Below are positions 1 through 46,892 of a DNA stretch of 46,892 nucleotides, in pieces. The notes beneath the pieces are model-generated. The model saw only the letters and a list, made by a program, of their open reading frames with translations, searched no databases and was not told the DNA's origin. Within the stretch, counting starts at the first letter, position 1. Each line of letters opens with the position of its first letter. Origin of the DNA: Candidatus Palauibacter australiensis (GTDB lineage: Bacteria > Gemmatimonadota > Gemmatimonadetes > Palauibacterales > Palauibacteraceae); the NCBI GenBank assembly GCA_026705295.1, contig JAPPBA010000130.1, positions 1 to 46,892 of the forward strand, read 5' to 3'. A program made the position numbers and the translations under genes.

Positions 1-48
1 GGACAGCTTCGGAAGGCGCTGGAAGCCCGCAGAAGGTCTCGCGGCTAG
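1..48 (+). CDS. Possible C-terminal tail of a gene that begins before the window
   Basis: Frame 1 is open from the first base and ends at TAG (46-48). It would give a 15-residue basic, Arg-rich tail. Nothing identifies the product. The call rests only on the open frame reaching the window edge, so it may be chance. Confidence 0.2.
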   Translation, partial: GQLRKALEARRRSRG

Positions 49-120
49 ATCCGCAATCGGCGGGAGTCAAACGGCTGGAATCCGGCCGTCCAATCTCGTA
101 AGTTCAACTTCCATGGGAAG

Positions 121-330
121 ATGCGAATTTACTTCCGTCCGCCGGACGGGCGCTACCTCGGCACGCTCGAGACCGGAACCGCCGCGCTCCCCGACATGCC
201 GGACGCCTTCGGCCCGGACGGCCTCGTCGCCTTCGTCGACACGGACGAGTTCGACGTCCCCGTCATCACGGTGTGGCGGCTCCCACCCGCGATCCGCCTC
301 GAGTCGGCGCGACCTCCCCCGGCTCCATGA
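121..330 (+). pseudogene. Relic 3' end of a six-bladed propeller gene
   Basis: Codons 148-297 encode 50 residues that match the last 50 residues of the next gene (327-1547) at 40 of 50 positions by my count, including the shared [13 protein letters not shown] and DVPVITV blocks. The rest of the propeller is missing, since a TAG stop lies in this frame at 46-48. The paralogue stops right after its final IR, but here the stop is lost. The frame runs on to a TGA at 328-330, which overlaps the ATG of the next gene (ATGA). It is either debris of a tandem duplication or, less likely, a short leader whose translation feeds the next start. Bases 49-120 show nothing I recognise. Confidence 0.6.
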
Positions 331-1547
331 AGGGAACCTTGGTGCTCGCGGCTGCGCTGGGCGCGGGCGGCCTATCGGCGCAGGAAGTCGTCGACTTGCC
401 GGCGGAGGACATTCCGCTCTCAGCGGACCTCGAGTTGGAGTACCGGATCGGATCGGCCACCGCGACGGCCGAGTGGGAGCAGTTCGCAGCCATCCGAAAC
501 GTAGCTTTTGACGGCGCGGGCAACCTCTACGTGCTGGACGGGGCAGGGGTGGCGGGCGCTACGCATGTGGTTGTGGTGGATGCTGTCGGTCGATACGTGC
601 GCGATTTTGGTCGCGGGGGCGGGGGTCCCGGCGAGTTCCGTGCCCCGACACAACTCGTCGTCTGGGAGGACGGGCGCGCGGTCGTCGAGGACATGATGCG
701 CAGGGGATACCACATCTTCAGTCCCGACGGCGAGTTCGAAGACACGGTGCGGGAACCCGGCTCAGGGTTCGGCATCGCGAGTCGCCCGGGGCTTCGACCG
801 GCACGAACGGATCTTCGATCGCTGATCGGCCGCAGCGAGCGTTCGATCGTGCGGATCGACATGTCGTCGGATGAACTGACGGAGCAGACGCTGGTGGAGG
901 CCTGGGCCCCGCGTCAACGGGAGGAAAGTCGCGACCGTGAAGACAGGGCGATCGCGGACGTGATCGGCGAAGTGTGGGGGTTTGAGCCGGAGGTGCTGTT
1001 CGACGTGCTGCCCTCGGGCGCGATCGCGCTTTCCGACTCGTCGGGCTACGCCCTCAAACTCACCGATCCTTCCGGCACCGTATCGCGGATCCTGCGCCGA
1101 CCCCTTCAGCCGCAGCCGGTGACGGACGAGATGAAACGGTCTGAGCGCGAGCACCTGCTCGAGATACGACGAAGCCGGAGGGACACATGGTTCGGGACGC
1201 CGACGCCGGAGATGATCGCGCTCGTGAACGAAGTTAAGACGGCTTGGCTGGCGGCCGCGGAGAACATGCGGTTCTTTCCGGAAGTGCCGCTTATCACGGC
1301 CGTGCGCGCGACCTGGGACGGTACGCTGTGGGTCCAGCGGAGCACGGAGTCGGGCTCGGACGAGCCGGGCTCGATCGACGTGATCGCGCCGAACGGGCGC
1401 TACGTGGGCACGCTCGCGCCGGGTACCGCGACGCTGCCCGACATGCCGGCCGCGTTCGGTCCGGACGGCCTCGTCGCTTTCATCGATACGGACGCGCTCG
1501 ACGTCCCGGTCATCACCGTGAGACGGCTGCCGCCCGGGATCCGCTGA
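327..1547 (+). CDS. Exported six-bladed beta-propeller protein
   Basis: The product is 406 residues. It has a short signal peptide ([19 protein letters not shown]) followed by repeated blade-like segments such as [27 protein letters not shown] and [14 protein letters not shown]. This pattern is typical of the 6-bladed propeller (NHL/BF3886-like) proteins that are multiplied in Gemmatimonadota and Bacteroidota. It should act outside the cytoplasm, but the ligand is unknown and no catalytic residues are evident. I chose ATG 327 because the signal peptide begins there. A GTG at 273 would add 18 non-signal residues. No Shine-Dalgarno sequence is visible, but the ATG overlaps the TGA of the upstream relic frame. 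The 3' end is closely related to that relic, pointing to a former tandem copy. Confidence 0.8.
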
Positions 1548-1575
1548 GAATCTCTCCCACCCCGGCGCGCGCTCC

Positions 1576-2034
1576 TCACCGCGAACCGAAGGTGTTCCGC
1601 ACGCGGAGCGATCGCCGGAAGTAGGCCGTCCAGACTGTCGCCCACGCCAGCGACCCCACCACGATGGCCGCGAGGATCGCGATTGCGGCCACCCATTCCT
1701 CGGGGTTTCTCCTCTGCGCCGCCCCGTCGGTCTCGAGATTGAAGGGGACGGCGGCCGCGCGCAGCGTGATCACGAGGGCGACGACCCACAGCGCGACGAC
1801 GTTCCACCTCGGGGCTCGCGGCGACTTCAGGAGGATGAGGGCGAGCGGGGACGCGAGGAGAAGGAAGATCGCGCCCAGCAGCCAGAGGGCATAGTCAAGA
1901 AACCATCCCGACAGGCCCGCCGAATGGACGAGCAGGAACGGGATGGAACCCAACAAGTAAACCAGGAGCCAACCTCCCACGCCGACCGGCGTGGTTCCGT
2001 CGATCGGGGTCTCCGTGTTTGGAGCTGGTCCCAT
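1576..2034 (-). CDS. Small integral membrane protein of unknown function
   Basis: The 152-residue product has about four hydrophobic helices: GGWLLVYLLGSIPFLLV, YALWLLGAIFLLLASPLALILL, WNVVALWVVALVITLRAA and VAAIAILAAIVVGSLAWATVW. The N-terminus is Pro/Thr-rich and the last residues are basic. I recognise no family. Its ATG (2034-2032) shares one base with the TGA of the upstream flavin oxidase gene (TGATG), and no Shine-Dalgarno sequence precedes it. It is therefore probably translated by coupling from that gene. Longer in-frame starts exist up to 2322, but the extra residues are low-complexity and lie antisense-frame inside the oxidase gene, so I reject them. It may tether or accompany the oxidase at the membrane, which is inference from coupling only. 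Confidence 0.6.
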   Translation of the reverse strand: MGPAPNTETPIDGTTPVGVGGWLLVYLLGSIPFLLVHSAGLSGWFLDYALWLLGAIFLLLASPLALILLKSPRAPRWNVVALWVVALVITLRAAAVPFNLETDGAAQRRNPEEWVAAIAILAAIVVGSLAWATVWTAYFRRSLRVRNTFGSR

Positions 2035-3347
2035 CAGGGCGCCAGCCATTCCGGTGCACGAAGGGCGCCCGCGACGCGGTGCGACATCCGCCGCCGCGAG
2101 ATCGCCACGGTCGTGCGGGCACGTTCCCCCGTCACGGTCGCGTCGATCTCCGAAGCCGCTCGGAGGCCCGACTGGAGGGCTCCCTGCATCCACCCCCGCT
2201 CCCCCGAAGCGTGCTCGCCAGCGAAGTGAATGGGGCCCTCGGGCGATGCCAGTTCCGGGTGCTCGGCGAACGGGGGATCGTTCCGGGTGTATGCGGCCCC
2301 GATCCAGGGCTGGTGCTCCCACGCGAAGTGGGTTCCGCGCTCCGCGACCTCGCGGGAGCCGGGGAACAGGCCATCAAAGCGATCGATGAAATCGGGTACG
2401 ATGGCGCCGGGCTCCATCGCCGCGACCGCGCGCGCCATGTCTCCGTACATGTACGACATCAGGATTCCCCGAGGTCCCGGCTGATCCCAGGTCGGATGCC
2501 ACATTTCGGAGAATCCCCCCAGGAACGACAACCCCCAGCCGTTCAAGCCGTCCCCCTCCCAATTCCGTTCCGCGTACTGGACGTAGACCCGAGTGACGTC
2601 CTGGTAGGAAGTGGCTTCGAAGGCCGCTCGCTTCGCCGCCGAGAGGATGGGGTCGAACACGATCCTGTCGATGACGGGGAGGGGGACGGTGCAGATAAGG
2701 TGGCCGCCCCTCAGTTCCCCCGCCGCGTCGCCGGTTCCGTACGAGGCCACGACCCCGGCCTCGTCCCGGACCACCCTCGTCACCGGCGAGCCGTACCGCA
2801 CCCGGTCTCCGAGCGCTTCGGCAAAAGCCATCGGCAAGGCGTCGGTCCCCGGCGGAATCTTGAGCCACGTGTCCCACCCCCCACCGAGGAACACGCCCGG
2901 CGACTCCCGGTAGCGGTCTCCCCGCTCGGGAACGATGAGGTACTCACCGTCCTGCGGATAGAAGGGCGAGGTCTCGATCCCGAAGTGATCGAGGTAGCCG
3001 AGCGTTCGATCGTGGTCGGGCGGGATGCGGGCCGGGCCGGATTCGGCGATGAGTCCGTCGTCGAAGGGCTCGCGAAGTGTCTGTACCCGACCCCCCGCCG
3101 CGTTTCCTGCTTCCAGAACCCGGACATCGTGCCCCGCCCGGACCAACTCGTACGCGGCGACCAGCCCGGAGAGACCGGCGCCCACCACGATCACGTCGAC
3201 CCGATCTTCGGGTGAGGGCGATGGCGGCACACCGACGACCGGACCCATGCCGTCGCCCGAGCAGCCGGTGCCCAGGGCGAGGGAGACCAGGGCGCCACTG
3301 CCGCGGGCGAGAAAGTCCCGGCGGCTGAGTGTTGTATGGTTGTTCAC
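2034..3347 (-). CDS. Tat-exported flavin amine oxidase (FAD-dependent)
   Basis: The product is 437 residues from the GTG at 3347. A twin-arginine signal (SRRDFLARGSGALVS) ends at a Cys (LGTGC, residue 29), so it is probably a Tat-exported, lipid-anchored enzyme. The FAD dinucleotide motif VIVVGAGLSGLVAAYELV lies at about residues 50-70, followed by LEAGNAAGGRVQT, the usual amine-oxidase GGR motif. The C-terminal FAD contact is IHFAGEHASGERGWMQGAL. It would oxidise an amine or amino acid with release of an imine and hydrogen peroxide; the substrate is unknown. I prefer this start because the Tat motif then sits near the N-terminus, a GGAG lies 11 bases upstream, and the dinB promoter lies immediately outside. 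ATGs at 3404 and 3425 are alternatives. Confidence 0.85.
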   Translation of the reverse strand: MNNHTTLSRRDFLARGSGALVSLALGTGCSGDGMGPVVGVPPSPSPEDRVDVIVVGAGLSGLVAAYELVRAGHDVRVLEAGNAAGGRVQTLREPFDDGLIAESGPARIPPDHDRTLGYLDHFGIETSPFYPQDGEYLIVPERGDRYRESPGVFLGGGWDTWLKIPPGTDALPMAFAEALGDRVRYGSPVTRVVRDEAGVVASYGTGDAAGELRGGHLICTVPLPVIDRIVFDPILSAAKRAAFEATSYQDVTRVYVQYAERNWEGDGLNGWGLSFLGGFSEMWHPTWDQPGPRGILMSYMYGDMARAVAAMEPGAIVPDFIDRFDGLFPGSREVAERGTHFAWEHQPWIGAAYTRNDPPFAEHPELASPEGPIHFAGEHASGERGWMQGALQSGLRAASEIDATVTGERARTTVAISRRRMSHRVAGALRAPEWLAP

Positions 3348-3349
3348 GC

Positions 3350-3378
3350 TTGACAACGCTCCGGCCGGGGCGCATGAT
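3350..3378 (+). promoter_or_regulatory. Candidate sigma-70 promoter of the DinB-like gene
   Basis: A perfect -35 TTGACA (3350-3355) is followed after 17 bases by CATGAT (3373-3378), which matches four of six TATAAT positions. Transcription would start near 3385, giving a leader of about 40 bases with a GGAG just before the ATG at 3424. It lies in the divergent gap between the oxidase and the DinB-like gene. Confidence 0.5.
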
Positions 3379-3423
3379 CCGCAATCCGAATAAAAACCGA
3401 ACATCAAGCCCCACGGAGCATCC

Positions 3424-3894
3424 ATGTCCTACGCCGAAGGTCTGGCCGCACAGCTTTCCATGTCCAGGAGCCTGTTCAAGAAGACGCTGGAGACGTTCAC
3501 GGAGGAGGATTCGGGTTTCGGGCCCAACCCTGACGTATTCACCGTGGCCGGCCACGTGGCGCACGCCGCCGGTACGGTCGACTGGTTCGTCGACGGCGCG
3601 TTCGGAGACGGCTGGAACATGGACTTCCAGGGACATCTCGAGGAGACGCGGGCCGTCACTTCACTGGCCGAGGCGGTCGCGTGGGTCGACCGGGCCTACG
3701 GCCGGGCGATCGAGGTCATCGGGTCCGCGTCGGACGACGATCTCCGCGCGCCCATCGAAGATCCGCAGATCATGGAGGGGCAGCCGCGAGGGGCGATCGT
3801 GAACGGCATCGTCGATCACACGGCGCACCACCGGGGCGCGCTCACGGTCTACGCGCGCCTGCTCGGCAAGGTGCCCGTGATGCCGTACGCGTAG
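3424..3894 (+). CDS. DinB-like four-helix bundle protein
   Basis: The 156-residue product is mostly helical. It has the three-histidine metal pattern of the DinB/YfiT superfamily: a His pair in the second helix (AGHVAHA, His44/47) and HTAHHRG near the end (His132, His136). The length fits the family. Family members bind a divalent metal and many act as thiol-dependent transferases (bacillithiol, mycothiol), but the substrate cannot be read here. GGAG (3414-3417) sits 6 bases before the ATG. It is transcribed divergently from the flavin oxidase and ends toward feoA, with a terminator-like hairpin between. It is probably cytoplasmic, since there is no signal peptide. Confidence 0.85.
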   Translation: MSYAEGLAAQLSMSRSLFKKTLETFTEEDSGFGPNPDVFTVAGHVAHAAGTVDWFVDGAFGDGWNMDFQGHLEETRAVTSLAEAVAWVDRAYGRAIEVIGSASDDDLRAPIEDPQIMEGQPRGAIVNGIVDHTAHHRGALTVYARLLGKVPVMPYA

Positions 3895-3925
3895 CAGCCC
3901 GTTGCCCGCGTCAGCGCGGCGGGCG

Positions 3926-3943
3926 GGGCCTGTGAGGCCCTTT
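3926..3943. terminator. Terminator-like hairpin between convergent dinB-like and feoA genes
   Basis: A perfect 6-bp stem, GGGCCT / AGGCCC, with a GTG loop is followed by TTT (3941-3943) and an AT-rich stretch. It lies 31 bases after the DinB-like stop codon, and the two convergent genes end on either side. Only three T follow, so strength is uncertain. Just beyond, TTATACCTC occurs twice in tandem (3942-3950 and 3951-3959); the second copy holds the feoA stop codon. Confidence 0.5.
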
Positions 3944-3950
3944 ATACCTC

Positions 3951-4169
3951 TTATACCTCTACCTCGCGCACGAAGAGCTGCGCGGCGGATTCGCGGCGCA
4001 GGGCGAGGAGGGTGCCCTCGACGGAGATGATCGGGTCTCCCGCGGGGGAATTGCGAACGCGGCGCAGTCGGCAGCCCGGCAGGATGCCGCGCTCCAGGAG
4101 CGGCCCGACTTCGTCGCTCGGTGCGTCGATGCGCTCGAGTTCCACCGCCGTACGCAGCGGCACGTCCAT
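3951..4169 (-). CDS. feoA: FeoA-domain protein, ferrous iron transport accessory
   Basis: The 72-residue SH3-like FeoA domain shows the family landmarks: LERIDAP in the first strand, then LLERGILPGCRLRRVRNSPAGDPIIS, then LLALRRESAAQLFV. FeoA is a small cytoplasmic partner of FeoB and is needed for efficient Fe(II) uptake. The gene is divergent from feoB rather than in the common feoAB order, and the pair share a promoter region with Fur-like boxes. I chose the ATG at 4169 because the domain begins there. An in-frame ATG at 4253 would add 28 basic residues without FeoA similarity and would leave only 16 bases between the operator and the start codon. Confidence 0.8.
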   Translation of the reverse strand: MDVPLRTAVELERIDAPSDEVGPLLERGILPGCRLRRVRNSPAGDPIISVEGTLLALRRESAAQLFVREVEV

Positions 4170-4269
4170 CAGCGACGTCCGGGAACCGCGCGATCTTCCG
4201 TTCTTCACGCCGGGATTGCCCCTCACGTTGGTTTGACCCTCGGAGCGCAGCATACTAGCGTCTTCGTCA

Positions 4270-4305
4270 GTTGAGAACCAGTCTCAACTAACAATAATCG
4301 TTATC
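4270..4305 (+). promoter_or_regulatory. feoB promoter covered by two Fur-like boxes
   Basis: GTTGAGAACCAGTCTCAAC (4270-4288) is an inverted repeat with perfect 7-bp arms. Read as a Fur 7-1-7 box, its TGAGAAC-C-AGTCTCA core matches 10 of the 14 arm positions. AATAATCGTTATC (4293-4305) is a second Fur-like core close to GATAATNATTATC. The sites also carry a promoter: -35 TTGAGA (4271-4276), a 16-base spacer, and -10 AATAAT (4293-4298). The -35 lies in the first box and the -10 in the second, so an iron-loaded repressor bound here would block feoB. Divergent feoA could be controlled from the same sites. That Fur is the regulator is inference. Confidence 0.65.
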
Positions 4306-4319
4306 GGTAGTTTCCCATC

Positions 4320-6248
4320 ATGCCCCCAGTCGCGACCCCGACGCGCGCGGACCGCGGAGCCGGTACGGACGCGCCCGTTTCCGGGCCGCCCGTCGTGGCC
4401 CTGATCGGTCCGCCCAACTCGGGCAAGACGACGCTCTTCAACCGACTGACCGGACTGCGGCAAAGGGTTGCGAACTATCCGGGCGTCACGGTCGAGAAAC
4501 ACGTTGGCCGGGCGCGCTTCGCCTCGGGGCTCGACCTGGACATCGTCGACCTGCCGGGGGTGAGCGGTTTCTCGGCCCGTTCCCCCGATGAGCGCGTCAC
4601 GCGCGACGTGCTGGAAGGGCGGATCGGAGGGCTGCGCGAGCCCGAGGCCATCGTCCTCATCGTCGACGCGGTCCGGCTCGAGACGCAGCTCATGCTCGTG
4701 GGCCCGGTGCTCGAACGCGAACGCCCCACGCTCCTCGTCCTCAACATGGCGGATGAACTCGAGGCGGGGGACGGCACGCTGGACGACGAGGCGCTCGCCA
4801 CCGCGTTCGGCGTGGAAGTAGTCCGGACCGACGCGCGCACGGGGCGGGGCGTCGAAGCGGTCGCCGACTTCCTGGACCGGGTGGCCCTGCGCTCGGCGAC
4901 ACCCACGGCCAGCGCGAAGTCGGGGTCGGGTTCCCCGGCCGGGCGAGCCGGGCTGCCGACGATGGACGCGCTCTCCCGCCGCCGCGAAGTGGTCCAGAAC
5001 GCGCTCGCCGCCGCGAAGTATCGGTCGGCCGGCCCGCCGAAGCTGACGCAGCGTCTGGACGCCCTCTTCCTGCACCGGATCGCGGGCCCGGCCGTGTTCC
5101 TCGTCCTCGCCGCGCTCGTGTTCCAGGCCATCTTCACGTGGGCCACGCCGATCATGGACGGGGTCGAACTCGGCATCGCCTCCTCCGGCGAGTGGCTGGC
5201 GGCACGGCTTCCGGCGAGCTGGTTCCGGGACCTTCTCATCGACGGCGTGTGGGCGGGGGTCGGCTCCGTGCTCGTCTTTCTCCCCCAGATCCTCATCCTC
5301 TTCCTCTTCCTGGGACTCCTGGAGGACTCCGGTTACATGGCGCGTGCCGCGGTGATCGCCGACCGCACGATGCTGAGGGTCGGACTGCAGGGACGGGCGT
5401 TCCTGCCGCTGCTTTCGGCCTACGCGTGCGCGGTGCCGGCGATCCTCTCCTCGCGTACCGTGGAGGATGAGCGCGACCGGATGGCGACGATGTTCATCGC
5501 CCCGTTCATGACCTGCTCGGCGCGGCTGCCGGTCTATGCCCTCCTGATCGCGGCGTTCATCCCGGAACGTCCGCTCCTGGGGCCGTTCGTCGGGACGCGG
5601 GCGGCGACGATGCTCGGCCTCTACGCGCTGGGCCTCGTCGCGGCCATCGGCACCGCTTTCCTGCTCCGGCGCACGTTCCTGCGGGGGAAGCCCTCCGGCT
5701 TCGTGATGGAACTGCCTCCGTACCGGATTCCGGCGCTGCGGACGGTTGCCCTCCGCCTCCTCGACCGCAGCAAGATCTTCCTTCGGCGGGTGGGGAAGAT
5801 CATCCTCGCCGTGACCGTCGTCCTCTGGGTCCTGGCACAGTTCCCCCGGGTCGACGGCGCCCCGCCACCGGTCGATGAGAGCGCGCTCGGACAGATGGGA
5901 CAGGTGATCGAACCGGCCATCGAACCGCTCGGTTTCGACTGGAGGATCGGGGTCGGCCTCGTCTCCTCGCTCGCCGCGCGCGAGGTGATCGTCGGCACGC
6001 TCGGCACGATCTACGGCATCGAGGACGGCGACGAGACATCGCTCGAGCTGAGGGCGGCGCTGCAGCGGGACCTGGACTTCGGGGGGGCCATCGCCCTGCT
6101 CGTCTTCTTCGTGTTCGCGCTTCAGTGCATGTCGACGGTCGCCATGATGCGGAGGGAGACGGCGGGCTGGAAATGGCCGCTGGCCCAGTTCGGCTACATG
6201 CTCGCCCTGGCCTACGCCGGAGCCCTGGCCGCGAACCAGCTACTCTGA
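4320..6248 (+). CDS. feoB: FeoB ferrous iron transporter
   Basis: The 642-residue inner-membrane Fe(II) permease has an N-terminal G domain. The P-loop is GPPNSGKTT (30-38), the switch region runs through GVTVEKHVG, DLPG is at 77-80 and NMAD at 142-145. A membrane core with about eight helices follows from about residue 250. It includes LLEDSGYMARAAV, the cysteine-containing gate region YACAVPAILSSRT, and FMTCSARLPVYALL, and ends with the conserved LQCMSTVAMMRRETAGWKWP segment. The length is short for the family but complete. The start is the ATG just downstream of the double Fur-like operator; no clear Shine-Dalgarno sequence precedes it. It should be induced under iron limitation. No feoC is visible. 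Confidence 0.95.
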   Translation: MPPVATPTRADRGAGTDAPVSGPPVVALIGPPNSGKTTLFNRLTGLRQRVANYPGVTVEKHVGRARFASGLDLDIVDLPGVSGFSARSPDERVTRDVLEGRIGGLREPEAIVLIVDAVRLETQLMLVGPVLERERPTLLVLNMADELEAGDGTLDDEALATAFGVEVVRTDARTGRGVEAVADFLDRVALRSATPTASAKSGSGSPAGRAGLPTMDALSRRREVVQNALAAAKYRSAGPPKLTQRLDALFLHRIAGPAVFLVLAALVFQAIFTWATPIMDGVELGIASSGEWLAARLPASWFRDLLIDGVWAGVGSVLVFLPQILILFLFLGLLEDSGYMARAAVIADRTMLRVGLQGRAFLPLLSAYACAVPAILSSRTVEDERDRMATMFIAPFMTCSARLPVYALLIAAFIPERPLLGPFVGTRAATMLGLYALGLVAAIGTAFLLRRTFLRGKPSGFVMELPPYRIPALRTVALRLLDRSKIFLRRVGKIILAVTVVLWVLAQFPRVDGAPPPVDESALGQMGQVIEPAIEPLGFDWRIGVGLVSSLAAREVIVGTLGTIYGIEDGDETSLELRAALQRDLDFGGAIALLVFFVFALQCMSTVAMMRRETAGWKWPLAQFGYMLALAYAGALAANQLL

Positions 6249-6282
6249 GGCCGCCGATCCGTCGGGTCGTCAGGCCGGGCCG

Positions 6283-6726
6283 CTAGGCCGGGTCGCCGAA
6301 GAACCGGGGATAGAGGAGGGCGTTGGCGAGCGCAACGACGGTGAAGACGATGAGCGCGTCGACCATGCTCCAGTAGTAGAAGGGCCGGATCCCCGCTACG
6401 TAGTGGTTCATGTAGACGGCGGCCAGCGCGCAGAAGAAGGCGGCCATCAGTAGATAGCTCTTCAGGCTGCGGACCCAGATCGAGCCCCGGAGCACCGGGT
6501 TCAGGAGGTGGAAGACGACCGCCGCCACGAACCACATCGCGTAGTTGTACCCCAGCGAGATCATGAAGTCGGTGGACGTGAAGTCCTGGTCGAACGCCTC
6601 GGGGAAGAGCGGCAGGGGCCGGTGCATGGGTTCCATGATCGTGAACCCCTCGATGAACCCGCCCACCGTGTAGCGGACGACGTTCAGCAGGACGACGAGC
6701 GCCGCCAGCTTCAGGACCGTCTTCAT
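6283..6726 (-). CDS. Conserved-looking four-helix membrane protein, function unknown
   Basis: The 147-residue product has an N-terminal hydrophobic helix (VLKLAALVVLLNVVRYTVGG), then a periplasmic-looking loop rich in Pro, Phe and Asp (residues 30-55). Three more helices follow: YNYAMWFVAAVVFHLL, SYLLMAAFFCALAAVYM and MVDALIVFTVVALANALL. The Shine-Dalgarno sequence GGGAGAG sits about 8 bases before the ATG. It converges on feoB, with 34 bases between the stop codons. I do not recognise a family, and the pattern alone does not show a transporter or enzyme. Confidence 0.65.
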   Translation of the reverse strand: MKTVLKLAALVVLLNVVRYTVGGFIEGFTIMEPMHRPLPLFPEAFDQDFTSTDFMISLGYNYAMWFVAAVVFHLLNPVLRGSIWVRSLKSYLLMAAFFCALAAVYMNHYVAGIRPFYYWSMVDALIVFTVVALANALLYPRFFGDPA

Positions 6727-6863
6727 GTTGCTACTCTCCCGGCTCGCGCTCCGACCCGTCGGGCCGGCAGGCTGTGGGTTTCCCCGTATCCCATCGTGCG
6801 AGACTATCCATCCCGCAGTATCGGAACAACGGAACCGGGAACAGAAACAGAGAGGGATGGCCG

Positions 6864-7799
6864 ATGTTCGCCAGAAACGCCGTAGTACCGCCTGGACCGG
6901 CCCGGGTCATCGTCGGCGCCGTCGCCGCGGTTGCCTGGTGCGGTACGCTCGCGTGCGGTGCGGAACCCGCCGGAGAAGCACCGGAAGCGCCGGGCGACAC
7001 GTCTCCCTACCACATTCTCGTGACCAACGACGACGGGATCGACTCGCCCGGCATTCAGGCGCTCGCGGCGGCCCTGGGGGAGGTCGGAGAAGTGACGGTC
7101 GTGGCGCCCTGCAGCCAGCAGAGCGGGACGAGCATGAGCATCAGCCTTGACGAGGAGTTCCGCGTCCGGGCCACGCCGGCGGGGAACTGCGTCGACGCCA
7201 CGCCGGCCAGCGCCGTCCGCCTCGCGGTCCGCGTGCTCGCGCCGGAATCCGGCTTCGATCTCGTCGTGAGCGGGATCAACATCGGCGCGAACGTCGGCGA
7301 GATCTCGCACATGTCCGGGACGGTGGGGGCCGCGATGATGGGGGCGTACCTGGGGATTCCGGCGGTGGCGGCCTCGCAGGACTCGGGCCCGGGCGAGTTC
7401 GAGCACGCCGCCGGCATCGTCGCCCGCTTCGTCGCGGAACTGCGGCGGCGGGGGCCGGAGATCGGCATCGTCTATTCGCTCAACTTCCCGGCCGCGACGG
7501 CGGCCGAGACGCGCGGCATCGCGGCCCGGCCCATGGGCGGCAGCTACTTCCGCATCGTCCACGAGGAGGTGACCGGGGATCCGGGCGAGGAGGTCGATGA
7601 CGCCGAGGGAGGCCGCTGGTTCAGCGCGGTGTTCGGGCCTCCTGAGGCCATCCCGGCCGGGAGCGACACCGAGGCGTACAACGAGGGCCTCGTCACGATC
7701 ACGCCGCTCCGCTTCGACTGGACCGACCACTCGACCGTCGAGGCTCTGGGAGGTTGGGACCTGGAAGCGCTCCTCGAGGACGGAGGAGACGGGACCTAG
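6864..7799 (+). CDS. surE: Exported SurE-family nucleotidase
   Basis: SurE proteins are metal-dependent phosphatases that remove phosphate from nucleoside monophosphates. The family motifs are intact: VTNDDGIDSPG with Asp56-Asp57, APCSQQSGTSMSIS, SGINIGANVG and SGTVGAAMMGAYLGIPAVA. Classical SurE is cytoplasmic and about 250 residues long. This one is 311 residues and starts with a hydrophobic export signal ending near GTLACG (Cys31), possibly a lipoprotein site, followed by an acidic Pro-rich linker. It therefore probably works in the periplasm, perhaps in phosphate or nucleoside scavenging. GAGGGA lies 6 bases before the ATG at 6864, and the upstream in-frame start at 6774 lacks a signal. 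It converges on the deoxyhypusine-synthase-like gene. Confidence 0.85.
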   Translation: MFARNAVVPPGPARVIVGAVAAVAWCGTLACGAEPAGEAPEAPGDTSPYHILVTNDDGIDSPGIQALAAALGEVGEVTVVAPCSQQSGTSMSISLDEEFRVRATPAGNCVDATPASAVRLAVRVLAPESGFDLVVSGINIGANVGEISHMSGTVGAAMMGAYLGIPAVAASQDSGPGEFEHAAGIVARFVAELRRRGPEIGIVYSLNFPAATAAETRGIAARPMGGSYFRIVHEEVTGDPGEEVDDAEGGRWFSAVFGPPEAIPAGSDTEAYNEGLVTITPLRFDWTDHSTVEALGGWDLEALLEDGGDGT

Positions 7800-7829
7800 C
7801 ATCCCGACAGTCGCGGGGCCGCGGCCGGT

Positions 7830-8873
7830 CTACCAGCCGAGGACGTAGCCGAACACGAGCGGGGCGACGATCGTCGCGTCGGACTCGATGACGAACTTCG
7901 GCGTGTCCACGTCCAGCTTGCCCCACGTGATCTTCTCGTTGGGGACGGCGCCGGAGTACGATCCATAGCTCGTCGTGGAGTCGCTGATCTGGCAGAAGTA
8001 CGCCCAGTAGGGGCACCACCTGCGGAGGTCTTGGCGGATCATGGGGACGACGCAGATGGGGAAGTCGCCCGCGATCCCGCCGCCGATCTGGAACAGGCCG
8101 ACGGGCTTCGCGTCGGAGTCGCCACTCGCGTCCACCCGCGCCCCCGCCGCATCCGCGTCGATTTCGGGCGCCTCCGCCAGGGTTCGGCCGGTGCTGGTGC
8201 GTACGTACCATTCGGCGAGCGCCGCCATGTACTCCGTGCCGCCGTGCACGGGCCCCGGTCGGCCCAGTCCGCCGCCGAGTTGTTCCGCGACGAGGACGTT
8301 GCCCAGCGTCGAGTCTTCCCAGCCCGGCACGAACAGGGGGAGATCGGCCTCCGCCGCCGCTACGAGCCAGGAATCGGCCGGATCGATCCGGTAGCGCTCC
8401 GCGAGGGTCCGGTCGCGGATCAGTCGGTAGAGGTACTCGTGCGGGAGCCGGCGCTCGCCCGCGGCGTCGGCCGCCCGCCACAGCTCGCGCAGCGGCGCCT
8501 CGACTGCGCGGAACGCCTCGGCCTCGGGGATGCAGGTATCGGTCACGCGATTCAGCCCGCGACGCTCGAGGTCCTTCTCCTGTTCGGCCGTGAGCGCGCG
8601 CCAGTCGGGGATGCGGACGTAACGGTCGTGCGCCACGAGGTTGAACAGGTCCTCCTCAAGGTTCGCCCCGGTGGCGCAGATCGCGTGCACCTTCCCGGCC
8701 CGGACCATCTCCGCCAGGGAGAGGCCGAGTTCGGCCGTGCTCATGGCGCCGGCCAGCGTCACCAGCATCTGTCCGCCCTCGTCGACCAGCTCGCGCCAGG
8801 CGCGGGCGGCCGCCCGCAGCGCCGCCGCGTTGAAGTGGCGGTAGTGACGTTCGATGAAGTCGGTGAGCGTCAC
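7830..8873 (-). CDS. Deoxyhypusine synthase-family enzyme
   Basis: The 347-residue product aligns end to end with bacterial deoxyhypusine synthase-like proteins. Landmarks are FIERHYRHFNAAAL, GGQMLVTLAGAMSTAELG, CATGANLEEDLFNLVAHD, RVTDTCIPE, WEDSTLGN, FQIGGGIAGDFP and NEKITWGKLD. Lys319 in the last motif matches the catalytic lysine that forms the imine with the aminobutyl group in the eukaryotic enzyme. Bacteria lack eIF5A, the eukaryotic target. Bacterial homologues are thought to transfer the spermidine-derived aminobutyl group to a small amine, for example to make homospermidine, or to act on agmatine; which applies here is unknown. I chose GTG 8873 because similarity begins there. An ATG at 8981 would overlap the amidase gene by 44 bases and add unrelated residues. 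Confidence 0.85.
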   Translation of the reverse strand: MTLTDFIERHYRHFNAAALRAAARAWRELVDEGGQMLVTLAGAMSTAELGLSLAEMVRAGKVHAICATGANLEEDLFNLVAHDRYVRIPDWRALTAEQEKDLERRGLNRVTDTCIPEAEAFRAVEAPLRELWRAADAAGERRLPHEYLYRLIRDRTLAERYRIDPADSWLVAAAEADLPLFVPGWEDSTLGNVLVAEQLGGGLGRPGPVHGGTEYMAALAEWYVRTSTGRTLAEAPEIDADAAGARVDASGDSDAKPVGLFQIGGGIAGDFPICVVPMIRQDLRRWCPYWAYFCQISDSTTSYGSYSGAVPNEKITWGKLDVDTPKFVIESDATIVAPLVFGYVLGW

Positions 8874-8937
8874 GCGCTGCGCCCGGGGCCCGGGGTTCGG
8901 GTCGACGTCGGCCGCGTGCGGGTCGCCGCGGGGCCGC

Positions 8938-10614
8938 TCAGACGAGCAGCGTGGGCTGGAACGCGGGCGGCTGCCGGACATTCGTCGCCTGCTCGAAGGC
9001 GTAGGCGATCCGGATCAGCGTCGCCTCGCTCCACGCGCGGCCGCAGAGCGACATTCCGACCGGGAGCCCTCCGATGAAGCCCATGGGGACCGTCATGTTC
9101 GGGTAGGCCGCCATCGCCGGCGGCGTGGAGCAGCCCCCGCCGCCCCCGCCCGAGGCGTCGAGCGGATCCTGCACGGCGGGGATGCCCGCCGTGATTCCGA
9201 CGAGCGCGTCGAGCCGATGTTCGTCCATGGCGCGGTCGATCCCCTCGTCGCGGGAGAGGCGGTGGCTCGCGGCCAGCGCGTCGAGATACCGCTGGTCGGT
9301 GAGCGGCCCGCGTTCCTGCGAGCGCACATGCAGCTCCTGCCCGTAGAGGGCGAGTTCGAGATCGTGGTTCGCCTCGTTGTACTCGATGAGTTCGGCCAGC
9401 GACTTGATCGGGGCGTCCGGGCCGAGCGAGGCGAGGTAGGCGTTGAGATCCGCCTTGAACTCGTGGTACAGCACCTCCATCTCGTACTCGTTGCCGAACC
9501 GGAGTTCCTCCGGGAGCGTGACGGGGTCGACGACGGTCGCGCCCTCCGCGCGCATGGCGTCGAGCGCCTCCTCGAACAGGCCATCGACGCGGCTGTCGAA
9601 GCCGGCGTACTCGCGCAGGACGCCGACGCGGGCGCCGTCGAGGCCGGCCGGGTCGAGCGCGCCCGTGTAGTCGGTCAAGAAGTTGCCCGCGCTCGCGGCG
9701 GTCAGCGGGTCGCGGGGGTCGACGCCGACCATGGTTCCGAGCATGATCGCGGCGTCGCGCACGGTGCGGGCCATGGGGCCGGTGCTGTCCTGGCTGTGGG
9801 CGATGGGGATGACCCCGCCCCGGCTGTGGAGGCCGATCGTGGGCTTGATGCCGACGAGGCAGTTGCGCGACGAAGGGCCGACGATCGAGCCGTCGGTCTC
9901 GGAGCCGATCGTCGCGACCGCAAGGTTGGCCGCGGCCGCCGACCCGGACCCGGAACTCGACCCGCCCGGCGTGCGGTCGAGCGCGTACGGGTTCTTGCAG
10001 AAGCCGCCCCGGCCGCCGTCCCACCCGCGGCCGCTCCAGCCCGAGGCCCCGAACTCGAACGACTTCCAGCCCGCCCACTCGCTCATGTTCGCCTTGCCGA
10101 GCAGGAGCGCTCCGGCCGCGCGCAGCCCCGCCGCCACGAACGAATCCCGCGGCGCGATGGACCCGAGGAGCGCCGTCGATCCGGCCGTCGTCGTCATCCC
10201 GTCCGCCGTATCGACGTTGTCCTTCAGCAGGAGCGGGATCCCGTGCAGCGGTCCCCTCGGCCCCGAGGCCTGGAACTCGCGGTCGAGTTCGTCGGCGATC
10301 TCAAGCGCGTCCGGATTCGTCTCGAGCACCGCGAACAGGCGCGGCCCCTGCCGGTTCAATGCCTCGATCCGCTCGAGGTACATCTCCGTGATCGATCGGC
10401 AGGTGTACTCGCCCGAGCGCATGCCCGCGTGGACGTCGTCGATCGTGATCTCTTCGAGCGCGAAGTCCGGGATGTTGGCCGCCGAGGTCTCATCCCCCGA
10501 TCCTCCGAATCCGGAGCCGGGGTCGTCGTTCCGGGGCGCGCAGCCGCCGAGGGAGAGCAGGGCGCCGGCCGCCGCGCCGGCCTGCAGGAAAGTGCGCCGA
10601 TCCATCTCGGACAT
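8938..10614 (-). CDS. Tat-exported amidase-signature family hydrolase (lipoprotein)
   Basis: The product is 558 residues. A twin-arginine signal (DRRTFLQAGAAAG) ends in a lipobox-like LGGC (Cys25), so the enzyme is probably exported folded and lipid-anchored. The amidase-signature Ser-cisSer-Lys triad is complete: Lys131 in LLLKDNVD, the GGSSSG stretch at about 217-222, and Ser243 in TDGSIVGPSS. The C-terminal segment YPNMTVPMGFIGGLPVGMSLCGR is typical. It should cleave a carboxamide or ester; the substrate cannot be read. GGAAGGAA lies 6 bases before the ATG at 10614. An earlier ATG at 10707 would bury the Tat motif. It is transcribed toward the deoxyhypusine-synthase-like gene (64-base gap) and divergently from the serine hydrolase at 10809. 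A second amidase lies at 24966. Confidence 0.9.
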   Translation of the reverse strand: MSEMDRRTFLQAGAAAGALLSLGGCAPRNDDPGSGFGGSGDETSAANIPDFALEEITIDDVHAGMRSGEYTCRSITEMYLERIEALNRQGPRLFAVLETNPDALEIADELDREFQASGPRGPLHGIPLLLKDNVDTADGMTTTAGSTALLGSIAPRDSFVAAGLRAAGALLLGKANMSEWAGWKSFEFGASGWSGRGWDGGRGGFCKNPYALDRTPGGSSSGSGSAAAANLAVATIGSETDGSIVGPSSRNCLVGIKPTIGLHSRGGVIPIAHSQDSTGPMARTVRDAAIMLGTMVGVDPRDPLTAASAGNFLTDYTGALDPAGLDGARVGVLREYAGFDSRVDGLFEEALDAMRAEGATVVDPVTLPEELRFGNEYEMEVLYHEFKADLNAYLASLGPDAPIKSLAELIEYNEANHDLELALYGQELHVRSQERGPLTDQRYLDALAASHRLSRDEGIDRAMDEHRLDALVGITAGIPAVQDPLDASGGGGGGCSTPPAMAAYPNMTVPMGFIGGLPVGMSLCGRAWSEATLIRIAYAFEQATNVRQPPAFQPTLLV

Positions 10615-10808
10615 GGTTCGTTCCTTCCGATCTCGGGGGTCCGCCGCGCCGCGGAAACGCCCGGCCCGGCTCCGCGATGGACGCATCATGGACGCCCCTT
10701 TGTCCAACGGTCAATGAGTCCGCCGGCCGCGGCCCCGCTTCGGCCCCATTGACGCCCGCCCGCGTCCCGCTCCACCGTCCGGGGTCACACTTCCGGAAGG
10801 AGATGAGG

Positions 10809-12365
10809 ATGAGGGCCACCGTCACACGTCGCGGCTTCCTGCGGCTCGGCGTCCCGCTCGCCGTCGTGTCCCTCGGCGCGGCCGACGTGCGCGGTCAGAC
10901 CGCCCCCGACTTCGCGTCCGTCCGTGACGAGATCCGGCGCGCGCTCGTGGCCTGGGACCAGCCCTCGATGGCCGTCGCCGTCGCACGGGGCGGCGAGGTC
11001 GTGTGGGAGGAGGGCTTCGGGTGGGCGGACCGGGAGCGGCGGGTTCCGGCCACGGAGCACACGATGTACTCGCTGGCCTCGATCTCGAAGCCGATCACGG
11101 CGACGGGGCTCATGATCCTCGTGGAACGGGGATTCATCGACCTCGACGCGCCCGCGAACGACTACCTCGGCCCCGCAAAGATCGACGGGCGGACCTGGGA
11201 CGCTGACGGCGCCACGGTGCGGCGCGTGGCGAGCCACACCGCGGGACTCCCCCTCCACTACCAGTTCTTCTACGAGGACGAACCGTACCGGCGGCCGCAC
11301 ATGGACGAGACGATCCGACGCTACGCCAACCTCGTGACGGCGCCGGACGAACGCTGGAACTACTCGAACCTCGGCTACGGCATCCTCGACTACATCATCG
11401 AGCGCGCCTCGGGGCAGTCGTACCCCGATTTCATGCGCGACGAGGTGTTCCGGCCGCTGGGCCTCACGCGGACATCGGTCGGCATCGGTTTGGGACTCGA
11501 GGACTTCACGGCGACGCGGTACGCGACGGACCAGAGTCCGATCCCGTTCTACGACTTCGACCACCCCGGCGGCTCCGCCGTGTTCAGCAGCGCGCACGAC
11601 CTCGTCCGCTTCGGGATGTTCCACCTCGGCCACGATCTCGACCATCAGCGGAGGATCATCTCCGACGCGGCGATCGAGCGCATGCGGGAACCGGGCGGAA
11701 GCAGCGGTCCCGCCGCCGAATACGGCATCGGCTGGTCGCTGCGCGAACTGCCGGGCGGTCTCCGTCTCCAGCGCCACGGCGGTGGGATGGGCGGCGTCCG
11801 CACCGAACTCGCGATCGCCCCGGAAGAGAACGCGGCCGTCGTCGTTCTCTCCAATTCCGCGACGCCCCTCACCGGCTATGTCTCGAACCTCCTCTGGCAC
11901 ACGCTGTTCCCGGACGCCGTGTCGAAGCCGACGCGGCCGGAGGTTCCGGACCCGCACCGGCTGGAGCGCGAGGGGATTCTCGAGGAGGCGGGAGACGGCA
12001 CCGCTCCGCTGATCGACTTCGCGCCCATGCCGGAGCTCGCCGGGGAGTGGGTCGGCGAGGTGGACACGCACCTCGGGCCGCACCCGCTGGCGCTCGCGGT
12101 CGACGACGGGGGACGCGTCCACGTCCAACTCGGCGACGACCTGTGGACGCTGCTCAACAGCGCCCGCTTTGACGGCGAGTACCTGAGAGGCGGCTTCAGG
12201 GGCGACATCGGCACGGAGGACGCGAACCGCACCGATTACGTGCTTTCCGTCGAACTCAGGCTGCGAGGCGCCACGCTGAACGGCTCCGTGACGGCGATCA
12301 CGCTCCCGAACGTGCGCCTGGGGAACGCCCTCACGCACTGGGCGGAACTTCGCCGCCGTCGCTAA
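10809..12365 (+). CDS. Tat-exported serine hydrolase of the class C beta-lactamase family
   Basis: The 518-residue product has a Tat signal (TRRGFLRLGVPLAVVSLGAA) and a beta-lactamase/D-Ala-D-Ala peptidase fold. The SxxK motif is Ser91-Ile-Ser-Lys94, the YxN motif is in WNYSNLGYG, and the third motif is HGG in RHGGGMGG. A C-terminal domain of roughly 120 residues (after about 400) is beta-rich and resembles the lipocalin-like tails of many such proteins. Family members include esterases, D-amino-acid peptidases and true beta-lactamases, and the sequence does not decide among them. GGAAGGAG lies 7 bases before ATG 10809; ATG 10803 is only one base from it and unlikely. The gene is followed by an intercistronic hairpin and the CocE-type hydrolase, probably in one operon. 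Confidence 0.85.
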   Translation: MRATVTRRGFLRLGVPLAVVSLGAADVRGQTAPDFASVRDEIRRALVAWDQPSMAVAVARGGEVVWEEGFGWADRERRVPATEHTMYSLASISKPITATGLMILVERGFIDLDAPANDYLGPAKIDGRTWDADGATVRRVASHTAGLPLHYQFFYEDEPYRRPHMDETIRRYANLVTAPDERWNYSNLGYGILDYIIERASGQSYPDFMRDEVFRPLGLTRTSVGIGLGLEDFTATRYATDQSPIPFYDFDHPGGSAVFSSAHDLVRFGMFHLGHDLDHQRRIISDAAIERMREPGGSSGPAAEYGIGWSLRELPGGLRLQRHGGGMGGVRTELAIAPEENAAVVVLSNSATPLTGYVSNLLWHTLFPDAVSKPTRPEVPDPHRLEREGILEEAGDGTAPLIDFAPMPELAGEWVGEVDTHLGPHPLALAVDDGGRVHVQLGDDLWTLLNSARFDGEYLRGGFRGDIGTEDANRTDYVLSVELRLRGATLNGSVTAITLPNVRLGNALTHWAELRRRR

Positions 12366-12384
12366 GGCCCAAGCGGGTTGGGCC
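12366..12384 (+). other. Intercistronic hairpin without a T-run
   Basis: GGCCCAA-GCGGG-TTGGGCC is a perfect 7-bp stem with a 5-base loop directly after the TAA of the serine hydrolase. No T-tract follows, and a new Shine-Dalgarno sequence comes 26 bases later. It therefore looks more like an mRNA-stability or partial-termination element inside an operon than a full terminator. Confidence 0.5.
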
Positions 12385-12419
12385 GCCCGCGAAACGACCC
12401 GCGAAAGATGGAGAATGAC

Positions 12420-14414
12420 ATGACGCGACCGGACCGGCTGGACCGTCGATTCAGGAGCCCGCCCTGGGCGGTGGTGCTTTTTGCGGTCGCGCCGTTCGCA
12501 GCGGGGTGCGGGGCGCCGGAAGACGCGACGGACGCGCCGCCACCGACCTCGGCCCAGACCGCCGCCGCCCCCACCGATGCCGAAGCCGTCGCCGCTGCAC
12601 ACCACGAGTATCTCGCGGCGAACTACGAGAAGTCCGAGTACATGGTCGAGATGCGGGACGGGATCGCACTGTACACGCTCGTCTACGAGCCGCTCGACCG
12701 CTCGCGCGAATATCCCATCCTCCTCTTTCGAACGCCCTATTCCATCGGTCCCTACGAGCCCGGCCAGTATCGGAACCCGCTCGGGCCGTCACGGGAGTTC
12801 GACCGCTCCGCGTACATCTTCGCCTTCCAGGACGTGCGCGGGCAGTTCAGGTCGGAGGGAGAGTTCGAGGTCATCCGCGCCCCCGCGCCGGAACCCCGCG
12901 GGCCCACCGATACCGACGAGATCACGGACAACTGGGACACAATCGAGTGGCTGCTCGCGAACGTCGACAACCACAACGGGCGCGTCGGACAGTGGGGGAT
13001 CTCCTACCCCGGCTGGCAGACCGTGATGGGAATGGTGGACGCCCACCCGGCACTCGTGGCGTCGTCGCCCCAGGCCTCGCCATCGGACATGTTCATCGGC
13101 GACGACTGGCACCATAACGGGGCCTTCCGGATCATGTACGCCTTCTCGTGGCTGTCGGGGAACGCCCGCCGGCGCGACGGCCCCACGGACACGCGCGGGG
13201 CCCGCTTCGACTACGGCACGACCTCCGGCTACGACTTCTTCCTCAACGCCGGATCCGCCGCCACGGTGGACGAACTCTACTTCCACGGCGACGTGCCGGC
13301 GTGGCGCGACTTCATCGAGCACCCCAACTACGACGACTTCTGGCAGCGGCAGAACGCCCTCCGCTACCTGGACGACGTCCGCCCTGCGACGCTCAACGTG
13401 GCGGGCTGGTTCGACACCGAGGACTTCTACGGCCCGATGTCCATCTACCGAACCGTCGAGTCGGAGAACCCCGGGCTCGAGAACACGCTCGTCGTCGGTC
13501 CCTGGCTGCACGGCGGCTGGGCGCGCATGGACGGCGACTTCCTCGGCTGCATCGCCTTCGACACGAAGACCTCGCACCACTTCCAGCGCGAGTTCCAGTT
13601 CCCCTTCTTCGAATATCACCTGAAGGACGAGGGGACGTGGGACGCGACGGAGGCAAACGTCTTCCTCACGGGGACGAACGAGTGGCGCGCCTACGACTCC
13701 TGGCCGCCGGCCGACGTCACGCCGGTGAGCCTGTACCTGGGGCCGGACGGGACGCTGGCCTTCGAGCCGCCGACGCGGACCGCCGACTCGGCCGCGGACT
13801 CGCCAGCCGATACCTACGTGAGCGATCCGGCGAATCCGGTGCCGTTCTCCGCCGAGGAGCGCACGACGCTCGGCCACCTGTGGAAGGTGGAGGACCAGCG
13901 GTTCGCCTCGGAGCGCCCGGACGTCCTCGTCTACCAGTCCGAACCGCTGGAGGAGGACCTCACGATCGCGGGCCCGATCGGGGCCGAGATCTTCGTCTCC
14001 ACGACGGGGACGGACTCGGACTGGATCGTGAAGCTGATCGACGTCTACCCCGACGGCGCGCCGCCGAGCGGCAACTGCGACGTCCCCATGGGCGGCTACC
14101 AGATGCACCTCGCGGGCGAGATCATGCGCGGCCGATTCCGGAACGACCTCGAGAACCCCGAACCGATGGTGCCGGGAGAGATTACGCGGATCGAGATCGA
14201 CCTCCGGGACCGCTTCCACACCTTCAAGGCCGGGCACCGGCTCATGGTCCACGTCCAGAGTTCGTGGTTCCCCGCGTACGACCGGAACCCGCAGACCTTC
14301 GTGGACACGTACCGCGCCACGCCGGGGGATTACCAGGCCGCGACCCAGACCGTCTACCGCTCGGCGGAGCACCCCTCGCGTGTGATCCTCGGCGTCCTGC
14401 CGGAATCCCCGTGA
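12420..14414 (+). CDS. CocE/NonD-family exported hydrolase (X-Pro dipeptidyl-peptidase-like)
   Basis: The product is 664 residues. The N-terminal signal ends at FAAGC (Cys30), suggesting a lipoprotein. An alpha/beta-hydrolase domain follows. It has AFQDVRGQFRSEGEF for the oxyanion region, the nucleophile elbow GQWGISYPGW (Ser195), the acid region NVAGWFDTEDFYGP, and the histidine region VVGPWLHGGW. The C-terminal jelly-roll domain ends with HTFKAGHRLMVHVQSSWFP and YDRNPQT, hallmark strings of this family. Relatives include cocaine esterase, X-Pro dipeptidyl-peptidase and glutaryl-7-ACA acylase, so the natural substrate is an ester or acyl-amide/peptide not defined here. GGAG (12410-12413) sits 6 bases before ATG 12420; ATG 12408 lacks one. 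The stop codon lies inside a tandem repeat. Confidence 0.88.
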   Translation: MTRPDRLDRRFRSPPWAVVLFAVAPFAAGCGAPEDATDAPPPTSAQTAAAPTDAEAVAAAHHEYLAANYEKSEYMVEMRDGIALYTLVYEPLDRSREYPILLFRTPYSIGPYEPGQYRNPLGPSREFDRSAYIFAFQDVRGQFRSEGEFEVIRAPAPEPRGPTDTDEITDNWDTIEWLLANVDNHNGRVGQWGISYPGWQTVMGMVDAHPALVASSPQASPSDMFIGDDWHHNGAFRIMYAFSWLSGNARRRDGPTDTRGARFDYGTTSGYDFFLNAGSAATVDELYFHGDVPAWRDFIEHPNYDDFWQRQNALRYLDDVRPATLNVAGWFDTEDFYGPMSIYRTVESENPGLENTLVVGPWLHGGWARMDGDFLGCIAFDTKTSHHFQREFQFPFFEYHLKDEGTWDATEANVFLTGTNEWRAYDSWPPADVTPVSLYLGPDGTLAFEPPTRTADSAADSPADTYVSDPANPVPFSAEERTTLGHLWKVEDQRFASERPDVLVYQSEPLEEDLTIAGPIGAEIFVSTTGTDSDWIVKLIDVYPDGAPPSGNCDVPMGGYQMHLAGEIMRGRFRNDLENPEPMVPGEITRIEIDLRDRFHTFKAGHRLMVHVQSSWFPAYDRNPQTFVDTYRATPGDYQAATQTVYRSAEHPSRVILGVLPESP

Positions 14415-14449
14415 CCGGAAGACCCCAATCCCCGTAACCGGAAGACCCC
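14404..14449 (+). repeat. Two-copy 23-bp direct repeat over the stop codon of the CocE-type gene
   Basis: Units 14404-14426 and 14427-14449 differ at one base: CCGTGACC in the first and CCGTAACC in the second. The first copy contains the working TGA stop of the upstream gene. The second carries a TAA at the equivalent place. The repeat ends directly before the GGAGG of the next gene, so it sets the spacing between the two. Confidence 0.85.
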
Positions 14450-14461
14450 CAGGAGGAAGGC

Positions 14462-15487
14462 ATGGCACGAATGACTCTGCGAACCGCGACGACGCTGGCG
14501 GTTGCGCTCTCGGCCGGGATCGCTTGCGCGCCGGATAGCCGGAGCGACGAGGAAGTTGGCGGCTCCGACGAGGCTCTCCTCTTCCCGTTGCAGCCGCCGG
14601 ACGGGCCGATGCCGGAGATCGGGCCGGCGCCCGCGGACTACACGCCGACGGCGGCGGGCTCTCCCTCCACCGACATCTGGATGGGGACGCTCGTCCGCGA
14701 AGGCGGCGCGGTGTCGATCCCCGACCTGGGACGGGCGACGGACCGCGACGCGTACGACAACCAGCCCAGCTTCCTGCTGGACGGTTCGGCGATCCTCCAC
14801 ACCGTGGCGCTGGACCGCAGGCAGACCGAGATCATGCGGCTCGCGGCGGCATCCGGGACCGAGCCCGGCGCCTCCGAGCGACTGACGCACACGGAGGAGG
14901 CGAGCGAGTTCTCGGCGCTGCAGATCCCGGGGCAGGACGCCTTCTCCGCGATCCACGAGATCCGCGGAAAACAGTACCTGTGGCGCTACGAACTCTCCGG
15001 CGAATCGATCGGGCCGATCTTCGCCACCGCCGAGCCTGTGGGATACCACGCGTGGGCCAATGAGCACGTCGTCGCGATGTTCATCCTCGGCAGTCCGCCC
15101 ACGCTCCAGGTCGGGGACGCGCTGACGGGCGAGATCCGGATCGTGGCGGAGCGCCCCGGCCGCTCCATCCATCGCGTTCCGGGGACGGAGGCGATCTCCT
15201 TCGTGCGCAAGGTCTCGGACGAGGAGTGGTGGATCGAGCGCCTGGATCCGGCCGCCGGGACCAGCGAGCGGATCGTGCGCACGATCCCCGGTCGCGAGGA
15301 CTACGCGTGGACGCCCGAGGGCGAGATCCTGATGGGAGATGGCGGTCGGCTTTTCGCCTGGTCGGAGGGCTCCGATTGGACGGAGATCGCCGACTTTTTG
15401 GACCTCGGCGTCGAGGGCATCACCCGCCTCGCCGTGAGCCCCGACGGCTCCCGGATCGCGATCGTCGCCAACCGCCCGGCAGGCTGA
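14462..15487 (+). CDS. Exported beta-propeller-like lipoprotein, function unknown
   Basis: The 341-residue product has a short signal and a cysteine at the cleavage region (LSAGIACAP, Cys22), then an acidic, Pro-rich linker. From about residue 60 it has repeated four-strand blade patterns of the TolB/PD40 kind. Examples are SFLLDGSAILHTVALDRRQTEI, YAWTPEGEILMGDGGRLFAWSE and LAVSPDGSRIAIVANRPAG; the last is the classical WD40-like closing blade. No catalytic residues are evident. It probably binds a substrate or partner outside the membrane. A strong GGAGG sits 7-8 bases before the ATG. It follows the CocE-type hydrolase by 47 bases and is likely co-transcribed. It converges on dapB across a perfect palindrome. 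Confidence 0.75.
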   Translation: MARMTLRTATTLAVALSAGIACAPDSRSDEEVGGSDEALLFPLQPPDGPMPEIGPAPADYTPTAAGSPSTDIWMGTLVREGGAVSIPDLGRATDRDAYDNQPSFLLDGSAILHTVALDRRQTEIMRLAAASGTEPGASERLTHTEEASEFSALQIPGQDAFSAIHEIRGKQYLWRYELSGESIGPIFATAEPVGYHAWANEHVVAMFILGSPPTLQVGDALTGEIRIVAERPGRSIHRVPGTEAISFVRKVSDEEWWIERLDPAAGTSERIVRTIPGREDYAWTPEGEILMGDGGRLFAWSEGSDWTEIADFLDLGVEGITRLAVSPDGSRIAIVANRPAG

Positions 15488-15489
15488 AC

Positions 15490-15507
15490 ACGTTCCCGCG
15501 GGAACGT
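15490..15507. repeat. Perfect 18-bp palindrome on the 3' side of dapB
   Basis: ACGTTCCCGCGGGAACGT is fully self-complementary. It lies between the convergent propeller-lipoprotein gene and dapB. A near-identical copy lies on the other side of dapB at 16327-16344. No T-run flanks it, so a dimeric-protein site is at least as likely as a terminator. Confidence 0.7.
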
Positions 15508-15520
15508 CTCCGCCCGTCCT

Positions 15521-16297
15521 CTACCCAAAGAGCAGGCGGTCGAGTCCCTGCGTGAGGCCCACGCGTTCCGGCGCCAGCCGCGCAGCGAGCAGGGTGCCGG
15601 CCACGTAGGGTTCGGCGCTCGACCCCGCGTCGTGCCGGATCGAGAGCCGTTCTCCGGGGAGACCGAAGATGGATTCCACGGAGATGACGTAGCTCGGAAG
15701 CCGTAGCGAGTGGACCTGCGCGCCCCCGATCGTGGCCCCGCGCGCCTCCCGTGATCCCAGGGTGTCCTCGACCGGCCGCCCGAATTCGTTCGTTGCGACC
15801 GTCCCCAGGAATTCCGCGAGTTCCTGTGCGGTGCCGCTGGGGGCGTCGGGCTTTCCGGCCGACGCCATGTCGACGATCTCCCAGTGCGGCACGTGGAGCG
15901 CCGCGATCCCGGAGAAGTGCTTCAGCAGCGCGGCCGTGATCGAGAAGTTGCCCGCGGCGATCACGCCCACGCCCGCCGCGCGCGCGGCCTCGTTGATCTG
16001 CCCGTACTCCCGGCCGGTGAGCCCCGAGGTCCCGACGACCGCGGCCACGCCCGCCTCGATCGCGCACATGACGTTCGCGTACACGGCGCTCGGGTGCGTG
16101 TAGTCGATGTAGACGTCGGCCGGCTCGCGGAGCGCTTCCGCCACGCTGGCCGTGATCTGCACGGCCCCGACCGACTGTCCCGCCGTCCGCCGCGCCACGG
16201 CCCCGGTCAGTTCGAACTCGTCCGATTCGAGGATGGCGGCCACGACACTCTCGCCCGTCCACCCCGTCGCTCCTCCCACGCAGACCCGAATGCTCAT
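15521..16297 (-). CDS. dapB: Divergent 4-hydroxy-tetrahydrodipicolinate reductase (DapB family)
   Basis: DapB reduces 4-hydroxy-tetrahydrodipicolinate with NAD(P)H in lysine and diaminopimelate synthesis. The 258-residue product has the nucleotide-binding GGATGWTG (8-15), DYTHPSAVYANV, VGTSGL, and the substrate loop GKPDAPSGTA with the conserved Lys. In E. coli the loop is preceded by a His-His pair, the first being the proposed acid catalyst. Here the matching residues read MASAGK and both histidines are gone. The C-terminal strands (ARGATIGGAQVHSLRLPS, RLSIRHDAGSS) fit DapB. It is therefore a DapB-fold protein whose chemistry or substrate may differ. ATG 16297 has GGAG 6 bases upstream. The gene stands alone, bracketed by two identical palindromes. 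Confidence 0.75.
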   Translation of the reverse strand: MSIRVCVGGATGWTGESVVAAILESDEFELTGAVARRTAGQSVGAVQITASVAEALREPADVYIDYTHPSAVYANVMCAIEAGVAAVVGTSGLTGREYGQINEAARAAGVGVIAAGNFSITAALLKHFSGIAALHVPHWEIVDMASAGKPDAPSGTAQELAEFLGTVATNEFGRPVEDTLGSREARGATIGGAQVHSLRLPSYVISVESIFGLPGERLSIRHDAGSSAEPYVAGTLLAARLAPERVGLTQGLDRLLFG

Positions 16298-16326
16298 CTT
16301 CGCTCCGTCCAGTGGCGGCTCTCCCG

Positions 16327-16344
16327 ACGTTCCCGCGGGAACGC
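16327..16344. repeat. Second copy of the dapB-flanking palindrome
   Basis: It shares ACGTTCCCGCGGGAACG with the copy at 15490-15507 and differs only in the last base, leaving a perfect 16-bp palindrome at 16328-16343. It lies between the 5' end of dapB and the 3' end of the PIN-domain toxin gene. Confidence 0.7.
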
Positions 16345-16361
16345 GCGGCGCCGATTGCGGC

Positions 16362-16772
16362 TCACGACCGGGGGAACACCTCCGCCCCGGTGAGGCCCAG
16401 GTGATGATCCGTCGCCCAGGCAATCCCGATCTCGTGTCGCTCCATCAGGGCAAGGCTGGACGCGTCCACGTACGTCAGGCGGGCCCCCCTGAGCCGGTCG
16501 AGGATCCGGCAGGTGTCACGGTGGAGCCGGGATGTTCCCTCGAGCACTGCGAGCCCGTCGAGGTTGTCCAGGAGGCGGCGGCAGGCACGGGCCTGTTCCT
16601 CGCCGTGGCGATGCAGGAACCAGGAATAGGCCTCCGACCAGACGAGCACCGAAGTGTGCCAGCGCGGCACGGGCCCGCCGAACAGCGCACGCGCCTGCGC
16701 GTGGTACTGGTCCCGCCGGTTGAGGGCCGCGATGAGGATGCCGGTGTCGAGAAACACCTTTCGTCCCTTCAA
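16362..16772 (-). CDS. vapC: VapC-type PIN-domain ribonuclease toxin
   Basis: The 136-residue PIN-domain protein has all four acidic metal ligands: Asp9 (FLDTGILIA), Glu47 (VWSEAYSW), Asp103 (TYVDASS) and Asp122 (WATDHHLG). PIN toxins are Mg-dependent RNases that usually cut tRNA or rRNA. The gene starts 3 bases after the stop of a small ribbon-helix-helix gene, the standard VapBC order with the antitoxin first. It ends before the palindrome upstream of dapB. The domain looks intact, so the module may be functional. Confidence 0.9.
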   Translation of the reverse strand: MKGRKVFLDTGILIAALNRRDQYHAQARALFGGPVPRWHTSVLVWSEAYSWFLHRHGEEQARACRRLLDNLDGLAVLEGTSRLHRDTCRILDRLRGARLTYVDASSLALMERHEIGIAWATDHHLGLTGAEVFPRS

Positions 16773-16775
16773 GGC

Positions 16776-17006
16776 TTACGGCGTCGCCCGCCCGTAGACC
16801 ACCTCATCGACCGTGGCGCTGTCGCCCGGTTCCCCGTCGACCGTCCCGAGGTAGGCCATCCACGGCTGCTCGTCGGGCAGTCTTGAGAGCGTTGCGGCCA
16901 GACTTCTCCGGCAAAGTTCCGCGATTGAAATCCCCTCCCGCCGTGCGGCTTCCCTCACGCGCTCGTAGAGTTCGCGGTCTACCGAAATCTGCGTCCGAAT
17001 CATCAT
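16776..17006 (-). CDS. vapB: VapB-like ribbon-helix-helix antitoxin
   Basis: The 76-residue product has an N-terminal ribbon-helix-helix DNA-binding unit (RTQISVDRELYERVREAARREG, then ISIAELCRRSL). A tail with conserved-looking WMAYLGTVDGEPGD and VDEVVYGR would embrace the toxin. It should neutralise the adjacent PIN toxin and repress its own promoter. I chose the ATG at 17006, which has GGGGAG about 10 bases upstream; ATG 17003 follows directly, and 17051 would extend into the operator region. An inverted repeat upstream fits autoregulation. Confidence 0.85.
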   Translation of the reverse strand: MMIRTQISVDRELYERVREAARREGISIAELCRRSLAATLSRLPDEQPWMAYLGTVDGEPGDSATVDEVVYGRATP

Positions 17007-17029
17007 GCGGCATCCACTCCCCAGTCTCC

Positions 17030-17058
17030 TGTTATCTCCATCTCTGATCATGATAACA
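17030..17058. promoter_or_regulatory. Candidate operator of the VapBC-type module
   Basis: TGTTATC (17030-17036) and GATAACA (17052-17058) form a perfect 7-bp inverted repeat with a 15-base spacer, 24 bases upstream of the antitoxin start. The spacer contains a small TGATCA palindrome. Position and symmetry fit a site for a dimeric ribbon-helix-helix repressor; binding itself is inference. Confidence 0.5.
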
Positions 17059-17121
17059 TGGGCTCACGTCCGCGGCCATTTGGACCATCGTATGTTGAGC
17101 GTAGCGCGAGCCCTCCGACCG

Positions 17122-17145
17122 AGGATTGAGAAGAGGATTGAGAAG
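17122..17145 (+). repeat. Perfect 12-bp tandem duplication in the leader of the glycosylasparaginase-like gene
   Basis: AGGATTGAGAAG occurs twice in a row and is followed by GGGATGAG and the start codon. The purine-rich repeat brings extra Shine-Dalgarno-like tracts into the leader, so copy-number change could tune translation. Confidence 0.7.
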
Positions 17146-17156
17146 GGGATGAGACC

Positions 17157-18302
17157 ATGAGCATGGACCGTCGAGACTTCGTTCGAACTTCCGCCGCGGG
17201 CCTGGCCGCGGCCGCCACGCCCGCCGCTCTGGCCGCCGAGCGCCGCCCTTCCCGGGCCTCCGACGGCTTCGGGGCTCCCGCCGTCCACCGTTCGCGGGCC
17301 GCCCGCCCCATCGTCGTCTCCGACCTCAGCGGGATCCGCTTCACCAACGGCGGACCCGAAAGCTCGGTGGAACGCGCCTTCCGCGGCATCGTCGAGGGCG
17401 AGGACGTGCTCGACGCCCTCATGGCGGGTGTGAACATCCCGGAGAGCGACCCGACGGAGATGGGGATCGGCTACGGCGGGCTGCCCAACGCGGACGGCGT
17501 CGTCCAGCTCGATGCCTGCTGCATGCACGGACCCCGGCGCTGGGCCGGCGGCGTCGCGGCGCTCGAGGGCGTTCGTACGCCGTCGCTCGTCGCGAAGGCC
17601 GTGGCCGAACTCACCGACCACCACCTCCTCGTCGGGGCCGGCGCCCAGGCGTTCGCGCGCCAACTCGGGTTCGAGATCGAGGACGACCTCAACACGGAGG
17701 CGTCGCGCGCCCTGTGGCTCGAATGGCGTCGGCGGATCGATCCGGGCCACTGGCTCGACCCCCGCAAGCGGCTCGAAGCCGGGCTCTCGATGGTCGACGA
17801 CGGCCTGATCCCCGCCCATTCCTTCTGGGGGACGACGAACTGCAACGCGGTGAACGCGGAAGGGGACATCTGCGGCGTCACGACGACGAGCGGCCTCTCG
17901 TGGAAGATCCCCGGGCGTACCGGCGACTCCCCGATCCTCGGCGCCGGCCTGTACGTGGACAACGACGTGGGCGCCGTCGGCTCGACGGGCCGGGGCGAAG
18001 CGAACCTGTACAACCTCTCGTCCTTCCTCGCCGTCGAGTTCATGCGCCAGGGGATGAGCCCGCTCGATGCCGGCATGGCCACCCTGGAGCGGATCCGGTC
18101 GAACACGGTGGAATCCAGACTCCTCAACGCGCGCGGCCTGCCGAGCTTCGACGTCCGCTTCTTCCTGCTCAACAAGCAGGGGGAGACGGCGGGCGTCGCC
18201 CTGTACGGCTCGGCGGAGACGCACTACGCCGTCTGCAGCGAGAACGGCGCCGAGGAGCGCCCGTTCGAGGGTCTGCTGGAGGGCTCGCCCCGCGACGCGT
18301 AA
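17157..18302 (+). CDS. Tat-exported glycosylasparaginase-family Ntn hydrolase
   Basis: The 381-residue product has a Tat signal (MDRRDFVRTSAAGLAAAA) and the fold of N4-(beta-N-acetylglucosaminyl)-L-asparaginase. Landmarks are GGLPNADGVVQLDACCMHG, VTTTSGLSWKIPGRTGDSPI, GAGLYVDNDVGAVGSTGRGE and SFLAVEFMRQG. Family members make themselves active by cutting before a threonine, then hydrolyse asparagine-linked sugars or beta-aspartyl peptides. The expected His-Asp-Thr cleavage site reads Trp-Gly-Thr here (Thr226, with a second Thr at 227), so the Asp that assists self-cleavage is replaced by Gly. Other catalytic-site motifs are kept. ATG 17157 is preceded by AAGGGG; ATG 17163 is also possible. It is divergent from the toxin module and converges on an aldo/keto reductase. 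Confidence 0.85.
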   Translation: MSMDRRDFVRTSAAGLAAAATPAALAAERRPSRASDGFGAPAVHRSRAARPIVVSDLSGIRFTNGGPESSVERAFRGIVEGEDVLDALMAGVNIPESDPTEMGIGYGGLPNADGVVQLDACCMHGPRRWAGGVAALEGVRTPSLVAKAVAELTDHHLLVGAGAQAFARQLGFEIEDDLNTEASRALWLEWRRRIDPGHWLDPRKRLEAGLSMVDDGLIPAHSFWGTTNCNAVNAEGDICGVTTTSGLSWKIPGRTGDSPILGAGLYVDNDVGAVGSTGRGEANLYNLSSFLAVEFMRQGMSPLDAGMATLERIRSNTVESRLLNARGLPSFDVRFFLLNKQGETAGVALYGSAETHYAVCSENGAEERPFEGLLEGSPRDA

Positions 18303-18340
18303 CGGCGTCCCGGGGTAGTTCGCGCCGCCCTCGGGCTGTG

Positions 18341-19309
18341 CTAGCGGTTGTAGGCGGGCGTCGGTCCGCGCAGCCGCGCCCACACGCCGTCGCAGGCGGC
18401 GAGCACCTCGGCGTCGAGCGGGGGCGCGTCGAAGGCGTCGAGGTTTTCTTCGAGGTGCTCCATGCGCGAGGCGCCGACGATGATGCAGTCCGCGCCCTCC
18501 TGCGCCCGCAGCCAGCCCAGCGCGAGTTGCACCGGCGTCAGATCCGCCTCCCCGGCGATGGCCTCGACCTCGGCCACGGCGCGGAAGTACTCGTCGTGCC
18601 AGAAGCGGTCCAGGTACATGCGGTTGCCGTCGAAGCGCGTCCCCGGCAGCGGCGTTCCCGGCCTCTGCTTTCCGGTGAGGAGCCCGCCCGCGAGCGGATT
18701 GTAGACGACGTTCGAGATCCCGTAGCGACGCGTGAAGGCGAGGTATTCCTGCTCGATCCCGCGCGCCGCGAGGTTGTACATGGGTTGCGCGATCCACGGT
18801 TTCGCCCACCTCTCGCGCTCGCAGATGGAGAACACCTCGCACATCTGCCACGCGCTGTAGTTGGACGTCGCCGGATAGCGGATGAGCCCCTCGACCCGAA
18901 GCTCTTCCAGCGCGGCGAGACTCTCCTCGATGGGCGTCTCGTAGTCCGGCAGATGCAGGTAGTAGACGTCGAGATAGTCGGTGCCGAGCCGCCGCAGGGA
19001 TTCGTCGATCCCGCGGCGGATCGCGTCGCGCGAGAGGCCGGTGTAATCGACGGGGTCGCCCATCGGATTGCACACCTTGCTCGCGAGGATGATCTCCCCG
19101 CGCCGGTCCCCGAGGACCTCTCCCAGGATCTCCTCCGACCGTCCCTGGTTGTAGACGTTCGCGGTGTCGAAGAAGTCGACGCCCCGTTCGAAGCACAGCT
19201 CCACCATCGCCGCCGCGGCTTCCACATCGGTCTGCGACCCGAACGTCATCGTGCCCATGCAGGCACGCGACACTTCGAGGTCGGTATGGGCGAGTTTTCG
19301 TCTCTCCAC
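18341..19309 (-). CDS. Aldo/keto reductase
   Basis: The 322-residue NADPH-dependent TIM-barrel oxidoreductase has the full catalytic tetrad: Asp48 and Tyr53 (FFDTANVYNQGRSEE), Lys78 (LASKVCNP) and His119 (VYYLHLPD). The cofactor segment IIVGASRMEHLEENL near the end matches the usual GxxxxxHLxEN pattern. It is closest in style to the YghZ/Tas-like group. The start at 19309 gives the normal MERRKLAHTDLEVS opening. The substrate is probably a carbonyl compound but is not defined. It is divergent from the aminotransferase gene, with a gap of about 110 bases. A second, fused aldo/keto reductase lies at 36019. Confidence 0.9.
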   Translation of the reverse strand: MERRKLAHTDLEVSRACMGTMTFGSQTDVEAAAAMVELCFERGVDFFDTANVYNQGRSEEILGEVLGDRRGEIILASKVCNPMGDPVDYTGLSRDAIRRGIDESLRRLGTDYLDVYYLHLPDYETPIEESLAALEELRVEGLIRYPATSNYSAWQMCEVFSICERERWAKPWIAQPMYNLAARGIEQEYLAFTRRYGISNVVYNPLAGGLLTGKQRPGTPLPGTRFDGNRMYLDRFWHDEYFRAVAEVEAIAGEADLTPVQLALGWLRAQEGADCIIVGASRMEHLEENLDAFDAPPLDAEVLAACDGVWARLRGPTPAYNR

Positions 19310-19417
19310 GTTCTTTCGTATCCTTCCCTAGCAGTCCGTGGCCGGGAACGCCCGCTCACCCGGGGCACACCGGGCGGCGCCGGCAACGTAGCAGAACCTC
19401 AGCGGGGGATGGAACCG

Positions 19418-20743
19418 ATGACGACCGGCCCGGTCCGGACGCGGACGCTGGAGGAACTCGCGGCCGACGCTGCGGCCCGCTACGCGGCCGCGAATCCCCT
19501 GAGCCAGGCGAGCTTCGAGCGCTCGACGAACTACCTGCCGGGGGCGGACACACGAACGGTCAACCACTACGACCCGTTCCCCGTCACCATCGTCCGCGGC
19601 GAAGGCTCGCGGCTCCACGATCTCGACGGGCACGTCTACGTCGATTTCCTCAACGACTACACGGCCGGGCTCTACGGCCACTCGAACCCCGCCATCCGTG
19701 ACGCCATCGCGGAGGCGGCGGGGAGGGGCCTGACGCTCGGCGGGCCGAGCCCGAACCAGCAGGAATTCGCCGAACTCATCTGCCGGCGCTTCCCGTCCGT
19801 CGAGCGCGTGCGCTTCACGAACTCGGGGACCGAGGCGAACCTCATGGCGGTCAGCCTCGCGCGCGCCGTGACCTACCGGGAGGGCGTGCTCGCGTTCGAC
19901 GGCGCCTACCACGGCGGACCCCTGAACTTCACCGGCCCGGACCGGCGCCTCAACGTGCCGTTCCCGTGGACGGTTGCGGACTACAACGATGCCGAATCCG
20001 CGCGATCCCTCATCGCGGAACGGGCGACCGAACTTGCCTGCGTGCTCGTCGAGCCGATGCTTGCGGGCGGCGGGTGCATCCCCGGGACCCGGGTGTTTCT
20101 GAACGCGCTGCGCGATGCGACGCGCCGGGCGGGCGTCCTGCTGATCTTCGACGAGGTCCAGACCTCGCGGCTCGCTCCGGGCGGCCTGCAGGGGGCGCTC
20201 GACATCCACGCCGACCTCACGACCTTCGGCAAGTACCTCGGGGGCGGCGCCTCCTTCGGCGCCTTCGGGGGGCGGGCGGACCTGATGGATCGCTTCGATC
20301 CGCGCCGGGAGAACCATCTGAGCCACCCCGGCACGCACAACAACAACTCGCTGACCATGGCCGCGGGCCTCACGGGGCTGCGCGACGTGTTCACTCCCGA
20401 CGCAGTGCGCCGGCTGACGGTGCGGGGAGACGCCCTGCGCGCCGCCCTCAACGGGGTCGCGGCGGCGAGGGACGCGCCCGTGCAGGTGACCGGCCGCGGT
20501 TCGATCATGACGGTCCACTTCCAGCGGAGGCCGATCCGCCGCCGCGCCGATGTCGCCCATACGCCGGTGGCGGCCCGCGACCTCTTCCAGCTCGAGATGC
20601 TGCTGGCCGGGTTCTACGTCGCCCGCCGGGGGTTCGTCACGGTCTCGCTCGCGCACGACGACGACGACTGCGACGCGCTGGTCGCGGCATTCGACGCCTT
20701 CCTCGGAAGGCACGCCGCCGCCATCGACGCGGCCCTTGAATGA
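19418..20743 (+). CDS. Class III PLP-dependent aminotransferase (glutamate-1-semialdehyde mutase-like)
   Basis: The 441-residue product has the class III motifs: NSGTEANLMAVSLARA for phosphate binding, FDGAYHGGPL, LVEPMLAGGGCIPG, LLIFDEVQTSRLA and the PLP lysine Lys272 in TTFGKYLGGG. The overall pattern (RLHDLDGHVYVDFLNDYTAGLYGHSNP) resembles glutamate-1-semialdehyde aminomutase, but the gene is not near other heme genes and the C-terminus is divergent. A general omega-aminotransferase or amino mutase role is equally possible. Of two in-frame ATGs, 19418 is preceded by GGGGG at a spacing of 9, while 19409 directly abuts it. The open frame continues far upstream, but that part is antisense to the aldo/keto reductase gene. 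Confidence 0.85.
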   Translation: MTTGPVRTRTLEELAADAAARYAAANPLSQASFERSTNYLPGADTRTVNHYDPFPVTIVRGEGSRLHDLDGHVYVDFLNDYTAGLYGHSNPAIRDAIAEAAGRGLTLGGPSPNQQEFAELICRRFPSVERVRFTNSGTEANLMAVSLARAVTYREGVLAFDGAYHGGPLNFTGPDRRLNVPFPWTVADYNDAESARSLIAERATELACVLVEPMLAGGGCIPGTRVFLNALRDATRRAGVLLIFDEVQTSRLAPGGLQGALDIHADLTTFGKYLGGGASFGAFGGRADLMDRFDPRRENHLSHPGTHNNNSLTMAAGLTGLRDVFTPDAVRRLTVRGDALRAALNGVAAARDAPVQVTGRGSIMTVHFQRRPIRRRADVAHTPVAARDLFQLEMLLAGFYVARRGFVTVSLAHDDDDCDALVAAFDAFLGRHAAAIDAALE

Positions 20744-20768
20744 ACCCGGATAACGACTGCGGACAGGT

Positions 20769-21815
20769 ATGGGTTACGACCTGAATTCGGGACGCCGACG
20801 GGCGATAGCGGCGTGGCTGGTGGTTCCATTGGCGGTCGGCGCCGGCTCCGTCGAGGCGCAGCAGGGAGAGGACTGCGGGGACGGGGCTCTGCTGAGTGTG
20901 TTCGTCACCGATGAGTCGGGGACCGTGCGCGCGCCAGGAGCAACGGTGGTCCTTCGTTGGACGGTCGCCGAGCGCACGCCGGTGCGCGGTTCCGCCGGAG
21001 CGGATGGGCGCTTCCAACTGTGCGTTACCGACGACTCGCGGGAGGCGACCCTCTGGGCCGAGTTCGGCGACGGATCGAGCGAACAGGCGGTCGTCGGGTT
21101 CGAGCCTGGAGCGACGACGGATGTCGAGTTGCGGATCCTGGCCGGCCCGGCGGGGACAGGACGGATCGTCGGCCAGGTGAATGATGGCGTAACGGAGGAT
21201 GCCGTGACCGCGGCGGCCGTGACCATCTCCGAGAGGACGGCGGCCGTCGAGACGAATGGCCGGGGCCGGTTCGTCCTGAGCGGTCTACCCGTCGGGGCCC
21301 ACGAACTGCGGGTTCGGCGCCCGGGCTACGCGCCGCTGCGCCACCGGGTGACGGTGCACCGCGGTCTCACGACGGAAATGGAGATCGGCCTCGTCCCGAC
21401 TTCTGCGGAGATGGACCCGCAGGTGGCGACGGCCACGCGGCCGCGCCAGTTGGAGGTCACGGGCTTCTACGAACGCAAGCTGCGGGGCGAAATGCTCGGC
21501 GTCGGCACGTTCCTGACCGCGGACGACATCGAGCGCTGGAGGCCGAGCACCGTCGGCCGCTTTATCGAGGACCATATTCCGGAAATCCGCCAGCGGGGCG
21601 TGAAGCTGGTGAACACAACGGGGCTCATGGGCTGGAAGGGTTGTCCGGTGGCCACATATGTTGACGGCATCCCCCTGCGCATATCCGGCATCGGCGGAGT
21701 GGTGGTGCCGACCCAGATCGCCGGACTTGAGGTCTACACGGGACTGGCGGGCGTGCCGGCCGATTTCCGGGACGAACGCAACCGATGCGGCGCTGTCGTC
21801 GCCTGGACCAGGTAG
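20769..21815 (+). CDS. Exported carboxypeptidase-regulatory-like plus TonB-plug-like protein, no barrel (copy 1)
   Basis: The 348-residue product has a signal peptide (AWLVVPLAVGAGSVEAQ). Two Ig-like/carboxypeptidase-regulatory-like units follow: about 40-120 (PGATVVLRW, DGRFQLC) and 130-210 (GRIVGQVNDGVTEDAV, GRGRFVLSGLPVGAHELRVRRPGY). Residues 215-348 resemble the plug of TonB-dependent receptors: VATATRPRQLEVTGFYERK, FLTADDIERWRPSTVGRFI, VATYVDGIPL, IAGLEVYTG and the closing CGAVVAWTR. The 22-strand barrel that normally follows is absent. It is 37-50% similar by eye to the next gene and clearly its tandem paralogue. It may be a periplasmic or outer-membrane-associated binding protein. The Shine-Dalgarno sequence is weak (GGACAGG). 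Confidence 0.75.
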   Translation: MGYDLNSGRRRAIAAWLVVPLAVGAGSVEAQQGEDCGDGALLSVFVTDESGTVRAPGATVVLRWTVAERTPVRGSAGADGRFQLCVTDDSREATLWAEFGDGSSEQAVVGFEPGATTDVELRILAGPAGTGRIVGQVNDGVTEDAVTAAAVTISERTAAVETNGRGRFVLSGLPVGAHELRVRRPGYAPLRHRVTVHRGLTTEMEIGLVPTSAEMDPQVATATRPRQLEVTGFYERKLRGEMLGVGTFLTADDIERWRPSTVGRFIEDHIPEIRQRGVKLVNTTGLMGWKGCPVATYVDGIPLRISGIGGVVVPTQIAGLEVYTGLAGVPADFRDERNRCGAVVAWTR

Positions 21816-21838
21816 TGTTTCTTCACGGGAGTCGGGAC

Positions 21839-22909
21839 ATGACCATCCGGACCGTTCGAGGGGCGGCAACCGTGGCGCCCATGGTTCTCGCGCAGTTGGC
21901 CGCGGCGGCCGGTTCTGCCGCGGGGCAGGAGGCGGCGGAGTGCGGCGAGCGGGCGTCGCTTCACGTCCTCGTCACGGAGGAATCCGGGGCCCTCAACCTG
22001 CCCGGGGCCACGGTCGTCCTGCGCTGGACCAGCGATCAGGTGCTCAGGCCTCTGCGCGACCCCGCCGGGCCGGACGGACGCTTCTCGGTCTGCGTTCCCG
22101 CCGATGTGTCCGCGGCGACGCTATGGGCGGAGTTCGGGGATGATTCGAGCGCGGAGGCGACGGTCGTCTTCGAACCCGGCACGCCGGTCGAAGTCCACCT
22201 GCGCGTCCTGTTCGGAGACACCGAACCGGGGAGAATCGTGGGCCGCGTGCTCGATGCGTCGACGGAGGATCCGGTGGCCACGGCCACGGTGTCGCTGGTC
22301 GGACGACCGGCCGAAGTCCAGAGCGACCGCCAGGGCCGGTTCGCCCTCACCGGCGTGCCCGGCGGGGAACACCTGCTCGAGGTCGAAAGGATCGGCTACG
22401 CTTCCCTCCGCTATCCGGTGACGGTGGTCCGCGGATTGAGCACGGAACTCCAGATCGGCCTTGTGCCCGCACCGGTGGAGATGGAACCGCTCGTCGTGAC
22501 CGCCACTCGACCGCGACGGCTGGAGATCAACGGGTTCTACGACCGCAAGTACTTCGGCGAACTCATCGGCGGGGGCACGTACTTCACGGTGGAGGACATC
22601 GACCGCCGGCGTCCGCTCCGCGTCTCGCACATGCTCGCCGATGCGCCCGGCATCCGCCTTCGATGCCCCGGCTCCGGGTTCCGCGACTGCTGGGTTGAGA
22701 GTTCGAGAGCGGCCGGGGGATTCACGCCCGGGGGCTGCGAACTCAGCGCCTATCTCGATGGTTCTCCGATTCCGGTTCGAGAATTGGACTCGCTCGTGTT
22801 GCCCGTGGAGGTCGGCGGCATCGAAGTATACCAGGGGGCCGGCGAGTTGCCGCCGGAGTTCGGCGGATACAATGCGCGCTGCGGCGCCGTCGTGATCTGG
22901 ACGAAGTAG
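21839..22909 (+). CDS. Exported carboxypeptidase-regulatory-like plus TonB-plug-like protein, no barrel (copy 2)
   Basis: The 356-residue tandem paralogue of the preceding gene starts 24 bases after its stop, with GGGAG 7 bases before the ATG. It has the same order: signal peptide ending near GSAAGQ, two regulatory-like beta domains (PGATVVLRW, DGRFSVC; GRIVGRVLDASTEDPV, RQGRFALTGVPGGEHLLEVERIGY), then a plug-like domain. That domain has LVVTATRPRRLEINGFYDRKYFG, SHMLADAPGIRL, LSAYLDGSPI, VGGIEVYQG and CGAVVIWTK. Relative to copy 1 it has an extra cysteine pair in the plug (RCPGSGFRDC), which could form a disulfide. No barrel strands follow. The pair probably works together at the cell surface; the partner or ligand is unknown. 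Confidence 0.75.
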   Translation: MTIRTVRGAATVAPMVLAQLAAAAGSAAGQEAAECGERASLHVLVTEESGALNLPGATVVLRWTSDQVLRPLRDPAGPDGRFSVCVPADVSAATLWAEFGDDSSAEATVVFEPGTPVEVHLRVLFGDTEPGRIVGRVLDASTEDPVATATVSLVGRPAEVQSDRQGRFALTGVPGGEHLLEVERIGYASLRYPVTVVRGLSTELQIGLVPAPVEMEPLVVTATRPRRLEINGFYDRKYFGELIGGGTYFTVEDIDRRRPLRVSHMLADAPGIRLRCPGSGFRDCWVESSRAAGGFTPGGCELSAYLDGSPIPVRELDSLVLPVEVGGIEVYQGAGELPPEFGGYNARCGAVVIWTK

Positions 22910-22945
22910 CCGGGCCGCGGTCCCCCGCGTCGTCGGGGCGATCCG

Positions 22946-24007
22946 CTACCTCACCCGCACGTGCTTCTCGAGCATGCGGCGCCGCACGACACCGCCGTAG
23001 ACGTTGCCCTCCGAATCCACGCCCACGGCTTCCGCCCCGCTGTGCTCAATCGTCGTGGACTCGATGTCCTCGATGAAGTACGAGACCGACCCGTCGCGGG
23101 CGCTCCCGACCCGGATCCCCTTCTTCCAGCCAGGGTTGTTTGGCCCCCAACTCTCGGAGTCCGCGACGTAGATCGTGTCGTCCTCGTCGATGAAAATCCC
23201 GCTCGGGCGGCTGAACTGCTTCCATTCCTCCAGGAACGTCCCGTCCTCGAGGAAGATCTGGATGCGGTTGTTCGCACGGTCCCCGATGAAGATTCGTCCC
23301 TGCGAATCCCGGGCGATGGCGTGCGGCGTGCTGAACTGGCCGGGCCCCGAGCCCGGTCCTCCCCATGCGTCGAGGAAGTCCCCTTCCGGACTGAAGCGCA
23401 CGACGCGATCGTTGCCTTCGCCGTGACCTTCGATGACGAGGAAGTCGCCGCCGGGAAGGACGAGGACATCCGTCGGCTGGTTGAACACGTCGGGACCGAG
23501 ACCCGCGACGCCGGCTTGCCCGAGCGTGAGCAGGAGTTCCCCGTCGGAGCTGAACTTGAACACCTGGTGCCCGAGTTCTCCGTTTCCGCGGGCATCCGTC
23601 GCCCAGACGTTCCCCTCGTGGTCGATGTGGAACCCGTGCGGATAGTTGAAGAGCCCCGCCCCCCAGGAATCGAGCGCCCGCCCGGACATGTCGTACTTGA
23701 CGATCGGATCTTCGGGCCGGTCCGCGCAGCTGTTCTCGAAGCAGCGGTGCATGACGTAGAGATGGCCGTCGGGTCCCTGCTCGACGCCCGTGACCTGCCC
23801 CCACTGCACCGCGCCTGGGGGTAGCTCCGCCCAGGGTTCCAGGCGCTCATAGGGGTTGGGCAGCTCGTTGACGGGCTCAAGCTCCGGCGCCGCGTCGTCC
23901 GCGTTCGCGGCGCCGCCTTCGTCGCCGGAGCCGCCGCACGCCGCGGCGACCGCGCTGACCGCGACGAGGCAGAGAAGGATGCCGAGTTGTGTGGTTCGTC
24001 GTGTCAT
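22946..24007 (-). CDS. NHL-repeat beta-propeller lipoprotein
   Basis: The 353-residue product has a lipoprotein signal (LVAVSAVAAACGG, Cys24) and an acidic linker. A six-bladed NHL propeller follows with clear repeats: VTGVEQGPDGHLYVMHR, GFHIDHEGNVWATDARG, PTDVLVLPGGDFLVIEGHG, PHAIARDSQGRIFIGDRANNRIQIF and PSGIFIDEDDTIYVADSES. Its conserved HGFHID, ATDARGN and ARDSQGRIFIGDRANNRIQ segments recall peptidyl-alpha-hydroxyglycine amidating lyase relatives, but lyase activity is not shown. It is the last gene of a minus-strand operon. Its ATG overlaps the thioesterase TGA by 4 bases (ATGA), and GGGAG lies 9 bases upstream. Confidence 0.82.
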   Translation of the reverse strand: MTRRTTQLGILLCLVAVSAVAAACGGSGDEGGAANADDAAPELEPVNELPNPYERLEPWAELPPGAVQWGQVTGVEQGPDGHLYVMHRCFENSCADRPEDPIVKYDMSGRALDSWGAGLFNYPHGFHIDHEGNVWATDARGNGELGHQVFKFSSDGELLLTLGQAGVAGLGPDVFNQPTDVLVLPGGDFLVIEGHGEGNDRVVRFSPEGDFLDAWGGPGSGPGQFSTPHAIARDSQGRIFIGDRANNRIQIFLEDGTFLEEWKQFSRPSGIFIDEDDTIYVADSESWGPNNPGWKKGIRVGSARDGSVSYFIEDIESTTIEHSGAEAVGVDSEGNVYGGVVRRRMLEKHVRVR

Positions 24008-24969
24008 GTGTCATCTCCCTCATCGGTTGCGGGTCCTTCCGCCGGCGCAGGCTCCTCGGCCGCAGCGGGCCCTTCCGCCGGAGCGGGCCCGTCGGCAGGA
24101 GCGGGCCGGCCGCCGGTGCGGATCACCCCCTCCTGGGCGACCGAGGCTACCAGCGCCCCTTCCCGCGTGAAAAAACTCCCGCGCGTGAAGGCCCGCGCGC
24201 CGCTCGCGACCGTGCTCTCCGTCACGTACAGGAGCCAGTCGTCGACCCGGAAGGGACGGTGGAACCAGATCGCGTGGTCCAGCGAGGCGCCCATCAGGTC
24301 GCGGTCGAAGAACGTGCGCCCGTGCGGCACGAGGGCGGCGCGCAGGAGCCCGTAGTCCGAGGCGTAGGCGAGCACGGCCTGGTGGTCGAGCGGGTCATCG
24401 CCCAGCTCTCCCACCGTCCGGATCCAGGCGCGCCGGACGGGCCGGTCGGGTTTCGGCCGGAACGGGTCGAGCGGGGCGACGGGGCGGCGGTCGAGCGGCC
24501 GGTCCTGCGTGAGCAGGGAGCGGAGCGGCTCGGGGACGCGGCCGGCCTGCCGCCGTATGATGTCGATCTCGGACTCGAGCGCCTCCGGTGGCAGCACGTC
24601 CGGCATCGTCTCCTGGTGCTCGATGCCGTCCTCCGTCTTGTGGAAGGAGGCGGACATGTTGAAGATCGCGCGGCCGTGCTGGATCGCCGTCACGCGCCGC
24701 GTGGTGAAGCTCCGTCCGTCGCGCAGGCGGTCCACGAAGTAGACGACCGGGATCTCCAGATCGCCGGCCAGGATGAAGTATCCGTGCAGCGAGTGGGCGG
24801 AGCGGTCCTCGGTGTCGACGGTCCGGCGCGCCGCCACGAGCGACTGGGCGAGCACCTGTCCTCCGAAGATCCGGCCCGAGCCGATGTCCCGGTTCTGCCC
24901 GCGATAGATGTTCCGCTCGACCGGTTCGAGGTCGAACAGATCGACCAGGTCCCGCGCGGCGTAGGTCAA
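24004..24969 (-). CDS. tesB: TesB-type acyl-CoA thioesterase II with a Pro/Ala/Glu tail
   Basis: The 321-residue double-hotdog thioesterase hydrolyses acyl-CoA to free acid and CoA in the cytoplasm. The E. coli TesB catalytic trio Asp204/Thr228/Gln278 has counterparts Asp205 (YASDYGLL), Ser229 (ASLDHAIWFH) and Gln279 (SVAQEGVIR), so Thr is replaced by Ser. Family signatures RGQNRDIGSGRIFGGQVLAQ and HSLHGYFILAGD are present. The last 33 residues form a repeated PAPAEG-like tail that is not part of the family and is encoded by an imperfect DNA repeat. The start is a TTG whose bases overlap the amidase TGA (TTGA), with GGAGCG upstream. The next gene overlaps this stop by 4 bases. All three genes should be translated in tandem. 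Confidence 0.9.
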   Translation of the reverse strand: MTYAARDLVDLFDLEPVERNIYRGQNRDIGSGRIFGGQVLAQSLVAARRTVDTEDRSAHSLHGYFILAGDLEIPVVYFVDRLRDGRSFTTRRVTAIQHGRAIFNMSASFHKTEDGIEHQETMPDVLPPEALESEIDIIRRQAGRVPEPLRSLLTQDRPLDRRPVAPLDPFRPKPDRPVRRAWIRTVGELGDDPLDHQAVLAYASDYGLLRAALVPHGRTFFDRDLMGASLDHAIWFHRPFRVDDWLLYVTESTVASGARAFTRGSFFTREGALVASVAQEGVIRTGGRPAPADGPAPAEGPAAAEEPAPAEGPATDEGDDT

Positions 24970-26717
24970 GGGAAGCGCTCCGGCGGCACGCGGCGCAGCG
25001 ATGCCTGCTCAAACGCGTAGGCGAGTTCGATGAGCCGCGGCTCGCTGCACGCCGCGCCTGTGAACCCGATGCCGAACGGCGCGGGCCGGGCGTCGAAGCC
25101 CTCGGGAAAGGCCGGCGTCGGCGCGTTGGGCACGAAGCCGAAGGGCACGACGATGTGCGGGTACTGCGCCCGTGCCGCGAGCGCGGCCCCCCGGCTCCCC
25201 GGCGTGAAGATCGCGTCGAGGTCGTACTCGTCGAGCACCGCGTCGATCCCGCGCGCCTGGCTCAAAAGCGAGTCCTTCGCCATGTCCGCCGCGTTCCGGG
25301 CCCGGTCCGCCTCCACGTCCATCTCGTCGGAGATGTCGTAGCGCGACTGCTCGTACTTCATCGACCCGGCCGCCCGGTTCGCGAGGTTCCACTCCCGAAG
25401 CTCGGTCAGCGTCCCGACCGGCGCCGAGGGCCCGAGCGATGCGAGCCACGCGTCGAAATCGCGCTTCATCCCGTACTTGAAGTTGACGGAACATCCCGCG
25501 TCCGAGCCCTTCGCCTGGTGCCCGCCGATGCAGAGCGGCCACGTGTTGAAGTTCGCATCGGGGTCCGGATCGACGAAGCTGGGGATCTCGGCCGGGTCCA
25601 CGACCACCGCGCCCGCCGCCTCGAGGACCGCGATGGCCTCGGCCATGAGCGCCGCCGCCTCGTCGCGGAGGCCGCCGACCGTCTCGCCTCCGACCTCCAC
25701 CGGCTCGTAGTAGAAGGCCCGGGGGATCCCGATCCGAGCGCCCTCCAGCCCAGCCGCGTTCAGGAACGGCGTGTAGTCGCGGCCCGCCGGCGCCTCGCAC
25801 CGCGCGGTGGCCGCATCGTTCGGGTCCGGCTCCGCCCCCTCCATCACCCCGAGCATGATCGCCGCGTCGGTCACTGTGCGGGCCATCGGCCCCGCCATGT
25901 CGTGGTCCAGCGTCACCGGCGCCACGCCCCAGCGGCTGACGCGCGCGATCGTCGGCCGGATGCCGACGAGCATGTTCGCGTTCGAGGGGCTGATGATCGA
26001 CCCGCCCGTGTCCGTCCCCACGTTCGCGGACCAGAAGCTCGCCGCCGTCCCGATCCCCGAGCTGGAGCCGCCCGTGGTAAGCGCCGGACGCCCGTCGTTG
26101 CGGCCTTCCCGTGGGTCGCGGCGCGGGTCGTAGGGGTTGAGGCCGTAACCCGTGAGGGCGTTGTAGTTGCCCGGCATCTGGTTCGGCGGCCCCGCCATGA
26201 AGTTCGCGAACTCCGTGAGCCCCGCCTTGGCGATGATGATCGCGCCCGCCTCGCGCAGGTTCGTCGTCAGCGTGGCTTCGTACGGCGGGAAATACCCCTC
26301 GAAGGCGAGCGATCCGCCCGTCGTCGGGATGTGCGTCGTGTGGATGTTGTCCTTGAGCGCGACCGGGATGCCGTGCAGCGGCCCGCGCACGTTGCCCGCC
26401 GCCCGCTCCGCGTCGAGCGCCTCCGCCTCCGCGAGCGCGTTCGGGTTGACCGAGACCGCCGCGTTCAGCTGCCACTCGTAGCGCGCGATCCGCGCCAGGT
26501 GCTCCATGACGATCTGCCGCGACGTGACCCGCCCGCTCTCCATCGCCGCCCGCATCTCCGGAATCGTCGCTTCCACCACGTCGAACGGCTCGGCCTCGGA
26601 CGCCGGCCCGCCGCACGCCACCGCAAGGACGGCCAGCAGGACGCTCACCGGCAGGACGCGTCCCGGCCGGACTCCGGCCCCCAGGGCGCGGGTGTGGGCG
26701 CTTGGCACTGACTTCAT
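24966..26717 (-). CDS. Exported amidase-signature family hydrolase (lipoprotein), second copy
   Basis: The 583-residue product has a hydrophobic signal ending in LAVAC (Cys35) and an intact amidase-signature triad: Lys122 (VALKDNIHT), the GGSSSG loop (216-221) and Ser240 (TDTGGSIISPS). A long insertion around 370-420 and a C-terminal segment YPHIVVPFGFVPNAP complete the family pattern. Unlike the amidase at 8938 it lacks a twin-arginine motif, so it is probably Sec-exported. It is the first gene of an overlapping minus-strand operon with the TesB-type thioesterase and NHL lipoprotein. GGAGG lies 6 bases before the ATG. The substrate amide is unknown; a cleaved acyl chain could later be activated and handled by the thioesterase, which is speculation from context. 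Confidence 0.9.
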   Translation of the reverse strand: MKSVPSAHTRALGAGVRPGRVLPVSVLLAVLAVACGGPASEAEPFDVVEATIPEMRAAMESGRVTSRQIVMEHLARIARYEWQLNAAVSVNPNALAEAEALDAERAAGNVRGPLHGIPVALKDNIHTTHIPTTGGSLAFEGYFPPYEATLTTNLREAGAIIIAKAGLTEFANFMAGPPNQMPGNYNALTGYGLNPYDPRRDPREGRNDGRPALTTGGSSSGIGTAASFWSANVGTDTGGSIISPSNANMLVGIRPTIARVSRWGVAPVTLDHDMAGPMARTVTDAAIMLGVMEGAEPDPNDAATARCEAPAGRDYTPFLNAAGLEGARIGIPRAFYYEPVEVGGETVGGLRDEAAALMAEAIAVLEAAGAVVVDPAEIPSFVDPDPDANFNTWPLCIGGHQAKGSDAGCSVNFKYGMKRDFDAWLASLGPSAPVGTLTELREWNLANRAAGSMKYEQSRYDISDEMDVEADRARNAADMAKDSLLSQARGIDAVLDEYDLDAIFTPGSRGAALAARAQYPHIVVPFGFVPNAPTPAFPEGFDARPAPFGIGFTGAACSEPRLIELAYAFEQASLRRVPPERFP

Positions 26718-26828
26718 GGGATCCTCCGATTCCCGGGACTCTCACGCGGACCTCGAATCTCGCCCCGTCGTCGCCGTATAGTAAGGGATGATCCGCCGTC
26801 CGCCGCAGCCTCGACATGGGAGACCGCC

Positions 26829-27722
26829 GTGGCAAGCCAAGCCCCGCCTCGCACGCCGTCCTCGCGCCGCGCCCGCCAACTCGCCGCGTGCGCGCTGTTC
26901 GCCCTCGCCGTCGGCGGCGGGACTCCGGCCGTCGGCCAGGACCTCGACGCTCCGCGCCCGATCGACCGGCTCGACACGGTGTGGATCGAGGAGATGACGT
27001 GGATGGAGGTGCGCGACGCGCTCGCGGAGGGGATGACGACGGCGATCATCGGCACCGGGGGCATCGAACAGAACGGCCCCTACCTGGCCAGTGGCAAGCA
27101 CAACTTCGTGCTGCGGGCCACGGCGGAGGCGATCGCGCGCGAACTTGGGAACGCGCTCGTCGCTCCCGTCATCAAGCTCGTCCCCGAGGGGAGCATCGAT
27201 CCGCCGTCCGGGCACATGCGCTACCATGCCACGATCAGCGTCCGGCAGGAGACGTTCGAGGCCATGCTCACGGATGTCCTGGGCAGCCTCGCCGCGCATG
27301 GGTTCGAGAATCTCGTCCTCATCGGGGACAGCGGAGGCAACGTGAGCGGGATGGAGAACGTGGCCGCCGCCCTCAACGCGGCCTGGGCGGACCGGCCGGC
27401 CCGCGTCCATTTCATCCCGGAATACTATACGGAAGACATCTACAGTTGCGACTATCTGAAGGAGGAACTGGGGATATTCCAGCAGCCGGACGAGTGCGTG
27501 GCGACCCGCAACGAGTACCACGACGACTATCACTATTCATCCATAATGGCCACCGTCGATCCGAACACGATCCGCGCGGATCAGCGGCGGGACGCCGGCC
27601 TCCTCTCGATCAACGGCGTCGACCTCTCACCTCTGGAACTGACGGTGGAGAACGGACGGCGTCTCGTCGATTACCGCGCCGGGATCACCGCCCGCGCCAT
27701 CCGCCGCTCGATCGCCCGGTGA
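26829..27722 (+). CDS. Exported creatininase-fold protein with altered metal site
   Basis: The 297-residue product has a signal peptide (ACALFALAVGGGTPAVGQ) and the creatininase/creatinine amidohydrolase fold: TTAIIGTGGIEQNGPYL, PVIKLVPEGSI, HMRYHATISV, FENLVLIGDSGGN. In active creatininases the first motif carries Glu-x-His and then Asp as metal ligands, and the second reads NGHxxN. Here these are EQNG, KHN and GDSGGN, so several ligands are replaced. Either metal binding is remodelled or the protein has another role. The start is GTG 26829 with GGGAG upstream; TATAGT (26777-26782) could be a -10, but no good -35 fits. Its last 96 bases overlap the convergent amidohydrolase gene. Confidence 0.8.
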   Translation: MASQAPPRTPSSRRARQLAACALFALAVGGGTPAVGQDLDAPRPIDRLDTVWIEEMTWMEVRDALAEGMTTAIIGTGGIEQNGPYLASGKHNFVLRATAEAIARELGNALVAPVIKLVPEGSIDPPSGHMRYHATISVRQETFEAMLTDVLGSLAAHGFENLVLIGDSGGNVSGMENVAAALNAAWADRPARVHFIPEYYTEDIYSCDYLKEELGIFQQPDECVATRNEYHDDYHYSSIMATVDPNTIRADQRRDAGLLSINGVDLSPLELTVENGRRLVDYRAGITARAIRRSIAR

Positions 27723-30700
27723 GTCCCCCCGCGCGCGGTCCCAGTAGTCGGTGGGGCGGTCGTCGCTCATGAGGGCATCCTCGTCCACCCAGTAGTACTC
27801 GCCGAACGGTTTCGGGTCGGGCCACACCTCGTCGAGCGTGTCCGCGTCGTACACGATCCCGTCCTTGACCACGAGCCGGATGTCCGCCGTGTTCCGGATG
27901 TCGTCGAGCGGGTTCGAGTTGAGGACGATGAAGTCCGCCAGCTTGCCCTCGGCGAGCGACCCCGTCTCGTGCTCGAGACCCAGGAAGTGGGCCCCGTGGA
28001 TCGTCCCGATCTCGATCCCGGTCATCTCGTCGGTCCCCGCCGCGGCCATCCAGACCTCGTAGTGGGAGCCGAGGCCGTGCAACTGGCCGTGCGAGCCGAT
28101 CGCGCCCCAGCCGCCTTCCTCGATGATGTCGCCGAGGCCGCGCGCGATGAGGGGAAAGCTGTAGTCCGTCTCCGGGCGCATCATGCGGCGCCGGGTGGAG
28201 GGGATGAGCATCCGCCACGGTAGCCAGCGGCGCAGCTTCTCGTCCTTCCACACGTCGTCGGTCTGGTAGAAGTACTCCTCGTTCCAGGCGCTCGGACCGC
28301 CGACAATGAAGGTGGGGGAGTACACGGCGTCGGACTGGCCGAAGAACTTCGCGACGTCGCCGTACAGCGGCACGTAGCTGAGCGGGTGCTCCCAGCCGGT
28401 GTGGCCGTCCATGATCATGCCCATGTTGTACTCGATGTCGCCGCCCTCGGCGGTCACGCGCAGGCCGCGCACCCGCGCCGCGTCCGTGACCCACTGCCGC
28501 TGGTCGCGGCGCGGCTGCAGGTATTCCTTGATCATCACGGCGCCCCACGACGCGAGGCGCGCGACGTTCTGGTCCGCCAACTCGTAGCTCGAAATCTCGT
28601 TCTGGCGCGCCCCGTCGCCGGAGTAGACGGGGTCCCCTGTGCTGTAGGTGCGCGGGCCGATCATGGCGCCCGCCTCGATGAGTTCGGCCGCGGGAAAGAC
28701 GTTCGACGACCACTGCGAGTTGTCGAGCGTCGTCGTGACCCCGTACGCCATGTAGATCGCGGACTCCCAGTTGCGCTGCGGGATCACGCCGACGTGGTCG
28801 CGGTGATGGTGCGCGTGCATGTCGATGAGGCCGGGCATGATCGTCGTGCCGGAGGCGTCGATCATGCGGTCCGCCCCTGCGGTGTCGCAGTCGCCGATGC
28901 AGGCGAGGCGGCCGTCCCGCACGAGGATGTCGCCGTTCGCGATGACCCGGTCGTCCTCGGCCGTGATGATGCGGGCGCCCGTGAAGGCGACGCTCCCCCC
29001 GGCGATGTGACGCGGCAGCTCGAGGCCGATCGGCGTCTCGACTGTCTCGCCGCTGTTCGGGTCGTGCGTGTAGTAGCGCGGGCCGCTCACGAACTCGAGC
29101 GTGTTCGCGTCGCGCCAGCGCGGATGGATGCCGCCCTCGAAGCTGACCTGCGTCACCGGGAGCTGACCGTTGCGCTTGGCGATGCGGACGATGTTCGACC
29201 CGGTCCCGCCGTACGGGAAAGGCATCCGGTACACGTTGTCGCCCTCCTGGAAGGCGAGCCACGCACCGTCCGGCGACACCGCCGCCTCGTCCGCGTCCGG
29301 CAGCTTGAAGTGGACCCGGCGGTCGCTCCCGTCGAGGCGGATGGAGGCGATCTCCGTCCCCGCGGGCTCGCCGTCGTCGGGCCCCAGCGCCTCGGGATAG
29401 AAGAGTCGTCCCTCCGGTCCGAACGACGCCTGCGCGACGGGCCGCCGCGGCATGAGCGGACGCCCGCCCGTGTAGGGACGCGCCACCTTGGTGATCAGCG
29501 AGGCGTCGCCGCCCGCGGCCGGCACGCGCACGAAGTCGAAGAACTGGTTGCTCGCCACCGTGCGGCCGTGGGTCGTGGCTCCCGATCCCCGCGTGACGAC
29601 GATGTCCCGCCCGTCCGGGCTCCACGCGGTGTTGAGGTATTCCCCCGCCCGCGTCGTGAGCCGTCCGGGCTCGCCGCCGTCCGCCGGCACCCGCCACACG
29701 TGCCCCTGGTCGGCGTCCGCCCAGCTCGTGAATGCGATCGAGCGCCCGTCCGGCGACCACGCGGGCGCCATCTCGAACGGCTCGAAGGAGTCCGGCGTGA
29801 GCCGCCGCGGCGTGCCGTCCGGCAGATCCATGATCCACACCCGCCCCACGGCCTGGAAGGCGAGTCGGCTCCCGTCCGGCGATGAGGCGGTCCAGCGCGG
29901 GAACTTCACTTTGAACGTCTCGCCGAGCGCCATCTGCGGGCGCCCCGCCATCTCGGAGATCGTGCGTTGCACGCGGGCGGTGAAGGGGATCGTCGTCACG
30001 GCGCCGTCGAGATCGACGCGGCGGATCTTTCCGCCCGCCGAGACTACGATGGACCGCGAGTCCGAGGCCCAGGTGTACCCCGGCAGGTCGCGGGACACCT
30101 TCATCCCCTCCGCCATGTCCACCTCGATCGGGTCCATGAGGACGCGCTCCGCCCCCGTTTCCAGGTCGCGCAGCCAGAGCGCGGTGCGGGGGCCGAAGCG
30201 GTGCCCCTCGTGCGAGATCGTCCCATCCGGGATGCGACGCGCGAAGGCGAGCCAGCGCCCATCGGGAGACGGCTCCGGCGCGATCGCCCCGCCGCTCGAA
30301 GTCTGCCCCTGCTGCACCGTCACGCCCGATGTGATCTCGTCCACCCGCCCCGTCTCGAGGTTGAGGCGCCGGATCTGCTTGTGCCCCTGTGTCATGTCCA
30401 GCCGGCCGGACCCCAGCCCGGGAGGCGCGGCCCGGAAATGGAAGTAGAGCGACCCTCCGTCGGGCGAGAACGAGGGCCACTGGGCGCCGGAATGGTCCGA
30501 GCCCACGAGGTGCACGCCCTCGCCCCCGTCCCGGGAGTACATCCACAGCCCCGGCGCCGGGCCGCCCCCGCCGCGCCGCGTCGAGGTGCGCCGTACGACG
30601 ATGAAGCGCCCGTCCGGACTCCACGCCGGCTCCCACGCGCGCAGCCCCTGGTCCTCGAATACGGGACGCGGGTTCGAGCCGTCCGCGTCCATCAGCCACA

Positions 30701-31112
30701 GGTTGCTCTGCCCCCCGCGGTCGGAGATGAAGGCGATCGTCGAACCGTCCGGCGACAGGGACGGGTGATAGTTGACGGCCACGCCCGTGTTCTGTGTGAG
30801 GACCTCCGCTTCGCCCCCCTCCACGGGAAGCCGGTAGATGTGCCCGAGCAGGTCGAACACGAGCCACCGGCCGCCCGGATCCAGGTCGATCGACATCCAC
30901 GTTCCTTCGTCCGTCGTGAAATCGACCTCCCGCGTCTCGCCGAGGGGCGCGGTCACATCCCACGCCTGGGCCGCGTCACCTTCCTGCGGGAGCGCGGCGT
31001 GCCCGGGCGCGGCAAGCGCGAGACCGAGCAGCGTCAAGACACCGGCACGGGCCGGTCGGGCGCCGGGAGCGGGTCGGGCGGCGAGAGCCGAACCGTTGCG
31101 GGAATCACACAT
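27627..31112 (-). CDS. Exported TolB-like propeller plus amidohydrolase fusion
   Basis: The 1161-residue product has a signal peptide (GVLTLLGLALAAPGHAALPQ). Residues about 50-700 hold PD40/WD40-like blades, for example YHPSLSPDGSTIAFISDRGG, WEPAWSPDGRFIVVRR, MAPAWSPDGRSIAFTSWAD and NTAWSPDGRDIVVTRG. Residues about 740-1110 form an amidohydrolase: MIDMHAHHHRDH carries the HxH metal ligands, later GWEHPLSY, GSHGQLHGLG, and a family-typical close GSLAEGKLADFIVLNSNPLDDI. Such proteins probably cleave peptides or cyclic amides in the periplasm; the substrate is unknown. GGAGG lies 7 bases before ATG 31112. An ATG at 31142 overlaps the ppsR stop (ATGA) but lacks a ribosome site. The last 30 or so residues, after YWDRARG, look unlike the family and read antisense through the creatininase gene end. 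Confidence 0.88.
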   Translation of the reverse strand: MCDSRNGSALAARPAPGARPARAGVLTLLGLALAAPGHAALPQEGDAAQAWDVTAPLGETREVDFTTDEGTWMSIDLDPGGRWLVFDLLGHIYRLPVEGGEAEVLTQNTGVAVNYHPSLSPDGSTIAFISDRGGQSNLWLMDADGSNPRPVFEDQGLRAWEPAWSPDGRFIVVRRTSTRRGGGGPAPGLWMYSRDGGEGVHLVGSDHSGAQWPSFSPDGGSLYFHFRAAPPGLGSGRLDMTQGHKQIRRLNLETGRVDEITSGVTVQQGQTSSGGAIAPEPSPDGRWLAFARRIPDGTISHEGHRFGPRTALWLRDLETGAERVLMDPIEVDMAEGMKVSRDLPGYTWASDSRSIVVSAGGKIRRVDLDGAVTTIPFTARVQRTISEMAGRPQMALGETFKVKFPRWTASSPDGSRLAFQAVGRVWIMDLPDGTPRRLTPDSFEPFEMAPAWSPDGRSIAFTSWADADQGHVWRVPADGGEPGRLTTRAGEYLNTAWSPDGRDIVVTRGSGATTHGRTVASNQFFDFVRVPAAGGDASLITKVARPYTGGRPLMPRRPVAQASFGPEGRLFYPEALGPDDGEPAGTEIASIRLDGSDRRVHFKLPDADEAAVSPDGAWLAFQEGDNVYRMPFPYGGTGSNIVRIAKRNGQLPVTQVSFEGGIHPRWRDANTLEFVSGPRYYTHDPNSGETVETPIGLELPRHIAGGSVAFTGARIITAEDDRVIANGDILVRDGRLACIGDCDTAGADRMIDASGTTIMPGLIDMHAHHHRDHVGVIPQRNWESAIYMAYGVTTTLDNSQWSSNVFPAAELIEAGAMIGPRTYSTGDPVYSGDGARQNEISSYELADQNVARLASWGAVMIKEYLQPRRDQRQWVTDAARVRGLRVTAEGGDIEYNMGMIMDGHTGWEHPLSYVPLYGDVAKFFGQSDAVYSPTFIVGGPSAWNEEYFYQTDDVWKDEKLRRWLPWRMLIPSTRRRMMRPETDYSFPLIARGLGDIIEEGGWGAIGSHGQLHGLGSHYEVWMAAAGTDEMTGIEIGTIHGAHFLGLEHETGSLAEGKLADFIVLNSNPLDDIRNTADIRLVVKDGIVYDADTLDEVWPDPKPFGEYYWVDEDALMSDDRPTDYWDRARGDSPGDRAADGAGGDPGAVIDETPSVLHRQFQR

Positions 31113-31138
31113 GGCGGGACCTCCGGTCGGGGAGTGAA

Positions 31139-31975
31139 TCATGATGTCGTGCGCCGCTCGAGGCGGGTTGCGTCGAGGATCCGGCTGGCCAGTTCCTCGA
31201 TCGAGCAGCGGGTCGCGTCGATGAAGGGGATGTCGAGGCGCTCGAACAGCGACTGCGCCTGGCGGATCTCGAAGCTCACCTGGCGGGGCGAGGCGTAGCG
31301 CCGGCCGATGCCGCGCGCGCTCCGCAACTCCCCGAGGCGCTGGGGCTCGATCGTGAGCCCGTAGATCTTGTCGCGGTGGTCGAGGAGAGGGGGTGGAATC
31401 CGCCGCTCCTCCAGATCGCTGCCCGTGAGAGGGTAGTTGGCGGCGAACACGCCGTACTGGAGCGCGAGGTACAGGCAGGTCGGGGTCTTGCCCGATCTCG
31501 ACACGCCGACCAGCACGAGGTCGGCCCGGTCGTATCCCTGCGGGTTCGAGCCGTCGTCGTGAGACAGCGCGAAGTTCATCGCCTCGATGCGGCGGTCGTA
31601 TTCCCGGTAGTTCTGGATGCCGTGGGATACGCCCATGGCGTGCTGCGACTTGTGGCCGAGTTCCTTCTCGAGCGGGCCGAGAAAGGAGTCGAAGAAGTCC
31701 AGGAAGAGGGCGTCGGTCTCCTCCACGATCTCCCGCACCGTGTCGCGCACGTCCTCCTTGACGAGGGTGCTGAAGACGATCGGCGGCGACCCCTGCACGC
31801 GGGCCGTCGTGTTGATGTTCCGGGCGGCGCGTTTCGCCTTGTCGACGGTGGAGACGAATGGTACGGTGATTTTCGTGAAGTCGAGGGCGTCAAACTGCGC
31901 GATCAGGCTGTGGCCGAGGGTCTCGGCCGTGACGCCCGAGTGGTCGGAGACGAAGAACACCGTTCGCTGGGTCAT
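31139..31975 (-). CDS. ppsR: PEP synthase regulatory protein (kinase/pyrophosphorylase, DUF299)
   Basis: The 278-residue product matches the PSRP/DUF299 family: [23 protein letters not shown] at the start, the P-loop GVSRSGKT (157-164), [21 protein letters not shown], then [14 protein letters not shown]. In E. coli this bifunctional cytoplasmic enzyme inactivates PEP synthase by ADP-dependent phosphorylation of a Thr near the catalytic His, and reactivates it by Pi-dependent dephosphorylation. Its target gene ppsA is transcribed divergently right next door, with a 24-bp inverted repeat in the gap, which strengthens the call. The amidohydrolase gene follows downstream, with its possible first ATG overlapping this stop. 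Confidence 0.95.
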
Positions 31976-31986
31976 CGTACACTGAT

Positions 31987-32010
31987 TCTCCGGCCTGCAT
32001 CGGCCGGAGA
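31987..32010. promoter_or_regulatory. 24-bp inverted repeat between divergent ppsR and ppsA
   Basis: Perfect 9-bp arms TCTCCGGCC (31987-31995) and GGCCGGAGA (32002-32010) surround a TGCATC loop. It occupies the centre of the 77-base gap shared by the two divergent genes. It could be an operator controlling both directions or a hairpin in the ppsA leader. No T-run follows on the plus strand. Confidence 0.55.
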
Positions 32011-32052
32011 CAACCGCTCAGGGTCGCTGGGAGGCCGGGGTTGGGAGTCGCC

Positions 32053-34455
32053 GTGTCCGGGTACATCGCGCCATTCGAGTCTGTCGGACTCGCCGATCTC
32101 GAATCCGTCGGGGGGAAGAACGCGTCGCTCGGCGAGATGATCTCCCATCTCTCGGCCGCCGGCGTGGACGTGCCCGGCGGCTTCGCGATCACCGCCCGGG
32201 CGTATCGCGACTTCCTCTCGGGCGAACTCGGAGAACGCATCCACGCTTCGCTTGATGCGCTGGATGTCGAGGACCTGGGGGCGCTCGCCCGGGCGGGCCG
32301 CCAGATCCGGGGCTGGGTCGCCGATACGCCGCTTCCGCCGGAACTCGCCGCCCGGATCGGCACCGCCTACCGCGAACTCGGGGCCGGCGGAGACGGATCG
32401 GCCGGCAGCGCATCCGACGACGACATTTCCGTCGCGGTGCGCTCCTCGGCCACGGCCGAGGACCTCCCCGAGGCGTCCTTCGCCGGGCAGCAGGACACAC
32501 TGCTCAACGTCCGCGGAGTGGACGCGGTGCTGCGGGCCGTCCACCACGTCTACGGCTCGCTGTTCAGCGACCGGGCGATCGCCTACCGGGTGCACCAGGG
32601 GTTCGCGCACCGCGACGTGGCGCTCTCCGTCGGCGTGCAGCGCATGGCCCGCGCGGACAGGGGCTCGAGCGGCGTGATGTTCACGCTGGATACCGAGTCC
32701 GGTTTCCGGGACGTCGTGTTCATCACGAGCGCGTACGGTCTCGGCGAAACGGTCGTGCAGGGGGGCGTGAACCCCGACGAGTTCTACGTCTACAAGCCCG
32801 CCCTGCGCGCCGGCCGCCATGCGATCCTCCGCCGGAACCTCGGAGGCAAGGCGATCAAGCTCGTCTACGCCGGATCGGGAGCGCCGGCCGGGGACGAGGC
32901 CGCGTCCGTCCGGACGGTCGATGTGCCGGAGGAGGATCGGCTCCGCTTCTCGCTGACGGACGACGAGGTGCACGAACTCGCCCGCCAGGCACTCCTCATC
33001 GAGGACCACTACGGCCGCCCCATGGACATCGAGTGGGCGCGGGACGGCCTCGACGGCGCGTTGCGCATCCTGCAGGCGCGTCCGGAGACCGTGCAGAGCC
33101 GCGCGGGGGGCGTGATCTCCCGCTTCACGCTCAAGGAGCGGGGCCGCGTGCTCACCGAGGGGCGCAGCATCGGCGGCCGGATCGGCGGCGGCCCGGCGCG
33201 CGTCATCGAGTCGGCCTCCGAGATCGCGCGCTTCCGGCGCGGCGACGTGCTCGTGACGGACATGACGGACCCGGACTGGGAACCGATGATGAAGCAGTCC
33301 GCCGCCATCGTCACGAACCGCGGCGGCCGCACCTGCCACGCGGCGATCATCGCGCGGGAACTCGGCATCCCCGCGGTCGTCGGCTGCGGCGACGCGACGG
33401 CGCAACTCGCGGAGGCCGGCGACGTGACGGTGTCCTGCGCCGAAGGCGACGCGGGCTACGTCTACGAGGGGCTGCTCGACTTCGAGGAGGGCGAGATCCG
33501 GCTCGGCGCCATGCCGGAGATCCCGCTCAAGATCATGCTCAACGTGGGGAACCCGGACCGCGCGTTCGATTTCGCCTCCATCCCGAACCGGGGCGTGGGT
33601 CTCGCCCGGCTCGAGTTCATCATCAACCGCATGATCGGCGTACATCCGCAGGCCCTGCTCGACTTCGATAGCCTGCCGGACGACCTTCAGGACGAGATCC
33701 GGTTCCAGCACGCCGGCTACGCGGATCCGGTCGAGTTCTACGTCGAGAAGCTGACCGAGGGGATCGCCACCATCGCCGCGGCCTTCGCCCCGGAGCCCGT
33801 CATCGTGCGCCTGTCCGACTTCAAGTCGAACGAATACGCGGATCTCATCGGCGGCCGCCGCTACGAGCCGCGCGAGGAGAACCCGATGCTCGGCTTCCGC
33901 GGCGCGTCCCGCTACGTGTCGGAGAGCTTTCGTCCCGCCTTCGAACTCGAATGCCGAGCGCTGCGGCGGGTTCGCCGGAGGATCGGGCTCGACAACGTGT
34001 GGGTGATGGTCCCCTTCGTCCGGACGGTGGCCGAGGCGCGGGCCGTCGTCGACCTCCTGGCGGAGAACGGCCTCGCCCGCGGGGAGGACGGGCTGCAGCT
34101 CATCATGATGTGCGAGCTTCCCTCGAACGCCCTGCTCGCGGACGAGTTCCTCGAACACTTCGACGGCATGTCGATCGGGTCGAACGACATGACGCAGCTC
34201 ACCCTCGGCCTCGACCGCGACTCCGGGCTCATCGCCGACATCTTCGACGAGCGCGACGCCGCGGTGAAGGCGACGCTGTCGATGGCGATCCGCGCCTGCG
34301 CGAAGGCGGGCAAGTACATCGGGATCTGCGGGCAGGGACCGTCCGACCACCCCGATCTCGCGCGCTGGCTCGTGGAGGAGGGGATCGAGAGCATGTCCCT
34401 CAACCCGGACACGGCCGTCGAGACGTGGATGTTCCTCGCGGGGGAGGAAGTCTGA
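32053..34455 (+). CDS. ppsA: Phosphoenolpyruvate synthase
   Basis: The enzyme converts pyruvate, ATP and water to PEP, AMP and phosphate, the entry step of gluconeogenesis from pyruvate or lactate. The 800-residue product has the N-terminal ATP-binding domain ([31 protein letters not shown]), the swivelling phosphohistidine domain ([20 protein letters not shown], His429) and the C-terminal PEP-binding barrel. The barrel ends in [20 protein letters not shown] with catalytic Cys759 and [11 protein letters not shown]. The Thr two residues before His429 is the site PpsR would phosphorylate. GGGAG lies 5 bases before GTG 32053; TTG 32041, also with a purine tract, is an alternative. It is the first gene of an operon running to 38873. 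Confidence 0.96.
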
Positions 34456-35975
34456 AGCCGGCGAACGGAGACGCAGCGGGCACGGCGGCCCCGGGGTCCG
34501 GCGGAACGGGGCTCGCGCGCCAACTCGGACTGTGGGGTCTGGCGGCGACAGGCATCTGCTCGATGCTGGGGGCGGGGATCAACGTGGTCCCCGTCATGAT
34601 CCAGCGGAACGTGCCCGGGATCGCGGAGAACGTGCTCCCGGCGTTCGCCTTCGGCGCCCTGCCGGCCGTCCTCGCGGGGCTCGCCTACGCGATCCTCGCC
34701 TCCGCCATGCCGCGCGCCGGCGGCAGCTACGTCTTCGCGAGCCGGGCGCTCGGTCCGTACTGGGGCTTCGTGGCGAGTTTCTCGCAGTGGTTCGGCCTCT
34801 CCATCGTCATCGGGGTCGTCTCCTACCTCGTCGTCCCGTTCCTGAGAGACATCGCCGGCGCCCTCGGCATGGAGGGCGTGGCCGGCGCGCTCGACACGGG
34901 TCCGGTCCGGGTGGGGCTGGCGCTCGCGATGCTGTGGACGTTCGCGTGGGTTAACCTGCGCGGGCTCAGGGCCTACGAACGGACCGTGGTGCCGCTCATG
35001 GTCGTCATGTTCGCGCTCGGCGCGATCGTCATCGTGGCCGGATTCTCGTTCGACCAGGGCGACTTCGCGGCGGCGCTGCTCGCGCGGGAAGGCGTGGAGG
35101 TGCCCGCGGCCGCGCCGCCACCGCTCGACCCCGCCCGCTTCCTCGCCGCTTCCGGCCTCCTCTTCGCCAGCTTCGTCGGCTTCGACGCGATCGCGCAGGC
35201 GGGCGGCGAGGCGCGGAATCCGAACCGCGCGCTCCCCCTCGCGATCGGCCTCGCGGTCTTCATCGTGGGCGCCTACTACCTGCTGTTCACCGCCGCCGTT
35301 TATCACACGGTCCCGTGGGAGTTCGTGTGGGCGCGCGCGCAGGAACAGGACCTCACCGCCCCCGGACTCCTTGGCTACGTGCTCCCGCCGTGGTGGACGG
35401 TGCTCATCGTGGCGGGCGCCGCGATCGCCCTCATCAACGACCTGCCGGCGATGATCCTCTCCGTGTCGCGCCTCGTCTTCGCGTGGGCCGAGGACGGGAT
35501 CTTCCCGTCGGGCCTCGCCCGGGTACACCCGACGCACCGCACGCCGCACGCCGCGATCGTCCTCTCGACCGCGCTGGCCTCCGTCGCGATCGTCGGCAGC
35601 GAATTCGCGGGTGACTTCTTCCTCGGCGTCGACATCATGGTCACGTCGATGCTCGTCAACTTCCTCCTCATGTGCGTCTCCGTGCTCATCCTCCCGCGGC
35701 GGAACCCCGGGATCGCCGCGAACTTCCGCGTGCTCCGCGGCCCGGTGGCGCGAACGTGCGTGTGCGTGGCGGGGATCGTGCTCCTGGCGACGTTCCTCGT
35801 GACCCACCTGCGGAAGGACCTCACGGCCGACGTCGCGGCGTGGTATTTCCACTCCACGCCGCTCTGGATCGGCGTCATGGCGCTGGGATCGCTCATCTAC
35901 ATCCGCAAGATGCGAACGCTGCGGGCCTCCGGGACGGACGTCGACCGCCTCTTCCGCGAGCTGCCTCCTGAGTAG
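34452..35975 (+). CDS. APC-superfamily amino acid permease with apparent CTG start
   Basis: The 507-residue product has 12 predicted membrane helices, beginning with the family motif [19 protein letters not shown]. It also has [28 protein letters not shown] in helices 6-7 and [25 protein letters not shown] after helix 8, typical of APC transporters. It should import an amino acid or similar small organic acid by ion symport. No ATG, GTG or TTG lies between the end of ppsA and helix 1. The best candidate is CTG 34452, which overlaps the ppsA TGA (CTGA) and has GGGGAGGA directly upstream. A GTG at 34425, inside ppsA, is the other option. ATG 34563 would cut helix 1. Confidence 0.85.
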
Positions 35976-36018
35976 GCCGGAGCGCCGGGAACTGGCTCCC
36001 GGCCTGGAGATCTCCCGG

Positions 36019-37431
36019 GTGCTGACCGGACTGTGGCAGGTGGCCGACCTGGAACGCGAGGGCCCCATCGAGGTCGAGGGCGCCGCGGCCGCCATGGACG
36101 CCTACGCCGCGGCCGGCTTCACGACGTTCGACATGGCGGACCACTACGGTTCGGCCGAGGAGATCGCCGGCGCGTGCGCGTCCAGGGCCCCGCATCGCGA
36201 CGGAGACATGCAACTCCTCACCAAGTGGACGCCCGCGCCCGGTCCGCACACGCCGGCGACCGTGCGCGAAGCCATGGAGCGGTCGCTGCAGCGCCTGCGG
36301 GCGGACGCGATCGACCTCCTCCAGTTCCACGCCTGGCACTACGCGGATCCGAGCTGGCTGGACTGCCTGTTCGCCCTCCAGGAGTTAAAGGACGAAGGCC
36401 TGATCCGGCACCTCGGCCTCACGAACTTCGACGCCGTCCACCTCGACATGGTGTGCCACACCGGCATCGACGTGGTCTCGAACCAGGTCTCGTACTCTCT
36501 CCTCGACGGGCGCGCCGCCGGCGCGATGACGGAGGTCTGTCTCCGGCACGGGGTCCAGCTCCTCGCCTACGGAACGCTGGCGGGCGGCCTCCTGACCGGG
36601 CGCTGGTTCGACGTGGAGGACCCGGGGCCGGAGGGCGTGAAGACGTGGTCCGAGATGAAGTACCGCCGCTTCGTCGAGGCGGCGGGCGGCTGGGGCCGCC
36701 TTCAGGTGCTGCTCGCGGCGGTCCGGGCGGTGGCGATGAAGCATGGCGTGTCGATGGCGAACGTCGCGGCGCGCGCCATCCTCGACCGGCCCGCCGTGGC
36801 GGGGGTGATCATCGGCGCGCGGCTGGGGCGCCGCGAGCACATCGCCGACAACCTGCGCCTCTCGTCGCTGCAGCTCGACGCGGCGGACCGGAAAACGCTG
36901 GCGATGGCGAGCGGGTCGCTGGACCCCCTTCCGGGAGACTGCGGAGATGAGTACCGGCGGCCCCCCTACCTGACGGCTGCGGGCGACCTCAGCGATCACC
37001 TGGACGAACTTCCGCCGCCGTATCCCGTCCGGACCGGGACCGGCGGCCGGACGCGCGTGGACTCCGGCACGGTGTGGGAGGACCTCGCGGGCTACAGTCG
37101 GGCGGTGCGGACGGGCGACCGCATCGCGGTCTCCGGGACGACGGCCACGCACGGGGACCGCCTGGTCGGCGGGGACGACCCCACCTCGCAGACGCACTTT
37201 GTCATCGACAAGATCGAAGGGGCGATCGAAGCCCTGGGCGGACGCCTCGAGGACGTGGTTCGGACCCGGGTCTTCGTGCCGGAACTGGCGGACTGGGAGC
37301 CGGTGGCCCGCGCGCACGGCCAGCGATTCGGCGGCATCCGGCCCGCCAACACGCTGGTTCAGGCGGGTCTCATCGGGTCAGGATACCGGGTCGAGATCGA
37401 AGCCGAGGCCCGCGTGGGGAGGGAGCCGTGA
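36019..37431 (+). CDS. Aldo/keto reductase fused to a RidA/YjgF-like domain
   Basis: The 470-residue product is a two-domain fusion. Residues 1-310 are an aldo/keto reductase with the tetrad Asp38, Tyr43, Lys69 and His104 (FDMADHYGSAEE, LLTKW, LLQFHAWHY), and IIGARLGRREHIADNL for the cofactor. After a linker, residues about 350-468 form a RidA/YjgF-like trimer-type domain (DLAGYSRAVRTGDRIAVSGTT, IEALGGRLEDVVRTRVFV, RPANTLVQAGLIGSGYRVEIEAEA). The Arg that lets RidA deaminate enamines (in the PARSxV motif) is replaced, reading RPANTLV, so it is not a canonical RidA. GTG 36019 has GGAG 9 bases upstream. The family's N-terminal hairpin (RELAPGLEISR) is encoded in frame just upstream, so a CTG start at 35968 is possible. 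Confidence 0.88.
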   Translation: MLTGLWQVADLEREGPIEVEGAAAAMDAYAAAGFTTFDMADHYGSAEEIAGACASRAPHRDGDMQLLTKWTPAPGPHTPATVREAMERSLQRLRADAIDLLQFHAWHYADPSWLDCLFALQELKDEGLIRHLGLTNFDAVHLDMVCHTGIDVVSNQVSYSLLDGRAAGAMTEVCLRHGVQLLAYGTLAGGLLTGRWFDVEDPGPEGVKTWSEMKYRRFVEAAGGWGRLQVLLAAVRAVAMKHGVSMANVAARAILDRPAVAGVIIGARLGRREHIADNLRLSSLQLDAADRKTLAMASGSLDPLPGDCGDEYRRPPYLTAAGDLSDHLDELPPPYPVRTGTGGRTRVDSGTVWEDLAGYSRAVRTGDRIAVSGTTATHGDRLVGGDDPTSQTHFVIDKIEGAIEALGGRLEDVVRTRVFVPELADWEPVARAHGQRFGGIRPANTLVQAGLIGSGYRVEIEAEARVGREP

Positions 37432-38873
37432 AGAAGAGGCGACGACACATCCGCGGGATCGTCCGCGTGGCCCTGCTGTGGGCCCTCGCCGGAGCGTTCG
37501 TCGGGGCGGTCATCGAGATCCTCGCCGACACGCTGCCGGGGGGACTTCCCATGGCGTCCCTCGTCGACATTTGGCCGCCGGTGCTCGCGATCATCGGCTT
37601 TGCCGGCGGCACGCTCTTCGCCGCGGCGTTCGGGGTTTCGGAAGTCTCGATGCTGAAGACGCTGCGCTCCGTCGTCCGCTTCAGGAGGCTCGAACTGAAC
37701 CCCGTCGCGCGCCGGCTCGGCCGCTGCGCGAGCGTCGAGGACCTGCGGGAGGTCGCCCGGCGCCGGCTCCCGCGCGGCGTGTTCGGCTACATCGACGGGG
37801 CGGCGGAGGATGAGCGCACCCAGGCGCGGAACTGCAACGCCTTCCACCGGCTGGAGTTCCGGCCCCGCGTCCTGCGGGATGTGACGAACGTGGATCCCGG
37901 TGTGGAGATCCTCGGCCGCCGCCACCCGCTGCCGCTCATCCTCGCCCCCACCGGGTTCAGCCGCATCGCGGATTCGGAGGGTGAACTCGCCGTGGCCCGG
38001 GCCGCGGCGCGCGCGGGGCTCACCTACAGCCTCTCGACCCTCGGCACCCGCTCGATCGAGGAGGTGGCCGCCGTCAGTTCCGGTCCCCGGTGGTTCCAGG
38101 TCTACGTGTGGAAGGACCGCGGCCTGGTCGCGGAACTCGTCGAGCGGGCCCGCGAGTCCGGCTACGAGGCGCTCCTGCTCACGGTCGATGTCGCGGTGCT
38201 CGGGCGGCGCGAGCGCGATGTCCGGCTTGGCTTCACGCTCCCCCCGCAGCTCGGCCTCGACACCTTCGTCGACGGGATCCGCAAACCCGGCTGGACGTGG
38301 GACTTCCTCACCTCCGAGCCGATCATCTTCTCGAGCGCCGTGAGCCGGGATGCGGCGGGCGGGGCGGGGGGCGTCGACGCCATGGGTCTCGCACAGTACG
38401 TGAACCAGCAGTTCGACCCGAAGCTGGCCTGGGATGATGTGGACTGGCTGCGCTCGATCTGGGATGGTCCCATCGTCATCAAGGGTATCCAGACGGTGGA
38501 AGACGCCGTCCTGGCGGCGGAGGCCGGCGTCGAGGGGATCGTGATCTCGAACCACGGCGGACGACAACTCGACGATGCGCCGCCGACGCTGGAGTTGCTG
38601 CAGCCGGTCGCGGATTCGGTCGGGGACCGGCTCGATGTCCTCATCGACGGCGGGGTCCGCCGCGGCAGCGACATCGCGAAGGCCGTCGCGCTCGGGGCGA
38701 AGGCCTGTCTGGCGGGCCGCGCCTACTTCTACGCGCTGGGAGCCGGCGGCGAGCGGGGCGTGGACCTCGTCCTCAAGTGGTTCGACGACGGATTCCGGCG
38801 CACGATGGCGCTCCTGGGCGCCCGGACCGTGGACGAGATCACTCCCGAATCGGTGCGCTGGCGAGACTCCTGA
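37428..38873 (+). CDS. FMN-dependent alpha-hydroxyacid dehydrogenase with N-terminal membrane anchor
   Basis: The 481-residue product begins with two hydrophobic helices (about 10-30, VALLWALAGAFVGAVIEIL; about 50-70, WPPVLAIIGFAGGTLFAAAFG). A full LldD/glycolate-oxidase barrel follows: GVFGYIDGAAEDERT, LILAPTGFSRIADSEGE, YSLSTLGTRSIEEVAA, WFQVYVWKDR, LLLTVDVAVLGRRERDVR, ISNHGGRQLDD with catalytic His376, and DGGVRRGSDIAKAVALGA. Such enzymes oxidise L-lactate or a related 2-hydroxyacid and pass electrons to the quinone pool. The usual protein starts near the barrel, so the two helices are an addition. The start is GTG 37428, overlapping the preceding stop (GTGA), after GGGAGGGAG. ATG 37650 could give a soluble form. 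With ppsA it would route lactate to PEP. Confidence 0.9.
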   Translation: MKKRRRHIRGIVRVALLWALAGAFVGAVIEILADTLPGGLPMASLVDIWPPVLAIIGFAGGTLFAAAFGVSEVSMLKTLRSVVRFRRLELNPVARRLGRCASVEDLREVARRRLPRGVFGYIDGAAEDERTQARNCNAFHRLEFRPRVLRDVTNVDPGVEILGRRHPLPLILAPTGFSRIADSEGELAVARAAARAGLTYSLSTLGTRSIEEVAAVSSGPRWFQVYVWKDRGLVAELVERARESGYEALLLTVDVAVLGRRERDVRLGFTLPPQLGLDTFVDGIRKPGWTWDFLTSEPIIFSSAVSRDAAGGAGGVDAMGLAQYVNQQFDPKLAWDDVDWLRSIWDGPIVIKGIQTVEDAVLAAEAGVEGIVISNHGGRQLDDAPPTLELLQPVADSVGDRLDVLIDGGVRRGSDIAKAVALGAKACLAGRAYFYALGAGGERGVDLVLKWFDDGFRRTMALLGARTVDEITPESVRWRDS

Positions 38874-38911
38874 ATGGGCTCCCGCCGCTTGCCACACAGC
38901 GGGTTCCGTGC

Positions 38912-38941
38912 TTAGCGTGTTATGCGGATACATCTTTTAAT
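38912..38941 (+). promoter_or_regulatory. Weak candidate promoter of the cytochrome/DUF1592 gene
   Basis: TTTAAT (38936-38941) matches TATAAT at five of six positions in a locally AT-rich stretch. An upstream TTAGCG at 18-base spacing is a poor -35. A GAACCGGTTC palindrome (38953-38962) sits between it and the start codon. This is the only AT-rich patch in the 128-base gap after the operon that ends at 38873. Confidence 0.3.
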
Positions 38942-39001
38942 GCGCCGAGTGCGAACCGGTTCAAAAAAGCGGTTTCAATGCCCGGACAGGAAGCGTACAG
39001 A

Positions 39002-41515
39002 ATGATGGCGATCCGCACGGTCGGCGCGGCCCTGGTGCTGGTTCTCGCGGTCCCCGCGAGCCTCTCCGCGCAGGAAGGCCGGGTCGCGTCCGCCGCGGCC
39101 GTGGAGGGAGCCGCCGGCCAGCCCGGCGTGGGTTCGGTCGCCGAGTTCGTCCACACGCCCGCCACCGCCCCGTCTCCGGCGACCGTCGCCCCCGTCACGG
39201 CGGGGCCGAACGACATCGTCCAGGGCGTCTGCACCAACTGCCACAACAGCCGCCGGTTCGCGGGCAACCTCGACCTCGAACCGTTCGATGTGGACGCCGC
39301 GGACGAAGAGGCCGAGACCGCCGAAAAGATGATCCGCAAGCTGCGCGCCGGCATGATGCCGCCGCCCGGCGTGCGCCGTCCACCGGAGGAGGAACTCCTC
39401 GAACTCGTCGAAACGCTCGAGGACATCGTCGACGACGCCGCGGCCCGGAACCCGAACCCCGGCGGCCGCACCTTCCAGCGGCTCAACCGCCCCGAGTACG
39501 AGCGGGCGATCCGGGACCTGCTGGGGCTCGAGGTCGACGCCGGGAAGTGGCTCCCCAACGACCAGATGAGCGCCAACTTCGACAATATCGCCGACGTGCA
39601 GGCGCTCTCGCCGACGCTTCTCGACGCCTACCTGAACGGGGCGGCCGAGATCAGCCGCATGGCGGTAGGCGACCGCAACGCGCCGCCCGTCAACACGACG
39701 TACAAGAACTCGCAGTACGTCTCGCAGCACCCGTGGGACCACGTGGAGGGGGCCCCGTTCGGGACGCGCGGCGGGATGGTCGTGGACCACACCTTCCCGG
39801 CCGACGGCGAGTACACCTTTGCGCTCGTCTTCACCTCCGGCGCGAACTCCCGCATGGAGGACATCGACATTTCGGTCGGCGGCGAGCGGGTCGCGCTCCT
39901 CCACTACACGCGGCGCGGCGGCGGCGCGGATGACCGCGGTTTCACGCCCGTCGAGACGGAACCGGTCTTCGTCCGCGCCGGCCAGCACCGCGTGTCCGCA
40001 GCCTTCATCCGGCGGCAGGAGGGGCCGTACGAGGACCTGATCCGGCCGCACGTGTGGTCCAACGCCGGCGGCGGTTCGGGCGGCGGCGGGGTCACGACGC
40101 TACCGCACCTGCAGGACCTCATCATCGGCGGACCGCACAATCCGACCGGCGTGTCGGAGTCGCCGGTCCGCCAGCGCATCTTCACGTGCCGTCCCACGTC
40201 GTCCGCCGAGGAGCGGCCCTGTGCCCGCGGCATCCTGACCGACCTCGCGCGCAGCGCCTACCGCCGCCCGCTCGAACCGAGCGAGGTCGACGGCCTGATG
40301 ACGTTCTACGACATGGGCGTCGAACAAGGCGGGTTCGAAGTCGGCGTGCGCATGGCCCTCGAGGCGGTCCTCGCGAGCCCGTTCTTCGTCCTCCGGCTCG
40401 AGCGCGAGCCCGAAGGCGTGCGAAGCGGAGAGGCCTACGCGCTGGAGGACATCGACCTTGCCTCGCGGCTCTCATTCTTCCTCTGGGGCCTCCCGCCCGA
40501 CGAGGAACTGCGCGGCGCGGCGGTCGAGGGACGGCTGTCCGATCCCGGCGAACTGGAGCGGCAGGCGCGCCGCATGCTCGCCGATCCCCGCTCCGAGGCG
40601 CTGAGTTCGCGCTTCGTGTCCCAGTGGCTGCGGCTGCAGGACCTGTACAAGGTCCGCCCGGACCCGAACTTCTTCCCGAACTTCGACGAGAATCTCGCGG
40701 ACGCCATGAAGCGGGAGACCGAACTCCTCTTCCAGAGCCTCATCCGCGAGGACCGGAGCCTGCTCGACTTCTTCCGGGCGGACTACACGTTCGTGAACGA
40801 GCGGCTGGCCCATCACTACGGGTTCGAGAGCGTGGCCGGGCGCGACTTCCAGCGCGTGAGCTATCCCGCCGACGAGCGCGTGGGGATCCTCGGCCACGGC
40901 AGCGTCCTCGTCCTCACCTCGCTCGCGAACCGCACGTCTCCCGTGCTTCGCGGCAAGTGGGTCATGGAGGTGCTGCTCGGGACGCCGCCCCCGCCGCCCC
41001 CGCCGGGGGTGCCGGATCTGGATGAGACGGAAGAATCGATGGACGGGCGCCTGCTCACGACGCGCGAGCGAATGGAGATGCACCGGGCGAGTCCGGCGTG
41101 CCGGTCCTGCCACCGGTTCATGGATCCCATCGGCCTTGCGCTGGACAACTTCGACGTGACGGGGAAGTGGCGCCTGCGCGAGAACGGGCTGCCGCTGGAC
41201 ACCCGCGGCGACTTCTACGACGGAACGCCGGTCCAGACGCCGCCCGAACTCATTGACGCGCTCCTCAAGCGCCCGCTGCCGCTGCTCCGGAACTTCACGG
41301 AGAACCTGGCCGCGTACGCGCTCGGCCGCCGCGTCGAGTACTACGACCAGCCCTGGATCCGGTCGATTGTGGAGGACGCGGAAGAGGACGACTACAGACT
41401 TTCGTCGCTGATCATGGGCGTCGTGAACGGCGATGCCTTCAGGATGAAGCGGGCCATGCCCGCGACCGCGGTAGAAGAAGAGGTTTCCGAGGAGGTTTCC
41501 GAAGACCGCCGCTAG
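39002..41515 (+). CDS. Exported c-type cytochrome with DUF1587/1595/1592/1588/1585 domains
   Basis: The 837-residue product has a signal peptide (GAALVLVLAVPASLSAQ). A heme-c site CTNCH (77-81) sits in a planctomycete-type cytochrome domain. Next come DUF1587 (RTFQRLNRPEYERAIRDLLGLEVD), a carbohydrate-binding-like insert (VVDHTFPADGEYTFALVF) and DUF1595 (ILTDLARSAYRRPLEPSEVDGL). DUF1592 (DLASRLSFFLWGLPPDEEL), DUF1588 (GILGHGSVLVLTSLANRTSPV) with CRSCH at 700-704, and DUF1585 (LLRNFTENLAAYALGRRVEYYD) complete it. The second CxxCH may bind another heme. These proteins occur beside DUF1552 proteins and are thought to serve extracytoplasmic redox or polymer breakdown; the reaction is unknown. ATG 39002 has AGGAAG about 9 bases upstream; ATG 38978 lacks one. 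Confidence 0.9.
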   Translation: MMAIRTVGAALVLVLAVPASLSAQEGRVASAAAVEGAAGQPGVGSVAEFVHTPATAPSPATVAPVTAGPNDIVQGVCTNCHNSRRFAGNLDLEPFDVDAADEEAETAEKMIRKLRAGMMPPPGVRRPPEEELLELVETLEDIVDDAAARNPNPGGRTFQRLNRPEYERAIRDLLGLEVDAGKWLPNDQMSANFDNIADVQALSPTLLDAYLNGAAEISRMAVGDRNAPPVNTTYKNSQYVSQHPWDHVEGAPFGTRGGMVVDHTFPADGEYTFALVFTSGANSRMEDIDISVGGERVALLHYTRRGGGADDRGFTPVETEPVFVRAGQHRVSAAFIRRQEGPYEDLIRPHVWSNAGGGSGGGGVTTLPHLQDLIIGGPHNPTGVSESPVRQRIFTCRPTSSAEERPCARGILTDLARSAYRRPLEPSEVDGLMTFYDMGVEQGGFEVGVRMALEAVLASPFFVLRLEREPEGVRSGEAYALEDIDLASRLSFFLWGLPPDEELRGAAVEGRLSDPGELERQARRMLADPRSEALSSRFVSQWLRLQDLYKVRPDPNFFPNFDENLADAMKRETELLFQSLIREDRSLLDFFRADYTFVNERLAHHYGFESVAGRDFQRVSYPADERVGILGHGSVLVLTSLANRTSPVLRGKWVMEVLLGTPPPPPPPGVPDLDETEESMDGRLLTTRERMEMHRASPACRSCHRFMDPIGLALDNFDVTGKWRLRENGLPLDTRGDFYDGTPVQTPPELIDALLKRPLPLLRNFTENLAAYALGRRVEYYDQPWIRSIVEDAEEDDYRLSSLIMGVVNGDAFRMKRAMPATAVEEEVSEEVSEDRR

Positions 41516-41562
41516 ACGGCCCGTGCGGCCGCGCGGCGGTCCGACGTTCCGAGAGGGAGAAC

Positions 41563-42999
41563 ATGGAATTCATCACTGGACAGCACCTGCCTCGCAGGAC
41601 CTTCATTCGGGGTGTCGGGGCCACGCTCGCCCTGCCGTTCCTCGACGCGATGGTTCCGGCGGGCCGTCTGTGGGGATCGACGAGCGCGAAGAGCCTGACG
41701 GAGGGGAAGGGGACCCGTCTCATCGCGATCGAGGAGGTGCACGGCCTCGCGGGGTGCAACCGCGAGCACGGTGCGACGAAGTTCCTCTTCGCGCCGGAAA
41801 AGGCCGGACGCGAGTTCGAGATCATCGATGAGAGCGCGCTCGTCTCGCTGCGGCCGTACCGCGAGCACCTGACGATCGTCAGCAACACGGACGTGCGGAA
41901 CGCCGAGGCGTTCACGCCGCCCGAGATCGGGGGGGATCACTTCCGCTCGAGCGCGGTGTTCCTCACGCAGGCCCATCCGAAGCAGACGCAGGGGTCGGAC
42001 ATCTTCTGCGGGACCTCGATGGACCAGATCTACGCGCAGCGCTTCGGCCAGGAAACGCCGATGCCGTCGATGCAGTTCTGTATCGAGAACCTCGATCAGG
42101 CGGGCGGCTGCACGTACAACTACTCGTGCGCGTACACCGACTCGCTGAGTTGGGCATCGCCGACCGAACCGCTGCCCATGATCCGCGATCCGCGCGTCGC
42201 CTTCGACCTTCTGTTCGGCGCCGGCGGCACCGAGGCGGAGCGGGCGGCGCGGCGGGCCACGCGGCGCAGCATCCTCGACTGGATTTCGGGCGAGATCTCC
42301 TCCGTGCAGCGTACCCTCGGCGCTGAGGACGCGCGCCGCATGGACCAGTACCTGACGAACGTGCGCGAACTGGAGCGCCGGATTCAGATGGTCGAGGGGC
42401 GGAACTCGAGCGGCGAGGAGCGTGCCCTGCCCGAGGCGCCGGCCGGCGTTCCGGACTCGTTCACCGAGCACATGCAGATGCTGTTCGACATCCAGGTGCT
42501 CGCCCTCGAGACCGACATGACGCGCGTGATCTCGTTCAAGACGGGGCGCGACGCGCAGAACAGGGTCTTCCCCGACAGCGAGTCGGATCGGCCCTTCCAC
42601 CCGGCCTCCCACCACGGGAACCGGGAGGAGGCGGTGCTGGAGTTCAACAAGATCAACCAGTTCCGCGTGGGGCAGCTTCCGTACCTCATCGACAAGCTCA
42701 AGAACACCATGCACGGCGAGGAGAGCCTGCTCGACCAGAGCGTGGTCCTGTGGGGTTCGCCGATGGCCGATGCGAACCTGCACAACCACCGGCGGGCGCC
42801 GCTCTTCCTGATCGGCCACGGGAACGGGATGCTGGAGGGCAACCTGCACATCAAGGCGCCGGACGGGACGCCGATGGCGAACGCCATGCTGTCCGTCCTG
42901 CACGGGCTCGGCGTCGACGACATGCACGAGTTCGGCGACAGCACCGGCCCGATGGCGCTCAACCAGGCCGACCCCGCCATGACGGACGCGGGGACCTGA
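41563..42999 (+). CDS. Tat-exported DUF1552 protein
   Basis: The 478-residue product has a Tat signal (PRRTFIRGVGATLALPFLDAM) and the DUF1552 pattern. After the signal it has RLIAIEEVHGLAGCNREHGATK, VSNTDVRNAEAFTPPEIGGDHFRSS, SDIFCGTSMDQIYAQ and FHPASHHG. The end is VVLWGSPMADANLHNHRRAPLFLIGHGNG, which resembles the metal-site region of alkaline-phosphatase/sulfatase-type folds. Function is unknown, though it is the regular genomic partner of DUF1592-type cytochromes. GAGGGAGA precedes the ATG. It follows the cytochrome gene by 47 bases and is followed after 2 bases by the ankyrin gene, so the three form an operon. Confidence 0.9.
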   Translation: MEFITGQHLPRRTFIRGVGATLALPFLDAMVPAGRLWGSTSAKSLTEGKGTRLIAIEEVHGLAGCNREHGATKFLFAPEKAGREFEIIDESALVSLRPYREHLTIVSNTDVRNAEAFTPPEIGGDHFRSSAVFLTQAHPKQTQGSDIFCGTSMDQIYAQRFGQETPMPSMQFCIENLDQAGGCTYNYSCAYTDSLSWASPTEPLPMIRDPRVAFDLLFGAGGTEAERAARRATRRSILDWISGEISSVQRTLGAEDARRMDQYLTNVRELERRIQMVEGRNSSGEERALPEAPAGVPDSFTEHMQMLFDIQVLALETDMTRVISFKTGRDAQNRVFPDSESDRPFHPASHHGNREEAVLEFNKINQFRVGQLPYLIDKLKNTMHGEESLLDQSVVLWGSPMADANLHNHRRAPLFLIGHGNGMLEGNLHIKAPDGTPMANAMLSVLHGLGVDDMHEFGDSTGPMALNQADPAMTDAGT

Positions 43000-43001
43000 T
43001 C

Positions 43002-45008
43002 GTGCGGGCGGGCAGGCTCCGGCGCGCTTTCGCGGTCCTCTGCGCGGCTGTCCTCGTTTCGGCGGGGACGCCCCATTCGCCGCCCGATTCGCCCGTCGCC
43101 GACGCCGCCATGCGCGGCGAAGTCGAGACGGTGCGCGAACTCCTGCGGCAGGGGCTCGACGTCAACGCGGCGCAGGGAGACGGGATGACCGCCCTGCACT
43201 GGGCCGCCGACAGGGGCGACGCGGAACTCGCCGGCATGCTCATCTACGCCGGGGCCGATGTGGCGGCGGTCACGCGGATCGGGCAGTACACGCCGCTCCA
43301 CCTCGCCGCGCGACGGGGCTCGGCGGCGATCCTCGGCGACCTGATCGCCGCGGGATCGGATGTGACGGCGCTGACTGCGAACAGCGGCGCCACGCCGCTT
43401 CACCTCGCCGCGGCGGCGGGAGACCCCGATGCGGTCGCCGTTCTGCTCGACGCGGGCGCGGATCCCGATGCGGTCGAGGCGGAGTGGGGCCAGACGCCCC
43501 TCACCTTTGCCGCCGCGGGCAACCGGGCCGATGCGATCCGCGCGCTGCTGGAGGGCGGGGCGGATCCCGACGTCACGTCGCTCGTCATCGACATCATCGA
43601 GCAGGAGAAGCTTGACCGACTGGCGCGCCAGCGTGAGACGGAGGTGCTCGCGGCCTTCACCGGGGAGGGGGACGAGGCGCGCACGCCGACGCCCGGCGAA
43701 CTCCAGGCCGCCGTGCGCGCAGGGCGGGAGATCTATGCGGAGGGCCTTCCCGAAGAAGAGGAGGAGGAAGAAGAGAACGACAGCGACTTCAGTCGCCTCT
43801 TCCTGCCTCCGGTCGAGAAGATCGGCGGCCTGACACCGCTCCTGCACGCGGTTCGCCAGGGGTACGTGGAGTCGACCGTCGCCCTCCTCGACGGCGGTGC
43901 GGACATCGACCTCGTGAGCGCGGCGGACGGCACAAGTCCGCTCGTGATGGCCGCGATCAACGGCCAGTTCGATCTCGTGCTCATGCTCCTCGAGCGGGGC
44001 GCGGACCCGAACATCGCGGCCGATCTCAACGGAGTTTCGCCGCTGTGGGCCGTAGTCAACGCCCGCTGGCAGCCGCGCACGCGCTTCCCGCAACCGCAGG
44101 AGCGTCCGCTCCAGAGCGCGAACTACCTGGAAGTGGCGCGTTCGCTGCTCGATGCGGGCGCGGATCCCAACCATCGGATCACGCGGCATCCGTGGTACAT
44201 GGTCTATACGGGCTGCGGCAACCGGAACTGCGGTCTCGTCGACACCAACGGTGCCACCGCTTTCTGGCGCGCCGCCTACGCGACGGACGTCGAGGCGATG
44301 AAGCTTCTCGTCGAGTACGGGGCCGACCCGAACATCCCGACCAAGGCGCCCCCCCGGCGCCAGCGTCTCTCCCCGGACGAGTTCCTGCGACAGCAGGCGC
44401 TGAACGCGCTGCGCGACTCCTCCTACGTCGAACTCCCGCCGGAGGAGCGGCTGAAGCTGCTCCAGGACATTCGGGACCAGTTGCCGGAGGAGGAGCAGGC
44501 GGAGTTCCCCGACAAGGACCTCGACAATCTCAAGGCGGACGTGAGGGCCAAGCTGATCGAGGCCGCCGAAGCGGCGGACCAGGCTCGGGCGAACGCGCCG
44601 GACGCCTCGGGGCTGCCGCCCGTGCCCCCGGGCGGGCCGGGCGTGATGCCGATCCACGCGGCCTCCGGCGTCGGCTACGGCGAGGGGTTCGCGGGCAACG
44701 CGCACCGCCACACGCCCGAAGGCTGGATACCTGCCGTGAAGTACCTCGTCGAGGAACTCGGTGCGGACGTGAACGCCCGCGACCACAATGGCTACACGGC
44801 GCTGCACAACGCGGCCTCGCGCGGCGACAACGAGATGATTCACTATCTCGTGGAAGTGGGGGGTGACGTCACGGTGGTCAGCCGGCGCGGCCAGACGACG
44901 GCCGACATGGCGAACGGCCCCGTGCAGCGCGTCTCGCCCTTCCCGGAGACCGTCGCGCTCCTCGAGAGCCTGGGCTCTCACAACAACAACAACTGCCTTA
45001 CCTGCTGA
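43002..45008 (+). CDS. Exported ankyrin-repeat protein
   Basis: The 668-residue product has a signal peptide (RRAFAVLCAAVLVSAG). Ankyrin repeats fall in two blocks. The first, about 30-200, has repeats such as GMTALHWAADRGDAELAGMLI, YTPLHLAARRGSAAI and ATPLHLAAAAGDPDAVAVLL. The second runs about 275-450, and one further repeat pair (GYTALHNAASRGDNEMIHYLV) lies near the end. Between the blocks lies an acidic run of eight Glu, and a charged, helical segment (PPEERLKLLQDIRDQLPEEEQ) lies after about 465. The C-terminus is NNNNCLTC, with a Cys pair. It is probably periplasmic and binds proteins. It starts with GTG 43002, two bases after the DUF1552 stop, with no strong Shine-Dalgarno sequence, so translational coupling is likely. 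It recurs with cytochrome/DUF1552 pairs in related bacteria, as far as I recall. Confidence 0.85.
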   Translation: MRAGRLRRAFAVLCAAVLVSAGTPHSPPDSPVADAAMRGEVETVRELLRQGLDVNAAQGDGMTALHWAADRGDAELAGMLIYAGADVAAVTRIGQYTPLHLAARRGSAAILGDLIAAGSDVTALTANSGATPLHLAAAAGDPDAVAVLLDAGADPDAVEAEWGQTPLTFAAAGNRADAIRALLEGGADPDVTSLVIDIIEQEKLDRLARQRETEVLAAFTGEGDEARTPTPGELQAAVRAGREIYAEGLPEEEEEEEENDSDFSRLFLPPVEKIGGLTPLLHAVRQGYVESTVALLDGGADIDLVSAADGTSPLVMAAINGQFDLVLMLLERGADPNIAADLNGVSPLWAVVNARWQPRTRFPQPQERPLQSANYLEVARSLLDAGADPNHRITRHPWYMVYTGCGNRNCGLVDTNGATAFWRAAYATDVEAMKLLVEYGADPNIPTKAPPRRQRLSPDEFLRQQALNALRDSSYVELPPEERLKLLQDIRDQLPEEEQAEFPDKDLDNLKADVRAKLIEAAEAADQARANAPDASGLPPVPPGGPGVMPIHAASGVGYGEGFAGNAHRHTPEGWIPAVKYLVEELGADVNARDHNGYTALHNAASRGDNEMIHYLVEVGGDVTVVSRRGQTTADMANGPVQRVSPFPETVALLESLGSHNNNNCLTC

Positions 45009-45055
45009 CCGACCGAAAACCACCCCAAACCATACAAAACCGGATACGGAGAACC

Positions 45056-45376
45056 ATGGCCAAGTACATGTTCCGCACGAGCTACACGCAGTCCGGCCTC
45101 AAGGGCCTGATCGCCGAGGGCGGCACCGGACGCCGCGACGCGCTGCGCCAGACGGTCGAAAGCGCGGGCGGTACGCTCGAGGGCTTCTACTACGCCTTCG
45201 GCGACGACGATCTCCTTCTGATCGCCGATCTTCCCGACTCGACGGCCGCCACGACGCTCTCGCTCAACATCGCTGCCGCGGGGGCCCTAACCGTCTCCGT
45301 GACGGTGCTCATCGACCCCGAGACCGTCGACGAAGCCGTCGCCCGAGGCGTCTCCTACCGCCTCCCCGGAGCCTGA
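45056..45376 (+). CDS. GYD-domain protein
   Basis: The 106-residue product matches the GYD family of small ferredoxin-like-fold proteins: KYMFRTSYTQSGLKGLIAEGG, GGTLEGFYYAFGDDDLLLIADLPD, then a Ser/Ala-rich helix and VTVLIDPETVDEAV. There is no signal peptide, so it is cytoplasmic. The function of the family is unknown; many members are about this length. GGAG lies 5 bases before the ATG. It follows the ankyrin gene by 47 bases and could be the last gene of that operon, although it differs in location from the exported products before it. Confidence 0.85.
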   Translation: MAKYMFRTSYTQSGLKGLIAEGGTGRRDALRQTVESAGGTLEGFYYAFGDDDLLLIADLPDSTAATTLSLNIAAAGALTVSVTVLIDPETVDEAVARGVSYRLPGA

Positions 45377-45857
45377 CCCGCCTGCCGGGAGTCTGAGCAG
45401 ATCCCGAACGTTGCGGTGACCCTTTTGGTCGATTGAGTTCCGGTTCCCGGGGGCGTCACGGTGCGCCTTCGCCACCGGGAATCTACTTGCGGCGGTAGCG
45501 CTAGAAGACCGGACGCTCCGTAGCCGGCGTTCTGTGGATCGACACGGTCACCGGCGGACCGCGGGCACCGGAGTTCCAGTACACCCCCCTGCGCCCCTTC
45601 CCGCGGGAGCACCCGTCGAGTTCACCGGCGACATCCTCGTCCTCATCCCGCCGCAGAGGACTGATCACGCGCACGAGCCCCGCGGCCCGGCCCGCCAGCA
45701 TTGCGCGGGGCCGTTGGCGCGGTTGTTCGCGGCCGAATACGATACGAACGATCGCGAAGTCTCTCCATATTCTTTGGGGGGCGCACGCGCGCGAAACGCG
45801 GCAGTCTCGATTCTCCCGCACCTCTTTCGGGGAGGGTAGCGAGAGGTACACGAGCGC
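45377..45857. other. 481-base stretch without an intact gene, with a Big2-domain relic
   Basis: No frame here has a recognisable complete product. The longest open stretch (45534-45839, plus) is Pro/Arg-rich and low-confidence. Within it, 45717-45764 matches 46332-46379 of the next gene at 39 of 48 bases by my count. It translates as ARLFAAEYDTNDREVS against ARLSATVYDANGREVA, a piece of a Big2 Ig-like domain. The match stops abruptly on the 3' side, so it looks like debris of a decayed paralogue. I see no clear terminator or promoter; GAGAGG (45841-45846) may be the ribosome site of the next gene. Confidence 0.55.
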
Positions 45858-46892
45858 ATGAGTAGATCGAGCGAAGGGAACTTTGGTCGGCGCATATCGT
45901 CGGCGAGCCTCGCGTTATTGCTGATTTGCGTGAGCTTCGCCTGGTACTGCGGGGGGTCGCCGGCCGGCCCGGACCCGACGCCGGAACCGCCGTCCCCGCA
46001 GCCTCCCGCCGATCCGCCGTCCGCCGCGACGGTGGAGGTGGTCCCGGGCCGCGTCGTCTTCGGGGCCCTGGGCGACACCGAAACTCTTGCGGCGACGGTC
46101 CGCAGCCGGGACGGGGCGGTCCTGCCAGACGCATCGGTGACCTGGTCGAGCAGCGATCCCACGGTTGCGAGCGTCGAGGCCGGCACGGTCACGGCGCTTT
46201 CGAACGGCGAAGCGTCAGTCACCGCCACGTCCGGCGCGGCGTCCGGCTCAGCCGCGGTGCGCGTCGAACAGGTCGCGGCGCGACTGAACGCGGTGCCACA
46301 GGACGTCTCGTTCGCGGCGGTCGGGGACACGGCGCGGTTGTCCGCCACCGTATACGATGCGAACGGTCGCGAGGTCGCCGGTGCGACCGTCGAGTGGAGT
46401 TCGAGCGACTCCGGCGTCGCAACGGTCTCCGACGGCGGGCTTGTGACCGCGGCGTCGAACGGGACGGCCGAGATCGTGGCGGCCTCCGGCACGGCAACGG
46501 ACACGGTCGCCGTGAACGTGGACTCGACGGACCGGGGTATCCTCGCTGCCTTCTATCATGCCGCGGGTGGACCATCATGGCGTCACAGCGACAACTGGCT
46601 GACGGACGCGCCGCTGGCGGAATGGTACGGCGTGGAGACGGGAACGGATGACCGCGTGACCCGTCTCGAACTCAGGGAAAACGGCGCCGTCGGAACCCTC
46701 GCCCCGGAGCTCGGACGCCTCCGCTATCTCGAGACGTTGGACCTATACAGGAACAAGCTGACGGGCCGACTGCCGCCGGAACTCGGGAACGCAGTCCGCC
46801 TCCAGGAGATCGATCTGGGCCACAACCAGTTCCGCGGTCCCGTTCCGCCGGAACTTGGCCGACTGAAGAGTCTGCGCGCCCTGAACCTGGAG
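45858..46892 (+). CDS. Surface protein with two Big2 domains and plant-type leucine-rich repeats (3' end outside window)
   Basis: The frame is open from ATG 45858 to the window edge (345 codons), so the C-terminus is missing. The N-terminus is an export signal (SLALLLICVSFAWYCGG), possibly lipidated at the Cys, followed by a Pro/Asp linker. Two Big2-type Ig-like domains follow: about 57-135 (ETLAATVRSRDG, VTWSSSDPTVASV) and 140-220 (ARLSATVYDANGREVAGATVEWSSSD). Then comes the LRR cap ILAAFYHAAGGPSWRHSDNWL with APLAEWYGV, and leucine-rich repeats such as LRYLETLDLYRNKLTGRLPPELG. The domain set fits a cell-surface adhesin or interaction protein, a type common in host-associated marine bacteria. 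GAGAGG lies 11 bases upstream. A relic of a related Big2 domain precedes it. Confidence 0.85.
   Translation, partial: MSRSSEGNFGRRISSASLALLLICVSFAWYCGGSPAGPDPTPEPPSPQPPADPPSAATVEVVPGRVVFGALGDTETLAATVRSRDGAVLPDASVTWSSSDPTVASVEAGTVTALSNGEASVTATSGAASGSAAVRVEQVAARLNAVPQDVSFAAVGDTARLSATVYDANGREVAGATVEWSSSDSGVATVSDGGLVTAASNGTAEIVAASGTATDTVAVNVDSTDRGILAAFYHAAGGPSWRHSDNWLTDAPLAEWYGVETGTDDRVTRLELRENGAVGTLAPELGRLRYLETLDLYRNKLTGRLPPELGNAVRLQEIDLGHNQFRGPVPPELGRLKSLRALNLE

Follow-up and report, generated by a model that had tools for sequence, protein, structure and literature searches.

A conserved aldo/keto reductase-Rid fusion protein encoded beside an amino-acid permease in Candidatus Palauibacter australiensis

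The window analyzed here, a 46,892-nucleotide stretch of Candidatus Palauibacter australiensis (Gemmatimonadota), carries on its forward strand a gene in which an aldo/keto reductase (AKR) domain is followed by a Rid domain (Table 1). The interval 36019-37431 is a single frame without an internal stop, and Pfam detects both parts at nearly full length, Aldo_ket_red (PF00248) with 194.7-194.9 bits against a cut-off of 24 and Ribonuc_L-PSP (PF01042) with 72.5 bits against a cut-off of 27.3. Both domains are still present when the fusion is rescored from a CTG codon at 35968, from which all residue numbers are counted. An AF2 model of the fusion has a pLDDT of 90.4 and a pTM of 0.91. We take D55, Y60, K86 and H121 to be the Asp-Tyr-Lys-His tetrad of the AKR and residue 461, within RPANTLV, to occupy the site of the PARS arginine of RidA. 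In an alignment of 123 fusions all four tetrad residues are kept in every sequence, as are R378, R434, H450, N461, T462, E476 and E478 of the Rid half (123/123 each), and thus neither active-site region shows decay. A first-pass annotation of this DNA had described two complete domains in one frame with an intact AKR tetrad, and the description holds on both counts. Elsewhere in the window are a second, standard AKR gene (18344-19309, reverse strand), about 30% identical to the AKR part of the fusion, and a long forward-strand frame (17717-20743), the C-terminal part of which is a class-III aminotransferase. A large ankyrin-repeat protein is encoded at 42750-45008 on the forward strand, and some species names in the genus point to sponge or coral hosts.

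Table 1. Position of the fusion gene, its parts and the adjoining genes in the window
Feature	Position	Strand	Basis or remark
APC-superfamily amino-acid permease (CAT-like)	34434..35975	+	Stop TAG 35973-35975, hence an 8-nt overlap with the proposed fusion start
AKR-Rid fusion CDS	35968..37431	+	Proposed CTG start 35968, stop TGA 37429-37431, 487 aa; near-cognate start proposed from conservation
Aldo/keto reductase domain	36022..36900	+	PF00248, residues 19-311; AF2 model and PDB matches across residues 1-329
AKR tetrad codon span (D55, Y60, K86, H121)	36130..36330	+	Invariant in 123/123 fusions
Near-invariant AKR tail/linker GDCGDEYRRPPYLTAAGDLSDH, residues 323-344	36934..36999	+	Sequence conservation; low pLDDT at 328-333 and 337-344
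Rid (YjgF/UK114) domain, Rid6-like, residues ~359-487	37042..37428	+	PF01042, residues 373-482; PDB 3i7t (Rv2704)
Asn461 codon, position of RidA Arg105/107	37348..37350	+	Asn in 123/123 fusions; Asn or Arg in 0/24 standalone relatives
FMN-dependent alpha-hydroxyacid dehydrogenase-like gene	37428..38873	+	GTGA overlap with the fusion stop

The reading frame of the fusion runs open upstream into the permease gene, with no ATG, GTG or TTG ahead of position 36019. It had been noted at first pass that an in-frame upstream segment holds the missing AKR hairpin, which put the true N-terminus in question; this segment proves to be real and conserved, and the N-terminus does lie upstream. The GTG at 36019, with which the same annotation began the gene, fares less well. 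It is GTG in 12 of 13 close relatives and GCG in the other, and it leaves 3 residues ahead of the GLWQ motif compared with a median of 20 in ATG-started homologues. On the comparative evidence GTG 36019 is the wrong start and truncates the AKR N-terminus. The codon at 35968 is CTG in 13/13 close relatives (the window's own genome included), that at 35992 is CTG in 10/13, and that at 36004 is CTG in 11/13 and TTG in 2/13; 20 residues precede GLWQ from CTG 35968 and 12 from CTG 35992. The comparison drew on 74 of the best 80 of 555 genome loci, six Palauibacter-type loci being excluded, and the 67 of these that were given an ATG start have 16-35 residues ahead of GLWQ (18-21 in 62/67). Like GTG 36019, CTG 35992 was rejected because it is not conserved as a start codon and gives too short an N-terminus, and 36004 because its N-terminus would be shorter than those of the ATG-started homologues. 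The best start is, we infer, CTG 35968. The start of each locus was picked automatically as the start codon closest to the one proposed for the window, so agreement with CTG 35968 is partly built in; what counts in its favor is the spread of 16-24 among homologues, with no shorter ATG starts.

The fusion occurs full length and in an open frame in 15 of the 17 genomes of the Candidatus Palauibacter genus, the window's own included, and the protein is 97% identical to that of Ca. Palauibacter rhopaloidicola. Across Gemmatimonadota, a match at E<=1e-80 was obtained in 96 of 298 genomes; in 90 of them it covers the entire protein with no stop, and the other matches are partial or AKR-only. The best 80 of 555 confirmed genome relatives all have one open frame of 479-519 aa with both domains, the frame at locus L096 running off the contig end; because the 555 were found through patterns of the AKR N-terminus and only the best-scoring 80 were taken, the 80/80 holds for the nearest relatives. 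That an assembly or sequencing artefact joins two separate genes, the error against which the first-pass annotation had cautioned, can be excluded, as nothing was found in support of an artefactual junction and the same junction recurs in these genus and phylum genomes, in all of the best 80 loci and in plasmid records. The best 80 loci, all fusion-bearing, cover about ten phyla. Counting the centre genome in each case and taking the phylum from the centre locus, matches were obtained in 7/398 Pseudomonadota, 5/296 Bacteroidota, 4/251 Chloroflexota (one fused and three AKR-only) and 17/101 Deinococcota genomes. In addition, 26 plasmid records match, 17 of them over at least 80%, including alphaproteobacterial (rhizobial) plasmids. 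In a FastTree tree, 89 fusions form one clade (99) separate from 21 AKR-only relatives (99), and the Palauibacter branch falls among other Gemmatimonadota. A single clade fits a single origin, and the AKR-Rid fusion apparently arose once.

Searches of the PDB with VIA and Foldseek using the whole model returned AKRs throughout, and the Rid domain was folded and compared separately. The barrel of the AF2 model matches PDB AKRs with VIA Z scores of about 29-31 over 281-298 residues at 26-30% identity. The top VIA match of the AKR part (35968-36960) is Chlamydomonas radial spoke protein 5 (7jrj, 7jtk; Z 31.7); 4xk2 and DepB score equally. DepB (8hwn), 7utf, 4xk2 and AKRtyl share the barrel with the fusion, but they are AKR chains without a Rid match, and the GDCGDEYRRPP tail of the fusion is absent from the alignments. 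Closer counterparts are three AKR-only homologues from the Chloroflexota phylum, 47-50% identical, which stop inside the linker after GDCGDEYRR, GDCGAEYRR or GDCGDEYRHR, whereas the fusion runs on through PPYLTAxGDLSxH into the Rid domain. The motif in the fusion is thus the AKR's own tail, retained and extended. Other AKR-only relatives, 35-44% identical, mostly have a different tail, GDVYxLERDRxGRHGxIMxYNLN. Within the tail G323, G326, E328, Y329 and R330 are kept in 123/123 fusions; AF2 confidence is low at 328-333 and 337-344 and the rest of the model is confident. We infer that residues 323-344 become ordered on cofactor, substrate or an adjacent subunit. The existence of AKR-only relatives also indicates that the Rid half is dispensable for AKR chemistry as such.

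The Rid half has the same fold as RidA proteins (YjgF, TdcF, UK114) but has Asn where these have the catalytic Arg, and it scores below the cut-off of the TIGR00004 model (43.3 versus 106.25 bits). The Arg105/107 conserved in the RidA subfamily is Asn in 123/123 fusions, and in 13/13 fusions of a narrower alignment with standalone relatives. In 24 standalone Rid relatives from Gemmatimonadota the same site is T (11), A (6), S (5) or C (2), never Asn or Arg. The absence of the Arg, reported at first pass, is therefore real, but it is not special to the fusion; the invariant Asn is the special part. We accordingly rejected a loss of the Arg in this protein, its absence being a trait of the subfamily. 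At position 376 the fusions have F (70) or Y (53), H395 is present in 111/123 and R453 in 109/123, with all 14 exceptions to R453 among the last-added 27 sequences (plasmids and other genomes). As described by Niehaus et al. 2015 (PMC4433059), Rid4-Rid7 are without the Arg, with a variable residue in its place in Rid5 and Rid6, and retain the Glu. By that published description, which covers Rid6 in general, the fusion resembles Rid6 (YjgF_YER057c_UK114_like_6), with the Arg replaced (N461), the Glu kept (E476/E478) and a Tyr or Phe kept (position 376), features that also fit Rid5. The nearest solved structure, by both sequence and fold, is the standalone Rid protein Rv2704 of Mycobacterium tuberculosis (PDB 3i7t; VIA Z 19.8, rmsd 1.0 over 117 residues; Foldseek 44% identity). 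Rv2704 is 44-46% identical to the Rid domain, shares its GYSRAVR and RTR motifs and likewise has no Arg at the RidA position; however, it has no AKR attached and has Thr at the site of the invariant Asn.

The genomic context is the strongest clue to what the fusion may do. The first-pass annotation made no mention of the transporter gene. In 69 of the best 80 of 555 loci (68 by filter, plus L026) the gene immediately ahead of the fusion, in the same orientation, encodes an APC permease, usually separated from it by no more than a few tens of nucleotides; at one of the 68 the computed in-frame stop of the permease match lies 1,564 nt away, so its frame may be interrupted. At three more of these 80 loci the permease lies 2-4 kb upstream, and eight have none, three of the latter with less than 1 kb of upstream sequence. 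The permeases are 47-97% identical to that of the window, which resembles CAT-type amino-acid transporters. Permease distances correlate with fusion distances (r 0.63 over 67 loci, with means of 0.368 and 0.369), a correlation that is partly shared ancestry. All eight alphaproteobacterial plasmid regions inspected (8 of the 26 records) have, in place of the APC permease, a branched-chain-amino-acid-type ABC transporter, an unrelated type that also takes amino acids. A small TIGR04076 protein and another AKR, standalone but from the same clade, accompany it in all eight, and a GntR regulator does so in seven. Among six Pseudomonadota genome loci (L169-L174), a branched-chain-type ABC permease family lies upstream of the fusion in 4/4 scanned, and at another (L171) a GntR gene is found at that place; a branched-chain-amino-acid-type transporter also precedes the fusion at L075. 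As a control, a similar AKR or an APC permease neighbors 0/24 standalone Rid loci (flanks of about 2.5 kb or less). A split version of the fusion, with separate adjoining AKR and Rid6 genes, was likewise encountered at none of the 24 within these flanks and was discarded.

Apart from the permease, no neighbor cluster exceeds 12/81 loci, and thus there is no conserved metabolic partner enzyme among them. Close homologues (89% identity or more) of the FMN-dependent gene downstream occur in 6 of the best 80 of 555 loci, all Palauibacter-type, making this a lineage-specific third gene. The neighbors of the 17 Deinococcota loci differ from the permease type, and no APC match lies within about 1.5 kb of the fusion at the 10 that were tested. 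Around these 17 loci are kynureninase, M24 peptidases with oligopeptide-type ABC transporters, flavin reductases and a DAO/Pyr_redox/DUF1667 set. A link to amine oxidation through the DAO-family gene beside the fusion was considered and dropped as evidence of imine chemistry, because the best NCBIfam match of this gene is type 2 glycerol-3-phosphate oxidase (274 bits versus a cut-off of 460) and it is accompanied by Pyr_redox_2 and DUF1667 genes.

We propose, with about an even chance of being right, that the fusion acts as an NAD(P)H oxidoreductase on an amino-acid-like compound taken up by the cell, with the Rid6-type domain handling a reactive amino-carbonyl. The adjoining transporter would import the compound, which the N-terminal AKR would oxidize or reduce with NAD(P)(H); the Rid6-type domain, with Asn for Arg and probably trimeric, may then bind or process an amino-carbonyl or an enamine/imine intermediate. 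Counted against this proposal are the lack of a conserved partner enzyme, the 17 Deinococcota loci with other neighbors, the AKR-only relatives, a window genome without kynureninase, and the reported inactivity of Y3550, the one Arg-less Rid5/6-like protein for which we found a published test (PMC7221256). The first-pass annotation had read the fusion as implying substrate channeling or a new ligand-sensing role, both of which are speculative. More tentatively still, the fusions could represent a putative transporter-coupled bifunctional family across about ten phyla, in which a Rid6-type domain with a new active site (Asn461, R378, R434, H450 and E476/E478) works in series with the AKR on one imported amino compound. 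If true, this would be the first defined role for Arg-less Rid proteins, the function of Rid4-Rid7 being described as not known in the accounts cited here (PMC4433059, PMC7221256).

The main rival holds that the Rid domain is non-catalytic and serves the AKR as a trimerization scaffold, a ligand-binding regulatory domain, or both. We regard this as possible but short of probable. The Arg that is missing is described as needed for imine hydrolysis (PMC4433059), the Arg-less, Rid5/6-like Y3550 is reported to have no deaminase activity and not to complement ridA (PMC7221256), Rid proteins are described as usually trimeric (PMC6742747), and AKR-only relatives manage without the domain. Set against this, the seven invariant Rid residues seem beyond what a pure scaffold needs, and Asn461 is fixed in the fusions at a site that varies in standalone relatives. 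If the domain is instead an ordinary imine/enamine deaminase, its carboxylate anchor would have been relocated, for example to R378 or R434, both of which are invariant in the fusions and also present in 24/24 standalone relatives. A Rid6 protein in a nicotine cluster is predicted to remove an enamine (PMC7688666), but this is a prediction in that source, and the low TIGR00004 score and the reported inactivity of Y3550 also make a relocated anchor unlikely.

Membership of the fusion in tryptophan/kynurenine catabolism is more doubtful again. At a Lysobacterales locus (L068, 1767-7476), genes for kynureninase (425 bits versus a cut-off of 246), kynurenine 3-monooxygenase (KMO; PDB matches at E 1e-129), an APC permease and the fusion follow one another, all co-directional, and a kynureninase gene lies downstream of and convergent with the fusion at 7 of the 17 Deinococcota loci. 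Three of the Deinococcota kynureninases scored above cut-off, and two loci (L066 and L196) belong to the same genome. Within Gemmatimonadota the fusion is found in 17 of 32 genomes with kynureninase compared with 79 of the 266 that have none (Fisher p 0.0095, with no correction for relatedness); the lineages are not independent, and kynureninase was one of many neighbors examined. However, 79 of the 96 fusion genomes, the window's own included, have no kynureninase, only one of the 17 genomes with both genes carries the two on a single contig, at a distance of about 160 kb, and a KMO probe matched a single locus. The kynurenine link is better taken to hint at what kind of compound is handled than to assign a pathway, and the L068 operon also counts in favor of the proposed oxidoreductase.

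We found no description of an AKR-Rid fusion in the open PMC literature, subscription papers lying mostly outside it. Niehaus et al. 2015 list finding Rid fusions among their aims (PMC4433059); the word 'aldo' is absent from the main text of that paper, and the fusion may be in its SEED data. The architecture is well conserved and its parts are ordinary, and the whole is undescribed in the open PMC literature searched. The fusions in 8/8 inspected plasmid records are labeled only 'aldo/keto reductase', and annotation thereby hides a family whose range takes in Gemmatimonadota, Bacteroidota, Deinococcota and rhizobial plasmids. A conserved AKR-Rid fusion encoded mostly beside amino-acid transporters offers a direct handle on the function of Arg-less Rid proteins.
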